A program made the translations under genes and the position numbers. Of a stretch of DNA of 64,000 nt, positions 1-64,000 are shown one piece after another. Each line of letters opens with the position of its first letter. Within the stretch, counting starts at the first letter, position 1. The notes beneath the pieces were generated by a model that was not told the DNA's origin, did no database searches, and worked only from the letters and a program-made list of their open reading frames with translations. This DNA is from Lachnospiraceae bacterium. GTDB taxonomy: Bacteria; Bacillota; Clostridia; Lachnospirales; Lachnospiraceae. The stretch is from the NCBI GenBank assembly GCA_017450485.1, contig JAFSTN010000001.1:54685-118684 (forward strand). The letters run 5' to 3'.

Positions 1-1720
1 AATCCTTGGGAAAACCGGCAGTGTCGATCTGACCGAAGTAGCAGCTTCTGGTCTTGTACGGCGTAGGTTCTCCTATATAGTCAAATCCGGACCACAGAAA
101 CTGCCCCTGCGAAAAAGGTGTATCACGATCTATCGCAGCACACAGTTCATAACTTTTAGCTGACCAGCTGGTGGTAGAATTCCCCAATGCCGAGCATTGC
201 TCATCCTCTTCACCGAGAGAATTAGCCGACAACGGGAGATGATATACGCCTCTGCTCTGTGTGATGGATGAAGTCTCACTTCCGTATATTACCCAGTCGG
301 GATGCTCTTCGTGATGCTGTGCATAACAGGATTCTCCATAGTTGTATCCCGCCACCTTCAGAATATCGGCACATTTCTGTGCATTCTCCCACGGCATATA
401 GTTGGAACCCTGGGTGATATAGGCATTTGCCATATAATCGTGACAGGCAACCAGTTCCATCAGGTGTTTCGTCATAGCCTGTCCCTCTTTTTCATAATTA
501 TGGATATCGGCTATCTCGTTGCCAATACTCCACATGATCACACAGGGATGGTTTCTGTCCCGTCTGACCCAGCTCGCCACATCACGCTCGTGCCAGTCAT
601 CGAAAAATCGCGCGTAATCATAATCCGTCTTGGGGTGATTCCACATATCAAAGGCTTCGGAGATGTACAGAATTCCCATCTCATCGCACAGTTCAAGAAG
701 CCCTGCCGCCATCATATTATGGGTTCCGCGTATGGCATTCACACCCATCCCGCGCAGGATCTCCAGCTTACGTCTCATGGCGGCCTTATTGAATTCCGCT
801 CCGAGAACTCCCAGATCATGATGCTCGCATACACCGTTCAGCTTCATATGGCTTCCGTTTAGGAAAAAGCCTTTATCGACATCACAGAAAGCTGTCTTAA
901 ACCCGATCCTGTTCATCACAGTCTGTCCATCCAGAACTGTCTCCAGACAGTACAGATATGGATCTTCCACGCTCCACTCACGGGGAGATACAACATGGTA
1001 AACATCTATCGAATATGCTTGTACCTTCAATCCCAAAGGATCACCGGACGTCAGTTGTCTGTGTCCCATCGGAGAGCCTTCACATATATGTTCCTCATAC
1101 TCATCTGGAGACAAAAGCTTATGTAAAATATGAGTTATGTCAACCATATTGCCGGTTTCATCGGTCAGACTGTTCGTAATCTCGCAGCCAGCACCCGACA
1201 TTCCGCATATCTCGGTATCTACATATACATCATAACCATCGTCCGCCTTTTGCATATGGATATAGACGCCGTTCTCCGGGATATATACGGCCGGAGTCTC
1301 AACATATGTTACATCACGGTATATGCCGGCGCCCGAATACCATCTGGAATTGGGCGACCTGTAGTTTACCGTTACCAGGAGTTCGTTACCGGATTTTTTC
1401 AGCAACGCCGCGGGCAGTTCAAGCACATATTGCGAATAACCATACTTCCACTCTCCGATCCTTTCTCCGTTCAGATAATAAGCGGAATCCATATACACGC
1501 CGTCAAAGACCACAAATACATGCGTTCCTTCCGCTTTGATCCGCTCCGCATCCGTATCAAACGCCTTACGATATCGGCCGTATCCATCACGATACAGATC
1601 TGTCGTATCATAGATCAGCCAGTCGTGAGGCAGTTGTATGCTCTCCCAGTCTTCATTATTCAGTTCTTCCGGCGAGTCATTCAGATTGAATTTCCAGCCC
1701 TCATTCCATATTTTTCTCAT
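1..1720 (-). CDS. Beta-galactosidase, glycoside hydrolase family 2 (partial, C-terminus outside window)
   Basis: About 573 N-terminal residues are present; the gene runs off the left edge. It starts at ATG 1720 with AGGA six bases upstream. The N-terminal half is a GH2 jelly-roll (NSRWYSGAGIYRDV is characteristic), followed by an immunoglobulin-like domain and the TIM barrel. The acid/base is Glu402 in SIGNEI and the likely nucleophile is Glu482 in YGSETSS. WSGFDYIGEPTPY follows as in family members. There is no signal peptide, so it should act in the cytosol on imported beta-galactosides or related oligosaccharides. The substrate cannot be fixed from the family alone. A Rho-independent terminator and a long palindrome lie directly upstream, with no clear promoter between terminator and start. 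Confidence 0.93.
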   Translation of the reverse strand, partial: MRKIWNEGWKFNLNDSPEELNNEDWESIQLPHDWLIYDTTDLYRDGYGRYRKAFDTDAERIKAEGTHVFVVFDGVYMDSAYYLNGERIGEWKYGYSQYVLELPAALLKKSGNELLVTVNYRSPNSRWYSGAGIYRDVTYVETPAVYIPENGVYIHMQKADDGYDVYVDTEICGMSGAGCEITNSLTDETGNMVDITHILHKLLSPDEYEEHICEGSPMGHRQLTSGDPLGLKVQAYSIDVYHVVSPREWSVEDPYLYCLETVLDGQTVMNRIGFKTAFCDVDKGFFLNGSHMKLNGVCEHHDLGVLGAEFNKAAMRRKLEILRGMGVNAIRGTHNMMAAGLLELCDEMGILYISEAFDMWNHPKTDYDYARFFDDWHERDVASWVRRDRNHPCVIMWSIGNEIADIHNYEKEGQAMTKHLMELVACHDYMANAYITQGSNYMPWENAQKCADILKVAGYNYGESCYAQHHEEHPDWVIYGSETSSITQSRGVYHLPLSANSLGEEDEQCSALGNSTTSWSAKSYELCAAIDRDTPFSQGQFLWSGFDYIGEPTPYKTRSCYFGQIDTAGFPKD

Positions 1721-1732
1721 AGTATTTCCTAA

Positions 1733-1760
1733 CAAAAAACCCCACAAAATAGTGAGGTTT
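1733..1760 (-). terminator. Rho-independent terminator between the purine operon and the GH2 gene
   Basis: A nine-pair stem, AAACCTCAC with GTGGGGTTT including one G·U pair, flanks a six-base loop and is followed on the minus strand by six T. It follows the permease gene but ends only about 13 bases before the GH2 start codon. It therefore either ends the apt–permease transcript or acts as a leader terminator for GH2. Confidence 0.75.
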
Positions 1761-1770
1761 GTTTTCAAGA

Positions 1771-1906
1771 GCTTGTGCACGATCATACTCACGGCGGGTA
1801 CCTCCGAGCGGCCGGTCCTTAGGTCGCGTATTACAGCGACCTTAGTACCGCTGCACGCGAGTAGGTAGCGGGAGCGTGCCCGCGGGAGTATTGGTCGTGC
1901 GCAAGC
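1771..1906. repeat. 136-nt imperfect palindrome / structured intergenic element
   Basis: The two ends pair almost completely: GCTTGCGCACGACCA with TGATCGTGCACAAGC, then TACTC with GAGTA. The centre pairs GGTCGC with GCGACC around an 8-base loop, extended by a nearly matching arm on each side. The left arm (minus-strand sense) holds about 12 extra bases, with a possible side stem CCGCT/AGCGG. The element is GC-rich compared with its surroundings. It could be a REP/MITE-like dispersed repeat or a structured RNA. Only one copy is seen in this window. Confidence 0.7.
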
Positions 1907-1919
1907 CAAAATAACAGTT

Positions 1920-3260
1920 TTACAGGAATACGTACTTGAGTACGAACAGAACAGCCAGCACATACATCAGAGGGCTGATCTTCTTTGCCTTACCGCAGCA
2001 TGCGTTGATAACCACATAAGAGATAACTCCTACAGCGATACCATCGGAGATGCTGTAAAGGATGGGCATGGCTACAAGTGCAAGGTAAGCAGGTATAGCT
2101 TCCGTAAGGTCGTTGAAGTCGATGTCAACAACAGCCGTGATCATCAGGAATCCTACAAAGATAAGTGCGGGGGCCGTTGCGAATCCGGGGATTGCGATGA
2201 ATATGGGTGACAGGAAAATAGCTATCAGGAACATAAGACCTGTAACGATAGCCGACAGACCTGTACGTCCGCCTTCGGATACACCAGCGGAGCTCTCTAC
2301 GAATGTAGTAGTCGTGGAGGTACCGAGAACAGCACCTGCACTGGTAGCTATGGCATCAGCAAGCAGTGCCTGCTTAATGCGGGGAAGCTTACCTGATTCA
2401 TCCAGCATGCCTGCCTTGTTCGCACATCCGATCAGTGTACCGATAGTATCGAATACATCAACGAACAGGAATGAGAACATGATGATGATAAAGTCAAGTA
2501 TACGGAAGTTCTCAAATGCGGCACCTGAGAAGCACTGTCCGAAAGTAAGTCCCAGAGCAGCCAGATTGAAGTTGCTCCAGTGAGGAAGAACCGACATACC
2601 GGTGTAAAGACCTGTAAGCTCACAGATGATACCGAGTAACCATGTGATGAGCACACCGATCAGTATCGAGCCCTTAACCTTCTTATAGTGAAGGATGGCG
2701 ATGATGAATGTACCGATGATGGCAAGCAAAGCACAGATACCAACGTTGGTGAAGTCCTCTTTGAAGCTTACCAGACCTACGAGCGTTGCATCGTTATTAA
2801 CAACGATGGAACCGTTCTGCAGACCGATGAATGCTACGAAAAGACCGATACCTACGGATACACCCTTCTTCAGTGTCAAAGGGATCGCATTGAATATGGC
2901 CTCACGTACATTGGTGACTGAAAGGATAACGAAAATGATACCCTCTACGAATACCGCAAACAGAGCAAACTGCCATGAGTATCCCATAGCGCCGCATACA
3001 GTATATGCGAAGTATGCGTTCAGTCCAAGTCCGGGCGCAAGCGCAAAAGGATAGTTAGCCAGGAGAGCCATGCATAAGGTACCGATGAATGAGGCCAATG
3101 CAGTAGCCATGAGTATAGCTGTCGGATCCATACCCGATGCAGCCAGGATCGAGGGATTCACGGCGAGGATGTAAGCCATCGTCATGAACGTGGTCAGACC
3201 GGCTACGACTTCTGTTTTGACGTCTGTGCCATTGTCTTTGAGTTTAAAAAAGTTTTCCAT
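1920..3260 (-). CDS. NCS2-family purine permease (AzgA/PbuG-like)
   Basis: A 446-residue polytopic membrane protein with about 12–14 hydrophobic segments. The N-terminal EVVAGLTTFMTMAYILAVNP and the GLGLNAYFAY motif are typical of the AzgA/PbuG branch of nucleobase:cation symporters, which import adenine or hypoxanthine/guanine. It lies 46 bp downstream of apt on the same strand and is probably co-transcribed. The pair then makes a purine uptake and salvage unit, with imported base converted to AMP by Apt. Adenine is the likely substrate by context, but guanine/hypoxanthine cannot be excluded. Confidence 0.93.
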   Translation of the reverse strand: MENFFKLKDNGTDVKTEVVAGLTTFMTMAYILAVNPSILAASGMDPTAILMATALASFIGTLCMALLANYPFALAPGLGLNAYFAYTVCGAMGYSWQFALFAVFVEGIIFVILSVTNVREAIFNAIPLTLKKGVSVGIGLFVAFIGLQNGSIVVNNDATLVGLVSFKEDFTNVGICALLAIIGTFIIAILHYKKVKGSILIGVLITWLLGIICELTGLYTGMSVLPHWSNFNLAALGLTFGQCFSGAAFENFRILDFIIIMFSFLFVDVFDTIGTLIGCANKAGMLDESGKLPRIKQALLADAIATSAGAVLGTSTTTTFVESSAGVSEGGRTGLSAIVTGLMFLIAIFLSPIFIAIPGFATAPALIFVGFLMITAVVDIDFNDLTEAIPAYLALVAMPILYSISDGIAVGVISYVVINACCGKAKKISPLMYVLAVLFVLKYVFL

Positions 3261-3290
3261 CTCTTCCTCCTTAGATTTGGATGATTAATA

Positions 3291-3308
3291 AACGCATACT
3301 TATGCGTT
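3291..3308 (-). other. Intercistronic hairpin overlapping the apt stop codon
   Basis: AACGCATA and TATGCGTT form a perfect inverted repeat that begins in the apt stop codon and ends in an AT-rich tail. It sits between apt and the permease. It may stabilise the apt message or cause partial termination. The T-tract is weak, so it is not called a terminator. Confidence 0.4.
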
Positions 3309-3831
3309 ATTTACCTTCGTAGGTGATGACGGATTCCACATCATACCCGGCCAGCTTATCTCGTCCCTTGAGACCTGCCAGCTCCATAAGGCAGATGATC
3401 TTCACCACTTCTCCTCCCAATCTCTCAACCAGCTTCGCACTGGCTTCAAGAGTACCTCCTGTAGCGATCAGATCGTCCACGATCACGACCTTCTGTCCGG
3501 GAGTGATGGCATCCTTATGCATCTCTATGGTAGCTTTGCCATACTCGAGATCATAATCCTGAGAAACAGTTTCGCAGGGCAGCTTTCCTTTCTTACGGAC
3601 GAGTATGAAAGGCTTATGTCTCTCATATGCCAGGGGCGCTCCGAGGATGAAGCCGCGTGACTCCGCTCCTACTATCGCGTCGAAATCAAGACCTGCGAGA
3701 AGCTGATTCAGCTCATCTATAGCCAGATGAAAGCCTTCGGCATCCTGAAGTACCGTGGTGATGTCTCTGAACATGATGCCGGGCTCAGGAAAATCCGGTA
3801 TGGTTCTAACGTATTCTTCGATCTTTTTCAT
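3307..3831 (-). CDS. apt: Adenine phosphoribosyltransferase
   Basis: The 174-residue product matches Apt in full: PDFPEPGIMFRDIT near the N-terminus, AIVGAESRGFILGAPLA in the middle, and the PRPP-binding loop VVIVDDLIATGGTL. It converts adenine and PRPP to AMP plus pyrophosphate in the cytosol. Length is normal for the family. It is the first gene of a two-gene unit with the downstream purine permease. A promoter with a 17-base spacer lies about 35 bases upstream of the start. Confidence 0.97.
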   Translation of the reverse strand: MKKIEEYVRTIPDFPEPGIMFRDITTVLQDAEGFHLAIDELNQLLAGLDFDAIVGAESRGFILGAPLAYERHKPFILVRKKGKLPCETVSQDYDLEYGKATIEMHKDAITPGQKVVIVDDLIATGGTLEASAKLVERLGGEVVKIICLMELAGLKGRDKLAGYDVESVITYEGK

Positions 3832-3863
3832 GTATTTTCCCTCACATATAAACTCACGAATTC

Positions 3864-3892
3864 ACATTAGCATAGGCCCGTTTTTCAGTCAA
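3864..3892 (-). promoter_or_regulatory. Sigma-A-type promoter for apt
   Basis: On the minus strand, TTGACT is followed by 17 bases and TAATGT, ending about 32 bases before the apt ATG. It lies in the only sizeable gap (87 bp) between the patatin gene and apt, which supports a separate transcription unit. Confidence 0.55.
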
Positions 3893-3918
3893 TCCAAAAC
3901 AGCTGTTATCGGCATGCA

Positions 3919-4770
3919 TCACGCTTTCTTCAGGTACTCTTTCACTCGCAGGGCATCGGTATACCCCTTACGATACATTCGGTTCAAAACCGTCACATCC
4001 TTTGTCAGGGTTTTGAGATTACTGATGTCATCGGGGGCTACTATGATGAGCCTGCCCTCTTCCTCAAGCTTAAGAGCATATTTAAGCTGCTCATTATATA
4101 CATCGCATCTGACTTTGATGGCATCAGCCGCATAAGGGAATCTCAGAGAGACCAGTTTCGACACATGCAGATCCGTTCTGGGCTTGCGGAATGCCTTCTT
4201 GGGTCTGGTCAGTATTACGATAAGTTTATCGCAGCCGAGTTCAAACGCCTTTTTGATCGGTATGGGATCACTGATCCCACCGTCAAAATACGGTTTACCG
4301 CGGAACACATACGGCCTGTTGACTCCCGGAACACAGCTCGAAGTCATCAGTGTCTCATAATGATCCCTGCTCATGTCATCCTTGTCAAAGTACACGGGTT
4401 CTCCGGTGAACGCATCGGTCGTCACTATGATAAACTTGGCGGGGTTATCCATAAATTCATCAAACGCAAACGGATTCTCTCCATCTTCGCTCGACAATGT
4501 ACCGTATATGTATTCGAGATTGATATATGAACCGGTCTTCATCATATTACGCAGGCTCATATAGTCCTTGCGGAATATGTACTCGGTATAGAATCTGTAA
4601 TTGCGGCCTCGTTGTCCGGCCAGATATGAAGCGCCATTGGCAGTGCCGGCAGATACTCCTATAAAACAGTCAGCCATTATATGCTGGTCCAGAAGATAAT
4701 CCAGCACTCCCGCGCCGTATATCCCGCGGGTACCTCCGCCGACATCTATGATTCCAAGCATATTGCTCAT
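3919..4770 (-). CDS. Patatin-like phospholipase
   Basis: A 283-residue patatin (RssA/YjjU-type) acyl hydrolase. The oxyanion loop GGGTRGIYGAGVL comes first, then the nucleophile elbow GVSAG with Ser40, and the catalytic Asp163 in YFDGGISDPIP. No signal peptide is seen, so it should be cytosolic or membrane-associated and cleave acyl chains from phospholipids or lipid intermediates. The start has AGGTGG ten bases upstream and lies 2 bp after the diguanylate cyclase gene. It is the last gene of the ten-gene c-di-GMP/glycan operon. The substrate is unknown. Confidence 0.88.
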   Translation of the reverse strand: MSNMLGIIDVGGGTRGIYGAGVLDYLLDQHIMADCFIGVSAGTANGASYLAGQRGRNYRFYTEYIFRKDYMSLRNMMKTGSYINLEYIYGTLSSEDGENPFAFDEFMDNPAKFIIVTTDAFTGEPVYFDKDDMSRDHYETLMTSSCVPGVNRPYVFRGKPYFDGGISDPIPIKKAFELGCDKLIVILTRPKKAFRKPRTDLHVSKLVSLRFPYAADAIKVRCDVYNEQLKYALKLEEEGRLIIVAPDDISNLKTLTKDVTVLNRMYRKGYTDALRVKEYLKKA

Positions 4771-4772
4771 AA

Positions 4773-5885
4773 TTACATAACCACCTGATTTTTACCATGG
4801 TTTTTACCATAGTATAGTTTCTCATCGGCTTCATCGATGATGGTACGCAGAGGCATGAAATCCTTATACTCCGCAATACCGAATGTAGCAGTCACACCGA
4901 AAGTGCCCTCATACTTGTTCTTCAGCACAGTCTCCTCGAGCTTACGACGGATCCTGTCCGCTACGAAATATGTTTCCTGCTTATCTCCGTGGATCAGGAG
5001 CAGGAACTCCTCTCCGCCCCATCTGCAGGTGTAATCGCCGCCTCTGACTTCCTGTGTGAGCAGATCGGCCAGAGTGATCAGGACCTTGTCTCCGATATCA
5101 TGCCCGTATGTGTCGTTGATATGCTTGAAATCATCGATATCCAGCATGACGAGACAGCATTTCCGAGGAGTATCGTTACTCAGTTCCAGCTCATCACTCA
5201 TAAATCTGGTCATGCTCCTGCGGTTCAGAAGTCTGGTCAAAGGATCATAGCTGGCCTCTATCCCGAGCTTCACATTTTCTTTCTCCAAAAGCTGCTCCAT
5301 ATATTTCGTTTCAAGAGCAAACAGTGCCGAGAAAGCAAGCTGCATGAAAAAGGCAATGACCATATTGAAGAACCTCAATCCCTCCCTGGCAACGGGACTT
5401 TCGATCCAGTAATAATACGGTTTTACATGAGGCTGTATGAGGCTGGCCACAAAGTAAACCACAATGACAAAAGCCGACAGACAGATCGCATAAGCTATAT
5501 GTTTGCTCCTGTTGGCCAGGGAATTGGCCAGATAAAACGCAGCCGGTATAAGCGCGATCGTGTACAGCATAAAGCCCCACTCCCATCCGAGGAGCAGAGA
5601 TGCCAGAGTCGAGTGGATCTCAACCTCAAGGAAGAAAAGGACCATAATGAGCCTGAACTTCTTACGGTTCGTAAGCATGATCCCCATAAAGCAATACAGG
5701 TACACAACAAATACATTGTAATAACACAATATATTTGCCCCGATACTCCCCATCACGACACAGAATATCAGATGGATGAATGCGGTAGACAGGCATATGA
5801 TGCGATACTTACTGGAATTATCAATAAGCTGTTTGCCTGACAGAACCTGTCTTATGGTATGAAAGATCAGTTCAAAGCTCTTCAC
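4773..5885 (-). CDS. Membrane-anchored GGDEF diguanylate cyclase
   Basis: A 370-residue protein with five to six membrane segments in residues 27–190, a short coiled linker and a C-terminal GGDEF domain. The active-site motif is RWGGEEF (G290–F294). LDIDDFKHINDTYGHDIGD supplies metal and substrate ligands. An RxxD product-inhibition site (R281–D284) sits five residues before the motif, so the enzyme should make c-di-GMP and be feedback-inhibited. The start is GTG with AAGGA seven bases upstream. The neighbours are an HD-GYP phosphodiesterase and a second cyclase in the same operon. The signal sensed by the membrane part is unknown. Confidence 0.93.
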   Translation of the reverse strand: MKSFELIFHTIRQVLSGKQLIDNSSKYRIICLSTAFIHLIFCVVMGSIGANILCYYNVFVVYLYCFMGIMLTNRKKFRLIMVLFFLEVEIHSTLASLLLGWEWGFMLYTIALIPAAFYLANSLANRSKHIAYAICLSAFVIVVYFVASLIQPHVKPYYYWIESPVAREGLRFFNMVIAFFMQLAFSALFALETKYMEQLLEKENVKLGIEASYDPLTRLLNRRSMTRFMSDELELSNDTPRKCCLVMLDIDDFKHINDTYGHDIGDKVLITLADLLTQEVRGGDYTCRWGGEEFLLLIHGDKQETYFVADRIRRKLEETVLKNKYEGTFGVTATFGIAEYKDFMPLRTIIDEADEKLYYGKNHGKNQVVM

Positions 5886-5896
5886 ATCATCATCCT

Positions 5897-6535
5897 TTAT
5901 AACGTAGAGTATCCGAAACCGTTACAGATGGCATCAACCGGCGTTCCCGCTTTGCACAGAGGGCAGTTATCGGGACTGTAGCTTGCATAATCCGGCAGAT
6001 CCTTGGTCGAATACAGTGCCCTGATCGGAATATTGTCGACCTGGGTCGCTACGGAGAAGATAGCCGATATCCCGGCAACCTGTCCACCGTAATAAGCTAC
6101 GGATCGCATGGCACTCCTGAGTGTTCCGCCTGTAGTAGCGGAATCAATGAGGATCAGGACCTTACGGTTTTTGATCATATGCTCGTTATTCTCACGGAAC
6201 ATCATCTGTCCTACGGTATTATACTCCGGACTTGTGATATACATGGTGTGATGGGAATTGGCATTTACTATACCGATCTTGGTCAGTTTGTTTGCCAGAT
6301 AAGCCGCAACCACTTCCATGCCATTCAAAACCATAATGGTATCTATCTGATCAGATGACAGATACATCTCGGCAAGTTCTTCTCCCGTCGCCCTGGCCTC
6401 ACGCTGTCTGGCTTTCATGTCACTCAGATCCATGTAATAGTTTACATGCGAATGAGGTGTGATGAAATGTCCGGGGATATACCTGAGGACTACATCCTTG
6501 TTTCTGGAATAATCGATCTTTTTGTAAGTCTGCAT
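5897..6535 (-). CDS. Phosphoribosyltransferase-like protein with cysteine tail
   Basis: A 212-residue type I phosphoribosyltransferase-like fold. The PRPP-loop motif is VLILIDSATTGGTLRSA (about 126–142), closest in style to orotate phosphoribosyltransferases. The protein ends with a short CPLC motif (C191, C194) and C204, which could bind a metal. The N-terminal part is unlike standard PyrE, and there are no pyrimidine genes around. It lies 3 bp from the HD-GYP gene and 11 bp from the GGDEF gene. Its base substrate, or whether it is catalytic at all, cannot be told. A regulatory PRPP-binding role is possible. Confidence 0.7.
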   Translation of the reverse strand: MQTYKKIDYSRNKDVVLRYIPGHFITPHSHVNYYMDLSDMKARQREARATGEELAEMYLSSDQIDTIMVLNGMEVVAAYLANKLTKIGIVNANSHHTMYITSPEYNTVGQMMFRENNEHMIKNRKVLILIDSATTGGTLRSAMRSVAYYGGQVAGISAIFSVATQVDNIPIRALYSTKDLPDYASYSPDNCPLCKAGTPVDAICNGFGYSTL

Positions 6536-6538
6536 ATG

Positions 6539-8671
6539 TTACTCATCCTTTCTATATTCGTTAAGAACTTCTCTGACCTCATCCTCGGCATTCAGGAATG
6601 CCCGAGCCACATATGGATCAAAGTGCGTTCCTATTCCCTCTTCTATGATGCTGAAAGCTTTCTCGGGCGGCATGCCTTCCTTATAGCTTCGCTTGGACAC
6701 CAGTGCGTCAAATACGTCGGCAACAGCCATGATTCGCGCGGACAATGGTATCTCCTCACCCGAAATGCCATGAGGATACCCCCTGCCGTTCCACTTCTCG
6801 TGATGGAACTCGGCTAATTCCTTGGCTGTATCCAGATAACCGGCTTCGGGAACAGTTTCAATAACTCGCTGCACGATCTCACTGCCTGCGGTGGTATGTG
6901 ACTTCATCTGATCGAACTCATCATCGGTCAGCTTGCCCGGCTTGTTGAGTATGGAGTCGGATACGCTGATCTTGCCGATGTCATGCAGAGGAGCCGACTT
7001 GACCACATCACTCATGAACTCGGGGGTAAGCACATCAGTATATATGCCCTCTTTGCACAGTTCGTTCATGATGATACGGGTATAAATGGCGGTCTTGCGT
7101 ACATGATCGCCCGTATTCTTGTCTCTGCTCTCAACCATATCAGCCAGAACAAGGATCAGGCTGTCCTGCATGCGGCGTATCGTGGCATCCTTGTCATTCA
7201 GCTCATTGACATAGGTCACACTGTCCTCGGTCATCTTGGAAAATGCGCGGTACAGATTCTCGATCTCATCACCCGTACTGATCTGCAGTTCCTTGATATG
7301 TTCCACACTGTTCTCGGACATATCCTCAATGTGATATGCAAAATCGGTGGCAGCCATGGCCATCGTATTTACCGGGAATATCAGATTATACCTGATAACC
7401 CACAGACCGACCGCGAGAACCAGTATGAAAATACCGACGAACAGTGAAATCTGCTTCGCAAGGAATGAATAGCCGTTGAGTCTGAGCTGATCCATCGAGA
7501 TATCCACGCAGGCATATGCCTGACATACTCCGTCCTGATCATATATGGGCTGGTATACGGTCAGCAGCCAGCCGAAAGTATCATCCGTGATGATCGGGTC
7601 GATCTCCTTGCCTGCCAGAAGAGCATCTATATACGGAGCAAAAGAATCGTCAAACGGAATGATGTCACCGGCCAATGCTCCCTGAACTTCGGGGGTATCC
7701 AGGTCAAATACAACCTGACAGCCCTCGGGAACGATCCGATAAACATAAATATACTCTATATCTTTGGAACTGCTGCGAAGGGCATAGAGACTGTTCTCTG
7801 TCCTGACATAACCTATCGCGGCATAACCCTTGTCGATGTAATCATCGATACGGAAGGGCTCCACGACTCCGGCAGCCGTTGCAGCCACACCTCTGGCCAG
7901 AGCGATGTGATTATCGATGCTGTCGTCCATATAAAGCTTATATCCGATGCCTGTCGAAGCTATGGCCACAATCAAAAGTGCTCCGGTAATAAGCCCCAGC
8001 ATTTTGGTACGTATCGAGGCGGAACGGTTATCACTTACACCGGCCGCTCTCTCATCGTGAACACTCAGCGGCTTCTGTTGCCAGCCTGTCAGCTGGAAGA
8101 TGTCCTTGATCCTGGCGGGCAACAGATAATAGATCGGCAGGATCACGATCATGTTCACGGTCTTATCTGCCAGATCCAGCAGAAAATCACCTGCAAACTG
8201 CGCCTGGAAAAGAGAAAACTTCCCGCTCTCATACAGGGATTTCACAAATCCTATGCTGATGCCTTCAGCGGCAAACCCATAGAGAAACCAGGTCAGGACC
8301 GCTCCCAGTCCTCCACCGATAAGAGCACACAGTAATGTAAGAGAAATGACACCCCATATCTTCTTCAGCCAACCGCGTTCTGCATAAAAAGCAGTCACAA
8401 CAGCCATGATCACGCTGAGACATTCATAATAGATCGCACTCTGATCCGCATATGCCTTGATATAGTTACTCACAAAACCAACGACGATGCCCGGCAGATA
8501 TCCGCCAATGGCTGCCACCAGAAGCGTGCCTATCGTATCCAGATACATGGGAAGTCGTAATTCGCTTGCGACAGCCGCACCCGTCAGATTCAGTATCCAA
8601 CCGATCAGGCAGAGCAGAACGACCCATTTGAAATTCTCTCTTTTTTTGACCTTGAGGTTCACGTCATCCAT
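6539..8671 (-). CDS. ECF-S-like membrane domain fused to Cache–HAMP–HD-GYP phosphodiesterase
   Basis: A 710-residue protein. Residues 10–195 form a multi-helix membrane domain resembling ECF-transporter substrate-binding (S) components (PMYLDTIGTLLVAAIGGYLPG). A second membrane segment (about 222–246), an extracellular Cache-like domain (about 247–400), another membrane helix, a HAMP-like linker, and an HD-GYP domain from about 500 follow. Catalytic features include H563-D564 in PLHDIGK and HHEKWNGRGYP (623–633). The domain should hydrolyse c-di-GMP in response to an external ligand. No Shine–Dalgarno is visible before the ATG; a TATAAT lies eight bases upstream instead. Confidence 0.88.
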   Translation of the reverse strand: MDDVNLKVKKRENFKWVVLLCLIGWILNLTGAAVASELRLPMYLDTIGTLLVAAIGGYLPGIVVGFVSNYIKAYADQSAIYYECLSVIMAVVTAFYAERGWLKKIWGVISLTLLCALIGGGLGAVLTWFLYGFAAEGISIGFVKSLYESGKFSLFQAQFAGDFLLDLADKTVNMIVILPIYYLLPARIKDIFQLTGWQQKPLSVHDERAAGVSDNRSASIRTKMLGLITGALLIVAIASTGIGYKLYMDDSIDNHIALARGVAATAAGVVEPFRIDDYIDKGYAAIGYVRTENSLYALRSSSKDIEYIYVYRIVPEGCQVVFDLDTPEVQGALAGDIIPFDDSFAPYIDALLAGKEIDPIITDDTFGWLLTVYQPIYDQDGVCQAYACVDISMDQLRLNGYSFLAKQISLFVGIFILVLAVGLWVIRYNLIFPVNTMAMAATDFAYHIEDMSENSVEHIKELQISTGDEIENLYRAFSKMTEDSVTYVNELNDKDATIRRMQDSLILVLADMVESRDKNTGDHVRKTAIYTRIIMNELCKEGIYTDVLTPEFMSDVVKSAPLHDIGKISVSDSILNKPGKLTDDEFDQMKSHTTAGSEIVQRVIETVPEAGYLDTAKELAEFHHEKWNGRGYPHGISGEEIPLSARIMAVADVFDALVSKRSYKEGMPPEKAFSIIEEGIGTHFDPYVARAFLNAEDEVREVLNEYRKDE

Positions 8672-8685
8672 ATCAATATATTATA

Positions 8686-10050
8686 TCACTTTCTGTGTCT
8701 TCGGTACAGTTCGGCGACTCCTGCCAAAAGCGAGGAATAGAACACAGCAAACCCGTATACCATATATCTGGAGATACACATGATGATCATTGCGGTACCG
8801 AAAGCATTTCCAAGTATAATAAGCAGGCTCAGAGCGATCATCATCGCTCCCGGACTGCGCTTATCCTCCCTGAACAGGATGATCATAAGGCATACGGCAG
8901 TCACAAACAGAACCGCGGCGATCGCATAGCCGGCAGCCGTGCAAACCGACACGCTCCTGACCAGACCGCGTAATCCCATGATCAGCATATCCGGGATCCA
9001 TCTGCCTATACATGCCGGAAAAAGCACCGGGATCATCTGAGAACAATACTCTTCAGCTATGATGTTGTAGTCTATATAATCATGTATCCCCGTAGCTTCC
9101 ACAACATCACGCAATCCGTATTCTATGACATCAAACTTGACGCGGTCATGCATGTCCTCAAGGTACACGGCTCTGTCCGCAGCGGATTCTCCGGCATACA
9201 GATAAGAATAACCGTATGCATCCATCTGATCATACAGTACGTAAAATATCCCTTTCAGTTCATCATCCTCTATCCTCTCACCGGCAGCCCGGTCCGTAGC
9301 ATAGAAGATATTCGCCAAAGCGGTCTGCTTCGTGAATTCATTGCCCACATATCGATCATTGAACCTGAGATTATAGCTTTTGGTGGCCACATCTCTGACC
9401 GTAAAGGAACCAATAAAAGCAACTATGATCAGAAGGATACCGAAAAGCTTCTTACCGGGTACATATACAGCCAATGCAACTATCAGCCAGGCAACAAGTA
9501 ATATGATCAGATTGCTCCTGGTCAGTGATATAATGACGGCCAGCAGCAATGAAGATATCGCATCGCCCACTCTGCGTCTGTTAAGCATCCTGTGAAGCTC
9601 AATAAAAAAGCCGAGGAAAAGTGGCATCGCTATCGACTCGCTCATGATACCCACCGACAGATTTACATGCATGGTCGAAACGAAAGGTGTGACCATATAT
9701 GGCAAAAGAACAAAAAAACAAACCATAGACGATCCGACGGTTTTCAGCCCTGCCACATCGGAGACATACTCAACGAAACGATATGAGGCAAATATCACTA
9801 TGATCGTCTGGATCACTCCCGCCGCCGTCATCCAGCGTTCGCCGAACAGGCTTCTGATAAGATACAGAAACACGGGATATACAGGCTCTCTGCGTACATG
9901 CATGGTGATATACTGATCGGAATCGTTATATAGGCCCACACCGAACCTGATGAGTATACCGGTGAAGAACACAACCAAGACTGCGAATATGATTATACGG
10001 GAAACGGCTTTTCTGCCTGCCGGATCCTTCATTCTGATCCTGTTATTCAT
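8686..10050 (-). CDS. Polytopic membrane protein, GT-C glycosyltransferase-like
   Basis: About 454 residues with roughly ten membrane helices. An early extracellular loop has NDSDQYITMHVRREPVYP, reminiscent of the DxD/acidic first loop of GT-C enzymes that use lipid-linked sugar donors. No sharper family match is recognised. The in-frame GTG at 10062 lacks a properly spaced ribosome site; the ATG at 10050 has AGAGGTG about eleven bases upstream and is preferred. It sits between the galactanase fusion and the HD-GYP gene, with a GT4 gene further upstream. A role in building a surface glycan or glycolipid is inferred. Confidence 0.6.
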   Translation of the reverse strand: MNNRIRMKDPAGRKAVSRIIIFAVLVVFFTGILIRFGVGLYNDSDQYITMHVRREPVYPVFLYLIRSLFGERWMTAAGVIQTIIVIFASYRFVEYVSDVAGLKTVGSSMVCFFVLLPYMVTPFVSTMHVNLSVGIMSESIAMPLFLGFFIELHRMLNRRRVGDAISSLLLAVIISLTRSNLIILLVAWLIVALAVYVPGKKLFGILLIIVAFIGSFTVRDVATKSYNLRFNDRYVGNEFTKQTALANIFYATDRAAGERIEDDELKGIFYVLYDQMDAYGYSYLYAGESAADRAVYLEDMHDRVKFDVIEYGLRDVVEATGIHDYIDYNIIAEEYCSQMIPVLFPACIGRWIPDMLIMGLRGLVRSVSVCTAAGYAIAAVLFVTAVCLMIILFREDKRSPGAMMIALSLLIILGNAFGTAMIIMCISRYMVYGFAVFYSSLLAGVAELYRRHRK

Positions 10051-10058
10051 CCGCTCGC

Positions 10059-13000
10059 TCACACCTCTGTCAGTCTGATGTCTGCTATACGGCCGAATAC
10101 CGGCGGTGAAGAAATACGTACACCTACGCTGACACTTTCGGCATCAAGCTTGATGGGCTCCATGCTGTAGGTTTCAAATCTTAAGTCCGACGGATAGATC
10201 GGCTTCTCATACAACTTTTCACCGTTGCATGTAATGACTTTCAGGAACAGACGTATATCAACACCGGTGGTGTTGGTACCACGATAGCTTACCGACAGAC
10301 AGTAGACCCCCTTCTTCGATATACGCAGTTCTCTGCACAGTTCGAGTGTGAAGTTCGTCTGAGATGTCAGATATACTTCACGGTTCTCGCAGACCACGGT
10401 GACGGAATCCGGATTTCTGGTCAGCCACCATCCGTTCAATTCATTGGAGAAATCACCGTTCGGTATAAGATTAGTACCAGCCGGAAGGATCCGGGCATCA
10501 TCATACTCATACATTTTCTCTATATATGAATCAATATCACCGATTGGCGGATTCAGCGGGTCAAACTCCCTGAAAGCCGCAAACGACGAAAGAGCTTCAT
10601 GAGAAGTATTGAGCATCCCCATATTCTCATCCCAGCTGCCGAAATCCATATCCGTAATGCACAAAGGTTCCCAGTAGTATACGCCAGTATCACGGCCATC
10701 CGAAACCTCCGCTGCTATCTGCATCACCAGCTCCAATGACTTCTTCTGCTCTTCTATTCCGGCCTGAAGACCGGCAGAATGCATCATATCCTCCGACACA
10801 TGTTCACCCTCGCAGTGTCTCCAGGGGTGCGCCGTCTCTACTACATACACGGGCAGATCGTAACGGTCTATCAGCTGCGTCATGGAGTCCTTCAGATCCG
10901 CAAAGGTGCCGTGCCAGAATGAATAGAAACTGATACCGATCGCATCTATCCGATCCATTCCGGCCGCAAACATGGCGTCAAACCAGTCTCTGAGATAATA
11001 GAATCTTCCGCCCTGATCGAGGTGGATCATGATCTTTATGTCCACTGACAGATCCCTGACCGCTTCTATCCCGGCATTTACCAGTTTAGCCAAAGACTGA
11101 TAATCGGGAACGGCTCCATCCGGGAACAGCATTCCGCTCCTGATCTCATTACCTATCTGTACCATATCCGGCAGCGCATCCACCTTGGATAATTCCACGA
11201 GAACATGTGTCGTATAATCATATACCGCCCTAACCAGCTCATCAAAAGTCAGTTTCTTCCAGGATTCCGGTTTACGTTGCTGTCCGGGATCCGCCCAGTA
11301 GTCGGAATAATGAAAATCAAGGACAAAGCTCATGCCTGCGGACTTGATACGTTCGGCCATTTCGAGCGTATGCTTCAGGTCACAATATCCTCCGGATTCG
11401 GGAACATTTCCGGGCTCATTCCATATCCTGAGCCTGACGGAATTAACCCCGTTCTCAGCCAGCAGTTCCATGGGATCCTTTTCATTTCCTTCGGAATCAT
11501 AGAACCTGCAGCCCCTGTCTTCACGTTCAGGCAGATTGGATATATCCACACCTTTCAGGAAGTGTTTTCCGTAATCATCCGGGTCCGGGCTCAGATCGGG
11601 CCGTGGTATCTGCCCTGCCGAGAACATTCTCGACAGCAGTGAACCCTTTCTCTCTTTTTTTACTTCATACATATGCTGATCGGCCATGACCAGGTACTCA
11701 TCAAGTGTACGGTCGCTCCCGGGATCGGTCATGATATAACCGCAGCTCATCTCTATCCGTCTTGCTTCCAGCCGCCTGTCCACCTTGTATATGAAGCGCT
11801 CAACCTTTTCTTTGTACGCATAAGGCATAAATACAACGAATTCATCGCCGCCGAACCTATACGCAAAGGAATCCTTCGGCTTGGCCTGCTTAATGGTATT
11901 AGCTATCATGATCAGCACTCTGTCACCGAAATCATGTCCGTACGTGTCATTGATCCTCTTGAAGTAATCCACATCAAAGAAAACCATCGCACATGTAACT
12001 CCCTCGCTCTTATACCTACCGAATCTGGGAGCGATCATCTCATTGTAGGTGATACGGTTAAACAGTCCCGTCAGAACATCCTTGTTATACAGATTCCTCA
12101 TCTCCTCGGCGGCATTAGCCAGCTGAGTCTGTCTGTACAGGTTCTGAAGACGCTCTATAAAAGTGTTATGGACATCATAAAAGAACGGATTATTATACAG
12201 AAACACGGGTTCGAGCAACGTCGTGGCACCGACTGTCTCGTCCCTGAAATGGATCGGGAAAAACACGTAGCTGCGTGATCTCTTTGCAGATCTCAGATAA
12301 TCAAGCAAATCATCATAATCCCTGACGGAATATATCTTCTCCCCATTATCGCATCCGTATACGACCTTCATACGGTTTCTGTCGATACCCTGAACCGACA
12401 GTCTGCCGTCCGGTCTGGCTTCAAGAAGAGTCTTGTCGACCCATATGAACATGCCGGTGCAGTCCAGAGTGCTCACGTAATCGGCGAAGCTTTCAAACAG
12501 TCCGTCCATGTTTTTACATTCGGCAAATCTGTTCTCAAGCTCCAGAATGTTTTCTTCATGTCTGTCACGCTCTACACCCCAGTCTATCTGCCACTTGGCG
12601 AACAGCCTGTAGTCCACATCTCCTGTGTTGCCGCATCCGCAGCTCTCCGCAGGCACGATCTTGCTGCTTACGTATGTATACTGATCCACCTGCTCTCCGT
12701 CCATGAGCCTCAGCAGGATGTCCAGTGCTCTGCTTCCGAGAATACCGCGGTTATGATTGACCGTAGCTATCTGAGGCCTGTAATACGCCGCCTTATCGAG
12801 ATTATCAAAGCCCGTGACCCTGAAATCGTCGGGGATCTTCAGTTCGCGGCGCTCGGCTTCGGCGCACATACCGGCAGCTATATTATCATTGGCACAGATG
12901 AACGCATCAGGCAGATCTTTGCCGGATGCAAGCCATTCGCTCAGGTAGCGGACTCCGGTGTCATAGTCATAGTCACCGAACATATAGTTTTCTTCGGTCA

Positions 13001-13490
13001 AAGGCAGTCCGTAGTCCCTGTGTGCCTCACAGAAAGCCTCGAAGCGTTGCCTGTTCTCATAATTGTTCTCGGGTCCTCCCGCATACACCATCCGTCTGCA
13101 TCCGTGATGATGATACATATGATCGATCATCGCCCTGATCAGACCTTTGTTGTCATTTCCGACATAATGGAAGCCTTCCACAAAATACGATATGCTGACA
13201 ACAGGTGCAGACTGGCCTTTCAGCTTACTTACCACCGAATCGATCACAGCAGGGTCCGTGGTATTGGTGCAGTCAAATATGAAGCCGTCATACGAATCGT
13301 AATCAGGCAGTTCATACAGTCCGTATTCACCCCGGTTATATTTCGCATCATGGCTCAGATTGCCGTTTGTATTGAAAGTATACAGACATATATCGAGACC
13401 GAGTTCCTTGGCACGGTTGATGATCCCGTCAACCCATGCATAGGTTATATATCGTCTCCATCCGTCTGTTATCAGTGCTATCTTCTTCAT
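10059..13490 (-). CDS. LacI-type sugar-binding / GGDEF / GH53 endo-galactanase fusion protein
   Basis: About 1143 residues with no signal peptide or membrane segment. Residues 1–285 are a periplasmic-binding-protein type 1 (LacI/XylR-like) sensor lacking the HTH. A CGCG turn and a GAF-like linker follow (about 290–465). The GGDEF domain spans about 465–615 with RFGGDEF (547–551). The upstream inhibitory site is KPKD instead of RxxD. GH53 arabinogalactan endo-beta-1,4-galactanase spans about 640–985, with acid/base Glu782 (QIGNEI) and nucleophile Glu885 (YVVETAHPW). A beta-sandwich tail (LIPNGDFS onward) resembles CBM4/CBM61-type modules. ATG 13490 has GAGGA seven bases upstream and overlaps the GH13 stop as TGATG. 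It probably senses a sugar, makes c-di-GMP and cleaves imported galacto-oligosaccharides; coupling is inferred. Confidence 0.92.
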   Translation of the reverse strand: MKKIALITDGWRRYITYAWVDGIINRAKELGLDICLYTFNTNGNLSHDAKYNRGEYGLYELPDYDSYDGFIFDCTNTTDPAVIDSVVSKLKGQSAPVVSISYFVEGFHYVGNDNKGLIRAMIDHMYHHHGCRRMVYAGGPENNYENRQRFEAFCEAHRDYGLPLTEENYMFGDYDYDTGVRYLSEWLASGKDLPDAFICANDNIAAGMCAEAERRELKIPDDFRVTGFDNLDKAAYYRPQIATVNHNRGILGSRALDILLRLMDGEQVDQYTYVSSKIVPAESCGCGNTGDVDYRLFAKWQIDWGVERDRHEENILELENRFAECKNMDGLFESFADYVSTLDCTGMFIWVDKTLLEARPDGRLSVQGIDRNRMKVVYGCDNGEKIYSVRDYDDLLDYLRSAKRSRSYVFFPIHFRDETVGATTLLEPVFLYNNPFFYDVHNTFIERLQNLYRQTQLANAAEEMRNLYNKDVLTGLFNRITYNEMIAPRFGRYKSEGVTCAMVFFDVDYFKRINDTYGHDFGDRVLIMIANTIKQAKPKDSFAYRFGGDEFVVFMPYAYKEKVERFIYKVDRRLEARRIEMSCGYIMTDPGSDRTLDEYLVMADQHMYEVKKERKGSLLSRMFSAGQIPRPDLSPDPDDYGKHFLKGVDISNLPEREDRGCRFYDSEGNEKDPMELLAENGVNSVRLRIWNEPGNVPESGGYCDLKHTLEMAERIKSAGMSFVLDFHYSDYWADPGQQRKPESWKKLTFDELVRAVYDYTTHVLVELSKVDALPDMVQIGNEIRSGMLFPDGAVPDYQSLAKLVNAGIEAVRDLSVDIKIMIHLDQGGRFYYLRDWFDAMFAAGMDRIDAIGISFYSFWHGTFADLKDSMTQLIDRYDLPVYVVETAHPWRHCEGEHVSEDMMHSAGLQAGIEEQKKSLELVMQIAAEVSDGRDTGVYYWEPLCITDMDFGSWDENMGMLNTSHEALSSFAAFREFDPLNPPIGDIDSYIEKMYEYDDARILPAGTNLIPNGDFSNELNGWWLTRNPDSVTVVCENREVYLTSQTNFTLELCRELRISKKGVYCLSVSYRGTNTTGVDIRLFLKVITCNGEKLYEKPIYPSDLRFETYSMEPIKLDAESVSVGVRISSPPVFGRIADIRLTEV

Positions 13491-15160
13491 CACGATATCC
13501 TCAAGACCAAAGCTTCATAAGGGTAAGCGACAAAAGCGGGCCTGTTCAGTTCGTATTCCGTCCCCTGCTCTCTTTCGTGCGGATAATTGGTCAGCTGCAG
13601 TCTGACAGTTGTGCCTCTGTATTGCTTGGGTATGATACATGGCATCTTTTCTCTGCAAAAAGAGCATATGATCAGATATTCCTCGCCATCCAGTCTTCTG
13701 GAGTAGATATAGAAATTCGGATCATTGGCCCTGAACTCCCTGTATGTTCCGAAGAGCAGAGCCGCGCTTGATTTGCGAAGTTTCACACATGCCCGGTAGA
13801 AGTTGAGTATACTGTCGTCCTCTGTCTCCTGTGCGCTTACATTTATCTGCTTATAGTTCGGATTGACGCCGAACCAGGGTTCAACATCGGAGAACCCCGC
13901 GAAATCACTGTCATCCCATTGCATGGGGGTACGTGAGGAATCACGGCTTGACAGGTGTATACGGTGAAGTCTGGACTGTTCATCATCTTTCAGATGGTAC
14001 GAATAATAATTATTCTTCGATGAAACATCCTTATACAGGTCAATGGACATCAGACGGATATTCGTCATGCCTATCTCCTGTCCCTGATAGATAAACGGAG
14101 TTCCTTTCAGAAACAGATATGCCGCTGCCAAAGCTGTACCGCTCTCCCGATGATGTCTTTCGCTCCCGTACCTGCTCAGGACACGCGGATGATCATGATT
14201 CTCCAGATACAGAGTATTCCACGCCTTTCCCTCGAGCGAATACTGCCATTTGGACAGAGCTTTCTTCAACCTGACCAGCTTGAACGGCAGGTGTACATAT
14301 TCGGTAAAAAGGCAGTCCGCTGTCATATGATCAAACGAGAACATCATGTCCAGGGATTTGCTCCTGCCCGTCAGATACTTGAGAGCCGATCCCACGGTCG
14401 TCATCGGGCCTTCGCCGATCTGTACCGCATTATACTCGTTACATACATCACGGAACTCCTTCATATACTCATGTATATGAGGACCGTCCTTGTAGTACTT
14501 CATCTCATCCAGGATCGGTATGATACCTATCCTGTTCGGAAGCCCTTCCTTCTTGGAAATGAAATTTATGACATCTTCACGGAATCCGTCGACGCCCATT
14601 TCCAGCCAGAACCTGAGGATCTTTTTGACTTCTTCTCTGACTGCCGGATTGTCCATATTCAGATCGGGCTGCTTCCTTGCAAACAGATGCAGGTAATATT
14701 GCCCCCGAGTCTCGTCGTATTCCCAGGCTTTGCCCTCAAGAACCGAGCTCCAGTTATTCGGTTTATCGCGCCAAATATAATAATCGCTGTATGGATTATC
14801 CCGACCTTTCCTGCTCTCACGGAACCACTCGTGCTCGTCTGAAGTGTGATTGATCACAAGGTCCATGATGACCTTCATCCCCAGCTCATGCGCACGGTCA
14901 AGCACACGCTTGAACTGGTCCAGATCACCGTAGTCCGGGTGTATATTGCAGTAGTCGGATATATCATATCCGTAGTCCGCATTCGGCGATGGATAAAGCG
15001 GATTAAACCATATAGCGGTCACTCCCAGAGACCTGACATATTCGAGCTTATCATAGACGCCGTAGAGATCCCCTATGCCGTCTCCGTTGCCGTCGCAGAA
15101 GCTCCGCACCCAAATCTGATAGAATACCGCTGTTTTATACCAATCTCTTGAATCACTCAT
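13490..15160 (-). CDS. Alpha-glucosidase, GH13 subfamily 31 (oligo-1,6-glucosidase-like)
   Basis: A 556-residue intracellular GH13 enzyme starting WYKTAVFYQIWVRSFCDGNG. The nucleophile is Asp196 (GFREDVINF), the acid/base Glu250 (QIGEG) and the transition-state stabiliser Asp323 (ENHDHPR). DVINF after the nucleophile region is usual for oligo-1,6-glucosidase and alpha-glucosidase. It should release glucose from alpha-linked oligosaccharides in the cytosol. Dextran glucosidase or sucrose isomerase activities are alternatives. The start overlaps the GT4 gene by 8 bp, and its stop overlaps the next start, so translation is probably coupled. Confidence 0.93.
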   Translation of the reverse strand: MSDSRDWYKTAVFYQIWVRSFCDGNGDGIGDLYGVYDKLEYVRSLGVTAIWFNPLYPSPNADYGYDISDYCNIHPDYGDLDQFKRVLDRAHELGMKVIMDLVINHTSDEHEWFRESRKGRDNPYSDYYIWRDKPNNWSSVLEGKAWEYDETRGQYYLHLFARKQPDLNMDNPAVREEVKKILRFWLEMGVDGFREDVINFISKKEGLPNRIGIIPILDEMKYYKDGPHIHEYMKEFRDVCNEYNAVQIGEGPMTTVGSALKYLTGRSKSLDMMFSFDHMTADCLFTEYVHLPFKLVRLKKALSKWQYSLEGKAWNTLYLENHDHPRVLSRYGSERHHRESGTALAAAYLFLKGTPFIYQGQEIGMTNIRLMSIDLYKDVSSKNNYYSYHLKDDEQSRLHRIHLSSRDSSRTPMQWDDSDFAGFSDVEPWFGVNPNYKQINVSAQETEDDSILNFYRACVKLRKSSAALLFGTYREFRANDPNFYIYSRRLDGEEYLIICSFCREKMPCIIPKQYRGTTVRLQLTNYPHEREQGTEYELNRPAFVAYPYEALVLRIS

Positions 15161-16481
15161 TGTTCGACATCATGCCTTCATACAGTCTGGTCAGATCATT
15201 GGCTATCGTGTCTCTGATATTACGCGGTACACTGATGATCTTGTTAAGTCCCTCCGCCACATCTGCCGCTGTCTTGATGAGCAGGTCGGATTTATGCATA
15301 CGTCTGCGCCTGATGGTACCGTCAGCTACCAGATCCCTTATGATCTCATATCTGTCATAAGCCCGGCGCACGGAATCTTCCCATGAGATATAGATCTCTT
15401 TCATGGCATTCTCGCCTACCTGACGTACACTCTCCATATCATGGCATACATTCTCCAACAAAGCCGCCATAGCTTCAGGAGTCTCATCTATCAGATATCC
15501 GTTACGTGCATGCGTTATACCTTCCGCAGCACACGAGCCCTCGATGAGCACGCTTGCCAGTCCGCACGCGGCTGCCTCACGTACTACTATCCCGTTGGTA
15601 TCGTATGTGGAAGGAAAAAGAAACAGATCGGCACGTGTGTTGATCGCACGCAGGACCTCCCTGTCCTGTATCGGACCGGTAAAAATCACTTTGGATGAAA
15701 TACCGTATTCTTCAGCCTTTTCTTTGAGACCGTCCGCATCCGCTCCTCCGCCGACAAAAACCATACGGAAGTCCATGCCGCCATCATCAAGCATTTTCAT
15801 GGCATCCATGATCAGCGGAAGTCCCTTGTAATTCATCAGTCGGCCCACGAAAAGGAACATCGGCACATCCGCCGGAAGATCGTACCCCTCTACGGCCGAC
15901 CTGACCTGCTCGGGTGTAGACATGCCACACGGAAAATCGACACCATTCGTCATCACATGATACTCACCTTCGTATCCCAGCGAACGCAGATTAAGCCCCG
16001 CGCCCTCAGATACGACCCACACCTCATCACATGCCGATATGTTACTGATCATCGCACGTATGGTTTCTTTCTTAAGAAACCCTTCTCCGACCGCACGCTC
16101 TATATCCACGTCAAACTTGGTATGATATGTAAAAACAACAGGCGCTCCGGTTTCATACTGCAATATCCTCGCCATCAGAGTAGACGCCGCCGGACAATGT
16201 GTATGTATGATCTCCGGACCGAACTCCGCTATCTCATTGATCTCTTTGACGGATAATGAATAACCGGTCCTGTATCCGTTCACAAGACGTGATGTATCTA
16301 TACTGGGATAATCCAGCACTCTGTACGGATAACCCGTATAGTCAGCATCAGGGTAACGCGGGGTTGCAACGACTACTTCACTGTCCTCCCTCTCCTGGAT
16401 GATACGGGCATAGTTCATGACCGTATTGGCCACGCCATCTATGACAGGCGGAAAAGAATCATTCAACAGGCATACATTCAA
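15153..16481 (-). CDS. Glycosyltransferase family 4 (diacylglycerol glucosyltransferase-like)
   Basis: A 442-residue GT-B enzyme. The N-terminal domain has NDSFPPVIDGVANTVMNYA, the signature of 1,2-diacylglycerol 3-glucosyltransferases and related GT4 enzymes. The C-terminal nucleotide-sugar domain has FVGRLMNYKGLPLI and PSTYDTNGIVVREAAACGL, containing the EX7E-type element. It probably transfers a hexose from a nucleotide-sugar to a membrane lipid or glycan at the inner membrane face. The start appears to be TTG in a TTGA overlap with the preceding gene. A glycolipid product would fit the patatin and GT-C-like neighbours, but this is not shown. Confidence 0.85.
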   Translation of the reverse strand: MNVCLLNDSFPPVIDGVANTVMNYARIIQEREDSEVVVATPRYPDADYTGYPYRVLDYPSIDTSRLVNGYRTGYSLSVKEINEIAEFGPEIIHTHCPAASTLMARILQYETGAPVVFTYHTKFDVDIERAVGEGFLKKETIRAMISNISACDEVWVVSEGAGLNLRSLGYEGEYHVMTNGVDFPCGMSTPEQVRSAVEGYDLPADVPMFLFVGRLMNYKGLPLIMDAMKMLDDGGMDFRMVFVGGGADADGLKEKAEEYGISSKVIFTGPIQDREVLRAINTRADLFLFPSTYDTNGIVVREAAACGLASVLIEGSCAAEGITHARNGYLIDETPEAMAALLENVCHDMESVRQVGENAMKEIYISWEDSVRRAYDRYEIIRDLVADGTIRRRRMHKSDLLIKTAADVAEGLNKIISVPRNIRDTIANDLTRLYEGMMSNNE

Positions 16482-16888
16482 GGTTCATCATCGATGGACG
16501 TTTTTATGATCTCATCCATCTTTTCCTCCATTTTCTCTATTTCTTTTTTGCGTTTGGGATACGTCAGCAAATCAAGACCCAGGAAATACAACCCGGCAAG
16601 AAACAAAAACAACGACAAAAATGTACTGAAGGTCCCGGATACACCAAGCGCGGGCAGCGCTTTATATACGGCAGCGGCGCTGCCGATAAGACTCACGGTC
16701 GTCCTCACGAATGACAAATGTGTCTGCTCGACTGACAGCTTACTGTTCTTAAATGCCAATGTAGTCCTGAGGACAGAAAGATCAGTCCTCTCATGGGACA
16801 GAATGGTCCTCTCCTGAGCAAGTTCCTGTTCGAGATTCCTGATCTCATAATCCGCTATATCAACTTCAATACTGCTTTTATCTGTCAT
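16478..16888 (-). CDS. DUF202 family small membrane protein
   Basis: About 136 residues with the repeated pattern ERTxLSxxRTxLAF typical of DUF202 (YidH-like) proteins, followed by two hydrophobic segments and a charged C-terminus rich in Lys and Glu. The upstream GTG at 16909 overlaps the previous stop but lacks a ribosome site; ATG 16888 has GGAAAGG just before it and is preferred. The stop overlaps the GT4 start by 4 bp. The family has no assigned function. Position suggests a membrane accessory for the operon's glycan enzymes. Confidence 0.8.
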   Translation of the reverse strand: MTDKSSIEVDIADYEIRNLEQELAQERTILSHERTDLSVLRTTLAFKNSKLSVEQTHLSFVRTTVSLIGSAAAVYKALPALGVSGTFSTFLSLFLFLAGLYFLGLDLLTYPKRKKEIEKMEEKMDEIIKTSIDDEP

Positions 16889-16905
16889 ATACCTTTCCCT
16901 GTATG

Positions 16906-17559
16906 TCACTGTGCACTTCTGACGTCGATGTAATAATCATCTACATCATAAGCGGACTTTACCATGTTTTTGATCAGTAGCTCGGCATTGCTGTCTGCAC
17001 GTTCAAGCACACCTTTCTCGATCGCATCCGCCTTGGCAGCTTCCAACATTTCATCCAGTGAATCATTATAATCACTGATGTGGATCGGATTGAACACGCT
17101 GTTCTTTTCGTCATATAGCTCAAACGTATCCGGATCGATGCTGCAGTCAAGTATCTCCGAAGCAGGCAGGGTCACGGTTATGGTCTTTTTCAGATCATCC
17201 TTTTCAACCTCGATCGCGGTAAAATCAATACCTGCCTTCACCATACCGTCATAGCTGTATACGAATCTGGATGTGGTAAACGGCACCTTGAATCCCTTGA
17301 TGTTCTTACTGCTGTCATAGGTCTCCACTCTCGTAAAGTAATACTCCTCGGTGGCCAGCTCCCCTATATCGTTCAATCCGTCCCGGATCGTATCTCCGGT
17401 AAGAGAAACCGTTGTTTCCGTTATCAGACCGTGATCGACCGTTTCATTTACATTTGCATTCAGATATTTGTTCTTTGCATAATAAAATACACACGCGCAT
17501 ACGGTCACAAGCAAAAGAGCAGCGATCAGGATGAGTTTTATCTTTTTGACGGTATTCAT
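16906..17559 (-). CDS. DUF4230 family membrane-anchored protein
   Basis: A 217-residue protein with one N-terminal membrane anchor (about 7–28) and an extracellular domain matching DUF4230, recognisable by the AGIDFTAIEVEKDD region and the following beta-strand VTLPASEILDCSID. No enzyme motif is seen. It is the first gene of the ten-gene operon and is separated from the divergent secreted-protein gene by a promoter-bearing gap. Function is unknown. Confidence 0.8.
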   Translation of the reverse strand: MNTVKKIKLILIAALLLVTVCACVFYYAKNKYLNANVNETVDHGLITETTVSLTGDTIRDGLNDIGELATEEYYFTRVETYDSSKNIKGFKVPFTTSRFVYSYDGMVKAGIDFTAIEVEKDDLKKTITVTLPASEILDCSIDPDTFELYDEKNSVFNPIHISDYNDSLDEMLEAAKADAIEKGVLERADSNAELLIKNMVKSAYDVDDYYIDVRSAQ

Positions 17560-17621
17560 TATCTGTACTCCTCTAGTTACCCGACTGCCCCACCAAAAAA
17601 CATGGTATATCAGCGGTTATA

Positions 17622-17650
17622 ACAGTACGCACGATTGCATTTGTTATCAA
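17622..17650 (-). promoter_or_regulatory. Candidate promoter of the ten-gene c-di-GMP/glycan operon
   Basis: TTGATA, 17 bases, then TACTGT on the minus strand, about 63 bases before the DUF4230 start. It lies in the roughly 240-bp divergent gap. The rest of that gap holds a plus-strand TATAAT at about 17722 preceding the secreted-protein gene, without a clear –35 element. Confidence 0.45.
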
Positions 17651-17802
17651 GAATAAAGATATCACAAAGCGTGACTCTCAACAATATCATCAAAATTGTC
17701 GTGCATTATTTCCGTAAAGCTATATAATGGTGTTATGTAAATGACAAACCCGTTGTCGGGAGAAAGGATCTGCCCTGTTTTATGGGGTCGGGGGAAAGAT
17801 TT

Positions 17803-18393
17803 ATGAAGAAAACACTCACACGTTTTATCGGTATTTTTACCGCAGCGTTGATACTCGCGCTGTCATTCGGCACTGATGCTCAGGCTTACAGTGAAAGAGA
17901 AGGCTTTTGGGATTTTGAGCAAACAGTGATCAAAATGGATGCAGGTTCTACCAGAGATATTCGGGTGATATCCAACTACGATTATACATATTACGTAGGA
18001 CCTCATACAAGCGCAGGCACCTATATGGAATGTACTTTTAAAGCCGGTACCGAAGTTGTCAGGCTCCACATCGGTGCAGATGAAACAGTGAAAAATGTCT
18101 TCTTCCACTTCTATGCCGATGATGTAAGACTCGGAGTTGTTGATGTACATGACTGCATAGAGGTATATGTGCAGAACATCAATCAGACCGCAGCACAGGG
18201 TGGACAGGAATACCGTGCCGCAGTAGAGAATCTCAAGAAATACGCAGGCAACACGAACGAATTCAATGCATATTATTATTACGTGAATTACGCCGATCTG
18301 CAGAATGCATTCGGTCCCGACGGCGATAAGCTCCTCGAACACTACAATGTATTCGGTAAGAACGAAAAGCGTATAGCCACCAGGTTCAAATAA
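17803..18393 (+). CDS. Small secreted protein with C-terminal Tyr-rich module
   Basis: About 197 residues from ATG 17803, chosen because GGGGGAAAG lies just upstream; an in-frame ATG at 17782 has none. A clear signal peptide (MKKTLTRFIGIFTAALILAL, cleavage near AQA) is followed by a beta-rich domain. A C-terminal motif of about 45 residues (FNAYYYYVNYADLQ … HYNVFGKNEKR) resembles the YADLxxAFGxDxxxLxxHYxxFGxxEgR module common in clostridial exported proteins. It is transcribed away from the ten-gene operon and ends 6 bp before the convergent histidine kinase gene. Function is unknown; cell-wall or glycan contact is plausible. Confidence 0.8.
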   Translation: MKKTLTRFIGIFTAALILALSFGTDAQAYSEREGFWDFEQTVIKMDAGSTRDIRVISNYDYTYYVGPHTSAGTYMECTFKAGTEVVRLHIGADETVKNVFFHFYADDVRLGVVDVHDCIEVYVQNINQTAAQGGQEYRAAVENLKKYAGNTNEFNAYYYYVNYADLQNAFGPDGDKLLEHYNVFGKNEKRIATRFK

Positions 18394-18399
18394 ACGCTC

Positions 18400-19704
18400 T
18401 TAAACTTTGCGAAGCATAAGCCTGACGGTGAATCCGTTATCGTTATAGTATTCCATATCGCCGCCCTGCTTCTGCATATAGAGTTTGACCAGATACAGAC
18501 CCAGACCATATCCGGACTTATCGGATGAATTAGATCCGCGGTAATACTTCTGGGCTATGAGAGGAAGGTCATCTTCACTCACACCGGGGCCCGAATCACT
18601 CACCGTGATCCGGATGAAGCTCGACTTACTTGCGTCCGGCATCATATAATCGGAAATCTCATCGAAGCTTACGATTATATCGGTGCCGGCGTATTTATGT
18701 GAATTGCCGACTATATTGTCTATAACCTGCTCCATCCTCTTTTTGTCCATATACACGAGACATTTCGGGATAGGATTCTTTATGATTATATTTCCGTAGT
18801 TACGCAGATTGCGGAAATAATCCTCGATCAGGGATGAGAACTCTTCCTTCGGATCAACTGCCAGCTTCTCCGAATCCTCCATATTGGAATGCATCAGATC
18901 GGTCATGATGGAGCTTATCGTATGAGCCTTGTTGGAGATCACCGCGATCTTATCGATCAGTTCTTCCGTATCTTCCTGTTCACGCCTCTCTCCGGGATTC
19001 TCCGATTCACGCTTAAGCCGTGCATCCATAAGCTCACATGTGGCCTCTATGACCGCGACCGGAGTCTTGATGTCATGGCTCAGTGATGCCACAAGCTCAC
19101 GTCTTGCTATCTCAGCCTCCATACGTCGTTTCTGGGAGGACTTAAGTTCCTCTCTCATCAGATCAAAGGCTTCGGTAAAGCCTCCGAAAGGATTGTATCT
19201 GCGCATAGGAAGCGACACATCCAGATTGCCCTTTGCAAGTTCGGCCGAGAAATCCGTCAGATCCTTTGTAGGTCTTACGAAGCTCAGGTATATAATAAAA
19301 AGAAGAAGATATCCCAGGATCAGGATAGTTAACCACATAAACATGGTTGCCCTGAAGAATCCTTTGCTCAGGTTCTCGTTTCTCTCCTTCAGATCCTGCC
19401 ACGCAACCTTGCCTGTATATTCACCGTTAACTACAAGATCCAGAACAAAGGCTTCGTTCCTGTAGAGTTCGGCAAGCACAGGGTCGTCTATCTCCTTGGA
19501 GAGAACTACGGTACACTTATACTCCTTCTCTATATCCTCTATAGCCCTGCCGGCCGCCAGATCTTCCTCGACTCTGTACAGCAGATCGTTATAATACACG
19601 ATATTACGTCTCTCAAATCCGGTCATTGAAAGCAGGGTGGTAAACAGCAGAAGAAAGAAAAGCATCACGACCGTGAAAAGTATGACCAGTTTCCTGATAC
19701 GCAT
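18400..19704 (-). CDS. Sensor histidine kinase
   Basis: A 434-residue membrane kinase. Membrane helices lie at about 6–27 and 118–142 around an extracellular loop of about 90 residues. A HAMP-like linker follows, then the H-box SLSHDIKTP with His210 and a HATPase domain with the N box (DNIVGNSHKY) and G boxes (DSGPGV, GYGLGLYLV). It should phosphorylate the response regulator encoded 12 bp upstream. Location after an adaptor–ATPase–permease exporter suggests it senses a peptide, antibiotic or envelope stress and controls that exporter. Confidence 0.94.
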   Translation of the reverse strand: MRIRKLVILFTVVMLFFLLLFTTLLSMTGFERRNIVYYNDLLYRVEEDLAAGRAIEDIEKEYKCTVVLSKEIDDPVLAELYRNEAFVLDLVVNGEYTGKVAWQDLKERNENLSKGFFRATMFMWLTILILGYLLLFIIYLSFVRPTKDLTDFSAELAKGNLDVSLPMRRYNPFGGFTEAFDLMREELKSSQKRRMEAEIARRELVASLSHDIKTPVAVIEATCELMDARLKRESENPGERREQEDTEELIDKIAVISNKAHTISSIMTDLMHSNMEDSEKLAVDPKEEFSSLIEDYFRNLRNYGNIIIKNPIPKCLVYMDKKRMEQVIDNIVGNSHKYAGTDIIVSFDEISDYMMPDASKSSFIRITVSDSGPGVSEDDLPLIAQKYYRGSNSSDKSGYGLGLYLVKLYMQKQGGDMEYYNDNGFTVRLMLRKV

Positions 19705-19716
19705 GTCGGTCTTCCT

Positions 19717-20463
19717 CTATGAATCGGTGCGGAGTTTCAGATAATACCCCGTGCCCCACACGGTCCTTATGAGCGAAGGTTCATTCGGATCCGCTTCAAG
19801 TTTTTCACGAAGTTTCCTTATGTGAACGTTCAGAGTGGAATCGCTGAAGAATACGTCTCCCCACACCTCATCGAACAGTACTTCTTTTTTGACTATGGTG
19901 TCATGATGGCTGTACAGACAGCTAAGAAGCGCATATTCCTTGGCCTTGAGTTCGATCCGCCTGCCATCCAGCACCGCGGACATAGTCCCGGGATCCAGCA
20001 TAAGATCGACATCCATCGCTTCATCCGCAGCATCAGTGCCCGCAGATGCTCCTCCCGCTCCTGCAGCGCTGTCTGCTGTATGATCGATGTTCTTCGACTG
20101 CTCGAGCCGTTTCAGGTTGACTTTGACCTTGGCCAGGAGCACCGAGAGACTGTAGGGCTTCTTGACATAATCGTCTCCGCCTATGGAGAGCGCTATGAGC
20201 ACATCATCATCACTCTGTCTGGCACTGATAAAAAGTATCGGCAGCTGCATATCTTCTCTCAGGCGCTTACACACATCAAAGCCCGATCCATCCCCGAGAT
20301 TGATGTCCAGCAGGATCAGGTCTGCCGTATTGTCCCTGAAGAAATCAAAGCAGGCCTCTGCGCAGGTTACATACTGCGTAGAGACCTCAAACATATTGAA
20401 GTATTCGGCCGTGGTCTCGGCAAGTTCGATTTCATCATCAACTATCAGGCAATTGTAGTGCAT
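19717..20463 (-). CDS. OmpR/PhoB-family response regulator
   Basis: A receiver domain with phospho-acceptor Asp53 (LILLDINLGDGSGF) and conserved Lys in VKKPYSLSVL is joined to a winged-helix DNA-binding domain ending RTVWGTGYYL. The linker (about 120–145) is unusually long and Ala/Gly/Asp-rich. ATG 20463 follows GAGGAGG at good spacing; the overlapping GTG three bases earlier is too close. The gene pairs with the downstream kinase gene. A CTTAAC direct repeat with 11-base period upstream of the exporter operon is a plausible binding site. Confidence 0.94.
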   Translation of the reverse strand: MHYNCLIVDDEIELAETTAEYFNMFEVSTQYVTCAEACFDFFRDNTADLILLDINLGDGSGFDVCKRLREDMQLPILFISARQSDDDVLIALSIGGDDYVKKPYSLSVLLAKVKVNLKRLEQSKNIDHTADSAAGAGGASAGTDAADEAMDVDLMLDPGTMSAVLDGRRIELKAKEYALLSCLYSHHDTIVKKEVLFDEVWGDVFFSDSTLNVHIRKLREKLEADPNEPSLIRTVWGTGYYLKLRTDS

Positions 20464-20497
20464 CACACTCCTCCTCAGATGAGTATATCACAGGCGG

Positions 20498-22885
20498 TTA
20501 TTCTTCGGTTATCATCTTTACGGGCTCCAGCGTACGGATGCGGCGTCCGATCCATGCACTCGTGAGTAACGCAATGCCTGCGATCAGAACGATCGCTATC
20601 ACATACGATCCGGGATTGACATAGAAAGGTGCCTTTCGGAATTCGAATAATGAAAACAGAATCCTCATCAGTTTTTCCGCGGAGAAAAATGAAACGATAA
20701 GTCCCAGAACGATACCGATCAGCACCGACGGCATATTTGACAGCATCGTCTGCATGATCAGCTGGCCGGACGTATACCCCAGCGCTTTGCTGACTCCGAG
20801 GTCTCTCCAGGCCCTCGTGATCTGTGTCTTGATGATGAGCGATTCAACGAAAGCCACTATCAATGCAGTCAGCAGCGCTATCAGGATCGCTATGGCTTTT
20901 ACACCGAGCTTGATGACTCCTACCGTACCTTCTGCGTTCTGCTTGAAGTCCACGACCTCTACATCGGGATATCTGTCTCCGAACTCAGCGCGGAAATCAT
21001 CCAGATCATATCCGTCCTTCAGGAATACTTCATAGTTATATTCCTTGACAGGGCCGTATGACACGCTATAGCCGTCTATAGTCATATATGCCATCATACC
21101 CATATTGTTCAGGACCTGAACGAGGCCACTCACAATGTAGTTTTCCTGTCCCGTAGCGGTTACGACCGTTACCACATCGCCTACCCCGACTTTCATCCTC
21201 TTGGCTGCATTCGTCGCAAACATCATCTCGTTGGGATGAAGCGGTGCCCGGCCTTCTATTACCTTAAGGCCCTTCATCAGCGAGAAATCCGTGACCGATC
21301 TCGTAGTGATGACCTGCTTGTCACGCACTTTCTGCGAAGTATAGTTTACGGCCCCCCAGTAATCACCGTAGTACATCTGTACACATTTCATGGAGTCCAG
21401 TGCTTCTCCCATGGCTTCATCTCCCTCGACCTCGGAATCCGCATAATCTATACCGACCATCTCCATCAATGCATCGTTACTCGAGAAAGTGTCAGCCATG
21501 CCCAGGCCGAATATCGTCGCAGACATCAGTATCATGATGATAAAGATGATACCTATATTGCTCTTAAACCGCCCGAAGGTCTCCTTGAGCGACAGTGTTA
21601 CCGCTACAGGGAATGCACTCTTTTCAAACGGGAAAAGGTTCTTTTTGAAGTTATGGGCATTGATACCGCCCCTGAGTGCCTCCAGTACCGTGGTCTTACC
21701 GTAATCCCTGCCTATCATCAGTGTCAGACAGACTACTATCGCACATAACCCGATAACTACTGCCATAGCGACGGAGACATTAACCGGCTGGTTCCAGTCC
21801 AGCCCAAGCGTCATGATAATGATCACTCCCAGTCTGCCTATGGTGAGCGCTCCTATGATCACGCCGATCAGACCGCCTGCCAGTGAGACCGCACCCAGCT
21901 GGAATATCAATATGGTCACCATCTCTCCGACCGTATATCCGGCTGCCTCCATGACACCGGTGTTCTTCATATTGGTCATTATGAAGTTCTTGACACTGAA
22001 GTGTATGATGACCATCGCTATGACGAATATGATTATCGCAAAGAGACATACGATACCTATGAACATCATGGGCAGTACCATGGCCGAACTCCTCATGATC
22101 TCAAAGGGAAGCACATTATCTATTCCTCCGGGGCTGTCCGGATGAGACATGGCATATACCGAATACCAGTCATTATGCTCATTGAATATGGAATCACTCA
22201 GGTCATTGCCGCTTACACCGTGCTTGACGGCATTCTTTGTCAGCTTCATCTTACACATCTGCGTGACAAGTCCGGAATAGGCTGCGTTCTCAAACCGGAT
22301 ATCGTTATATATGTCCTGTGATACATAACAGAGATTAATACCTATGTTAAGCGGGGAACAGTATAGAGAATCCTCAGTGAAGCCCGCTACTTTCAGATCA
22401 TATATGTTTTCGTCTATCTTGACTCTGAGGGTGTCGCCGATCCGGAATGATGTACTCATGCTTATGGGAAGTACGGCGTCGTTGCCGCCCATACCCTCTG
22501 TAGACGTATCGATCCGCTGGATCTTGATATCCTGATCATATGATATGAACTGAAAAGAGAATTCCGTCAGTTCCTTGTCGCCTTTATGACCGTACTTAGC
22601 CAGTGCCATAAGTGATTCGGTAACTTCGTATTCACCGATCTCCGACCTGCCGTGAACTATCTCTGCAAGTTTATCAAGAGATGCCCGGTCATCCTCCACC
22701 ATCATCAGTATATCCGGTCCGTTTATCCTTTTATGTACCGTATCCAGCACATGACCGATCCCTGTCATAAATGAAAAGCTGATGAACAGCAGACATGCAC
22801 TTATCATGATCATCAGGAAGAATGTGATCATATCACTCTTCTGTTTTCTGATATTGTTTTTGGCTATAAAGAAATATCTGTACAC
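20498..22885 (-). CDS. FtsX-type ABC transporter permease
   Basis: About 795 residues with an N-terminal helix, a large extracellular domain, three membrane helices, a second extracellular domain and a further set of helices, giving two FtsX/MacB-like permease domains. GTG 22885 has GGAG six bases upstream and is preferred over TTG 22897. With the upstream ATPase and adaptor it forms a mechanotransmission-type exporter, similar to Vex or MacAB-like systems of Firmicutes. The likely role is antimicrobial-peptide resistance or peptide export; the substrate is unknown. Confidence 0.9.
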   Translation of the reverse strand: MYRYFFIAKNNIRKQKSDMITFFLMIMISACLLFISFSFMTGIGHVLDTVHKRINGPDILMMVEDDRASLDKLAEIVHGRSEIGEYEVTESLMALAKYGHKGDKELTEFSFQFISYDQDIKIQRIDTSTEGMGGNDAVLPISMSTSFRIGDTLRVKIDENIYDLKVAGFTEDSLYCSPLNIGINLCYVSQDIYNDIRFENAAYSGLVTQMCKMKLTKNAVKHGVSGNDLSDSIFNEHNDWYSVYAMSHPDSPGGIDNVLPFEIMRSSAMVLPMMFIGIVCLFAIIIFVIAMVIIHFSVKNFIMTNMKNTGVMEAAGYTVGEMVTILIFQLGAVSLAGGLIGVIIGALTIGRLGVIIIMTLGLDWNQPVNVSVAMAVVIGLCAIVVCLTLMIGRDYGKTTVLEALRGGINAHNFKKNLFPFEKSAFPVAVTLSLKETFGRFKSNIGIIFIIMILMSATIFGLGMADTFSSNDALMEMVGIDYADSEVEGDEAMGEALDSMKCVQMYYGDYWGAVNYTSQKVRDKQVITTRSVTDFSLMKGLKVIEGRAPLHPNEMMFATNAAKRMKVGVGDVVTVVTATGQENYIVSGLVQVLNNMGMMAYMTIDGYSVSYGPVKEYNYEVFLKDGYDLDDFRAEFGDRYPDVEVVDFKQNAEGTVGVIKLGVKAIAILIALLTALIVAFVESLIIKTQITRAWRDLGVSKALGYTSGQLIMQTMLSNMPSVLIGIVLGLIVSFFSAEKLMRILFSLFEFRKAPFYVNPGSYVIAIVLIAGIALLTSAWIGRRIRTLEPVKMITEE

Positions 22886-22915
22886 TGCAATCTCCAAATC
22901 AATACTGTATCCGGT

Positions 22916-23758
22916 CTACCATCCCATATCCTGAAGGAAGTTCTTAAGGCGGGCATGACGTTCTTTGGCTTCATTAAGATGCGGGTTTGTTTCATCCTTG
23001 TAGCTGCCCATATACGGTCCCAATTCGACCTCGTCCGATATCACTCCGTCGGCCAGGTATATGATGCGGTTACCCCGCTCCGCCGCCATGATCGTATGTG
23101 TTACCATGACGATGCTCTGACCTTCGTTATTTAAGTCTGTCAGAATATCCAGCACGTTCTCGGTATTCTGAGAATTAAGCGCTCCTGTGGGCTCATCCGC
23201 AAAAAGAACCTCAGGGGAGTTGATGACGCCTCTGACCACCGCTACTCTCTGCTGCTGTCCGCCGGACATCTGTGTCGGAAATTTACCCCAGTCATCTTCA
23301 CCTATCTCAACCCTCTTTAGCAGTTCCTTTGCTTTGGCTGCCAATTCTCTGCGGTTATGTGACTTAAGCAGTCCGCAGACCATGATATTATCGAGGGCAC
23401 TCATGGAGTCGTTTAAGTAGTTCTGCTGGAATACGAATCCCACGTGGTCACGGCGGAACATCGCCAGTTTGTCGTTATTGAATTTAGATATCTCCGTCTC
23501 TTCAATGCCGGATACCTCTCCGTCCCTGCCGGTCTTCGGTGTGAAGTAAGTGATCGTACCCAGCGTCGGCCGATCCATCCCGGAGAGCGCATACAGCAAT
23601 GTACTCTTACCCGATCCGGAGTTACCCATGATGACCGTGAAATCACCCTTGTATATCGATATGTTCAGGTTCTTCAGTACATGCTGCTGCACACTTCCGT
23701 TAGAGAATGTTTTGGAGAGATCTCTTGCTGAGAGTATTTCTCTTTTTGATGCTTCCAT
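22916..23758 (-). CDS. ABC transporter ATP-binding protein (MacB/LolD type)
   Basis: A 280-residue ATPase with Walker A GNSGSGKSTLL, Q-loop FVFQQNYL, signature MSGGQQQRVAVVRG, Walker B VLFADEPTGALN and H-loop VMVTHT. These features and the FADEPTGALN form place it with FtsX-permease partners. A C-terminal extension of about 40 residues is present. It powers the permease encoded 30 bp downstream and follows the adaptor gene by 17 bp. Confidence 0.95.
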   Translation of the reverse strand: MEASKREILSARDLSKTFSNGSVQQHVLKNLNISIYKGDFTVIMGNSGSGKSTLLYALSGMDRPTLGTITYFTPKTGRDGEVSGIEETEISKFNNDKLAMFRRDHVGFVFQQNYLNDSMSALDNIMVCGLLKSHNRRELAAKAKELLKRVEIGEDDWGKFPTQMSGGQQQRVAVVRGVINSPEVLFADEPTGALNSQNTENVLDILTDLNNEGQSIVMVTHTIMAAERGNRIIYLADGVISDEVELGPYMGSYKDETNPHLNEAKERHARLKNFLQDMGW

Positions 23759-23775
23759 TTACCGGTCTCCTCCGA

Positions 23776-25155
23776 TCATTTAATGATCTTAACGTCCTGC
23801 CCGTCGGTAAGCTCCGTTTCATCGTTCCAGATCACGGTATCACCTTCGTATAATCCGGATACGATCTGCACTTCATCGTCATTTCTTACGCCGGTTTCCA
23901 CGAAACACTTATCTGCCTGATCGTCATTAAGTATGAACACATACTCACCTTCCTCATCTTCACACAGCGCGTCGAGAGGGATGATCAGGATGTTTTCAAG
24001 TGAAGCCGAGTCGATCCTGACCTTGGTCTCCAGGCCGAGTATGATATTCTCATCGGGCTCATCCAGCGTAACCTCGACACCTATCCCGGATGTTCCGTCA
24101 TTTCCGGTCATATGCTCTATCCTGCTGACCTGTCCGGTGTATTCCTTACTCTTGATCATGCAGCTTGCGGACTGTCCGACTTCCATATCCAATATATCAT
24201 ACTTGTTGACGTTCATTTTGATCACGACATCTTTCGTTGACTCTATGGTTATCATGGGGGTTCCGGTCATGACCGTGCTGTTCTCTATGACTCCGATGGA
24301 TGTTACCACTCCGTCAAACTCTGCCTTGATCCCGTCGCGTGCCTCCTCATATTTATCTATGGCTACCGTGCCGTTCAGTTCACTCGAAGCTTTGGTTGCC
24401 TCTACCTGCTCTTTGGCACCGGAGGTAATGAGTCCCATGGTGCTTGATGTCTTCTGGGATACCATCTGTGCTTTCAGTTCCTTGTACGAGGCAAGCTGTA
24501 CATTCAGAGTGTTAAGCTCTTGCTGAAGACTGATTATCTCGGGATCGTACTGTTGAGCGTATGCATTACTTGCCGCCATTTTTGACAGGTTCTCATAATC
24601 CGATGATGTCGGATCGTCCGAATAGTCAATAAGTGATATCTGAAGTTTGGCTCCGAAGTCCGCCAGCTGAGCCTGCTTGGTGACAAGCCTGTTCTGCGCT
24701 CTGTCGATGGCGGCCTGGGTATCCGTTATCTGTTGCTCAAGAACTTCCAGATTATTCTTCGCCTCGGAATAGAGCCCCGCATTCCTGCCGCCTGTCTGGA
24801 TAACATTGTCACAATTGCCTGCCGTCTCTTTCATAGAATAATCCGTGAGTGATATCATCCTGTCTATCTCTTCGGTGTCGTATGCGATCAGCAGATCACC
24901 TTTCTTGACAAAATCACCTTCTTTTACCGCTATCTGAGCGATACGACCGTCTATCAGTGAATAATATGATTCGGTTTTGTTGCTTACCACATTTCCGTTG
25001 ATCTCGGTAACTCTGGAAAGGTTTCCGGTTGATGCCGTATATGAGTTTACCTTGATCGCTGCGCTGGCATTGAGCGAGATGCCTCCCACAGCCAGGGCTG
25101 CTACGGTGATCAGACTGATAACTGTAACCTTCTTCTTGTTGATTGCTGAGTTCAT
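23776..25155 (-). CDS. HlyD/MacA-type membrane-fusion adaptor protein
   Basis: A 459-residue protein anchored by an N-terminal hydrophobic segment (about 10–33). A biotinyl/lipoyl-like half (RIAQIAVKEGDFVKKGDLLIAYD), a long coiled coil (about 100–235, rich in Gln, Ala, Leu), the second lipoyl half and beta-barrel domains follow. It begins the exporter operon with AAGGAGAGGA before the ATG. In Gram-positives such adaptors join an ATPase and FtsX-type permease outside the membrane. Its leader contains a terminator-like hairpin. Confidence 0.92.
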   Translation of the reverse strand: MNSAINKKKVTVISLITVAALAVGGISLNASAAIKVNSYTASTGNLSRVTEINGNVVSNKTESYYSLIDGRIAQIAVKEGDFVKKGDLLIAYDTEEIDRMISLTDYSMKETAGNCDNVIQTGGRNAGLYSEAKNNLEVLEQQITDTQAAIDRAQNRLVTKQAQLADFGAKLQISLIDYSDDPTSSDYENLSKMAASNAYAQQYDPEIISLQQELNTLNVQLASYKELKAQMVSQKTSSTMGLITSGAKEQVEATKASSELNGTVAIDKYEEARDGIKAEFDGVVTSIGVIENSTVMTGTPMITIESTKDVVIKMNVNKYDILDMEVGQSASCMIKSKEYTGQVSRIEHMTGNDGTSGIGVEVTLDEPDENIILGLETKVRIDSASLENILIIPLDALCEDEEGEYVFILNDDQADKCFVETGVRNDDEVQIVSGLYEGDTVIWNDETELTDGQDVKIIK

Positions 25156-25200
25156 TTCCTATCCTCTCCTTAAGAAACTGTCTTCATTCTCCCCGGAACC

Positions 25201-25259
25201 AAAAAAGACTCCCATCGGCTCCTCTGATGCTACTTTACATCAGGGATAGATGGAAGTCT
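25201..25259 (-). terminator. Leader terminator / attenuator before the exporter operon
   Basis: On the minus strand, AGACTTCCATC pairs with GATGGGAGTCT (one G·U) and is followed by six T. A second perfect stem, CTGATG/CATCAG, nests inside. It lies about 45 bases before the adaptor start and downstream of the probable regulator repeats. It either ends transcription from the MBL-hydrolase gene or attenuates the exporter operon. Confidence 0.65.
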
Positions 25260-25280
25260 TAATCTGTCTCTTGCGTAATC

Positions 25281-25297
25281 CTTAACTGTTTCTTAAC
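25281..25297. promoter_or_regulatory. CTTAAC direct repeat, 11-base period (possible response-regulator site)
   Basis: CTTAAC occurs at 25281 and 25292, one helical turn apart, as expected for OmpR/PhoB-family dimers. It precedes the adaptor–ATPase–permease–regulator–kinase operon by about 125 bases. The assignment to the operon's own regulator is inference. Confidence 0.45.
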
Positions 25298-25353
25298 CGG
25301 ACAGGATCAGGAACTGTTGTTTTTCCGGATTCATCATAGGAGCCCCCTTATCA

Positions 25354-26037
25354 CTATTTGACCAAGAACCCTGCATAAGGAAACTTATACAGCGTCACTT
25401 CAGTGCCAAACATATCCACGACCTTTCCTTCGGCTTTACCGGCACGGATCTCTTCTGCACCGGTGATAAGCTTACCTACCAGTTCGGGGGCTACCGGAAA
25501 CGAACCGTGCATAGGGTATATTTCATCATATGTACCGTCATACTCCGAAAGGTGTCTGAGGCTGCTGATATAAGTATCAAGATCCCTGAATCTGCCAAAC
25601 ATGAAGATGTTTCCGTCCTGAACGGTATCACCGCTTATCAGGATCCTGTAGTTTTCATCAAGAATGGCTATACTGCCGGGTGTATGTCCCGGAATATCAA
25701 TTATCTTAAGCGGACGGCCTCCCAGATCTATAACGTCACCCTCCTTCACAGGTATCAGGGTCCCGGTGCCATTGTGTTCTCTGTAGTTTTCCTCTTCTGC
25801 CGGGCTCATATAGAACTCATCAAATGCCCCATTCCCCGATATATGATCAGGATCCGCATGTGTATTGATCAATATCAGAGGCAGTCCTGTAATAGCTTTG
25901 ACAAGCTGTACGGCGTCGGGGGTATTCATACCCGAATCGATCAGTGCCGCCTTCTCGCTCCCGCATAACAACAGGAATCGGACATGACCATCCTCTATTC
26001 TCCAGGTATTGTCATTGATCCTTATGATATCTGCCAT
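25354..26037 (-). CDS. Metallo-beta-lactamase-fold hydrolase
   Basis: About 227 residues with the metal motif NTHADPDHISG and further ligands in DIPGHTPGS and SGDTV, PMHGS. This fits the glyoxalase II-like MBL superfamily. ATG 26037 has AGGTGAGG six bases upstream and is preferred over a GTG at 26049. Binds two metals, probably zinc, and hydrolyses a thioester or similar bond. The substrate cannot be predicted. It is 30 bp downstream of a G3E GTPase gene. Confidence 0.88.
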   Translation of the reverse strand: MADIIRINDNTWRIEDGHVRFLLLCGSEKAALIDSGMNTPDAVQLVKAITGLPLILINTHADPDHISGNGAFDEFYMSPAEEENYREHNGTGTLIPVKEGDVIDLGGRPLKIIDIPGHTPGSIAILDENYRILISGDTVQDGNIFMFGRFRDLDTYISSLRHLSEYDGTYDEIYPMHGSFPVAPELVGKLITGAEEIRAGKAEGKVVDMFGTEVTLYKFPYAGFLVK

Positions 26038-26067
26038 ATGGTACCTCACCTTACATACTTATGATCA

Positions 26068-27009
26068 CTACTGCAACGGGAAATACTTCCTTAGCGCTTC
26101 TTTATCAAGATCTTCTCCTATCAGTATAAGAACATTCTGAGCTTCCCCGCAATCACTTATTTCCACAGATTCTCTTGTGGCGTTTATCTGTACCCATCTC
26201 CCCTCTGTGGTATGCATATACCCCTTTATACGGAAAACACCGGCACATAAGGGATCTTGAAATAACCCTTCAATACGTTTTTTAAGTTCATTTTCGGGAA
26301 GTTCCAGATAGTAGCAAAACTGTGACGAGAAATGCCCGGACTCGATTATATGCTGTTTCACATAGTTGTCATGCACATATCCGGATTCTGAAAGACGTTT
26401 GAAGTCCTCCGGCGAATAATCATCCCATGCAAGTCTCTCCGTATCATCAAGAGAAAAGCGCCTCTTGCTGCCTATCTTCCCCATCACCGAATTAATATGA
26501 TCGATCACTCTTTTCTGCTGTATTTCCGGGTATAACTGAGTACGGCTCAGTATCAGGCGGCCTGCGCAGGCACATTGAGATGCAAGCAGATAATCGGATT
26601 CATCCGACAGCACATCCGGAAGCCCCGTGTCAACGATCGTAAGAACACTCCCCATCTCATACCAGGTGTCTAACGGTTCCTCATAGAGCAGATCAAAAAG
26701 CTCGTCTACGTCAAAGATACCTGACGGTTCAACGATGATCCTCTCATAGCCGTTCATCGCCATTGCTATCAGTTTGGTACGCATTCTGCGCTGATGTGAC
26801 TCCTGCCCGTCTCCGCCTACGATCATTTCCATACCGCAGTTTTCACCCAAAAGATCCTGCAGGAGAACCCTGTCCACATTGATCGCGCCGAAATCATTCT
26901 CCAGTATGCAGATACGCTTGCCTGCATCGAGGAAGCTGCGGGCATAATGTCTTATGAACGTTGTTTTACCGGAACCTAAGAAACCGGTGATCAGATCAAT
27001 CTTAATCAT
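26068..27009 (-). CDS. G3E (CobW/YjiA-like) GTPase
   Basis: A 313-residue P-loop GTPase with Walker A GFLGSGKTTFI and VEPSGIFDVDEL in the Mg-binding switch region. The metal-binding CxCC motif of typical CobW/ZigA chaperones is missing; the equivalent stretch is VGGDGQESHQRRM. A CobW C-terminal-like beta domain follows (GVFRIKGYMHTTEGRWVQIN). A metal or cofactor insertion role is likely, but the missing cysteines mean zinc delivery should not be assumed. Confidence 0.85.
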   Translation of the reverse strand: MIKIDLITGFLGSGKTTFIRHYARSFLDAGKRICILENDFGAINVDRVLLQDLLGENCGMEMIVGGDGQESHQRRMRTKLIAMAMNGYERIIVEPSGIFDVDELFDLLYEEPLDTWYEMGSVLTIVDTGLPDVLSDESDYLLASQCACAGRLILSRTQLYPEIQQKRVIDHINSVMGKIGSKRRFSLDDTERLAWDDYSPEDFKRLSESGYVHDNYVKQHIIESGHFSSQFCYYLELPENELKKRIEGLFQDPLCAGVFRIKGYMHTTEGRWVQINATRESVEISDCGEAQNVLILIGEDLDKEALRKYFPLQ

Positions 27010-27027
27010 AATTCTGCTTAAGTAACG

Positions 27028-27351
27028 TCATGACCGGATAAAGCCCTCATCCGATTCCGGCATTTCATCCGTAATGAATCTTTCCACCTTCATGTGCAGA
27101 TCATACTTCTCCCGTAACTCCATAATGGTATTCATCATCGGGGATGCATGATGTACATCTATGGCATCCTGGTCAGTCCATGCATCGATCAAAAGCACAG
27201 TCTCCGGATCGTTCATTGGAAAGAAATACTCGTACCTGATATTCCCTTTTTCGGAACGTATCTTATCAGCCGTTCCGCTCGATTCCATCTCCTCCGCAAA
27301 TTTACGTGCATTTCCGTTTTGTCCCGTATAATACAGATTAACTGCTATCAT
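27028..27351 (-). CDS. Antibiotic-biosynthesis-monooxygenase-fold protein
   Basis: A 107-residue ABM/quinol-monooxygenase-like ferredoxin fold (YEYFFPMNDPETVLLIDAWTDQDAIDVHHASP). Such small dimers oxidise quinols or simply bind aromatic ligands. AGGATGAG directly precedes the start. It is 18 bp upstream of the G3E GTPase gene. Enzymatic activity is uncertain. Confidence 0.85.
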   Translation of the reverse strand: MIAVNLYYTGQNGNARKFAEEMESSGTADKIRSEKGNIRYEYFFPMNDPETVLLIDAWTDQDAIDVHHASPMMNTIMELREKYDLHMKVERFITDEMPESDEGFIRS

Positions 27352-27397
27352 CTCATCCTGCCTCTCATATAATTATCTGTCTCTATATGTATTTCCC

Positions 27398-27814
27398 TTA
27401 TATATCAAAGTCTTCGGTCTTCAGGTCGCAGTAATACCGGCCTTTTACGGCTGTAAACTTAAGGACACAGTAATCCAGGTCGGTGACACCGTTTTTATAA
27501 AACATGGTATCGCCTTTTCTCCATATCATATCCTTAACAGTCTGGTCGGTCAGGACCTCCATAGTACCTTTCAGCATGACACCTTCATACTTTATCAGTC
27601 CCTTATGATAAAAATATATGCTTGCATTTGGATTGTTCTGATACTGCTTAACCCTCATTGATGATGTATTCGTGGAAAAGTAGAACTCTTTCAGACCTTC
27701 CCTTTTTCTGGGACGGAGCATCGCTTTAACATTCGGAAAGCCATCACTGTCTACAGAGCATATAAAGCTGACTTTCTGCCTGTCTATGAATTGCATGATC
27801 GAGTTTTTATCCAT
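27398..27814 (-). CDS. Pyridoxamine-5'-phosphate-oxidase-like flavin protein
   Basis: About 138 residues with the split-barrel FMN-binding fold (KVSFICSVDSDGFPNVKAM, FYFSTNTSSMRVKQYQNNPNASIYF). The frame is open upstream into the GNAT gene, but ATG 27814 is preceded by AAAGGAG and is the better start. It likely binds FMN or F420/haem-like cofactors; general stress-protein 26-type function is common in this family. Confidence 0.88.
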   Translation of the reverse strand: MDKNSIMQFIDRQKVSFICSVDSDGFPNVKAMLRPRKREGLKEFYFSTNTSSMRVKQYQNNPNASIYFYHKGLIKYEGVMLKGTMEVLTDQTVKDMIWRKGDTMFYKNGVTDLDYCVLKFTAVKGRYYCDLKTEDFDI

Positions 27815-27858
27815 ATCGCTTAACTCCTTTTCAGACGCGGAAACATTGGAAAATTGTT

Positions 27859-28431
27859 TTATTCGGGAGGGATAATGCTCATGATCCCACTGCCACTCCA
27901 TGTCAGGAAAGTCTTATATCCGAGCTTCGAATACCATCCTGTTTCATAGGTGTAGTGGATATAACTGTAGTCATACATTTCTTCACGCAGGATCCGTGTG
28001 ACATTCCTTACCATGGTAAGTCCGATGCCACGGTTACGGTATTCGGGAACCGTTCCGACACAACCGGGGCCGCCTATCTTCCACTTCACCCCGTCAACTG
28101 TATGTTCACCGAAATCCTCGATCATACAGAAGGATGCGATCTCTCCGTTTACATACCCGCAATATACCCTTGAATGTCCGTCGAAAAACTTTACCCAGTG
28201 AGGAACGACAGATCTGACTGCCTCTATAAGAGTCTCCATGTTTCCTTCATAGTATCCGAATGATATTTCACCATTAAATGATTTCTCATAGACTCCTTCG
28301 TCAAACTCCCGGAGATTTATAAGCATCTCTGATGCCGGCTCACTGTCCGAAACGGCTTTAACATAATCGCGGTCGAAATACCCCGGGTGCATCTCATTAA
28401 ATAAAGTGACATAAGCTGTTTTTTCCATCAT
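27859..28431 (-). CDS. GNAT-family N-acetyltransferase
   Basis: A 190-residue acetyltransferase. The acetyl-CoA loop is seen in GTVPEYRNRGIGLTMVRNVTRIL, preceded by a beta-strand core (GEIASFCMIEDF). The C-terminal YSKLGYKTFLTWSG is typical. The acceptor is not predictable. It starts 4 bp after the dus gene ends. Confidence 0.85.
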   Translation of the reverse strand: MMEKTAYVTLFNEMHPGYFDRDYVKAVSDSEPASEMLINLREFDEGVYEKSFNGEISFGYYEGNMETLIEAVRSVVPHWVKFFDGHSRVYCGYVNGEIASFCMIEDFGEHTVDGVKWKIGGPGCVGTVPEYRNRGIGLTMVRNVTRILREEMYDYSYIHYTYETGWYSKLGYKTFLTWSGSGIMSIIPPE

Positions 28432-28435
28432 GCTC

Positions 28436-29413
28436 TTACCTTAAAAAGTTTCTTACCGCAGTCTTGTATTCGCTGCCGTTACGTGATTTGCGGATGGCCT
28501 TAAGCTGTTTTTCATTCCCGGGAAACGAAACAGCCATAAAATTCCACAGATCCTTCATCTTTACGATAGCCGTTCCTTCGGACAGTTCCCGTTCATATTC
28601 CTCATATAATTCTTCCAGAAAGCCCAGCAGATTCTTCTTTTCCTCTTCCGAAAAAGGAGTTTCTCCCGCATCGTCTCCCAGCCAGATCCTCTTCGGCAAA
28701 AAGGGATCTGCCAAAAGGCCCCGGCCGAGCATGATGCCTGAAAGCCCCGGAAAACCACGGTAAACCATCCTCACATCCTCTGTGTTCCTCAGATCTCCGT
28801 TATATACAAGCTTATCATGAGATATCCTGTCGTAAAAGACTCTGAATGCATCCTTGTTCGGCACATTTTTATAAAAATCATCTCTTATGCGTGGATGGAC
28901 TATGACCTTCGCAAACGGATACATCGCATATATATCCGCAATATCCTCCGCCTCGGAGTAAAACGAAACTCCGACTCTTGTCTTTACGGAAATCTCCGGG
29001 AGATCCCCATATTCTTTTGCTGTGAATACTTCATCCAGAAATGCACGTAAAGCACGGGTATCTTCTAGCATTCCCGCGCCTTTTCTCTTCGTTGTAACAG
29101 TGGCCGAAGGGCATCCCGCATTCAGATTAACCTCTCCGAATCTCGCTGATTTAAGGACGCGTGCCGCCCAGATGAAGTGCTCGGCTTTGTCAGTAAGGAT
29201 CTGCGGGATCAGATCCTGCGAGCACACCTCTGTTTCCTTCTTCTCCCGGGTCTTGAACTTATGTGTCCTGTTGGCAACAAGAAAAGGGGTGTACATTCTG
29301 TCTATCCCCTCAAACCACTTCCTGTACACCCTTCTATATACTGCTGTTGTGATACCCTCCATCGGTGCCATCTCAACCGATACGGAGGGTTTTTCTGTTA
29401 ATATATCATCCAT
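28436..29413 (-). CDS. tRNA-dihydrouridine synthase family protein
   Basis: A 325-residue FMN-dependent TIM barrel. MAPMEGITTAVYRRV binds FMN, and the general acid Cys is in VNLNAGCPSATVTTKRKGAG. KTRVGVSF and GIMLGRGLLADPF supply further flavin contacts. It reduces uridines in tRNA to dihydrouridine with NAD(P)H. The sequence is divergent from DusB of Firmicutes, so the modified position is unknown. Confidence 0.9.
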   Translation of the reverse strand: MDDILTEKPSVSVEMAPMEGITTAVYRRVYRKWFEGIDRMYTPFLVANRTHKFKTREKKETEVCSQDLIPQILTDKAEHFIWAARVLKSARFGEVNLNAGCPSATVTTKRKGAGMLEDTRALRAFLDEVFTAKEYGDLPEISVKTRVGVSFYSEAEDIADIYAMYPFAKVIVHPRIRDDFYKNVPNKDAFRVFYDRISHDKLVYNGDLRNTEDVRMVYRGFPGLSGIMLGRGLLADPFLPKRIWLGDDAGETPFSEEEKKNLLGFLEELYEEYERELSEGTAIVKMKDLWNFMAVSFPGNEKQLKAIRKSRNGSEYKTAVRNFLR

Positions 29414-29431
29414 AATGTTTCCCGGTATTAT

Positions 29432-29857
29432 TCATTTCTTTTTGAGTTTATTGACCATATTTGCCAGGGACAGGAAACTTTCTGATTTTACTATGGCTAT
29501 CCCCTGGCCTTCATCTCCGAGCACGACCAGCTGGTCCCCGGGAGATATATCAAACAGTTTCCTGGCCTTCGCGGGAATGACGATCTGTCCTTTGTCACCG
29601 ACAGTGACCATCCCAAACAAATGCTTTCCCTTCGGAGGAACCGCCAGCCCCAGATTATCTTCGGGCTCGTAATTGGCCAGATCATCCAGCGACACTCCGA
29701 AGATGTCGGCAAGCTGCTTGCATTTATCCAGATCCGGAATACTGTCTCCCGCTTCCCATTTGGCTACGGACTGTCTGGTCACGCCGAGCTTTTCCGCGAT
29801 ATCCTCCTGCGTCATCTGCAATATTTTGCGCATCTGAACCAGATTATCCTTGAACAT
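29432..29857 (-). CDS. XRE-type regulator with AbrB/SpoVT domain
   Basis: A 141-residue fusion of an N-terminal HTH_3 domain (MTQEDIAEKLGVTRQSVAKW) and a C-terminal swapped-hairpin AbrB domain (TVGDKGQIVIPAKARKLFDI). Both bind DNA, so the protein may recognise composite sites. It overlaps the end of the acyltransferase gene by 14 bp and has GGAGAA before its ATG. Target genes are unknown, though autoregulation would be usual. Confidence 0.9.
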   Translation of the reverse strand: MFKDNLVQMRKILQMTQEDIAEKLGVTRQSVAKWEAGDSIPDLDKCKQLADIFGVSLDDLANYEPEDNLGLAVPPKGKHLFGMVTVGDKGQIVIPAKARKLFDISPGDQLVVLGDEGQGIAIVKSESFLSLANMVNKLKKK

Positions 29858-30944
29858 TTACGTTCTCCTTTTTCTTCTTGATCCCAAGCACTGCCCATCT
29901 GAAGAACGGGATCCTCGAAATAACGGCATACAAGCCGTAACCGAATGCAAATCCCGCCAGAAGACTCAATATGTAACATGCCGGTGCCGGAAGCAATTCG
30001 GGTTTGGCAATTACCAGAGCAACGGATGATATTCCGAGGTAATGGAATACATAGAGCCCGAAACTGTGGGAGGACATCCACTTCGTAAATGCATTTGCGC
30101 GATCGCCGAAGCGTGCAAATCCCGAAAGCATGGCCAATGACCCCGCATAAGCATCAAGTGCATACAGGAAACCTCTGTTGATCGGTTTGTCCGCATAATT
30201 CTCACCAAAATACATTACGGTGAAAGTGAGGCATAACAATACGGCGACTGCGATCAGGGGCACTGCGATCTTCTTCAGTTTCTCCATCACTTCATCATTC
30301 GAGAAAACAAAATACCCGAGATTGAAGAATACGAAGTAAAACGCGATCCTGTATACGGAAATGATAGGTGTGTTCAGGATCTGAGATGCTCCCCAGATCG
30401 GAAGGATAAAAAGAGCGATCAGCCACAGGGGAGTTTTCGCTCCGGCCGCCGTGAGTCTGCCTTTCTCGATCTTTCTGACGGGCACGAGCACCATGCAATA
30501 TGCCCACAGAAGATGCATAAACCAGAGCACGCCGCTGCCGGATGCGACCATTATCAGGAAGATCAACGGCTTCGGAACGCCCTCGCTTACCAGCCCGTCA
30601 AAGCCTCCGCCCAGAGACATGCTCACATATCCCTGGATGAACTGAAAGAAGAAAAGTCCTATCGTTGACGGAACCAGAAGTTTTAATGTTCTGGACTTAA
30701 TGAATTCCCTGTCCGAATGCGATTCAAGATATAATCTGGCACTGATACCCGAAACCAGGAACAGTACCGGCATAAACCAGGGGTAGACCAGGTACTGGAA
30801 CGCGTCATAGTACTGAACCGGCAGATCGGTGATCCTGCCTAATCCCCCAAGTACACCCTCAGAGTTGTACATGTAGAATACATGATAGATTACGACAATG
30901 ACAACAGTGATCCATCTGATGTTGTCCAAATAGTATTTCCTCAT
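29844..30944 (-). CDS. Acyltransferase family 3 membrane protein
   Basis: About 366 residues with around ten membrane helices. The opening RKYYLDNIRWITVVIVVIYH carries the catalytic His of acyltransferase-3 proteins, and FMPVLFLVSGISARLYL is also typical. These enzymes O-acetylate surface sugars or peptidoglycan. ATG 30944 is chosen for GGAGGTG eight bases upstream, instead of an earlier ATG at 31010. Substrate unknown. Confidence 0.87.
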   Translation of the reverse strand: MRKYYLDNIRWITVVIVVIYHVFYMYNSEGVLGGLGRITDLPVQYYDAFQYLVYPWFMPVLFLVSGISARLYLESHSDREFIKSRTLKLLVPSTIGLFFFQFIQGYVSMSLGGGFDGLVSEGVPKPLIFLIMVASGSGVLWFMHLLWAYCMVLVPVRKIEKGRLTAAGAKTPLWLIALFILPIWGASQILNTPIISVYRIAFYFVFFNLGYFVFSNDEVMEKLKKIAVPLIAVAVLLCLTFTVMYFGENYADKPINRGFLYALDAYAGSLAMLSGFARFGDRANAFTKWMSSHSFGLYVFHYLGISSVALVIAKPELLPAPACYILSLLAGFAFGYGLYAVISRIPFFRWAVLGIKKKKENVNVQG

Positions 30945-30977
30945 ATTTTTCGCACCTCCGCAATTATTATTAACATA

Positions 30978-31006
30978 ATAATATGCGTGCGATCTCCGGC
31001 AGTCCA
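30978..31006 (-). promoter_or_regulatory. Candidate promoter for the acyltransferase–regulator operon
   Basis: TGGACT, 17 bases, TATTAT on the minus strand, some 35 bases before the acyltransferase ATG. The –10 overlaps an AT-rich inverted repeat (ATTATTA…TAATAAT) that could be an operator. The gap also holds a perfect 12-base palindrome, CTACTGCAGTAG, at 31059–31070. Confidence 0.35.
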
Positions 31007-31073
31007 CCAATCAAACTTAACATTTTCCGACAGATCATGTCAGTTTTGGTTGCTTATGCTACTGCAGTAGGTA

Positions 31074-32030
31074 TTAAAAACGGGAACGCCACGCCGAAGC
31101 CATAATATATGCAGCCTGCGCTTCCGCAGAAGTTCCCTGTATAACAAAGTCCGGGCACCCGCTCACTTCCCTGATGATCCCGTAATCATCGATCTTACCG
31201 GAGACTGTTTCGTATGCACGGTCTGCGTTTTCTTTGTATGATCCTGAAACATATCCATTCAGAATCCCCCTGTATACCGATGCGGCCATCATCATTGCAG
31301 CGGTACCGTCTGTAAAGGAATCCTCATCATCAAGAATATCCCTAAATCTCCCGTCCGGCAGTTGAAATCTCATAAATGTCTCAAGAAGTCCGTTGAAATG
31401 CGGCTCCAGTTCGGCACATATATCCTCTCTGCCCATGTCCCGGGCCTTCTCTATCACCCTGGCAAGTCCCATCAGGGCCCAGCCGTTACCGGTGGCCCAA
31501 TGAACCTTTCTCACGAACCTGTTCTGTGCGATATCCTTAATATGATAAAACAGACCTGCTTCGGGATCATACAGGTGCTTTATATAACCCCTGATCTGAG
31601 TCAGTGCTTCATCAGGCTCCCCCATCACTGCCAGAAACGGCGGAACCATATACAGTCCGTCTATCCAGAGCTGGTATTTGGAAAATCCTTCGGCAAAAGA
31701 GACATTATTATGACATATGATACCGTCCGAAGTACGCGGTGCCTTATTCATCAGGTAATCAAGCATTCCCCGGGCGCCGTCTATGAAGAACTCATCTCCG
31801 GTTTTTTCATAAGCCCGAAGACACACCTCACCTGCTGACGCAGGGTCCGAGACTGTCTCCCCGCCTCCTGCCATGGCAAGACGTCCGTCAGGCGATCTGC
31901 GTACTACCGCATCATAGGCCATGGGAATCCACAGTTCGTCTTTTCCTGCTTCAAATAAAGCCTGCGCACATACTCCCTGCTCCCAGGGATATCTCTGCAT
32001 CGCAAGCATGGCATAGATCACTTTTTTCAT
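31074..32030 (-). CDS. GH105 unsaturated rhamnogalacturonyl/glucuronyl hydrolase
   Basis: A 318-residue alpha/alpha-barrel enzyme. The motifs YPWEQGV, YQLWIDGLYMVPPFLA (with the catalytic Asp) and HWATGNGWALMGLARVIE define GH105 (YteR/YesR type). It hydrates the unsaturated uronic acid at the non-reducing end of oligosaccharides made by pectate or rhamnogalacturonan lyases. No signal peptide, so it works on imported fragments. No lyase or dedicated transporter is nearby in the window. Confidence 0.92.
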   Translation of the reverse strand: MKKVIYAMLAMQRYPWEQGVCAQALFEAGKDELWIPMAYDAVVRRSPDGRLAMAGGGETVSDPASAGEVCLRAYEKTGDEFFIDGARGMLDYLMNKAPRTSDGIICHNNVSFAEGFSKYQLWIDGLYMVPPFLAVMGEPDEALTQIRGYIKHLYDPEAGLFYHIKDIAQNRFVRKVHWATGNGWALMGLARVIEKARDMGREDICAELEPHFNGLLETFMRFQLPDGRFRDILDDEDSFTDGTAAMMMAASVYRGILNGYVSGSYKENADRAYETVSGKIDDYGIIREVSGCPDFVIQGTSAEAQAAYIMASAWRSRF

Positions 32031-32083
32031 ATATTCCGTCCTCCGACCGGGCGATTCACCTAACCGACCGTCACCAAATTTGT

Positions 32084-33175
32084 TTACAGCAGATCATATA
32101 CTCCGTCTTCTGACAGGACTCCGCGCTTAAGATAAGCCGGCAGAAGGCCCGCCTCATCAAGTTCATAGTCCGATCTCCATTCAGGACTCGTATAGTAAGC
32201 TTCAAGCTGTGCCAGATCTTCGTCTGTTCCACGGCCGCTTTCGACTTTCTCGAACAGTTCCTCCATGGCGGTAATACGCTCAAATGCCTTTTCCTCATTC
32301 TGCCCAATACTGAAGATATGCTTCTCCATGCTCTGTTTCAGGTCATGAGAATCATCTTCGATATGCGAAAGAAACGTAACAATGATCCCGGACTGAGGCA
32401 CTACATAACACTTCTGCTTCCACTTGCCGTTAATGCTGAATCCGCCTCTGTATTTCCAGATATAGAATCCATAACCGCCTTCGCGGTTCATCTGCTGTAC
32501 CGACGTGGCCATATCCGTATATTCCTCGGATACGATCCTGACATTGTTGTATATACCCTTATTGCAGAGAAGAAGTCCGAACTTGCTCAGATCGTGAACC
32601 GAGAGGCGCATGCCTGAAGCCCCGTAGAAATATCCTTCCGGGGATCGGATATATTCATACGAAGTAATCTCCATCGGGGCAAATATCCGCCTCTCAATGA
32701 ACTCTCCAAGGTCGCATCCGAGAGCAGCGTGTAAAACGACACACATAAGATAAGCAGGTATATTGCTGTAATCGAATTCTGCCCTGTCAGGCTCCTCTAT
32801 CCCGCAGTTAAGAGAAAACTCCAGCCAATTGTCTCCCTCGGGGCGGAACGGAAAACCTTTTACGGACATCGTAAGAAGCCGTCTGATACTGATCCCGGCG
32901 AACAGATCTGACTGTTTTCGCGGAATCGACCCGAGCAGGCTTAATGGAATATAGTCAAGAAACGGTCTGTCGAGTTCAATTCTGCCCTCATCATAAGCAA
33001 TCCCGACAGCTATGGACAGCACGGTCTTGGTCGCCGAATAGATCTCATGAAGGCCGGTAGTATCACCGTAACTGTGTTTAAGCGCGCCGTCACGGTACAC
33101 TTCCACGCCGAATACATTCCAGTTATTATCCTGAATATCTTTTATAAACCCGTCAAAATCCAAATATTTTTTCAC
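32084..33175 (-). CDS. Class C beta-lactamase-like serine hydrolase
   Basis: A 363-residue penicillin-binding-like esterase. The nucleophile motif SxxK is seen in YSATKTVLSIAVG, the YxN motif in FDYSNIPAYL, and the family's conserved GIYNNVRIVSEEY follows. No signal peptide is evident, so an intracellular esterase or peptidase role is likelier than beta-lactam resistance. The start is GTG, overlapping by 4 bp (GTGA) the stop of a short P-loop ORF. A C-terminal tail of about 60 residues beyond the core is acidic and unassigned. Confidence 0.87.
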   Translation of the reverse strand: MKKYLDFDGFIKDIQDNNWNVFGVEVYRDGALKHSYGDTTGLHEIYSATKTVLSIAVGIAYDEGRIELDRPFLDYIPLSLLGSIPRKQSDLFAGISIRRLLTMSVKGFPFRPEGDNWLEFSLNCGIEEPDRAEFDYSNIPAYLMCVVLHAALGCDLGEFIERRIFAPMEITSYEYIRSPEGYFYGASGMRLSVHDLSKFGLLLCNKGIYNNVRIVSEEYTDMATSVQQMNREGGYGFYIWKYRGGFSINGKWKQKCYVVPQSGIIVTFLSHIEDDSHDLKQSMEKHIFSIGQNEEKAFERITAMEELFEKVESGRGTDEDLAQLEAYYTSPEWRSDYELDEAGLLPAYLKRGVLSEDGVYDLL

Positions 33176-33279
33176 AGAAGTCCAAGTGCCTTTTCCGCCA
33201 GAGCCTTCACCATCGTGGATTTGCCGGCATACGAAGTACCTATGATAAAATAGGCGTTTTCAAAAAAAGGATTATCCAT
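33172..33279 (-). pseudogene. Truncated P-loop kinase/ATPase remnant (35 codons)
   Basis: An ATG-initiated frame of 35 codons encodes FFENAYFIIGTSYAGKSTMVKALAEKA-type sequence (Walker A GTSYAGKST) and then stops in GTGA, overlapping the next gene. This is the start of an AAA/kinase-like nucleotide-binding protein with the rest missing. It sits between intact genes with no space for the lost part, so an internal deletion is likely. It might still be translated and coupled to the serine hydrolase. Confidence 0.6.
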
Positions 33280-33284
33280 GTCCG

Positions 33285-34412
33285 TTATTTCATCACGATC
33301 AGTTCATATTCGCGTGAGCCTATGCCGAGTCTCTCCGAATGTTCCAGCGTCTCCGCCCAGGAAACATTGGGGTTGCTGTTGTGCCATACATCTCCGTGGT
33401 CATGGAAATGCTCATGGGCCATGTTATCACCGAGCTGGCTGTTTCTGATGGGTTCAGCCTTCTGGCACAGATCCACACATGCCTGATCCAGAGCCACCGG
33501 ATCGAATGAAGCCAGCATACCTATATCCGGAAGGATCGGTGCATCGTTTTCTCCGTGACAGTCACAGTTAGGCGACACATCCGTGATCAGACTGATATGG
33601 AAATTCGGTCTCCCATTCAGTACTGCATATGAATATTCTGCCATCTTCATCCCGAGCAGCTGAGGCGCATTGGAATTCACGTTCTCTATAGCATCAAATG
33701 CACATGCACCGATACAGCGCCCGCACCCTTTACATTTCTCCGGATCGATCCATGCCTTGTTATCCTGATATACTATGGCATCCGAACCGCATTCTCTGGC
33801 GCATCTTCTACAACCCTTGCACTTTTCCGTGATCACGTGGGGCTGACCGCTGTTGTGCTGCTGCATCTTGCCAGCACGGCTTCCGCATCCCATGCCTATA
33901 TTCTTGATCGCACCTCCGAAACCAGCCTGCTCATGGCCCTTAAAGTGATTGAGCGAAATAAAGATATCCGCATCCATGATCGCACGCCCTATATATGCTT
34001 CCTTGCAATACTCCGCGTCAGGAACGGGAACTACGATATCATCGGTGCCGCGCAGGCCGTCGGCAATGATGATCTGACATCCTGTAGTCACGGTATTGAA
34101 TCCGTTTATATTGGCACAATCAAGGTGCTCAAGTGCATGCTTCCTGCTACCGGGATACAGCGTATTACAGTCGGTCAGAAAAGGCATTCCTCCCAGGTCC
34201 TTGACTACGTCAGCTACCGCCTTGGCATAGTTAGGCCTAAGATAAGCCAGATTACCCAGTTCTCCGAAATGCATCTTGATGGCTACAAATTTACCATCCA
34301 TATCGATCGTGCCGATACCGGCCATTCTTATCAGTTTCTGAAGCTTCAGTGTAAGGCTGACCCCCAGTTCGGTCCTGAAATCAGTGAAATATACTTCTGA
34401 TCCACTTCCCAT
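33285..34412 (-). CDS. DUF362 iron–sulfur protein
   Basis: A 375-residue protein with an N-terminal DUF362 domain (KMHFGELGNLAYLRPNYA, HFKGHEQAGFGGAIKNIGMG) and two 4Fe–4S ferredoxin motifs, CKGCRRCARECGSDAI and CKGCGRCIGACAFDAI. It is probably a cytosolic electron-transfer protein. AGGAGGGG precedes the ATG. Its partner is not known. Confidence 0.92.
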   Translation of the reverse strand: MGSGSEVYFTDFRTELGVSLTLKLQKLIRMAGIGTIDMDGKFVAIKMHFGELGNLAYLRPNYAKAVADVVKDLGGMPFLTDCNTLYPGSRKHALEHLDCANINGFNTVTTGCQIIIADGLRGTDDIVVPVPDAEYCKEAYIGRAIMDADIFISLNHFKGHEQAGFGGAIKNIGMGCGSRAGKMQQHNSGQPHVITEKCKGCRRCARECGSDAIVYQDNKAWIDPEKCKGCGRCIGACAFDAIENVNSNAPQLLGMKMAEYSYAVLNGRPNFHISLITDVSPNCDCHGENDAPILPDIGMLASFDPVALDQACVDLCQKAEPIRNSQLGDNMAHEHFHDHGDVWHNSNPNVSWAETLEHSERLGIGSREYELIVMK

Positions 34413-34417
34413 TTTAG

Positions 34418-35476
34418 TTACCCCTCCTTTATAAATTCATAATCGATCAGTGTCATTTTATCATTGACCGGCTTTTCTTCTCCGACTCTGACAAAGCCGC
34501 ATTTTTCATATAGATGGCAGTTCGCCGGCTCCTGCAAAATAGTCTCAAGTTTCCAGCAGGTGACCTCCGGCAGTTTTTCAAATGCTTTCTCTATGGCAGC
34601 ATATCCTATTCCATGGTTCTGATACTCCGGCAGGATAAAGATCGGACTGATAAAGGCTACCTTTTTCTCATTCGGATCGTTATGGCCTATATTGATCGCG
34701 CCGACTCTGGCACCATCCTTCATAATGAAGTAGTATTTCCTGTTTACCACGGCATATCTTCTTCGGATCCTGTCTATTGATTCGATCGCAGGTGAACCTG
34801 CATCATGATATTTTTCATATAATGGCATAAAACTCTCAACCTGCATATCATACAGTTCGGGAATCTCCTCTTCGGTGACTTCCACAAGTCTTACTCTCCG
34901 CATCATGTCGCTAATGCTTTTATCCGGCAGGTTAAAGTATTCTTTTATCCTCCGGGCACAGATATCGGGGGTAAGACCGGTATTGTCTATATTTATATAG
35001 TTTTTAAACGGGACCTCCCCGTCGTTGCTTACGAGCCGATAATGTGCATCTTCGTATATCAGCCTGTTATCCGAAATATCGAGGTCCCGTTTGGAGGCTT
35101 TGTTGCTCAACCGGTTCTCCGTCCGGTTCCTCTTAAGCCGCTCCTGCTGATCGGCCACGAGCTCAACGTAATATACAGTACCGCCCGTTGCCTCAAACTT
35201 TTCTGAAAGACTGCCTATAAATTCCCATTCCGAAGGCATATCAAACGCCATCATATATGTGAAAATAAGTCCCTGATACTCTGTCTTCAGAAACTCGTCG
35301 AATATATCGTCCCTGAGTTTGGAGATCAGGGATCCCTGGAAGCCGCCAAATACCTCCAGAACAGGCTCTATCATCATATGATTGTGAAAGAGTCTGAAAT
35401 CCGTTATCTTCATCAGTTCCTGACCGACGGTCATCTTTCCGACCGCACCGCTGCCCAGTATCAATATCAGATCCAT
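34418..35476 (-). CDS. P-loop nucleotide kinase-like domain fused to GNAT acetyltransferase
   Basis: A 352-residue two-domain protein. Residues 1–185 are a shikimate-kinase/AAA_33-like fold with Walker A GSGAVGKMT and a lid-like basic stretch (RLKRNRTENRLSNKASKRD). Residues 195–350 are a GNAT domain with PIFILPEYQNHGIGYAAIEKAF and CHLYEKCGFVRVGEE. A toxin-inactivating or antibiotic-modifying enzyme is possible, as is a metabolic kinase-acetylase; nothing decides this. Confidence 0.82.
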   Translation of the reverse strand: MDLILILGSGAVGKMTVGQELMKITDFRLFHNHMMIEPVLEVFGGFQGSLISKLRDDIFDEFLKTEYQGLIFTYMMAFDMPSEWEFIGSLSEKFEATGGTVYYVELVADQQERLKRNRTENRLSNKASKRDLDISDNRLIYEDAHYRLVSNDGEVPFKNYINIDNTGLTPDICARRIKEYFNLPDKSISDMMRRVRLVEVTEEEIPELYDMQVESFMPLYEKYHDAGSPAIESIDRIRRRYAVVNRKYYFIMKDGARVGAINIGHNDPNEKKVAFISPIFILPEYQNHGIGYAAIEKAFEKLPEVTCWKLETILQEPANCHLYEKCGFVRVGEEKPVNDKMTLIDYEFIKEG

Positions 35477-35480
35477 GCAT

Positions 35481-36233
35481 TTACTCCTTCGGAATCTTCA
35501 CCGACTTAACAAACAGAAAATCAGGTTTATGATACAGATCATCATATTCCGGATAGTTATTATGGATCTCCGGAGTCTGAGAAGGCTCTGCCATCCTCTC
35601 TATTCTGAATCCCGTATCCGCCAAAGTATTTACAATGGTGGAGATCATTCTGTGATACTTCTGAACGCCGTCAACAAACCATGTCGAATCATTTCTCTGT
35701 TCCACACAGTAATTCGCAAGGTTCGCATGAATCTTAGTACCGTTTTCATCACGCGTCCACCTGTCTCCGTCTCCGGAATAGCAGGTATTAACAGGGTGCT
35801 CCTGCGAAAACAGAAAGATGCCTCCCTCATTCAAAAGCTCATAAACGGCCGAAACGACACCCGTAAAGTCTTCGACATAATGAAAAGCCAGTGAACTGAT
35901 CACCACATCGAACTTCTCCTCTATGCTTCCGATATCTTCCATCGGGATATTAAGATACCGGATATTCGGATCGCTGTTCTCAGTGCGTGCCACCTCCAGC
36001 ATCTTCTCGGATATATCAACACCGACAACTCTGACGGCACCCTGATCGATATACTCCTTGCAGTGCTCACCGAATCCGCAACCGAGATCCAGTACTCTTT
36101 TCCCCTTCAGCTCCGGAAGGAGCATCTTAAGCGTCGGTATTTCGAACAGATTATTGGCATTAACCTCGCGATCCCGGAGCTTACTGTACCCTTCGAAAAA
36201 AGCTTCATTGTCGTATATGTTTTGTTTAGCCAT
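35481..36233 (-). CDS. SAM-dependent methyltransferase, class I
   Basis: About 250 residues. The SAM site is RVLDLGCGFGEHCKEYI, followed by VVGVDISEKMLEVAR and the motif VISSLAFHYVEDF typical of methyltransf_11/25 proteins. A ribosome site AAGGA nine bases before ATG 36233 supports that start. Methyl acceptor unknown. Confidence 0.9.
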   Translation of the reverse strand: MAKQNIYDNEAFFEGYSKLRDREVNANNLFEIPTLKMLLPELKGKRVLDLGCGFGEHCKEYIDQGAVRVVGVDISEKMLEVARTENSDPNIRYLNIPMEDIGSIEEKFDVVISSLAFHYVEDFTGVVSAVYELLNEGGIFLFSQEHPVNTCYSGDGDRWTRDENGTKIHANLANYCVEQRNDSTWFVDGVQKYHRMISTIVNTLADTGFRIERMAEPSQTPEIHNNYPEYDDLYHKPDFLFVKSVKIPKE

Positions 36234-36245
36234 CGTCACATATCC

Positions 36246-36812
36246 TTACCTGTTAATATACTCCGTTATATGGCTGAGGAGTTCAGGCATGCGTTTAATG
36301 TCAGTCAGGGCATCTCCCGTCTCCAGAGAATGATTTGCATCTTCGATCTCATACAACCTAAGCCCAAGTTCCTCACATTTCGCTTTGGTAAGATCGTTTT
36401 CACACCACGGATCAGCCGTGCCGTGAAACACTATCCCGCTTTTATTCCGCAGATGGGCAAATGTCTCCGGCACCGGTGTGAACACGATATGCCGGGCATT
36501 GATCCCATTCTCTTTATCATAATATGCCGCGACTGCCGTTCCTATGCTTTTCCCTATAAAAAGCACATCCTTATACTCCGCAAACTTCACAGGCTCAAGC
36601 TGCTTCGCAGTCTCATCGACAGCATACTTAAAAGCCTCCCTCTTTGCATCGTCATCATTCATGACGTCACGGGCTCTCTTATTAAAAACATAAGAGACTT
36701 CCAGGAGCTCATATCCATGCTCTCTGGCCAGTCTCTTAGCATAATACAAAAGCGGTTTATCGCTGTGATAACCCATACCAGGAAATATGATCGCTATCTT
36801 ATCCGTCTTCAC
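36246..36812 (-). CDS. Alpha/beta hydrolase
   Basis: A hydrolase of about 190 residues with nucleophile elbow GKSIGT, acid Asp in HGTADPW and His in DANHSLE. Dienelactone-hydrolase or small esterase activity is plausible. A GTG pair at 36815/36812, just after AAAGGA, is the likeliest start and overlaps the preceding gene by about 14 bp; an ATG-equivalent start at 36836 would overlap by 38 bp. Confidence 0.8.
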   Translation of the reverse strand: MKTDKIAIIFPGMGYHSDKPLLYYAKRLAREHGYELLEVSYVFNKRARDVMNDDDAKREAFKYAVDETAKQLEPVKFAEYKDVLFIGKSIGTAVAAYYDKENGINARHIVFTPVPETFAHLRNKSGIVFHGTADPWCENDLTKAKCEELGLRLYEIEDANHSLETGDALTDIKRMPELLSHITEYINR

Positions 36813-37509
36813 CACCGGTATCCTTTCGCTTCTCACATAGTCTTCCGATCCTGTCGGCCAGGAACGTATAACAATATCCTACCACAATCAGGAAGACAAG
36901 TAACAGAAGTATCCACCAGGCGGTGCCCATATACGGAAGCTCCCCGGTAAATCCAAATGCTCCGGCGGGACTTCCCCAGTTCAGGAAAAAGTACGGATAA
37001 TTGTATCCTCTGGCGAAATGCCAGTCTTGCGCATACCCGATCCCGGCATAGATCGCATACAGTAACGGAGGTATTATCACGGATAATACATTTACCGCGG
37101 GGATCTTCTTCCCGGATACCACTACAAAATAATCCGCTACTGAAACTATCGGAACAACAGCATGCGTGAGAGTATTCTGCAGATTCCATGCCTCAGCTCC
37201 CAGTACCGGAGCAAGCAGAAAAGCAAATACCACTCCCGTCAGAGTAATGGAAACTGTACCGACCAGCTTCATCGTATACCAGGTAACGCTGACCGCTCTG
37301 TCACGCGCAAGCAGGAATAACCCCCATGCGCAGATCGCCGCTATGAGGATATTTGACTGGATCGTAAAATACATAAACACCGTTTTGCCGCCCATAAAAG
37401 TACTCCTGCCGGCAAACGCACTGATAAGAGTACCCGCAACGGCACATACGATCACTGTCAGTTTCAATATATAGCTTATCCGTTTTCTTGTCTCCGATAT
37501 TGCCTTCAT
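36799..37509 (-). CDS. Pr6Pr-type integral membrane protein
   Basis: A 236-residue protein with about six membrane helices. FMYFTIQSNILIA, NTLTHAVVPIVSVADYF and the YNYPYFFLNW motif match the Pr6Pr/FAR-17a-like membrane family. Function in bacteria is unknown. Followed directly by the alpha/beta hydrolase gene with overlap. Confidence 0.8.
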   Translation of the reverse strand: MKAISETRKRISYILKLTVIVCAVAGTLISAFAGRSTFMGGKTVFMYFTIQSNILIAAICAWGLFLLARDRAVSVTWYTMKLVGTVSITLTGVVFAFLLAPVLGAEAWNLQNTLTHAVVPIVSVADYFVVVSGKKIPAVNVLSVIIPPLLYAIYAGIGYAQDWHFARGYNYPYFFLNWGSPAGAFGFTGELPYMGTAWWILLLLVFLIVVGYCYTFLADRIGRLCEKRKDTGGEDG

Positions 37510-37536
37510 ACGATCACCCTGACCAGTGTGTCCGGT

Positions 37537-38199
37537 TTAATTATGACCTTTACCGTTCAATACGGGTCTGGCTATATGCACGTTGAAGAACTCAATAAGC
37601 GGTCCCATGAAAAATGCCGTGATGACAGTTCCGATCCCGGCTATGGTCGGAATCTGTGAGACCTTCCCGCCCGCCATAAGAAACAGCACGCATCCGAGTA
37701 TCACGCATACGACATCCGTAATAATCCTCACGTATTGGAATTTGCCCTTCTTCCAGGTATTGCATATGATCAGTGCAATGGCATCATATGTCGACACACC
37801 CAGATCTGCGGTCATATAGAATGCCGAACCGAAACAGATGATGACTACTCCCACGACCAGACATAGGATGCGTACCGCGATCGACGGATCAACTATTACG
37901 GTCTGCAGGAACTCATACGTAAACTGTGTGATATATCCAAGAAGAAACAGGTTAATGAATGTCGCGATCCCGATGTAATGCCTGTCAAATATAAGTGCAA
38001 ACAGCAGCAAAACCGCATTCGTGATCACATATAATGTCCCGAATTTGATCGGAACCACCGCATCAAGTCCTGCCATAAATGACTGAAACGGATCCACACC
38101 CAATGCCGCGATCTTGAATATACCCACGCTGATAGCGCATATGATCACGCCAAACAGGGACATAGCTATTCTTTTTCCGATATTGTCTCGTTTCATCAT
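37537..38199 (-). CDS. YitT/YczE-family membrane protein
   Basis: A 220-residue membrane protein with five to six helices; GVDPFQSFMAGL and DLGVSTYDAIALII are the duplicated family motif (GxDPxx). Family members (YczE, YyaS, YitT) have no settled role. It lies between flavodoxin and the Pr6Pr gene in the run of genes downstream of the OhrR promoter. Confidence 0.85.
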   Translation of the reverse strand: MMKRDNIGKRIAMSLFGVIICAISVGIFKIAALGVDPFQSFMAGLDAVVPIKFGTLYVITNAVLLLFALIFDRHYIGIATFINLFLLGYITQFTYEFLQTVIVDPSIAVRILCLVVGVVIICFGSAFYMTADLGVSTYDAIALIICNTWKKGKFQYVRIITDVVCVILGCVLFLMAGGKVSQIPTIAGIGTVITAFFMGPLIEFFNVHIARPVLNGKGHN

Positions 38200-38214
38200 T
38201 ATCTCACACCCGGA

Positions 38215-38652
38215 TCAGATCTCCGATACCGACTTTACGACCTTTGCCTCAGCAATAGTTCCGCCACTGATCGAGGGTTCCAGTTTCTCTGCTGTCTTGC
38301 CGATCCCACTGCCGCCCGAAGTGGCAAACAGATGTATACTCTTATCTGTCCAGTCATATCCCTTGCAGAAAGTATGTATAACTCTCGGTGCCTGCCCGTA
38401 CCAGATGGGAAATCCTATATATACCGTGTCGTACTGTCCGAAGTTTTCGATCTTACCCGACACAGGGACTTCCTTATTCCCGATCTGCTCACGATTGCAT
38501 CTGGCTACCGGATTCATGAATTTGATATCCGCATCACTGTAGGGTTCTTCGGGACATATCTCAAAAATATCCGCGCCGATCTGTTCTGCATAGTCCTTTG
38601 CGATCTGTGCTGTTTTACCCTGTGCACTAAAATATGTTACCAGTGTTGCCAT
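38215..38652 (-). CDS. Flavodoxin
   Basis: A 145-residue flavodoxin-like protein. The FMN phosphate loop is YFSAQGKTAQIA, the second FMN loop is IGFPIWYGQAP, and ATSGGSGIG closes the site. It is a cytosolic one- or two-electron carrier and may feed the radical SAM enzyme encoded 40 bp upstream or another redox partner. GGAGAAA precedes the start. Confidence 0.9.
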   Translation of the reverse strand: MATLVTYFSAQGKTAQIAKDYAEQIGADIFEICPEEPYSDADIKFMNPVARCNREQIGNKEVPVSGKIENFGQYDTVYIGFPIWYGQAPRVIHTFCKGYDWTDKSIHLFATSGGSGIGKTAEKLEPSISGGTIAEAKVVKSVSEI

Positions 38653-38692
38653 AATTTTTCTCCTTTCTCCGTTCCTTATCGACTATATACTC

Positions 38693-39796
38693 TTATGCGC
38701 CAAGCCCATCCTTCATGAGCTGCTCAACAAGCTCACGTTTCTCATATAATACACATCCGCCGTCATGGTCATCCATCAGGATATCTCCACTTTGCAGTGC
38801 CATAAACAACGGAGAATGCATTGCCTCACGAAGTGATGAGTTCTTTATATTTACGTCCGAATACGGCGAGAACGGACACGGTTCTGCTCCGCCATGTGAA
38901 TTGATATGGAAAAACCCTCTTCCGGCCGCTACACATCCCCCCGACCCCTTTTCATCTCCGGGGAATGAGATGTATACCATTTCAGGACTTTCTTCTCGCA
39001 ACCTGTCGATTTCTTTCTTCAGATACTCCCGCTCGGCATCGCCGGGAGCCAGTTCCTTACTCTCATCCGTAACCGGAACGAACTCCACATAGATCACTGC
39101 TTTGCAGCCTCTGTCTGCCAGCTCATTCAGGAAGCTTTCGGAAGTAACCTCCGTTAGATTCTCTGTTGTAACGGTTACGGAAGCCCCGAATATCAGACCA
39201 CGCTCATGCAGTTCATCCATGTTCTTTATAAGGCAGTCATAGATCCCGGTCCCCCTTCTTGCATCCGTAACCTCTTTCTTTCCCTCAATGCTCATGATCG
39301 GGATGAGATTACGGCTTCTGTCAAACAGTTCGAAATATCTCTCATCGATATATGTACCGTTTGTAAATATCGGGAACAGAATGTTTTTCTTCTTACCGGC
39401 TGCTTCTATGACATCACGCCTGAGCATAGGCTCGCCTCCGGCAAGCAGAATAAAACTGATCCCCAGATCATCCGCCTCATCGAATATCCTGTACCACTCT
39501 TCGTCAGTGAGCTGGGTTACAGGTTCGGTATCGACTGTGGCATGATTGCATCTGGAATAACAGCCTGCACAGTGAAGATTACATTTGCTTGTGATGCTTG
39601 CGATCAGAAAAGGCGGAATGTGTTCTCCAGCCTTCTCTGCCTTTTGACGTTTCTTAGAAGCCTCTGTACTGGCCTTGGCGAATCCGAGCATAAAAGCACT
39701 TTCCCTCGGATTCTTAAGAGTGGCTTTCAAAGCATCCGAAACTACTCTTTCCACTCCCTTTGTCATATATTCCTGTATATCAAATTCTTTTTTCAT
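38693..39796 (-). CDS. Radical SAM enzyme with SPASM-like C-terminus
   Basis: About 367 residues from ATG 39796, which has GGAAGG eight bases upstream (an in-frame ATG at 39847 lies inside the ohrR-like gene). The [4Fe–4S] motif is SKCNLHCAGCYSRC, then LAGGEPMLR and the C-terminal GGCVAAGRGFFHIN … PCPFSPY resembling SPASM/twitch cysteines. Peptide or small-molecule modification is likely. No precursor peptide gene is visible nearby. It starts 4 bp after the OhrR-like regulator. Confidence 0.88.
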   Translation of the reverse strand: MKKEFDIQEYMTKGVERVVSDALKATLKNPRESAFMLGFAKASTEASKKRQKAEKAGEHIPPFLIASITSKCNLHCAGCYSRCNHATVDTEPVTQLTDEEWYRIFDEADDLGISFILLAGGEPMLRRDVIEAAGKKKNILFPIFTNGTYIDERYFELFDRSRNLIPIMSIEGKKEVTDARRGTGIYDCLIKNMDELHERGLIFGASVTVTTENLTEVTSESFLNELADRGCKAVIYVEFVPVTDESKELAPGDAEREYLKKEIDRLREESPEMVYISFPGDEKGSGGCVAAGRGFFHINSHGGAEPCPFSPYSDVNIKNSSLREAMHSPLFMALQSGDILMDDHDGGCVLYEKRELVEQLMKDGLGA

Positions 39797-39800
39797 ATAA

Positions 39801-40232
39801 CTAACCTTCCAAAAACAGATACAACAACCGGTATAATTCCGCAGCATCCTTTTGGGTGAGTGCGGATCCCGTTGATGCCATCTTCATCGGAATATCCTTA
39901 CATTTCTCCTTCAGTTTGTTTCCTTCCGGAGTGATGCTGATCACTGTAACGCGTTCATCTTCTTTTGAACGCTCTCTGGTAACATATCCGGCCTTCTCCA
40001 GCCTCTTAAGGAGCGGTGTCAGTGTTCCGGCATCCAAATAGAGGATATCTCCGAGCTGTCCCACATTGACACTCTCTTTCTCCCACAGCACCATCAGAAC
40101 TATATACTGAGTGTACGTAAGCCCCAATGGCTTAAGAAAAGGCGTGTAATTACCGACTATCTTGCGGCTGCATGCATATAGAGGGAAACATAATTGATTT
40201 TTCAACAAAAGCTGTTCATATTTCTGTGCCAT
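39801..40232 (-). CDS. OhrR-type MarR-family redox regulator
   Basis: A 143-residue MarR protein with Cys15 in the N-terminal LCFPLYACSRKI, the same position as the peroxide-reactive Cys of Bacillus OhrR, and the wing/helix region LDAGTLTPLLKRLEKAGYV. It should repress until organic peroxide or another oxidant hits Cys15. ATG 40232 follows AGGTGAGG. It has a consensus promoter overlapped by a perfect palindrome, so it is probably autoregulated. No ohr peroxidase gene is adjacent; a radical SAM gene is. Confidence 0.92.
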   Translation of the reverse strand: MAQKYEQLLLKNQLCFPLYACSRKIVGNYTPFLKPLGLTYTQYIVLMVLWEKESVNVGQLGDILYLDAGTLTPLLKRLEKAGYVTRERSKEDERVTVISITPEGNKLKEKCKDIPMKMASTGSALTQKDAAELYRLLYLFLEG

Positions 40233-40267
40233 ATACCTCACCTCTTTTGTTTTAATGCTTTTGTCAT

Positions 40268-40296
40268 ATTATATTGCGCGCAATATTTATTGTCAA
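40268..40296 (-). promoter_or_regulatory. Consensus sigma-A promoter with palindromic operator for the OhrR-type regulator
   Basis: Perfect TTGACA (40296–40291) and TATAAT (40273–40268) are separated by 17 bases on the minus strand. Most of the spacer and part of the –10 are covered by the perfect 16-base palindrome ATATTGCGCGCAATAT (40271–40286), the expected place for a MarR-family operator. This supports autoregulation of the downstream regulator and radical SAM genes. Confidence 0.85.
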
Positions 40297-40320
40297 GAAA
40301 AAAGTGGTCATAACCACTTT
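40295..40320 (-). terminator. Rho-independent terminator after the corA remnant
   Basis: AAAGTGGT and ACCACTTT form an eight-pair stem with a four-base loop and a T-rich tail on the minus strand. It overlaps the stop codon of the corA fragment and ends just before the OhrR promoter. Confidence 0.8.
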
Positions 40321-40409
40321 CTCTTTTTAAAAAACAGAAGGCTGCCCATAGCGATCAGAATGCATACCGCTATTACTGCCGGATACCCCCATCTCCACTC
40401 CAGTTCGGG
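40308..40409 (-). pseudogene. C-terminal remnant of a CorA magnesium transporter
   Basis: Thirty-three codons encode PELEWRWGYPAVIAVCILIAMG … FKKRKWL and a stop, the unmistakable last membrane helix and tail of CorA family Mg/Co channels. Upstream in the same frame a TGA stop appears after about nine codons, and there is no start. The 5' part has been lost at a junction with the tRNA-Ala terminator hairpin. It keeps its own terminator. Confidence 0.85.
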
Positions 40410-40443
40410 GGCTGTCGCACTAAGAAATCAGTGCGACAGCCCC
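40408..40443. terminator. 13-bp perfect hairpin downstream of tRNA-Ala
   Basis: GGGGCTGTCGCAC and GTGCGACAGCCCC flank a ten-base loop. It begins 7 bases after the tRNA 3' end and would end its transcript, but the minus-strand T-tract is missing because corA sequence follows at once. The plus-strand side has only TTT. Confidence 0.6.
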
Positions 40444-40450
40444 TTTGTAA

Positions 40451-40523
40451 TGGAGCATATGGGACTTGAACCCACGACCTCCACACTGCCAGTGTGGCGC
40501 GCTCCCAACTGCGCTAATGCCCC
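40451..40523 (-). tRNA. tRNA-Ala (anticodon GGC)
   Basis: A full 73-nt cloverleaf: acceptor GGGGCAT/ATGCTCC, D-arm GCGCAGTTGGGAGCGC, anticodon stem CCACA/TGTGG with loop CTGGCAG (anticodon GGC, reading GCC/GCU), and T-arm GTGGG–TTCAAGT–CCCAT. The discriminator is A and CCA is not encoded. It stands alone, divergent from the CE2-like gene, with a weak promoter just upstream. Confidence 0.95.
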
Positions 40524-40531
40524 GAAAAACT

Positions 40532-40559
40532 AGTATCTAAACAGCTGTATCTATGATAA
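40532..40559 (-). promoter_or_regulatory. Weak candidate promoter for tRNA-Ala
   Basis: TTATCA, 16 bases, GATACT on the minus strand, ending 8 bases before the tRNA. Matches to consensus are modest; position is what supports it. Confidence 0.35.
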
Positions 40560-40569
40560 CATACGAAGT

Positions 40570-41664
40570 ATGAAAAGAATAGAATTAAACACATCGAATT
40601 TTAAATTACTCGGACGCACGCTTCCATTCGAAAACGGATTACTGCTCTCGTTATCGGGGACCGGTATAGAGTTTGATTACACCGGATGCGGGCTTGATAT
40701 CACTCTGAAGGCCGGTTCGGCATCGGAGATTCCCGATAATGATGCCAATTACGCACGGATCGCAGTATATGTTGATGACAAACGGGTTATCGATATGCAG
40801 CTGGCTTCTCCGGAGACCGTGCTTCATATTGCGGAGTCCGATACGGTACGCACTTCACGCATCCGTCTGATCAAGCTCTCTGAAGTGGCTATGTCTCTGG
40901 CATATATCGCAGGGATCGAGATCGGGGACGATGAATCGGTCACTCCCGCCCCTGTGTCCGATCATAAGGTTGAGTTCATAGGCGACTCGATCACCTGCGG
41001 GTATGGTGTGGATGATGAAGATCCCCTCCATCCGTTTAAGACCGCCACCGAGGATGTCACCAAAGCATATGCATACAAGACCGCTATGCAGCTTGGGGCC
41101 GATTACAGCATGTTCTCTGCCAGCGGTTACGGAATCATCTCCGGATATACCGATGATCCTGCCAAACGAAATGAGCCCGAGCTTATACCACCCTATTATG
41201 AATCTATGGGATTAAGTCATGACAGTCTGCCCGATATCCCCGATACACAGGACATAATGTGGGATTTCTATCGCTTCATACCGGATGTGATCGTGATCAA
41301 TCTGGGAACAAATGATGACAGTTTCTGTCAGGACGATAAAGATAAACAGTCCGAATTCATCGCGCGTTACACGGATTTTCTGAAGGTCGTGCGCTCACAC
41401 AATATGGATTCTCATATAATATGCATTCTCGGTCTGATGGGTGACCGTCTGTACCCGTGCGTATGTGACGCTGTCTCGGACTATGTTGATGAAACCGGTG
41501 ATATGCGGATAAGCACGGTTCATCTGACCGAGCAGGATGCCGAAGCAGGTTATGTTTCAGATTACCACCCGCTGGAATCGGCACATACGATAGCCGCCGG
41601 GGAGCTTATCCGGGCTATCCGTAGAGTGCCCTCTTTCGCTCGATCATCTCGCCCGTCCGCGTGA
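40570..41664 (+). CDS. CE2-like SGNH carbohydrate esterase
   Basis: A 364-residue intracellular esterase with an N-terminal jelly-roll (about 1–130) and a C-terminal SGNH domain. Catalytic Ser lies in FIGDSITCGYG, the oxyanion Asn in NLGTNDDSF, and Asp/His in DYHPLESAH. The layout matches carbohydrate esterase family 2, which deacetylates xylan, mannan or other sugars. The ribosome site is weak. The last 50 bp overlap the end of convergent hemZ, so antisense interference is possible. Confidence 0.87.
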   Translation: MKRIELNTSNFKLLGRTLPFENGLLLSLSGTGIEFDYTGCGLDITLKAGSASEIPDNDANYARIAVYVDDKRVIDMQLASPETVLHIAESDTVRTSRIRLIKLSEVAMSLAYIAGIEIGDDESVTPAPVSDHKVEFIGDSITCGYGVDDEDPLHPFKTATEDVTKAYAYKTAMQLGADYSMFSASGYGIISGYTDDPAKRNEPELIPPYYESMGLSHDSLPDIPDTQDIMWDFYRFIPDVIVINLGTNDDSFCQDDKDKQSEFIARYTDFLKVVRSHNMDSHIICILGLMGDRLYPCVCDAVSDYVDETGDMRISTVHLTEQDAEAGYVSDYHPLESAHTIAAGELIRAIRRVPSFARSSRPSA

Positions 41665-43171
41665 TATAGTTCTCTATATCCTTCGGGTTCTCCGCTCTTT
41701 CTATGTTTATCGGGGAAGCTGAGCCATCCTTATAATCCACGCGTTTGGATATGGCACCGGCACCGAGTGCCACTATCGATTGAACCTCTTCCATGATCAG
41801 TATGTTATATATACATTCCTTTCCGGGAACGGCATATCCGGTATTCTCGAAATTACCGGACATATTCTTCTGCCTGTACAGATAGTACGGCTTCATCCCC
41901 AGATCACGTGCGCAATCTGCGGCCAGTGCCATCGTCTCTTCGGTATTTACCAGTGCCTCTATCCCAATCTCATCCAGATGCTCACGCAGTGCAGATGCCC
42001 TTTTGATCGCCAGTGAATGTACGGTCAGCGAATCAGGGGTTAGTTCCGATATGCATTCAAGTGTATCTGAAACCTCGTCTTTCCCTTCACCCGGAAGTCC
42101 GAGGATGATATCCATGTTTATATTGTCAAATCCGGCTTCACGTGCCATGCGGAAAGCCTCAATGACCTGACCGGGTGTAGCTTTGCGTCCTATGATATCC
42201 AATGTTTTCTGTTGCATGGTCTGAGGATTTACTGATATCCTCGTTACGCCGTATCGCTTAAGTATATCCAGCTTCCGACGGGTGATCGAATCGGGGCGTC
42301 CCGCTTCACAGGTAAACTCCAGACACCGGGAAATGTCGATCCTGTCGGTCAGATACTTAAGAAGCCTTTCCAGATGTTCTTCATCCAGACTGGTAGGTGT
42401 ACCGCCGCCTATATATATCGAATCGGGACAGCCGCATAATCCGGTCCGTACAGCTCCGTCCCCGTCTGTCCCGGCTGTGCCGGCTGTCCCGTCTATCCCT
42501 GCTCTGCCGGCTACGATATCATCCGCGACATAATCAATCTCCATGAATAAAGCATCCAGGTATTCATCCGCTCTGCTCTTCCATGCCGCATACGGGTAGC
42601 TCGTAAATGAACAATACAGGCATGTGGTCGGACAAAAGGGAATATTCAGATACAGACTGTACCCGTGTCTGTGATCGATCCTAGACAGAATATCCTCTTC
42701 ACGATGTGCTATATCGAGAGCCAGATGCGCCTTGGCCGGACTGACCTTGTGATGGGACATCATATACTCAAGCACCTGCTCATCGTCAGCCCCTTCACGC
42801 ATCCGTGCCATCGCGATCTTGGTAGGTCTCACTCCCGTCAGATTGCCCCACGGAAGTGTTTTCCCCGTAATATCGCACATCACATCATACAGTGCCAGTT
42901 TGAAACTGTTCTTGGCCCCGAGTCCGGGGTCTATGCTATAGGTATGATCTGCTCTTCCGACACTGATCACGGCATCTTCCACCCGGACGTCCATCCAAAT
43001 ACTGCCGGCTTCCCGGTCTGTCACAGGCACATCATTCCCCGGCTCTATGACCCTGATCTCCTTATCGGGATAGAAAGCCTTCACTATAGCGTTGATATCA
43101 TATTGAAGTCCGGGCGCATCCACCCGGACTGTCATAGTGTTGTTACTGTTTTCCGTTTCGTTATTTTTCAT
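41615..43171 (-). CDS. hemZ: Coproporphyrinogen III oxidase-like radical SAM enzyme
   Basis: A 518-residue HemZ. The N-terminal PWGNLTGVRPTKIA is characteristic of HemZ rather than HemN. The radical SAM cluster motif is FCPTTCLYCSF, then IYIGGGTPTSL and the HemN-like C-terminal region NMSGNFENTGYAVPGKE. An insert of about 25 residues around position 225, rich in Gly, Ala, Thr and Asp, is unusual and looks like recent repeat expansion. In anaerobes without full haem synthesis these enzymes may serve other porphyrin or haem steps. It follows the ABC exporter genes. Confidence 0.93.
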   Translation of the reverse strand: MKNNETENSNNTMTVRVDAPGLQYDINAIVKAFYPDKEIRVIEPGNDVPVTDREAGSIWMDVRVEDAVISVGRADHTYSIDPGLGAKNSFKLALYDVMCDITGKTLPWGNLTGVRPTKIAMARMREGADDEQVLEYMMSHHKVSPAKAHLALDIAHREEDILSRIDHRHGYSLYLNIPFCPTTCLYCSFTSYPYAAWKSRADEYLDALFMEIDYVADDIVAGRAGIDGTAGTAGTDGDGAVRTGLCGCPDSIYIGGGTPTSLDEEHLERLLKYLTDRIDISRCLEFTCEAGRPDSITRRKLDILKRYGVTRISVNPQTMQQKTLDIIGRKATPGQVIEAFRMAREAGFDNINMDIILGLPGEGKDEVSDTLECISELTPDSLTVHSLAIKRASALREHLDEIGIEALVNTEETMALAADCARDLGMKPYYLYRQKNMSGNFENTGYAVPGKECIYNILIMEEVQSIVALGAGAISKRVDYKDGSASPINIERAENPKDIENYITRTGEMIERKRALYG

Positions 43172-43180
43172 ACTGCTCTC

Positions 43181-45109
43181 TCAGGCTGTGATCGCATTAC
43201 CGGTATAGAGCTGATAATACTTACCCTTGAGCTCTATCAGTTCTTCATGTGTACCGCGTTCTATGATCCGCCCCTGCTCCAGGACCATGATGCAGTCGCT
43301 GTTCCTGACGGTGCTCAGTCTGTGTGCTATTACGAACGTGGTACGGCCTTTCATCAGCGAATCCATGCCTTCCTGAACCAGTCTCTCTGTACGAGTATCT
43401 ATCGAACTGGTAGCTTCATCCAGTATCAGTACCGGAGGATCTGCAACCGCAGCCCTCGCTATCGCGATCAGCTGTCTCTGTCCCTGACTTAAGTTTGCTC
43501 CGTTACCGGTCAGCCGGGTATCATATCCATCCGGAAGCATGGATATGAAGTTATGTGCATTGGCCAGTTTAGCCGCAGCTATACATTCCTCATCGGTGGC
43601 ATCGAGTTTGCCGTATCTGATATTCTCCATCACCGTCCCGGTGAACAGATTGGTCTCCTGCAGAACCATTCCGAGACTGTGTCTCAAATCATCCTTCCTG
43701 ATCTTGCCGATATTTATATCATCATATCTGATCTTACCGTCCTGTATGTCATAGAATCTGTTGATCAGATTGGTGATGGTAGTCTTACCGGCTCCCGTAC
43801 TTCCCACAAAAGCGATCTTCTGTCCGGGTTTGGCGAAGAGCTTGATATCATACAGTATCTGCTTCTCTTCGTTATAGCTGAAGTCCACGTCATCCATGGT
43901 GACTTTGCCTTCCATCCTCTGGTAAGTGACGGTACCGTCAGCCGAGTGGGGATGTTTCCATGCCCATACACCGGTGTGCTCCTCGCATTCGGTAAGAGTT
44001 CCGTCCTCAGCCTCACGGGCATTTACCAGGGTAACATATCCCTCATCGGGTTCCGGTTCCTCATCGAGCAGTTTGAATATCCTGTCGGCACCGGCAAAAG
44101 CCATTATGACGGAATTAAGCTGCTGGGATATCTGACTGATCGGGAAGTTGATGCTCTTTGAAAGAGCCAGGAATGCTACCAGCGTTCCTATCGTAAGTCC
44201 GCCCACACCGTTTATGGCCATCACCGCTCCGGCTACCGCTACCAGCACGTAGCTCACATTTCCGAGCTGTGCGTTGACGGGGCCGAGTATATTGGCATTT
44301 TTGTTTGCATTCTCAGCGGAATCACGGAGTTCTTCATTGAGACGTGCAAATTCCTCTTTAGCCTTTTCCTCATGACAGAATACTTTGATGACCTTCTGCC
44401 CCTGCATCATCTCCTCGATATAACCGTTCAGGGCACCCAGATCTTTCTGCTGCTTGATAAAGAACTTGCCGGACAGTGACACAAGCTTCTTGGTTGCGAT
44501 AACCATAATGACGAGCATGACCACGTTAAGAGCGGTCAGTATGCCGCTGAGCGCTATCATGGTCCCCATGACCGACACTATGGTCACGAAACTTGATATG
44601 AACTGAATGATACCCTGTGATATCATCTGCCTGAGAGTATCGATGTCATTGGTATACAACGACATGATATCTCCGTGCGAATGTGTATCGAAATATCTGA
44701 TAGGCAGGCTCTGCATATGATCAAACATCTCTATACGCAGATTAGACAGAGTGCCCTGCGTTACATTGACCATGATGCGCGCCTGTCCGTAGTTGCAGAT
44801 GATACCCGCGGCAAATATGCCTATCATCTGTGTGATCCGGGCTGCCAGAGCCGAGAAATCGGGATTCTGTACGCCGATATAAGGTACGATATATACGTCT
44901 ATCAGTTCCCGCGTGTAGAGCTGGAAGACTATGTTCACATATGCATTGATACCTATGCAGCACAGAACCAGTAATACATGCAGCCAGTACTTCGAAAGTA
45001 TCCTCTTGAACAGTCTGGCCGATATCTCTCCGAGATTATCTATCTTGGGGCGCTGACCCATGGCAGCCATGTTTCTGCGGCCCATTTTGACCTCTTTGAC
45101 TTCTGCCAT
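43181..45109 (-). CDS. ABC exporter half-transporter, catalytic subunit
   Basis: A 642-residue type IV exporter: six membrane helices, then a nucleotide-binding domain with Walker A GSTGAGKTT, signature LSQGQRQLIAIARA, Walker B VLILDEATSSID (intact Glu) and H-loop IAHRLSTVRN. About 50 extra residues lie between membrane and ATPase domains (about 345–400), including an aromatic/His-rich VWAWKHPHS. It partners the degenerate subunit encoded directly upstream, overlapping by one base (TAATG). Exports drugs, lipids or peptides. Confidence 0.94.
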   Translation of the reverse strand: MAEVKEVKMGRRNMAAMGQRPKIDNLGEISARLFKRILSKYWLHVLLVLCCIGINAYVNIVFQLYTRELIDVYIVPYIGVQNPDFSALAARITQMIGIFAAGIICNYGQARIMVNVTQGTLSNLRIEMFDHMQSLPIRYFDTHSHGDIMSLYTNDIDTLRQMISQGIIQFISSFVTIVSVMGTMIALSGILTALNVVMLVIMVIATKKLVSLSGKFFIKQQKDLGALNGYIEEMMQGQKVIKVFCHEEKAKEEFARLNEELRDSAENANKNANILGPVNAQLGNVSYVLVAVAGAVMAINGVGGLTIGTLVAFLALSKSINFPISQISQQLNSVIMAFAGADRIFKLLDEEPEPDEGYVTLVNAREAEDGTLTECEEHTGVWAWKHPHSADGTVTYQRMEGKVTMDDVDFSYNEEKQILYDIKLFAKPGQKIAFVGSTGAGKTTITNLINRFYDIQDGKIRYDDINIGKIRKDDLRHSLGMVLQETNLFTGTVMENIRYGKLDATDEECIAAAKLANAHNFISMLPDGYDTRLTGNGANLSQGQRQLIAIARAAVADPPVLILDEATSSIDTRTERLVQEGMDSLMKGRTTFVIAHRLSTVRNSDCIMVLEQGRIIERGTHEELIELKGKYYQLYTGNAITA

Positions 45110-46860
45110 TATGCCTCGCCTCCCTTCTCATCGAAGTCTCCCGAGCCCTGCATCTGGCTCTCGTAGACTTCTTTGTATATTTCGTTGGACTCAAGCAGCT
45201 CGTCATGCGTACCGAATCCGTTCACCTCTCCGTTCTCCAGTACCACGATACGGTCCGCATCCTGTACGGATGAGATACGCTGAGCGATGATGAACTTAGT
45301 CGTATTCGGGATCTCATCACGGAAGGACTGACGTATCCTGGCATCTGTCGCCGTATCAACAGCCGAGGTGGAATCATCGAGGATCAGGATCTTCGGTTTC
45401 TTGAGCAGCGCTCTGGCGATACACAGACGCTGCTTCTGACCTCCCGATACATTCGTTCCGCCCTGCTCTATATGCGTCTCGTAGCCATCCGGCATCTGTG
45501 ATATGAACTCATCGGCGCATGCCAGTTTGCATGCCCTGATACACTCCTCTTCGGTCGCATTCTCATCTCCCCAGCGCAGGTTATCGAGAATGGACCCCGC
45601 AAACAGTACATTCTTTTGCAGCACAACGGATACATTGTTACGCAGCGTCTCGAGATCATAGCTGCGCACATCCTTGCCGCCCACCTTCACGGATCCTTCG
45701 GTCACGTCATAGAGACGGCTTATCAGGTTTACGAGCGATGATTTGGACGAACCGGTGCCTCCTATGATACCTATCGTCTCACCCGAAGCGATGTGCAGGT
45801 CAATATCCTTAAGTACCGGTCTGGTACCGTTGTCGTTATATGAGAAAGTAACATGATCGAAATCCACGGATCCGTCAGGTACATCGAAATCGGGATTCTC
45901 GGGATTGGTCAGGGCGGTCTCTTCGGACAGGATCTCATATATACGTCTTGCACTGGCCGCCGACATGGTCAGCATGACGAATATCATCGATACCATCATC
46001 AGACTGAACATAATAGCCATGACATACGACAGAAGTGTAGTCAGCTCACCGGTCGTCAGCTTCTCCGATGCGATCAGATGCGCTCCCATCCAGGATATGC
46101 TGAGCACACATGTATATACGGTCGTCATCATGATCGGACCGTTCAGGGCTATGTTTCGCTCGGCTTTGACGAACAGCTTGTAGATGTTCTCTGCAGCCGT
46201 ATTGAATTTCTTTTTCTCGTAATCCTCACGTACAAATGACTTAACCACACGGATGGCCGTAACATTCTCCTGCACGGACTCGTTGAGTGCGTCGTACTTC
46301 TTGAAGACCTGATCGAACAGGCGCATCGTGATCCTGATTATGCAAAAGAGCAGACAGCTCAGGAGCACCATGGCCACCACAAATATCGATGCTATCTGAG
46401 CATTTACCAGAAAAGCCATGACCAGAGCACATATGAGGGTCATGGGGGCTCTCACACACATCCTTAGGATCATCTGAAAAGCGTTCTGCAGGTTGGTCAC
46501 GTCTGTGGTCATACGGGTGACCAGACCTGATGTCGAGAATTTATCTATATTCTTGAAAGCAAATGTCTGGATGTTTTCATACATGGCCGTCCTGATATTC
46601 GCCGCAAACCCGGCGGATGCATTTGCCGCAAGGCGTCCGGCAGCTATACCGAAGCTTAAGGAAGCTATGGCCATAACGATCATGATGGCACCGTACTTGA
46701 ATACTTCGACCAGATTTCCCGGCATGATGCCATTGTCTATGATGCCTGCCATCATGAGGGGCAGTAATGTCTCCATTACAACCTCAAGGCCGGCCAGTAT
46801 AGGTGTGAGTATGGTCGCAGTCTTGAACTGTTTGGTCTGCGCAGCCAGTGTTTTGAACAT
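45109..46860 (-). CDS. ABC exporter half-transporter, degenerate-site subunit
   Basis: A 583-residue type IV exporter subunit with six membrane helices. The ATPase domain has Walker A GGTGSSKSSL, signature VSGGQKQRLCIARA and Walker B ILILDDSTSAVD, where Asp replaces the catalytic Glu. The switch region reads IIAQRISSVQDAD, with Gln replacing His. This is the usual inactive site of heterodimeric exporters such as TmrAB, LmrCD or BmrCD. The two subunits should form one heterodimer. Confidence 0.94.
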   Translation of the reverse strand: MFKTLAAQTKQFKTATILTPILAGLEVVMETLLPLMMAGIIDNGIMPGNLVEVFKYGAIMIVMAIASLSFGIAAGRLAANASAGFAANIRTAMYENIQTFAFKNIDKFSTSGLVTRMTTDVTNLQNAFQMILRMCVRAPMTLICALVMAFLVNAQIASIFVVAMVLLSCLLFCIIRITMRLFDQVFKKYDALNESVQENVTAIRVVKSFVREDYEKKKFNTAAENIYKLFVKAERNIALNGPIMMTTVYTCVLSISWMGAHLIASEKLTTGELTTLLSYVMAIMFSLMMVSMIFVMLTMSAASARRIYEILSEETALTNPENPDFDVPDGSVDFDHVTFSYNDNGTRPVLKDIDLHIASGETIGIIGGTGSSKSSLVNLISRLYDVTEGSVKVGGKDVRSYDLETLRNNVSVVLQKNVLFAGSILDNLRWGDENATEEECIRACKLACADEFISQMPDGYETHIEQGGTNVSGGQKQRLCIARALLKKPKILILDDSTSAVDTATDARIRQSFRDEIPNTTKFIIAQRISSVQDADRIVVLENGEVNGFGTHDELLESNEIYKEVYESQMQGSGDFDEKGGEA

Positions 46861-46901
46861 AATGATCTCCTGTGATCGAGCCGGGAAAACCCGGATAATG
46901 A

Positions 46902-47540
46902 TCAGAATGAATAAATGAACGGATTATTCTCTCTCTCATATCCGATGCTCGTGGATGCTCCGTGACCGGGATACACACGTGTCTCATCGGGCAGACACAT
47001 AAGTTTGTCGGATATGGAACGGATAAGTGTGGATTCGGATCCGGTAGGAAGATCTGCACGTCCCACGCTTGCCTGGAACAGTGTATCTCCGCTGATGAGT
47101 ATGCCGGCTTCCTCTATGTAATAGCAGCAGCTGCCTATGGTGTGTCCCGGAGTATATATCACTTTGAATGAAATATCTCCTTCGGTACGGATCTCTCCGT
47201 CACGCAGATATTCATCCACTTTTACGGTATAAGGTCTGCCCGCCTGTGCGGATACATTGGTCTCTGCATCCTCACACAGAACACGCTCTTCTTCATAGGC
47301 ATACACTTTCGATCCCGTAAGTTCACGGAGCTCGTTACATCCCCATATATGGTCGAAATGTGCGTGTGTCAGATAGATGGCCTTCACTGTAAACCCTCTA
47401 TCCTTCAGCTGCTCATATATGTATGATCCGGAATCAGCAGGATCAAAAAAGATCACATCCTGTGATCCCTCTCTGTACACAAAGTAGCAATTAGTGCCCA
47501 CTGCTCCGAGCATCATACGCCCTATCTTGATATCAGCCAT
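46902..47540 (-). CDS. Metallo-beta-lactamase-fold hydrolase (glyoxalase II-like)
   Basis: A 212-residue MBL protein with THAHFDHIWG, YTPGHTIGSCCYY, SGDTLFQASVGRADLPTG and the C-terminal PGHGASTSIGYER. This is the YcbL/glyoxalase II-like form common in Clostridia, often encoded beside relA as here. Two metal ions and a thioester-type substrate are expected. Confidence 0.92.
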   Translation of the reverse strand: MADIKIGRMMLGAVGTNCYFVYREGSQDVIFFDPADSGSYIYEQLKDRGFTVKAIYLTHAHFDHIWGCNELRELTGSKVYAYEEERVLCEDAETNVSAQAGRPYTVKVDEYLRDGEIRTEGDISFKVIYTPGHTIGSCCYYIEEAGILISGDTLFQASVGRADLPTGSESTLIRSISDKLMCLPDETRVYPGHGASTSIGYERENNPFIYSF

Positions 47541-47575
47541 AAATTACCTCCGTAGGATCAACGAACCGCACATCG

Positions 47576-49885
47576 TCATCCCGTGGTACGTTCTATATCG
47601 ACTACACTCTCGATGCCTCTGATCTTCTCGATCATATGGTCGAGTTCCTGTCTGCTCTTTACTTCAAAGCTGATATCCATCGTAGCCGTACCCTGCTTGG
47701 ATACACGTGTATTCACGGACAGTATGTCTATACCGCGCTCAGTGAACATCCTGGAAACTTCAGCCAGCAGACCGCTTCTGTTATTTGCATAGATACATAT
47801 CTCGGCCAGATATGTCTCCCCTGCTTCGCCGTCAGGCCTCTGCCATTCGGCATCTATGATACGTACTCTCTCTTTTTCCGGGAGATTCAGTATATTGATG
47901 CAGTCGGTCCTGTGTATGGATACACCCCTGCCTCTGGTCACGAATCCGACTATCTCATCACCCGGCAACGGTGAACAGCACTTGGAAAACCTGACCGCCA
48001 CATCATGTATTCCCTTGACCGTGATCGCACTTCCGCCGTGTCCTGTCTTGGGTGAGATCTGATTGGCACTCTGAGCCACCTGCTCAAGTATCTCTTCCTC
48101 GGTAGGATTGGCCTTGTGATCCTCGGTATAGTACTCCTGCATACGTGAGATCACCTGGCCCTCTTTCAGGGCACCGTGACCTATGGCCGCCAGCAGCGAA
48201 TCCCAGTCGGAGAAGCCATATCTGCGCATGACTCTCTCTGTATATCTGGGGATCATTATAGTGCTGACAGATACACCTTTTGTCTTGATATAGTTATTCA
48301 GAGCCTCACGGCCTTTGATGATATTGTCGTCCTTGAGGATCTGCTTAAACCATTGATTGATCTTATTGCGTGCCTGTGAAGACCTGACTATGTTCAGCCA
48401 GTCACGGCTGGGGCCTTTCGTATTCTGGCTCGTGATGATCTCTACACGGTCACCGTTCCTGAGTTCATAGTCTATGGGCACCAGTTTGCCGTTGACCCTC
48501 GCTCCTATCATGCGGTTGCCCACTGCGGAGTGTACGGCATAGGCAAAATCTATGGGGGTAGATCCGGCAGGCAGGTTTTTGACTTCGCCTCCGGGGGTAA
48601 AGCAGTATACATTATCCGAAAACAGGTTCAGGTCGCTCTTCAGCATCCCCATGAACTCGGCGTTATCCTGTGAATCCTGTTGCCACTCCAGTATCTGTCT
48701 GAGCCAGGTCAGCTTCTCCTGTTCGGAATCATCGACCTTCTTGCCGTCGGATGCATCCTTATACTTCCAGTGGGCTGCGATACCGTACTCAGCGGCTTTG
48801 TGCATCTCATGGGTACGGATCTGTATCTCAAAAGGCTGCCCGGACGATCCTATCAGAGTCGTATGCAGGGACTGGTACATATTTGCCTTGGGCATCGCTA
48901 TATAATCTTTGAAGCGGCCCGGAATAGGCTTATACAGGGCATGGATGACACCCAGTGCCGCATAACAGTCCTGTATGCTGTCTACGAGGATGCGTATGGC
49001 AAATACATCATATATCTGATCAAGGGTCTTGTTCTGATTGAGCATCTTCTTATAAATGCTGAAGAGATGCTTGATACGGCCATATACCTGTGCATTGATG
49101 CCGGCACTCAGGATATGCTCTCTTACCTCATCTACGAGCCCCTGTATATAGGCTTCTCTCTCTCCGTTATTGACATCGATGCTCTCGGCCAGCTCCTGAT
49201 ACGCTTCGGGCTCCAGATACATCAGCGACAGATCATCAAGCTCTACCTTAACCTTGCTGATGCCGAGTCTGTGTGCTATCGGCGAGTAAATATCCAATGT
49301 CTCACGTGCTATGCGCTGCTGTGCCTCCTCGGGCTGATATTGCAACGTACGCATATTGTGAAGTCTGTCGGCCAGTTTGATCAGGATCACGCGAATATCC
49401 TTGGCCATGGCCAGGAACATCTTACGCAGGTTCTCAGCCTGCATCTCCAGACGGTCTACCTGCTGGTCGGATCCGGTGAACTGGAGTTTATCCAGTTTCG
49501 TCACACCGTCGACGAGCAGAGCCACATCATTACCGAAATCCGTTTCAAGCGTCTCGATGGTGGTATTGGTATCCTCCAGAACATCATGCAGCAGACCGGC
49601 GATAATGGTCTCCTTATCAAGCTCCAGATCAGCCAGTATGATCGACACATGCAGAGGATGCATGATATAAGGCTCACCGGAACGTCTGACCTGACCTTCA
49701 TGAGCTACGAGAGCCGTCTTATATGCTTTTTCGATCATGGATATATCATCGGAAGGATGATAGAGGCGCACACGGGATATCAAGTCCTGATACAGCTCAT
49801 CAGGGCTCTTGGACTTCTCTATGGCGGTGTCGGTATCTATATGTAAGACACCGGATCTGTCCACATCAGACATAGTCCGCACCAT
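47576..49885 (-). CDS. relA: Bifunctional (p)ppGpp synthetase/hydrolase
   Basis: About 769 residues. The HD hydrolase domain has HPLHVSIILADLELD and LLHDVLEDT, the synthetase domain GRIKHLFSIYKKM and YIAMPKANMYQSLHTT, followed by TGS, a conserved-Cys region (RFSKCCSPLPGDE) and a C-terminal ACT domain. It makes and degrades the stringent-response alarmone. The frame is open to ATG 49936, but that codon lies in a strong hairpin at the 5' end of the mRNA; ATG 49885 or 49873 is likelier, though neither has a good ribosome site. Start position is uncertain. Confidence 0.95.
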   Translation of the reverse strand: MVRTMSDVDRSGVLHIDTDTAIEKSKSPDELYQDLISRVRLYHPSDDISMIEKAYKTALVAHEGQVRRSGEPYIMHPLHVSIILADLELDKETIIAGLLHDVLEDTNTTIETLETDFGNDVALLVDGVTKLDKLQFTGSDQQVDRLEMQAENLRKMFLAMAKDIRVILIKLADRLHNMRTLQYQPEEAQQRIARETLDIYSPIAHRLGISKVKVELDDLSLMYLEPEAYQELAESIDVNNGEREAYIQGLVDEVREHILSAGINAQVYGRIKHLFSIYKKMLNQNKTLDQIYDVFAIRILVDSIQDCYAALGVIHALYKPIPGRFKDYIAMPKANMYQSLHTTLIGSSGQPFEIQIRTHEMHKAAEYGIAAHWKYKDASDGKKVDDSEQEKLTWLRQILEWQQDSQDNAEFMGMLKSDLNLFSDNVYCFTPGGEVKNLPAGSTPIDFAYAVHSAVGNRMIGARVNGKLVPIDYELRNGDRVEIITSQNTKGPSRDWLNIVRSSQARNKINQWFKQILKDDNIIKGREALNNYIKTKGVSVSTIMIPRYTERVMRRYGFSDWDSLLAAIGHGALKEGQVISRMQEYYTEDHKANPTEEEILEQVAQSANQISPKTGHGGSAITVKGIHDVAVRFSKCCSPLPGDEIVGFVTRGRGVSIHRTDCINILNLPEKERVRIIDAEWQRPDGEAGETYLAEICIYANNRSGLLAEVSRMFTERGIDILSVNTRVSKQGTATMDISFEVKSRQELDHMIEKIRGIESVVDIERTTG

Positions 49886-49930
49886 CCCGTATACATACGG
49901 GTCCCTCAAACAGATTATAACTCCCCAATG

Positions 49931-49959
49931 ATACATGCAGGCGCAGAGCCCGCATGTAT
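49931..49959 (-). other. 5' leader hairpin of relA
   Basis: ATACATGCGGGC and GCCTGCATGTAT pair over 12 positions with one G·U. The hairpin starts at or near the predicted transcription start and ends in the first in-frame ATG. It may stabilise the message or control translation. Confidence 0.5.
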
Positions 49960-49962
49960 GTA

Positions 49963-49992
49963 ATTATAAAACAAACCTGCGGGCGTAGTCAA
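49963..49992 (-). promoter_or_regulatory. Promoter of relA
   Basis: TTGACT, 18 bases, then a perfect TATAAT on the minus strand. The predicted start of transcription is close to 49956, which puts the leader hairpin at the very 5' end. Confidence 0.7.
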
Positions 49993-50025
49993 TAAATGAG
50001 ACTTTCTATGAAACTCCCGAAATGC

Positions 50026-50031
50026 TATAAT
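50026..50031 (+). promoter_or_regulatory. –10 element of recN promoter
   Basis: A perfect TATAAT lies about 43 bases before the recN ATG. The –35 region (TTTCTA) is poor. AAGGAG precedes the start codon. No convincing LexA box is seen. Confidence 0.5.
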
Positions 50032-50074
50032 GATTATCGTATCTTTCCCGTCCGGAGAAAGATAAGGAGAACAT

Positions 50075-51745
50075 ATGATTACTGATCTTCACGTACGTAA
50101 TGTCGCTCTCATCGATGAGGCGGACATCACCTTCACCCCCGGCCTAAACGTCCTGACAGGCGAAACCGGTGCCGGCAAATCCATTCTCATAGAAGCTCTG
50201 GGCCTGGCTCTCGGAGACAGGGCGGATACCGGGCTCATAAGACAGGGCAGCGATTCGGCCAATGTCGAGCTCACTCTGCGTCCCGAAGACAGATCGGTCT
50301 ATGAGTTGCTGCACGATTCGGGCATCGACACAGACGAGGATGACATCATCATCAGGCGCAAACTGACTCCCGGCAGCTCCGACTGCTATATTAACGGCCA
50401 GAAAGTCGCTCTCAGGGAGCTCTCCCGTCTCACATCCAGAATGATAGATATCTGCGGGCAGCGTGAATCCCTGACTCTTCTCAGGGAATCTTCATTGAAA
50501 AACATGCTGGATTCGCATGCCACTGACGAACTTCGCGAGATACTTTCCCGGATCGGCGAAAAATACACGGATTATTCCGATGTGTTATGTAAACTCAACG
50601 ATACAGATGAGGATGAATCGCTCCGCAAGAGAAAGGCGGATCTGGCCGAGTATGAAGTTAACGAGATCGACAATGCCGCCCTTACACCAGGTGAAGATGA
50701 GGAACTTGAAATCGACTATCGCAGGATGAACAATGCTTCCCGCATCAACGAGTCCCTGTCCGCCGTATCCTCTCTGATAGACGGCACGGACGGTGCATCC
50801 GATCTGATATCCCGTGCACTCAAAGCTCTGTACAGTGTTACGGAATATGATGAGTCACTTCAGGACATGGCTTCATCCCTGTCTGACATCGATGCGCTCA
50901 CAGCTGATCTCAGCCGCGAGATCGGCTCATATATGTCCTCATCCGAATATGATGCGGCATCTTTCAACGAAATCACCGCACGTCTCGATCTCATAAACCA
51001 TCTGAAGGATAAATACGGTCGGAGCATTGAAGCTATACTCGCATACAGAGACGAACGATGCGAAGAGCTCGACAGACTGCGCGATCATGAAGCATACAGA
51101 ACCAAACTGGAAAACCGGAAGGCTGCCCTTGAAGAGGAACTGCTCTCTCTCTGTGCCCGTGCTCACGATCTGCGGGCAAGCGCAGCTGCTTCGCTGGAAT
51201 CAAATCTCATGAATGCGCTCACCGACATGAACTTCCTGAACTGTGATCTGAAGATAGAGGTAAAAGCCGATAAAACTCATATCACGGCAAGCGGATATGA
51301 TGATATAGATTTCCTGATATCCTTAAATCCCGGCGAACCTCTCAAGTCACTTAAGGATGTGGCCAGCGGCGGAGAACTCTCCCGTATCATGCTAGCGATC
51401 AAATGTGTGTCCGGTGACAGGGAAACTACCGGAACTCTGATATTCGACGAGATAGATACCGGCATATCCGGCGTCACCGCATGGAAGGTCGGTGAGAAGC
51501 TGCACTCTCTCGGTGCATCTCATCAGGTCATATGCATAACCCATCAGGCACAGGTGGCCGCACAGGCAGATACCCATTTCGTGATATCCAAATCCGTGCA
51601 TCAGGACAGAACACTGACTGCCGTGGATGTACTTGATGAAGACGGAATGATAGATGAACTGATGAGAATGTCAGGCTCCGGAGATTCATCCGAAGCCGCC
51701 AGAAACGCTGCTGTGGAGCTCAAAGCCAAAGCCCGTCTAAGCTAA
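50075..51745 (+). CDS. recN: DNA repair protein RecN
   Basis: A 556-residue SMC-like ATPase. Walker A is GETGAGKSILIEALGLALGD, a central coiled coil spans about 150–370, and the signature and Walker B are SGGELSRIMLAIKCV and TLIFDEIDTGISG. It acts early in double-strand break repair. In most Clostridia recN follows nadK on the same strand, often with argR between; here it is convergent with nadK, ends one base before it, and argR is absent. Confidence 0.96.
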   Translation: MITDLHVRNVALIDEADITFTPGLNVLTGETGAGKSILIEALGLALGDRADTGLIRQGSDSANVELTLRPEDRSVYELLHDSGIDTDEDDIIIRRKLTPGSSDCYINGQKVALRELSRLTSRMIDICGQRESLTLLRESSLKNMLDSHATDELREILSRIGEKYTDYSDVLCKLNDTDEDESLRKRKADLAEYEVNEIDNAALTPGEDEELEIDYRRMNNASRINESLSAVSSLIDGTDGASDLISRALKALYSVTEYDESLQDMASSLSDIDALTADLSREIGSYMSSSEYDAASFNEITARLDLINHLKDKYGRSIEAILAYRDERCEELDRLRDHEAYRTKLENRKAALEEELLSLCARAHDLRASAAASLESNLMNALTDMNFLNCDLKIEVKADKTHITASGYDDIDFLISLNPGEPLKSLKDVASGGELSRIMLAIKCVSGDRETTGTLIFDEIDTGISGVTAWKVGEKLHSLGASHQVICITHQAQVAAQADTHFVISKSVHQDRTLTAVDVLDEDGMIDELMRMSGSGDSSEAARNAAVELKAKARLS

Positions 51746-52552
51746 TCAGACAAGTTTCTCATGAAGAGTGTTTAGGAAGCTCTCTCTTCTGATCTTAATG
51801 ATGCGCGTCACCTCGGTAGACCTGCATATCTGGATAGAATCACCCGCCTCGAGCATATAGGGATCACGACCGTCAAACTGCGCCGCCACAGGAACGGTCT
51901 GTCCTTCGACGATACGGACTTCTATACGGTCATCGGGGCTCAATACTATGCTCCTCGTGTTGAGGGTATGCGGGCAAATCGGTGTCACAATGATCAGATT
52001 GGCTCGGGGCTGTGCTATCGGACCTCCCGCTGACATATTATATCCCGTGCTACCTGTAGGCGTGGAGATGACCAGACCGTCGGCAGAGTAATTATTCAGA
52101 TATTCATTATTCACATACAAAGCATATCTTATCAGACACAGTGCACCGCACCCGGTGATCGTGATGTCATTAAGACAATGATCCTCTGTCTTGGCCTTCT
52201 TGGACTTGTATATCTTACCGCACATCATCATGCGGTTCTCTATCGTGATATCGCCGTCTATGAGCTTGCGCATATCGCGCTGCAGATCCCCGCCCATATC
52301 ACATTCGGTCAGATAACCCAGATTGCCTATGTTCACGCCGAGTAAAGGTATGTTCCGTCCGAAATTGTTGCCTGCGGCTCTGAGCATCGTGCCGTCCCCG
52401 CCGAGTACGATAATGGCATCGGTATCATCCGGAACCGAAGGACCTATAGTCACATGTTCTGCTCCCACACTGCGCAGGGCCGCAGTGATCTGTGCGGTAT
52501 ATACTCCGTTCGGATCCTTTGAACTGTTGACTATGACATGAAATCTCTTCAT
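51746..52552 (-). CDS. nadK: NAD kinase
   Basis: A 268-residue NAD kinase with the GGDGT motif (IIVLGGDGTMLRAA), NLGYLTE and the NE/D-type DGLVISTPTGSTGYNMSAGGP. It phosphorylates NAD to NADP. It overlaps tlyA by 4 bp and ends immediately beside convergent recN with no terminator between. Confidence 0.95.
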   Translation of the reverse strand: MKRFHVIVNSSKDPNGVYTAQITAALRSVGAEHVTIGPSVPDDTDAIIVLGGDGTMLRAAGNNFGRNIPLLGVNIGNLGYLTECDMGGDLQRDMRKLIDGDITIENRMMMCGKIYKSKKAKTEDHCLNDITITGCGALCLIRYALYVNNEYLNNYSADGLVISTPTGSTGYNMSAGGPIAQPRANLIIVTPICPHTLNTRSIVLSPDDRIEVRIVEGQTVPVAAQFDGRDPYMLEAGDSIQICRSTEVTRIIKIRRESFLNTLHEKLV

Positions 52553-53358
52553 TTATCCAACTCCTTATGGGCCCGGTCGACAACGTCATCTATAATATCG
52601 TCTCCGATGACTGCTTCTGCATCCGGGGCTTTGATCAGATACATCAGGTATTCTATATTGCCTTCAGGTCCCCTGACCGGTGAATAGTCCAGTCCGGCAA
52701 CGATGAATCCGGTATCACGTGCGTATCCGACACAGTCCTTTATCACTTCGATATGTGTGGCTTTGTCTCTGACCACACCCTTTTTCCCCACCTTATCCCG
52801 TCCGGCTTCAAACTGCGGCTTAATGAGCACAGCCATCGAAGCTTCGGGCTTAAGCAGAGCATATGCCGGCGGAAGGATCTTGGACAGAGATATAAACGAA
52901 ACATCCACCGAGGCGAAATCTATCGGCTCGGGTATGTCCTCTGCGGTCACATACCGGAAGTTCGTCTTCTCCATGCAGATGACACGTTCGTCGTTCCGAA
53001 GCTTCCATGCAAGCTGTCCGTGTCCGACATCTATGCTGTATACACGGCTTGCTCCGTTCTGAAGCATGCAATCCGTGAACCCGCCGGTGGATGCGCCTAT
53101 ATCCATCGCCACCGCCCCGGTCAGATCGATCGAGAATACCTGCATGGCTTTCTCAAGCTTCAGTCCTCCCCGGCTTACATACTTAAGAGTTGTGCCCCGG
53201 ACTTCTATTTCGGATTTCTCAATATCAAAGGTCGATCCCGCTTTATCCTCTTTTACACCGTTCACATATACGATGCCGCTCATTATCAGGGCTTTGGCTT
53301 TCTCACGGCTCTCGGCATATCCGCCGCTCACCAGCAGCACATCAAGACGTTCTTTCAT
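52549..53358 (-). CDS. tlyA: TlyA-family rRNA 2'-O-methyltransferase
   Basis: A 269-residue protein: S4 RNA-binding domain at the N-terminus (RLDVLLVSGGYAESREKAKA), then an FtsJ-like methyltransferase with SAM site AMDIGASTGGFTDCMLQNGA and catalytic K-D-K-E-type residues. TlyA methylates cytidines in 16S and 23S rRNA, affecting capreomycin sensitivity in some bacteria. It overlaps dxs by 17 bp in the conserved order. Confidence 0.94.
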   Translation of the reverse strand: MKERLDVLLVSGGYAESREKAKALIMSGIVYVNGVKEDKAGSTFDIEKSEIEVRGTTLKYVSRGGLKLEKAMQVFSIDLTGAVAMDIGASTGGFTDCMLQNGASRVYSIDVGHGQLAWKLRNDERVICMEKTNFRYVTAEDIPEPIDFASVDVSFISLSKILPPAYALLKPEASMAVLIKPQFEAGRDKVGKKGVVRDKATHIEVIKDCVGYARDTGFIVAGLDYSPVRGPEGNIEYLMYLIKAPDAEAVIGDDIIDDVVDRAHKELDK

Positions 53359-55210
53359 CTATGATCCTTTTCGAGATGCTTGCGGCATCTATGCCGATCA
53401 TCTCCTTGAGTATGTCTACGCTGCCGTGCTCCACATACGTGTCGGGTATGGCCACATGCATGACCTTCACATCACCGCTTAACCCCTCTTCCTCTATCAC
53501 TGCGGTGACGTGTTCACCGAATCCTCCGCTTTGGACATTTTCCTCCATGGTGACTATCAGATCATGAGTCTTCGCGGCTTTTATGATATATTCCCTGTCC
53601 AACGGCTTGACGAAACGCGCATTGGTCAACGAACAATAATATCCCTTGTCTTCAAGCAGTTTCCTTACTTCCTCTGCTGTCTTGACCATACTGCCCACTG
53701 CATAGAGGAGTATCTCCTTTTCCTCATATATAGGCTCGGACTTGCCGTACTCCATGGGGGCTCTGTAATCCTCAAGGCCGGTATATGCCGTACCTCTGGG
53801 ATATCTGACAGCTGCAGGTATGCCGGATCTGACAGCGAATTTGATCATGTCCGAAAGCTCCCATTTATTCTTGGGGGCCATGACCATGATATCCGGTATG
53901 CTGGACAGATATGACAGATCGAATATACCCTGATGTGTCTCGCCGTCACTGCCTACCAGTCCCGCCCTGTCTATGGCGAAAACCACAGGGAGTTTCTGCA
54001 GGCATACATCATGTATGATCTGATCATATCCCCTCTGCAGAAAAGATGAATATACCGCTACGATGGGCTTCAACCCTCCTGCAGCCAGGCCGGCAGCGAA
54101 AGTCACCGCATGTTCCTCGGCGATGCCCACATCGAAGAAGCGGTCAGGGAACATATTGCGGAATCTCTTGAGTCCGGTACCGTCTGGCATGGCTGCGGTG
54201 ATTGCAACCACTTCGGGATCTCTTGCTCCGAGCTTACACATGACCGTGGAGAAAATATCCGTATAGTTGGCAGATGTACGGGGTTTGGCGGGGAGTCCCG
54301 TCTCTATCTCAAAAGGCTCCGCTCCGTGGAATCTGGCGGGATGCTTGATCGCAGGTTCATACCCTCTGCCTTTCTGTGTCAGGACATGCACGATCACGGC
54401 TCCGCGGACCTTCTTGGCCTCACTTATGGCTCTCGTAAGAGAATCTATATCATGACCGTCCACAGGCCCCAGATATGTAATGCCCATATCCTCAAAAAAC
54501 ATGCCCGGAACTACCATGCTCTTGATCGTCCTTTTGGTCCGTCGTATACGCTCTATCAGCTCATCAGCGCGTTTGGACCTGCCGGCCAAAGAATAATAGA
54601 TACCGTCACGCAGATTCAGATATTTCTCTGAGGTACGGATACTGTTGAGATATTTGGACATACCTCCGACATTCTCGGAAATGGACATCTCATTGTCATT
54701 CAGAATGATAATAAAATTAGTATCCAGCCTGGAAGCGTTATTAAGTGCTTCATATGCCATACCGCCGGTCAGGGATCCGTCTCCGATCACGGAAACTATA
54801 GTTCTGGACTCTTTCTTCAGATCACGTGCCTTGACCAGACCGAGTCCCGCAGATATGGATGTGGAACTGTGACCGGTATCAAATGCATCGCAATCACTCT
54901 CGTTACGCTTCGGGAATCCACTCATGCCGCCGTACTGACGCAGGTGTACGAAGCCCTCACGTCTGCCGGTCAGTATCTTATGCGTATATGACTGATGGCC
55001 GACATCCCAGATGATCTCATCATTCGGCAGATCAAGTGACAGATGCAGAGCCATGGTCAGTTCCACCGCTCCCAGATTGCTCCCTAGATGTCCGCCCGTT
55101 ACCGAGATGGTACGGATCAGGAAGTCCCGGATCTCATCTGCCAGCTCCGGCAATGCCGATGCTGGGATATCCTTTATGTCATTAGGCTGTTTGATCTGTT
55201 CCAGATACAT
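53342..55210 (-). CDS. dxs: 1-deoxy-D-xylulose-5-phosphate synthase
   Basis: A 622-residue Dxs. The thiamine diphosphate motif is GDGSLTGGMAYEALNNA, and the transketolase central domain has DVGIAEEHAVTFAAGLA and DRAGLVGSDGETHQG. It condenses pyruvate and glyceraldehyde 3-phosphate in the MEP isoprenoid pathway. The start lies 4 bp after ispA; both enzymes are in one operon and pathway. Confidence 0.97.
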   Translation of the reverse strand: MYLEQIKQPNDIKDIPASALPELADEIRDFLIRTISVTGGHLGSNLGAVELTMALHLSLDLPNDEIIWDVGHQSYTHKILTGRREGFVHLRQYGGMSGFPKRNESDCDAFDTGHSSTSISAGLGLVKARDLKKESRTIVSVIGDGSLTGGMAYEALNNASRLDTNFIIILNDNEMSISENVGGMSKYLNSIRTSEKYLNLRDGIYYSLAGRSKRADELIERIRRTKRTIKSMVVPGMFFEDMGITYLGPVDGHDIDSLTRAISEAKKVRGAVIVHVLTQKGRGYEPAIKHPARFHGAEPFEIETGLPAKPRTSANYTDIFSTVMCKLGARDPEVVAITAAMPDGTGLKRFRNMFPDRFFDVGIAEEHAVTFAAGLAAGGLKPIVAVYSSFLQRGYDQIIHDVCLQKLPVVFAIDRAGLVGSDGETHQGIFDLSYLSSIPDIMVMAPKNKWELSDMIKFAVRSGIPAAVRYPRGTAYTGLEDYRAPMEYGKSEPIYEEKEILLYAVGSMVKTAEEVRKLLEDKGYYCSLTNARFVKPLDREYIIKAAKTHDLIVTMEENVQSGGFGEHVTAVIEEEGLSGDVKVMHVAIPDTYVEHGSVDILKEMIGIDAASISKRIIDERTS

Positions 55211-55214
55211 CTCA

Positions 55215-56114
55215 CTACCTGTCCCTGTTTATCATCCATGTAATGAGATTCTCCAGAAACTCGTTACGGTGTCTCATATCTCTGACTATATCCAATGCTT
55301 CTCTGCTCAGCCGTTCCACGGCTTCACGTGATTCCTCGATTCCATGCAGAGTCACATATGTGGTCTTATTGTTTCGCTCATCGGATCCCACGGGTTTGCC
55401 CAGAGTCTCATCTGTACCCGTGACATCCAGCAGATCATCCTGTATCTGGAATGCTATGCCTATACAGTCTGCTGCACGGTCTATCAGACGTATGGTCTCA
55501 TCTTCCGCCCCGGCAAGTACCGCTCCGATGGTCATTGCAGCACGGATAAGAGCCGCAGTCTTGTTACGATGGATATATATGAGCATATCCTCCGAAAGAT
55601 CCCTGATCTCCTCTGCCTCGATATCGGCACACTGTCCGCCTATCATCCCGTATATTCCGGCATGATGATAGAGTATCTTCATGGATGCTGCGATCCTGAT
55701 ATAATCCTCATGATCCTCTGCCATATCAAAAGCCAGAGCAGCAGTTTCCACAGAGTAGTTGAGCAATCCGTCACCGGCCAGTATCGCACATGCTTCATCA
55801 TACTGTTTCCAGGTGGTGGGCTTGCCTCGTCTGAGCTCATCTCCATCCATCGCCGGCAGGTCATCATGCACGAGTGAATATGTATGTATCATCTCCAATG
55901 CCGCCATGAAAGGGGCAACCAGTCTACCGTCTCCGCCACACAGGATATGTGTCTCTATCATCAGCAAAGGGCGTATACGTTTGCCTCCGGCGAGAAAACT
56001 GTAGTTCATCGCCTCCATTACGCGTGCACCGTAGTCTCCGGGCTCAGGCAGATATGCGGATACTATCTCCTCTGTTCTCGATATTCGCGTCTTTAACTCT
56101 TCATCAAAATTCAT
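55215..56114 (-). CDS. ispA: Polyprenyl (geranyl/farnesyl) diphosphate synthase
   Basis: A 299-residue prenyl synthase with first aspartate-rich motif DDLPAMDGDELRRGKPT and second motif QIQDDLLDVTGTDETLGK. GGKRIRPLL binds pyrophosphate. A small/bulky residue pattern before the first motif is consistent with farnesyl diphosphate as product. It overlaps xseB by 11 bp. Confidence 0.94.
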   Translation of the reverse strand: MNFDEELKTRISRTEEIVSAYLPEPGDYGARVMEAMNYSFLAGGKRIRPLLMIETHILCGGDGRLVAPFMAALEMIHTYSLVHDDLPAMDGDELRRGKPTTWKQYDEACAILAGDGLLNYSVETAALAFDMAEDHEDYIRIAASMKILYHHAGIYGMIGGQCADIEAEEIRDLSEDMLIYIHRNKTAALIRAAMTIGAVLAGAEDETIRLIDRAADCIGIAFQIQDDLLDVTGTDETLGKPVGSDERNNKTTYVTLHGIEESREAVERLSREALDIVRDMRHRNEFLENLITWMINRDR

Positions 56115-56352
56115 TCAGCTCTCCATTTTCACTAACAGCCAGGACCTTTTTCTCTATACGGTCAAGCTTGTCATTGCATCCCTTGAGCAGCTTCATCCCC
56201 GATTCATACTCCTTGAATGCATCCTCTATGGCTATATCCGGATCCTCGAGCTTATCTATCACATCCTCGATAAGCTTGAATATATCCTCTAATGATTCCT
56301 CCGGAACCTGTGTACCGAGTTCTTCGATCTCCATGTTCTCATTCCTGCTCAT
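56104..56352 (-). CDS. xseB: Exodeoxyribonuclease VII small subunit
   Basis: An 82-residue helical protein with the XseB motif DPDIAIEDAFKEYESGMKLL. ATG 56352 has GGAGGG five bases upstream, supporting this start despite 14 bp overlap with xseA. Together the subunits form the nuclease that degrades single-stranded DNA. Confidence 0.92.
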   Translation of the reverse strand: MSRNENMEIEELGTQVPEESLEDIFKLIEDVIDKLEDPDIAIEDAFKEYESGMKLLKGCNDKLDRIEKKVLAVSENGELNEF

Positions 56353-57571
56353 GTTTACCCTCCACGCGACTGTCCAGATAACCGTTACTCAGATACAGTC
56401 TGTATGTATCTCCGATCTCCGCATCTTCTATCCTGCGCATACGCACACCGCAGCCCGATACAGCCACGGTATACCCCTGATTCAGTTTGTCGAGCGGTGA
56501 CAGGCCTTTAAGCTTCGTGATGTACATCTCAAGCATATGTCTCTTACGTGTCATCAGGCCTTTCATGGCGGTCTCGATCCGGTCCTCCAGATTCATGGCG
56601 TATGTGCGTTTCTGGATGAGCCTGTTCGAAGGGCTGACCGTCTTAAGCGACAGCGCCAGTCTCTCTGTGCGTTCACGCCCTCTCCTGATATGCTCATACA
56701 TGGCCGACTCAAGTCTGTCACGAAGTAAGCTCATATCACTGTCCAGTCTGTCGGCTTCGTATACAGCCAGTTCGGCAGCCGCTGACGGTGTGGGTGCTCT
56801 CATGTCAGCCACGAAATCCGCTATCGTGAAATCCGTCTCATGACCGACCGCAGATATGATAGGAACCGGTGAATCAAATATCGCCTGGGCAACCGTTTCT
56901 TCGTTAAATGCCCACAGATCTTCTATGGAACCGCCGCCGCGACCAACTATCATCACATCCACATGTCTGCTCTCCAGATCATGTATACCACGGACTATCG
57001 ACTCCGCAGCTCCGTCACCCTGCACCTGTGCGGGATGAAGGATGATCTGCACATAGGGATTACGTCTGCGTGTGATATTGATGATATCGCGGACTGCCGC
57101 GCCCGTGGATGCTGTCACGACTCCCAGGGTACGTATGTATCTCGGAAGCGGTGATTTGTACTCGGCAGCGAACATCCCTCTCTCTTCGAGTTCCTTCTTG
57201 AGAGTTTCGTATCTGAGATAGAGGTCTCCCGCTCCTGCCCGGAGTATCTTCGTCGCATACAACTGATACGATCCGTTTCGTTCATATACATCGACACGCC
57301 CCTCCGCCTCGACCTTCAGGCCGTCGGAGAGTGTGAATCCCAAACCGCTTCTGTTTGATGCAAACATGACACAGGCCAGTGATGCGTTCTCATCCTTCAG
57401 GGTGAAATAAATGTGTCCCGATGAATGATATTTGCAATTGCTGACTTCGCCGGACACCTTCACAGACTTCAGGACGAAATCCTGACTGAACATATTCTTG
57501 ATATATCTGTTTAGATCGCTGACTGTATATGCGTTTTTCACAGGCCTCTTAATGCTCACAGGCAGACCCAT
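56339..57571 (-). CDS. xseA: Exodeoxyribonuclease VII large subunit
   Basis: A 410-residue XseA: N-terminal OB fold (SGEVSNCKYHSSGHIYFTLKD), catalytic domain with VVTASTGAAVRDIINITRRR, VIVGRGGGSIEDLWAFNEE and SAVGHETDFTIADFVAD, then a coiled coil and the C-terminal LDKLNQGYTVAV segment. Normal length. Confidence 0.96.
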   Translation of the reverse strand: MGLPVSIKRPVKNAYTVSDLNRYIKNMFSQDFVLKSVKVSGEVSNCKYHSSGHIYFTLKDENASLACVMFASNRSGLGFTLSDGLKVEAEGRVDVYERNGSYQLYATKILRAGAGDLYLRYETLKKELEERGMFAAEYKSPLPRYIRTLGVVTASTGAAVRDIINITRRRNPYVQIILHPAQVQGDGAAESIVRGIHDLESRHVDVMIVGRGGGSIEDLWAFNEETVAQAIFDSPVPIISAVGHETDFTIADFVADMRAPTPSAAAELAVYEADRLDSDMSLLRDRLESAMYEHIRRGRERTERLALSLKTVSPSNRLIQKRTYAMNLEDRIETAMKGLMTRKRHMLEMYITKLKGLSPLDKLNQGYTVAVSGCGVRMRRIEDAEIGDTYRLYLSNGYLDSRVEGKHEQE

Positions 57572-57616
57572 AATATACTATGAGTCTGCCCATGTGTCCA
57601 AATTCATATATATCAT

Positions 57617-58021
57617 CTATGCAAACTTTGCCAGAACACCGTTTACGAAACCTCCGGATGAATCCTGACCATATTTCTTGGCCAGTTCGACTGCTTCATT
57701 TATAGCCACTGAAGTGGGAATATCATCATCATACCGGATCTCGTATATACCCAATCGGATGATCGTCAGGTCGGACCTCGACATACGTGCAGTCGTCCAG
57801 TTCTTGCTGTTTTGGTCTACCGCTCCATCTATCTCGGGGATTTTCTCAACTATTGACCTAAATTTATCTCTGACATAGCTTTGCTCGCTGTCTTTGGCAT
57901 TCGCCGGCCATTCATCGGACTCAAAAAAAAGTGTGATCTGCTCGTCCAACTGCTCGGGCGGATAGAATTCAACCCTAAACAGGAGCTTATATATAGCTTC
58001 ACGCAATCTGCTTCTGGTCAT
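57617..58021 (-). CDS. nusB: Transcription antitermination factor NusB
   Basis: A 134-residue helical protein; [21 protein letters not shown] and [14 protein letters not shown] are the NusB core motif, ending [10 protein letters not shown]. It binds boxA RNA with NusE in rRNA antitermination. It overlaps the Asp23 gene by 4 bp (ATGA). Confidence 0.95.
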
Positions 58022-58401
58022 TGATCTTTACCGGATACGCTGATGCCGGATATCTTGACACTGACATCGACGACTTCGAGGCCGGTCATATTTTCCACAG
58101 TGGTCTTGACCTTATCCTGAACCCGCTGACATGTAGTGGGGATGTTATAGCCGTACTCCATAACGATGGACATGAAAAGTTTCACATCCTTACCGTTCAC
58201 GTCGACCTTGACGCCTCTGCCGGTAGGACGGACCCCTACCTTATCGAGCAATTCTCTGGTCGCATCGCCTGCCATCCCGTGTACTCCCTCAACCTCCGAT
58301 GCAGCAAGAGCTGCGATCATTCCGACCACTTCATCAGCGATCTTTACAGAGCAGGGACCCTGCATGCCTTTTTTGCCTTTGGCCGTCTTCTTATCTTCCA
58401 T
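58018..58401 (-). CDS. Asp23/Gls24 family envelope protein
   Basis: A 127-residue Asp23 (DUF322) protein with [25 protein letters not shown] and the C-terminal [19 protein letters not shown]. Such proteins lie under the membrane and are linked to envelope stress. It is the first gene of the nusB–xse–ispA–dxs–tlyA–nadK run and has its own promoter. Confidence 0.93.
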
Positions 58402-58437
58402 AGTTTATCCTCTCTGTGTACTCTTACACACTCATTA

Positions 58438-58466
58438 AGTATAGCAAAACCACCTGTGAACTTCAA
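58438..58466 (-). promoter_or_regulatory. Promoter of the Asp23–nusB–xse–isp–dxs–tlyA–nadK operon
   Basis: TTGAAG, 17 bases, TATACT on the minus strand, about 37 bases before the Asp23 start. The six or seven downstream genes are overlapping or closely spaced, so this promoter may serve them all. Confidence 0.65.
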
Positions 58467-58501
58467 TCAAATACGGAACTGTCCGAACCCGGGATCCGGC
58501 C

Positions 58502-59854
58502 TCACCGGTCTCCCAATCCGAAGCTGATCGTCAGCAGATCCCTGTTTTCCCAGTAACTGATCGTGGTGCCCAGTTCACTGGTATTCAGATAGTCAAAAAC
58601 ATGCTGATCATCCAGCAGGTAACGCTTTATGTCTGCGTATGCTGTTTCGTTTGATGCTTTCAGGGACACGAACTTGCTGCCCTGAGCGGATGCCTTTTCA
58701 AACAGCGTGCTGAATCCCGCTTCATCCAGCGCAGTAAAATACGCTCCCTCCCTGACATAATAGTTGTCGGCTATAGCTGTGCAGTTAGGGAGATCCACGG
58801 GTGAATCGGGGGTGTGAGTCTTGAATATCTCATATCCGGGTACGCACAGATAATCATAACTGATGGACGGAAAGCTTCCTTCCAGGCCTTCCTCCCTGCG
58901 ATAGTTCGCATCTCCCCATGTGGTATCCATGTAATAGTACGAACCGTCGGCTCTCACCAGATTCCATGAATGATTGCCCTGATCCTTCACTGTTCCTCTG
59001 ACCAGAGTGCAGGGGATCCCGACCTTATTCAGCAGATACTGGGTAGCCTTGGCATAGCCCTGACACACGCTCCTGCCGTTGATGAATACCGAGCAGATAT
59101 TCTGGTTATCCGCCGAATCCTGGTCATAATCGGTATTCTTGATGATATATTCGTATACGTATTTGATACGTGTGTAATCATCGGCTTCGGGCATGCCCGC
59201 CAGACAATTGTTTACATATGCATCTATGGATGCCTGTCTCATGCTGATCGTATCGGAATCCATGGTGCTCACGCATCTGAAACCGATAGCTTCCAGCACA
59301 TCACCGCGCGTATATCGGGTATAAACATATCCGTTTACCCAGAACAGCTCCGGGTGATCCATCATCACACACAGGAATATACGGTCGATCTCGTCCGTAT
59401 CCTTGCAATCCAGTTCATAATCGTCAAGCCGGTCTCTAAGTGTCAGATATATCTCGTTATATACTCTTTTACCGGTCTGATCCAGCCTCTCATAGGCAAA
59501 TCTGCCGACATTCGATGCACCGGATGCCGCTATTTCTTCATCGGTATATCCGTAGAGGCCTTCAATACCGCCGGTACTCTCCGCGCCTTCGACCTCATAC
59601 TCGGTCTCGTCCGATCCGCCGTCATAAGCATCCGGGAATACAGCCTGCCCCACTTCATGGGACTGACTCTGTTCAGTGCTGTCCGAATGTCCGTTGTCTG
59701 CGGGAATAGGTTCGATCTGCCGCTCATAGTCATCCGGTGTTTCTATGGAAAAGGCACAGCCGGTCAGACACAGGACAAGACACATCAGCACCGTGATGCA
59801 TGTGATCAGATATTTATTCGGCCGAACCGAATTCCGACAAAACGAGGCCTTCAT
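58502..59854 (-). CDS. Transglutaminase-like lipoprotein
   Basis: A 450-residue exported lipoprotein: signal peptide with lipobox CLTGC, an acidic Ser/Glu-rich linker (about 35–90), and a C-terminal transglutaminase-core domain. The triad is Cys in NGRSVCQGYAKA, His in GNHSWNLVRADG and Asp in YYMDTTWGD. It probably cuts or crosslinks cell-wall or surface peptides. The ATG overlaps the end of prfC by 41 bp; GGAG precedes it. Confidence 0.88.
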   Translation of the reverse strand: MKASFCRNSVRPNKYLITCITVLMCLVLCLTGCAFSIETPDDYERQIEPIPADNGHSDSTEQSQSHEVGQAVFPDAYDGGSDETEYEVEGAESTGGIEGLYGYTDEEIAASGASNVGRFAYERLDQTGKRVYNEIYLTLRDRLDDYELDCKDTDEIDRIFLCVMMDHPELFWVNGYVYTRYTRGDVLEAIGFRCVSTMDSDTISMRQASIDAYVNNCLAGMPEADDYTRIKYVYEYIIKNTDYDQDSADNQNICSVFINGRSVCQGYAKATQYLLNKVGIPCTLVRGTVKDQGNHSWNLVRADGSYYYMDTTWGDANYRREEGLEGSFPSISYDYLCVPGYEIFKTHTPDSPVDLPNCTAIADNYYVREGAYFTALDEAGFSTLFEKASAQGSKFVSLKASNETAYADIKRYLLDDQHVFDYLNTSELGTTISYWENRDLLTISFGLGDR

Positions 59855-61415
59855 TTCTCTCCATTGTCATGCCGATGCTCCATTCATTGACAAACAGCAG
59901 CAACGGTCTGTCCTTCAGATCGGATACCTTCTTCATGTCGGATGTGCCGGTCAGTCTGGCTACGTCGACCTCATTATAGTTCTGTATCCATCTGATGTAT
60001 TCATACGGCAGTGGTTCCAGCTTGATCTCGACGTTATACTCATTCTCAAGCCGGTATTTCAGAACATCAAACTGCAGAACTCCGACGACCCCGACAATAA
60101 CTTCCTCCAGGCCGCTCCCGAGTTCCTTGAATATCTGGATCGCGCCCTCCTGAGCTATCTGGGTCACTCCCTTAACGAACTGCTTGCGTTTCATCGTATC
60201 GAGCTGTCTGACTCTGGCGAAATGCTCCGGAGCAAAGGTCGGTATACCTTCGTATCTGAAATCATCCCTGGGACATGCGATAGTATCGCCGATAGAGAAA
60301 ATACCCGGATCGAATACGCCTATGATATCTCCGGCATAAGCTTCTGTCAGGATCTTGCGGTCATCCGCCATGATCGTCTGAGGCTGCGAGAGTCTCATGA
60401 CCTTTCCCGACTGTATATGCTTGACTTCCATCTGAGCATCATACCGCCCGGAGCATATCCTCATGAATGCCAGCCTGTCCCGGTGGGCCTTGTTCATATT
60501 CGCCTGTATCTTGAAAACAAATGCGGAAAAATCATGTTCCGTAGGATCTATGATACCGGCATCGGACTTACGTGCCAGAGGAGTCGTGGTCATCTCAAGG
60601 AAATGCTTCAGAAATATCTCCACACCGAAGTTGGTCAATGCCGATCCGAAGAACACCGGAGTCAAATCACCGGCGCGGACCGTATCCAGATCAAACTCTG
60701 CGCTTGCACCGTCCAAAAGCTCTATCTCGTCAACGAGCTTCTGATACGCAGCATCGCCGATCTCGGCACGCAGAGCATCGGCATCATCCAGCCCTATTAT
60801 ATGTGTCTCTCCCTCTTTGGTACCCTTCTGGGTATCATAGTAAAGGTTGACCGCACGTCCGTTCCTGTCATATACACCTTTGAAGTTCTTGCCCGATCCT
60901 ATGGGCCAGTTAACGGGGCACGTGGCTATGCCGAGCTCCTTCTCGATATCATCGAGCAGATCGAAGGTATCGTTCGCATCACGGTCCATTTTGTTTATAA
61001 ACGTGAAAATAGGTATATGTCTCATGACACATACCTTAAACAGCTTTCGCGTCTGAGGTTCCACGCCCTTCGCAGCATCTATGACCATCACGGCGGAATC
61101 GGCTGCCATCAGGGTACGATATGTATCCTCCGAGAAATCCTGATGTCCCGGTGTGTCCAATATGTTGATACAGAAGCCGTCATACTCGAACTGAAGAACC
61201 GAACTGGTAACAGATATACCACGCTGCTTCTCTATCTCCATCCAGTCACTGACTGCGTGTCTGGCGGTTGCCTTGCCCTTTACCGAGCCGGCGAGGTTGA
61301 TCGCGCCTCCGTAAAGAAGCAGTTTCTCCGTCAATGTTGTTTTACCGGCATCCGGATGCGATATGATCGCAAATGTACGCCGGCGGTTTATCTCTGAATT
61401 AATATCGTTAGGCAT
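59814..61415 (-). CDS. prfC: Peptide chain release factor 3
   Basis: A 533-residue translational GTPase with P-loop SHPDAGKTTLTEK, the RF3-type switch region EKQRGISVTSS, DTPGHQDFSED and NKMDRD. Domains II and III follow (FVFKIQANMNKAHRDR, GVVGVLQFDVLKYRLENEY). It removes RF1/RF2 from the ribosome after termination. Normal length. Confidence 0.97.
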   Translation of the reverse strand: MPNDINSEINRRRTFAIISHPDAGKTTLTEKLLLYGGAINLAGSVKGKATARHAVSDWMEIEKQRGISVTSSVLQFEYDGFCINILDTPGHQDFSEDTYRTLMAADSAVMVIDAAKGVEPQTRKLFKVCVMRHIPIFTFINKMDRDANDTFDLLDDIEKELGIATCPVNWPIGSGKNFKGVYDRNGRAVNLYYDTQKGTKEGETHIIGLDDADALRAEIGDAAYQKLVDEIELLDGASAEFDLDTVRAGDLTPVFFGSALTNFGVEIFLKHFLEMTTTPLARKSDAGIIDPTEHDFSAFVFKIQANMNKAHRDRLAFMRICSGRYDAQMEVKHIQSGKVMRLSQPQTIMADDRKILTEAYAGDIIGVFDPGIFSIGDTIACPRDDFRYEGIPTFAPEHFARVRQLDTMKRKQFVKGVTQIAQEGAIQIFKELGSGLEEVIVGVVGVLQFDVLKYRLENEYNVEIKLEPLPYEYIRWIQNYNEVDVARLTGTSDMKKVSDLKDRPLLLFVNEWSIGMTMERNEGLVLSEFGSAE

Positions 61416-61436
61416 TTCATCTCCCGGATTAATCTT

Positions 61437-62588
61437 TTACAGCATGCTCTTTCCTGAAAACTCAGGTTTGATTCCAAAAATATCAAGTACGGTGGCTCCG
61501 ATATCGGCAAATGTGTCCCCTGTGCCGCGGTTTCCCTTACGAACCCGCTCTCCTGCCATCAGGAAAGGAATATACTCTCTCGTATGATCCGTGGTCTTCA
61601 TATATCCGGGATCACATCCGTGATCTGCCGTGATCATCAGATAATCATCGGGTCTCAGCTTATCCAGCATGATCGGCAGTTTTTTGTCAAAATATGTGAG
61701 TGCTCCGGCATATCCCGGTATATCTCTGCGGTGACCGTATATCATATCGGTGTCCACAAGGTTCACGAAGCACAGGCCCTCAAAATCTCTGTCCATGATA
61801 GCGATGGTCTTATCGATCCCGTCCGGATTACCTGTGGTCGGGTTGGACTCGGTTATGCCTTTTCCCGCAAATATATCTCTGATCTTGCCGACAGATATGA
61901 CATCAAGTCCGGCAGCCTGAAGCTGATCGAGCATCGTCACACTCGGAGGCAGAAGTGAAAAATCATGTCTGCGCGGTGTGCGTGTATAAGCTCCGCTCGT
62001 TCCTATGAAAGGTCTGGCTATAACACGTCCGACCGCATGCTCACCCTTAAGCATGTCTCTGGCTGTCTGACAGTACTCATAGAGTTGCTCTACGGGCACG
62101 ATATCTTCATGGGCCGCGATCTGAAAAACCGAATCTGCGGATGTGTAGACGATCAGGTCTCCGGTCCGCATATGCTCATCACCGTATTCATTGATGACTA
62201 CGGTTCCTGAGTAGGGCTTGTTACAAAGGACTCCGCGTCCCGTCAGGCGTTTAAACTCATCTATGACTTCATCGGGGAATCCATCGGGATACGTGGGCAG
62301 AGCCTTGGGTGAATATACACCTGCTATCTCCCAATGACCGATGGTCGTATCCTTGCCGTTTGAGCGTTCCGCAAGTCTGGCAAAAGCACCCTTCGGATCA
62401 CTTACCCCTTCCAGATAATCTATGCCGTCTATATTGAAGAGTCCGAGCTGCTTCATATTGCTCAGGTCAAAACCCGGATCCGTCGAGCAGCTCTTAAGTG
62501 TATTCGCTCCCGCATCACCGAAACTTGCCGCATCCGGCATCTCGCCTATGCCACAGCTGTCAAGCACTATGATGAATACTCTGGACAT
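61437..62588 (-). CDS. deoB: Phosphopentomutase
   Basis: A 383-residue alkaline-phosphatase-fold enzyme: IIVLDSCGIGEMPDAASFGD with the metal Asp and the conserved nucleophile region TIGHWEIAG, then DHGCDPG and DHTREYIPF. It interconverts ribose/deoxyribose 1- and 5-phosphates in nucleoside salvage. Confidence 0.97.
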   Translation of the reverse strand: MSRVFIIVLDSCGIGEMPDAASFGDAGANTLKSCSTDPGFDLSNMKQLGLFNIDGIDYLEGVSDPKGAFARLAERSNGKDTTIGHWEIAGVYSPKALPTYPDGFPDEVIDEFKRLTGRGVLCNKPYSGTVVINEYGDEHMRTGDLIVYTSADSVFQIAAHEDIVPVEQLYEYCQTARDMLKGEHAVGRVIARPFIGTSGAYTRTPRRHDFSLLPPSVTMLDQLQAAGLDVISVGKIRDIFAGKGITESNPTTGNPDGIDKTIAIMDRDFEGLCFVNLVDTDMIYGHRRDIPGYAGALTYFDKKLPIMLDKLRPDDYLMITADHGCDPGYMKTTDHTREYIPFLMAGERVRKGNRGTGDTFADIGATVLDIFGIKPEFSGKSML

Positions 62589-62614
62589 GTTAATCCTCCT
62601 GCAATTTATGTGTA

Positions 62615-63556
62615 TTAACTGAAGCTTATGACCTGATCCCTGGGAGACGGTTCCTTCGCCGGAACTACCTCCAATGCCTCCAGAACAGGTCCTTCATGAC
62701 CTTCATACTCCGGCAGTGCGGCTTTATCCACCCGTGCCGTGATCGTGATCCAGTCCTTATTCTCAAGTTCGGATGTTTTGTCATACCTGCACAGATATCC
62801 GAGAAAAGACATATCTTCCGCACAGCATGTCATAGCCATCCTGCCCGGCACGAAATAATCGGCTCCTACTCCGTCGGGCTTCATGACCTGAGCGAGATAT
62901 CGTATCTTTTTCCCTAGATATCTGTCAAGATGATCCATGGCATCGATGAAAAAGATACCGAATCCGTAATTATCCAGTTCTATGATATCCGCATTCAGAT
63001 CAAACGGCAGATCCGCTTCAAAAATCTGACTGATCTCGCCCTGAGCATCCTCAAAGACTATGTCCGCCTTGGGATTGACCGCCTTTATATTTCTCTTATA
63101 TGTGGCGAGTTCCTCTCCCAATCCGTCACATCTGTTGAATATGATGAGTTCAGACTTCTTGATCATCTCATTTAAGAGTGACTTCATGTTGCTGTAGTAC
63201 ATCGGAAAAGTGGATGCATCTATGGTAGTGATCTGCTGTTCTATGCTCCAGAACCACGGCAGCTTCACATTCTTATAATTCCACATCCCGTTGAACTCCA
63301 CGATCACTCGCGCGGGCTTGTAAGTCTTATCGAGCTCCTGTAGTTTCTCGGGGGTAAAATCGGCCTCGTTCTCAATGACTTCCTTGACGGTGCGTGTGTT
63401 TCTGAGAAGTTCGGGGTCATACTCGATCTCGCCCTCTTCACACAGTATCAGAAGCGTGGTCCCTTTCTCCTGAAAATAAGGCTGTGCCAATGTGTAGTTG
63501 ATAAACTCGGATTTCCCGCTCTCCAGGAAACCCGTGATCATATATACCGGTCTCAC
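62615..63556 (-). CDS. G3E (CobW-like) GTPase
   Basis: A 313-residue P-loop GTPase with Walker A GFLESGKSEFI, VIVEFNGMW in the switch region and guanine motif FNRCD. The canonical CxCC metal site is absent, as in the CobW relatives common in Clostridia. The C-terminal half (GFGIFFIDAMDHLD … AMTCCAEDMSFLGYLC) carries a vicinal CC and a later C that could bind metal. The start GTG overlaps the stop of the upstream His-rich CobW gene (GTGA), so the two should be made together. Confidence 0.85.
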   Translation of the reverse strand: MRPVYMITGFLESGKSEFINYTLAQPYFQEKGTTLLILCEEGEIEYDPELLRNTRTVKEVIENEADFTPEKLQELDKTYKPARVIVEFNGMWNYKNVKLPWFWSIEQQITTIDASTFPMYYSNMKSLLNEMIKKSELIIFNRCDGLGEELATYKRNIKAVNPKADIVFEDAQGEISQIFEADLPFDLNADIIELDNYGFGIFFIDAMDHLDRYLGKKIRYLAQVMKPDGVGADYFVPGRMAMTCCAEDMSFLGYLCRYDKTSELENKDWITITARVDKAALPEYEGHEGPVLEALEVVPAKEPSPRDQVISFS

Positions 63557-64000
63557 TTCTTTATCAGTCCTTCCAGTCCGTGCACATCCAGCTCGGCACC
63601 GATCACACAGAACTTACCCGTGACATCGGGCTCACCGGTACGTACGTTCTTCTCTCCGGGTACGTAATCGAAGTATATCCATCCGCCTTCGGTATCGGGA
63701 ACCATTCCCTTGGCCCTGAGTACGGCGCCATACTTCTCCGAGTCGAGTTCATCAAGGATACGATCGATCTCTTCTGTCGAATATTTGGCCGGAGTCTCAT
63801 ATCCCCAGCTGTCAAATATATCATCCGCATGATGATGGTGATGATGGTCATGTCCGTGATGGTGATGCTCGTGCTCGTCGTCATCATCGTCATCATCGTC
63901 ATCATCGTGGTGGTGGTGATGATGCTCATGCTCGTCGTCATCATCGTCATCATCATCGTGGTGGTGATGATGCTCATGCTCGTCGTCATCGTCGTCATCG
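63553..64000 (-). CDS. CobW-type metallochaperone, C-terminal part with His/Asp repeat (partial)
   Basis: The last 148 codons are present; the gene runs off the right edge. The visible part starts with three blocks of Asp runs, EHEH and His runs, then HDHHHHHH, and ends in a globular domain (ADDIFDSWGYETPAKYSTEEIDRILDEL … GKFCVIGAELDVHGLEGLIKK) typical of CobW C-terminal domains. His/Asp tails in G3E GTPases bind zinc, nickel or cobalt. The N-terminal GTPase domain is not seen, so family assignment rests on the tail, the C-domain and the adjacent G3E gene. Confidence 0.75.
   Translation of the reverse strand, partial: DDDDDDEHEHHHHHDDDDDDDDEHEHHHHHHDDDDDDDDDDEHEHHHHGHDHHHHHHADDIFDSWGYETPAKYSTEEIDRILDELDSEKYGAVLRAKGMVPDTEGGWIYFDYVPGEKNVRTGEPDVTGKFCVIGAELDVHGLEGLIKK
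63828..64000. repeat. GAT/GAC–CAT/CAC codon repeat array (DDDDEHEHHHH)
   Basis: The coding DNA is a low-complexity array of gat, gac, cat, cac and gag codons arranged as three near-copies of a 45–54-base unit (Asp run, EHEH, His run). Codon-internal variation (gat/gac) suggests expansion followed by drift. Confidence 0.85.

Follow-up and report, generated by a model that had tools for sequence, protein, structure and literature searches.

Gene and domain architecture

One uninterrupted open reading frame spans positions 10059-13493 on the minus strand of the window, i.e., the whole stretch of 64,000 nucleotides analyzed. The ORF caller placed the start at a GTG (13493). The likely start is the ATG at 13490, which forms a TGATG overlap with the stop codon of the GH13 gene; it yields a protein of 1,143 aa. 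Residue numbers given here count the GTG as residue 1. The gene, its domains and its neighbors in the window are as follows:

10059..13493, minus strand: whole gene for a LacI-type sensor / GGDEF / GH53 / CBM61-like protein (about 1,143 aa)
12642..13490, minus strand: LacI/PBP-type sugar-binding domain without helix-turn-helix (HTH), residues 2-284 (Pfam, alignment)
12108..12629, minus strand: linker domain, residues 289-462 (AF2 model; no family match)
11646..12083, minus strand: GGDEF domain, predicted diguanylate cyclase, residues 471-616 (Pfam, alignment)
11838..11852, minus strand: GGDEF motif, residues 548-552, with P/S at I-site positions 539/542 (alignment)
11565..11627, minus strand: fast-evolving inter-domain link, residues 623-643 (dN/dS)
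10572..11555, minus strand: GH53 domain, predicted endo-beta-1,4-galactanase, residues 647-974 (Pfam, alignment to 1r8l)
11145..11147, minus strand: E783, acid/base candidate (QIGNEI; alignment)
10836..10838, minus strand: E886, nucleophile candidate (VVETAHPW; alignment)
10062..10487, minus strand: CBM61-like beta-sandwich, residues 1003-1144 (profile match)
15153..16481, minus strand: GT4 glycosyltransferase, same gene run (Pfam)
13490..15160, minus strand: GH13 enzyme, overlapping the fusion gene (Pfam)
8686..10062, minus strand: polytopic membrane protein, 4-nt overlap with the fusion gene (no Pfam/NCBIfam match)
6539..8671, minus strand: HD-GYP-type (HD_5) membrane protein of the same gene run, predicted to be a c-di-GMP phosphodiesterase (Pfam)
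4773..5885, minus strand: further GGDEF protein (membrane), the second in this gene run (Pfam)

Pfam assigned Peripla_BP_3 to residues 127-284 (E 1.7e-24; 87.2 bits against a cut-off of 26.5), GGDEF to 471-616 (E 3.3e-30) and GH53 to 647-974 (E 5.6e-96), all far above the Pfam cut-off. Thus, the single polypeptide with sensor, cyclase and GH53 described in an earlier note was confirmed by one open frame and its Pfam domains. The LacI HTH (PF00356) found no Pfam match in the protein, as the note had claimed of its LacI-type binding domain, and this sets the protein apart from transcription factors of the LacI-family type. A Kyte-Doolittle plot, the sole method applied, revealed no hydrophobic segment, which bears out the absence of a signal peptide and supports a cytosolic location of the predicted protein.

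In the sensor domain, R150, N202, D203 and D230, which we take to be the equivalents of LacI R197, N246, D247 and D274, were retained in 9/9 aligned fused proteins. The sensor fold matched weakly (TMt 0.34-0.49) in a model of moderate quality, and comparison of the PBP domain with LacI-family structures gave many matches, all weak, at a level at which the ligand is not resolvable by likeness to regulators. For the linker, AF2 modelled residues 285-470 with a mean pLDDT of 84, in the order helix-helix-strand-helix-strand-helix-strand-strand-helix-helix. The linker of the window's own protein gave neither a GAF match nor a convincing Pfam or PDB profile match. Only 1/12 members matched GAF_2 (E 0.022), and 0/23 did so in a wider set; the proposed 'GAF-like' character was therefore not confirmed. 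The full-length AF2 model was of moderate quality only (pLDDT 69, pTM 0.50), too low for contacts between sensor and GGDEF domain to be read off.

The GGDEF motif was intact, as had been stated, and the metal/GTP residues D507, N515, D516, D524 and K612, whose roles we presume to be those known from PleD, were retained too. The domain is thus a predicted diguanylate cyclase. In PleD, the I-site consists of an R nine residues and a D six residues before GG. This classical site (RxxD five residues before GGDEF) is absent from the fusion protein, which carries PKDS at those positions. The degenerate inhibitory site 'KPKD' proposed earlier was off register, because the I-site positions fall on P539 and S542 rather than on K538 and D541. 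The R..D pair was missing in 34/34 sensor-cyclase rows examined; its absence is therefore not peculiar to the fusion, and a special escape from product feedback is unsupported. One chain could in principle be coupled either way, with GTP or c-di-GMP on the GGDEF domain controlling the galactanase. Such a reverse flow is very improbable, given the intact motif and metal/substrate residues and the lack of the classical product-binding site.

The GH53 match covered positions 2-340 of 340 of PF07745, and Foldseek aligned the domain with 7osk (TMt 0.74). In the alignment with the B. licheniformis galactanase 1r8l, E783 falls on E165 and E886 on E263, in agreement with the claim of a GH53 barrel with both catalytic glutamates; by its entry title, 2gft is the E263A nucleophile mutant of that enzyme. 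Both glutamates were retained in 12/12 fused rows. Thus, the GH53 half is a predicted beta-1,4-galactanase. The proposed beta-sandwich tail was likewise found and is CBM61-like: its profile matched the solved CBM61 structures 9fli (E 4.4e-16) and 2xom (E 2.7e-4). The tail sequence of the window alone gave no CBM61 match, so the tail is related to CBM61 but divergent.

Origin and selection of the fusion

Other Lachnospiraceae, of several genera and in several assemblies, among them a single-contig genome (G712), carry full-length orthologues of 51-91% identity. An assembly artefact, i.e., a false join of separate genes, was thereby ruled out. The trees of both halves gave one fused clade (SH-aLRT 100), so that at the level of sequence comparison the fusion has a single, old origin. 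Two genomes of the same genus (G001 and G003) were without the fusion, and in G712 and G362 it coexists with a separate GH53 of about 375 aa.

Wherever dS was unsaturated, dN/dS was 0.03-0.12 in the PBP, linker, GGDEF and GH53 domains; for GH53, the measurable values were 0.03-0.10. By this measure, purifying selection acts on the main domains. The link at residues 623-643 showed 0.10-0.51 (5/7 pairs, those without dS saturation). Decay of the GH53 half was ruled out by its conserved residues and dN/dS. These values also bear on the possibility that GH53-CBM61 acts chiefly as a further binding input, namely a receptor for galacto-oligosaccharides whose hydrolysis is incidental. Retention of a carbohydrate-binding module in a protein without export signal would suit a receptor, but both catalytic glutamates are conserved in the 12 fused rows, GH53 is constrained and the enzyme domains evolve more slowly than the tail. 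Such a receptor role is consequently improbable.

Gene neighborhoods of the fusion and its relatives

The fusion's neighbors in the window are GT4, GH13 and HD-GYP genes, not a galactan operon. The only RNA element in the window was a tRNA (40451-40523), and promoter-like matches were not above chance. Besides the fusion, the same genome encodes a single GH53, a GH53-CBM61 lipoprotein of secreted type. It also has an ABC operon that encodes an 81% identical 'FVVNI' protein. GH42 was not found in this genome, which is 91% complete.

In the GH53 tree, the fused domains grouped (98) with six signal-less GH53s of about 570 aa. Neighboring genes, checked in part by Pfam, comprised a LacI regulator, ABC-type sugar transport genes and GH42 or GH35 at 4/4 of the signal-less loci checked (L066, L067, L071, L072). 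A further such locus (L129) was similar in look, as judged by eye. On the sensor side, 28 un-fused sensor-cyclase loci were chosen by score alone and tested for GH53 adjacency by tblastn. GH53 directly adjoined the sensor-cyclase at 3/28 (G335, G349, G661), all of them galactoside operons, and the other 25 had no GH53 within the fetched stretch. GH42 lay beside the pair in G349 and G661 and an ABC permease in G335 and G661; the 'FVVNI' protein also occurred there. In a fourth relative, the sensor-cyclase is followed by a secreted GH53. G081 was added from outside the 28, since both halves showed there. The sensor-cyclase is followed by galE 19 nt on in G335 and 574 nt on in G201. A GH53 was also present in L105. 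The adjacency of the separate genes in other genera supports a functional tie of the sensor-cyclase to galactan breakdown that is independent of the fusion.

The same neighborhoods can be read as mere co-expression, in which the sensor would respond to another sugar, e.g., an alpha-glucoside, given the GH13 neighbor, and GH53 would simply be a galactanase of the cell interior that shares the chain. GH13 adjoins the fusion in 5/5 genomes of the genus that carry it (window, L026, L027, L031, L033), where GT4 is kept too, and in G524 and G718 it neighbors a sensor-cyclase that is un-fused. In addition, the five closest un-fused sensor-cyclases (L063, L065, L068, L069, L070; 37-46% identity) had no GH53 within the fetched stretch. 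However, GH53 adjacency recurs on two other sensor branches and galE follows the sensor-cyclase in G335 and G201, and the fusion persists in L028, L029, L030, L032, L075, L077 and L123, where the GH13 and GT4 of the window had no match in the fetched stretch. We therefore regard co-expression as unlikely.

Proposed function and known systems

The best explanation is a one-component cyclase that senses galacto-oligosaccharides and whose own galactanase consumes the cue; we give it an even chance. First, the secreted GH53-CBM61 lipoprotein would cut galactan outside the cell, and beta-1,4-galacto-oligosaccharides would enter. Second, the LacI-type domain would read these, or galactobiose or galactose made from them, and binding would act via the linker helices on the cyclase to change c-di-GMP. 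Third, GH53-CBM61 of the same chain would bind and cut the incoming oligosaccharides, and signal lifetime would track flux through the enzyme. The ligand, both enzyme activities, the direction of control and ligand clearance by the attached enzyme are all inferred. Against this explanation stand the weak LacI-family matches of the sensor, the lack of GH53 in the fetched stretch of 25/28 un-fused loci and of the five closest un-fused relatives, the setting of the fusion among GT4, GH13 and HD-GYP genes, the missing GH42 in the 91% complete genome, the separate GH53 in G712 and G362, and the two fusion-free genomes of the genus. More tentatively, and less probably than not, the LacI-type cyclases may include intracellular oligosaccharide sensors with partner hydrolases encoded adjacently or in the same gene; the fusion would then be a self-terminating enzyme, destroying the sugar that it senses and producing a c-di-GMP pulse timed by galactan flux.

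If the cue-consuming cyclase is real, intracellular plant-oligosaccharide breakdown would be coupled directly to c-di-GMP in rumen Lachnospiraceae. Beta-1,4-galacto-oligosaccharide would be a concrete ligand hypothesis for LacI-type cyclases, and the protein would be a compact natural design with a cue-clearing enzyme built into the sensor of the cue.

Among the matches listed from the open-licence literature (one list giving the best 20 of 491), there was no published GGDEF-GH53 fusion, nor any paper naming Lachnospiraceae bacterium XBB2008. A 'GH53' protein in PMC5457731 was rejected as precedent: by the domains described for it, it is HAMP-GGDEF, and its name came from an annotation server. 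According to the review PMC8846402, SBP_bac_3 is the only member of the PBP clan for which a role in c-di-GMP networks has been investigated; the LacI-type domain is classed among sensory domains of unknown function, as a possible sugar binder. The V. cholerae EIIA-Glc/PdeS system, as outlined there, also links sugar status to c-di-GMP, as proposed for the fusion, but through two proteins, phosphorylation state and a phosphodiesterase, whereas the fusion joins binding domain and hydrolase in one chain.

Extracellular GH53-CBM61 galactanases (Geobacillus GanA, 9fli; T. maritima CBM61, 2xom) share the catalytic domain with CBM61-type tail. Unlike the fusion, GanA is secreted, by the title of entry 9fli, and the matched chains have no signaling domain. 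The signal-less GH53s encoded in galactoside loci (about 570 aa) share the GH53 clade and the tail, but stand alone; the one scanned (L067) has Big_4 between GH53 and tail, which the fusion lacks. The LacI-type (Peripla_BP_3) GGDEF proteins of Lachnospiraceae have the same N-terminal sensor-linker-GGDEF order, but the un-fused relatives, at 43-46% identity, comprise about 620-650 aa without GH53 or CBM. Thus, the fusion is a variant on the known sensor-diguanylate cyclase theme.

Reading frame, domains and tail of the fusion protein

The feature under study and the gene run that holds it are:
10059–13493, minus strand: fusion gene (LacI-type sensor, linker, GGDEF, GH53, CBM61-like tail)
17559 to 3919: tight gene run in the order DUF4230, DUF202, GT4, GH13, fusion, membrane protein, HD-GYP type, phosphoribosyltransferase-domain protein, GGDEF, patatin

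The reading frame of the fusion was open throughout. The ATG at 13490, which has one base in common with the stop codon of the GH13 gene upstream (TGATG), is its probable start; residues are numbered from the GTG at 13493. At its 3' end the frame runs 4 nt into the following gene. Pfam matches far above the cut-off were obtained for Peripla_BP_3 (residues 127–284), GGDEF (471–616) and GH53 (647–974), and none for an HTH. Sequence searches of the PDB matched LacI-family regulators (within 62–288), GGDEF enzymes (about 442–620) and GH53 galactanases (about 637–979), and no segment rose above the hydropathy threshold. Thus, the earlier note's description of a sensor, a cyclase and a galactanase in one chain held in all except two details, the I-site and the linker.

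An alignment of nine fused proteins, comprising the window protein and eight that are 63–91% identical to it, showed no variation in the GGDEF motif, in the two glutamates of GH53 or at R150, N202, D203 and D230 of the LacI-type pocket. In a wider alignment of 34 sensor-cyclase rows, the checked GGDEF residues were kept in nearly all (exceptions: N at position 509 in three, GGDEY in one), and pocket position 202 was S in one un-fused row, i.e., one without GH53. E783 and E886 were kept in 12/12 fused and 15/15 stand-alone GH53 rows and align with E165 and E263 of the Bacillus galactanase; the title of 2gft names E263 as the nucleophile. The degenerate I-site read earlier as KPKD was one residue off: the true positions are P539 and S542, and the R..D pair was missing from all 34 rows.

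The linker, previously called GAF-like, gave no GAF match in the window protein; GAF_2 was matched in one of 12 members (E 0.022) and in none of 23 in a wider set, and PDB profile searches returned nothing significant. Modelled alone with AF2, the linker adopted a confident fold (pLDDT 84) between two long helices. The full-length model (pLDDT 69) was too poor to read domain contacts; it lent support to a GH53 fold (TMt 0.74) and weak support to a LacI fold (TMt 0.34–0.49).

The window tail alone had no useful PDB match. A profile of ten tails (four fused, six from GH53s of about 570 aa) matched 9fli, a galactanase of Geobacillus (E 4.4e-16), and 2xom, the CBM61 of T. maritima (E 2.7e-4), as well as one GH31 enzyme (2.8e-5) and, more weakly, some unrelated proteins. 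It also aligned with seven secreted-type GH53 tails (probability 96.6), which match 2xom at 1e-22. The module at the tail is CBM61-like and divergent.

Distribution and ancestry of the fusion

Full-length fusions were found in five of seven genomes of the genus (absent from G001 and G003) and in four of 397 family genomes (G000, G004, G045, G360). Among the latter 397, contig ends truncated the fusions of G362 and G012, and that of G290 was divided into two parts, each at a contig end. The 392 order genomes added G712, a single-contig genome whose fusion (locus L123) is 51% identical to that of the window, and the 391 class genomes held no carrier beyond the own genome at E ≤ 1e-80; these three samples overlap, and only two candidates per genome were scored. 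Genome contigs yielded nine fusion loci, all titled Lachnospiraceae, including the strain-named record XBB2008; four were the same contigs as the genus genomes, L028 was that of G045, and L034 was partial. Since full-length fusions recur across genomes and contig records, including G712, an assembly join as their source was ruled out.

Two trees were built by a quick method without bootstrap, one of sensor-cyclases (35 rows) and one of GH53 domains (39 rows), and in each of them the 12 fused rows came out as a single clade (SH-aLRT 100). The inner branching of this clade was nearly the same for the two halves: the fusion arose once, long ago, and has been passed on as a unit. The fused GH53 domains grouped (98) with six GH53s of about 570 aa, in which no more than about 10 residues separate the start codon from the domain. 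Over seven pairs, many comparisons being saturated, dN/dS was 0.03–0.12 in the PBP, linker domain, GGDEF and GH53 where dS was measurable, 0.11–0.17 in the tail, and looser in the short link 623–643 (0.10–0.51).

Surroundings of fused and un-fused sensor-cyclases

In all five genus carriers, GT4, GH13, the fusion and a downstream HD-GYP-type gene were kept. Loci L027, L031 and L033 add a second LacI-type cyclase to the run, and L033 also an EAL protein (11512–13512). Predicted c-di-GMP synthesis and breakdown are thus encoded together in this operon-like run. Outside the genus, no matches to the window GT4 and GH13 lay near the fusion in L028, L029, L030, L032, L075, L077 and L123, some of these stretches being short.

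For un-fused sensor-cyclases, 28 loci were chosen by score alone from two lists (23 + 5), and G061 and G081 were added; the similar-ranked G362:C100 was left out. In L068, L080 and L083 a contig end hid one flank. GH53 directly adjoined the cyclase in 3/28 loci (tblastn-confirmed), with the other 25 having none within the fetched stretch:

Gene orders at the three adjacent loci
G661: ABC permease, 'FVVNI' protein, GH42, GH53, sensor-cyclase
G349: 'FVVNI' protein, GH42, GH53, cyclase
G335: ABC permease, 'FVVNI' protein, GH53, cyclase, galE

With 1–3 GH53 genes per genome (17 genomes checked), roughly 0.04 chance adjacencies would be expected in 28 loci, assuming some 2,800 genes per genome. Because the G335 and G349 sensors are sisters (99, sensor-cyclase tree) and G661 belongs to the genus of G349, the three adjacencies may represent one event. 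In G081 (L078:4553–8716), picked because both halves showed in one search and not by score, the gene after the cyclase encodes a secreted-type GH53-Big_4 lipoprotein that carries a CBM61-type tail. This cyclase sits on another branch of the sensor-cyclase tree, which makes the pairing a second event. It is split over two frames, either a split gene or a sequence error.

The five nearest un-fused relatives had no GH53 nearby (tblastn, fetched stretches), which is evidence against a strict cyclase-GH53 link; in one of them, G201, galE lies 574 nt downstream of the cyclase. In G524 and G718, a GH13 gene instead lies 1–2 nt downstream of the un-fused sensor-cyclase. This arrangement, an un-fused LacI-type cyclase with a GH13 enzyme 1–2 nt behind it, occupies L131:6092–9570 and L132:6169–9643; ABC permease genes lie upstream, directly in L132 (by appearance) and three genes off in L131, and the pairing of sensor and hydrolase may extend beyond galactan.

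Besides the fusion, the own genome encodes just one GH53, a GH53-CBM61 lipoprotein of secreted type. It also has four PilZ matches and an ABC operon that includes the 'FVVNI' protein; no GH42 was found in it. Within the 11 carriers of the fusion, a GH53 of about 375 aa was additionally present in G712 and G362, and one of 335 aa in G012. A protein of about 613 aa with the N-terminus N-I/V-IHRPEMVPEY was observed at L097:8205–10046 (minus strand) and, in the own genome, at L124:9034–10887 (minus strand). Recognized by this N-terminus, it is encoded in 16/20 GH53-centred loci, mostly adjoining a GH53 of about 375 aa. The L097 copy matched nothing in Pfam, NCBIfam or the PDB, and the protein is a candidate unknown carbohydrate enzyme. 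At the window edge (63553–63999, minus strand), an open frame rich in D/E/H repeats, possibly metal-binding, lies beside a 313-aa ORF starting VRPVYMITGFLESGKSE.

Predicted function and published parallels

In the fusion, a signal-less galactanase of an oligosaccharide-processing type is joined to a LacI-type sensor cyclase, some relatives of which lie beside galactan or galactose genes. The favoured reading, at about even odds, is therefore that imported beta-1,4-galacto-oligosaccharides or products thereof are sensed. In an attractive, hypothetical scheme, the attached GH53 would clear the ligand of the sensor.

Among the matches listed in open-licence literature, no description of a GGDEF-GH53 fusion was found; PMC5457731, considered as a precedent, is a mislabelled case and not such a fusion. 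According to PMC8846402, research on c-di-GMP networks has dealt with SBP_bac_3 alone among the PBP clan; sugars are named there as possible ligands of the LacI-type domain. PMC6912079 reports that many glycoside hydrolases of rumen Butyrivibrio are predicted to be intracellular, and oligosaccharide import is suggested there.
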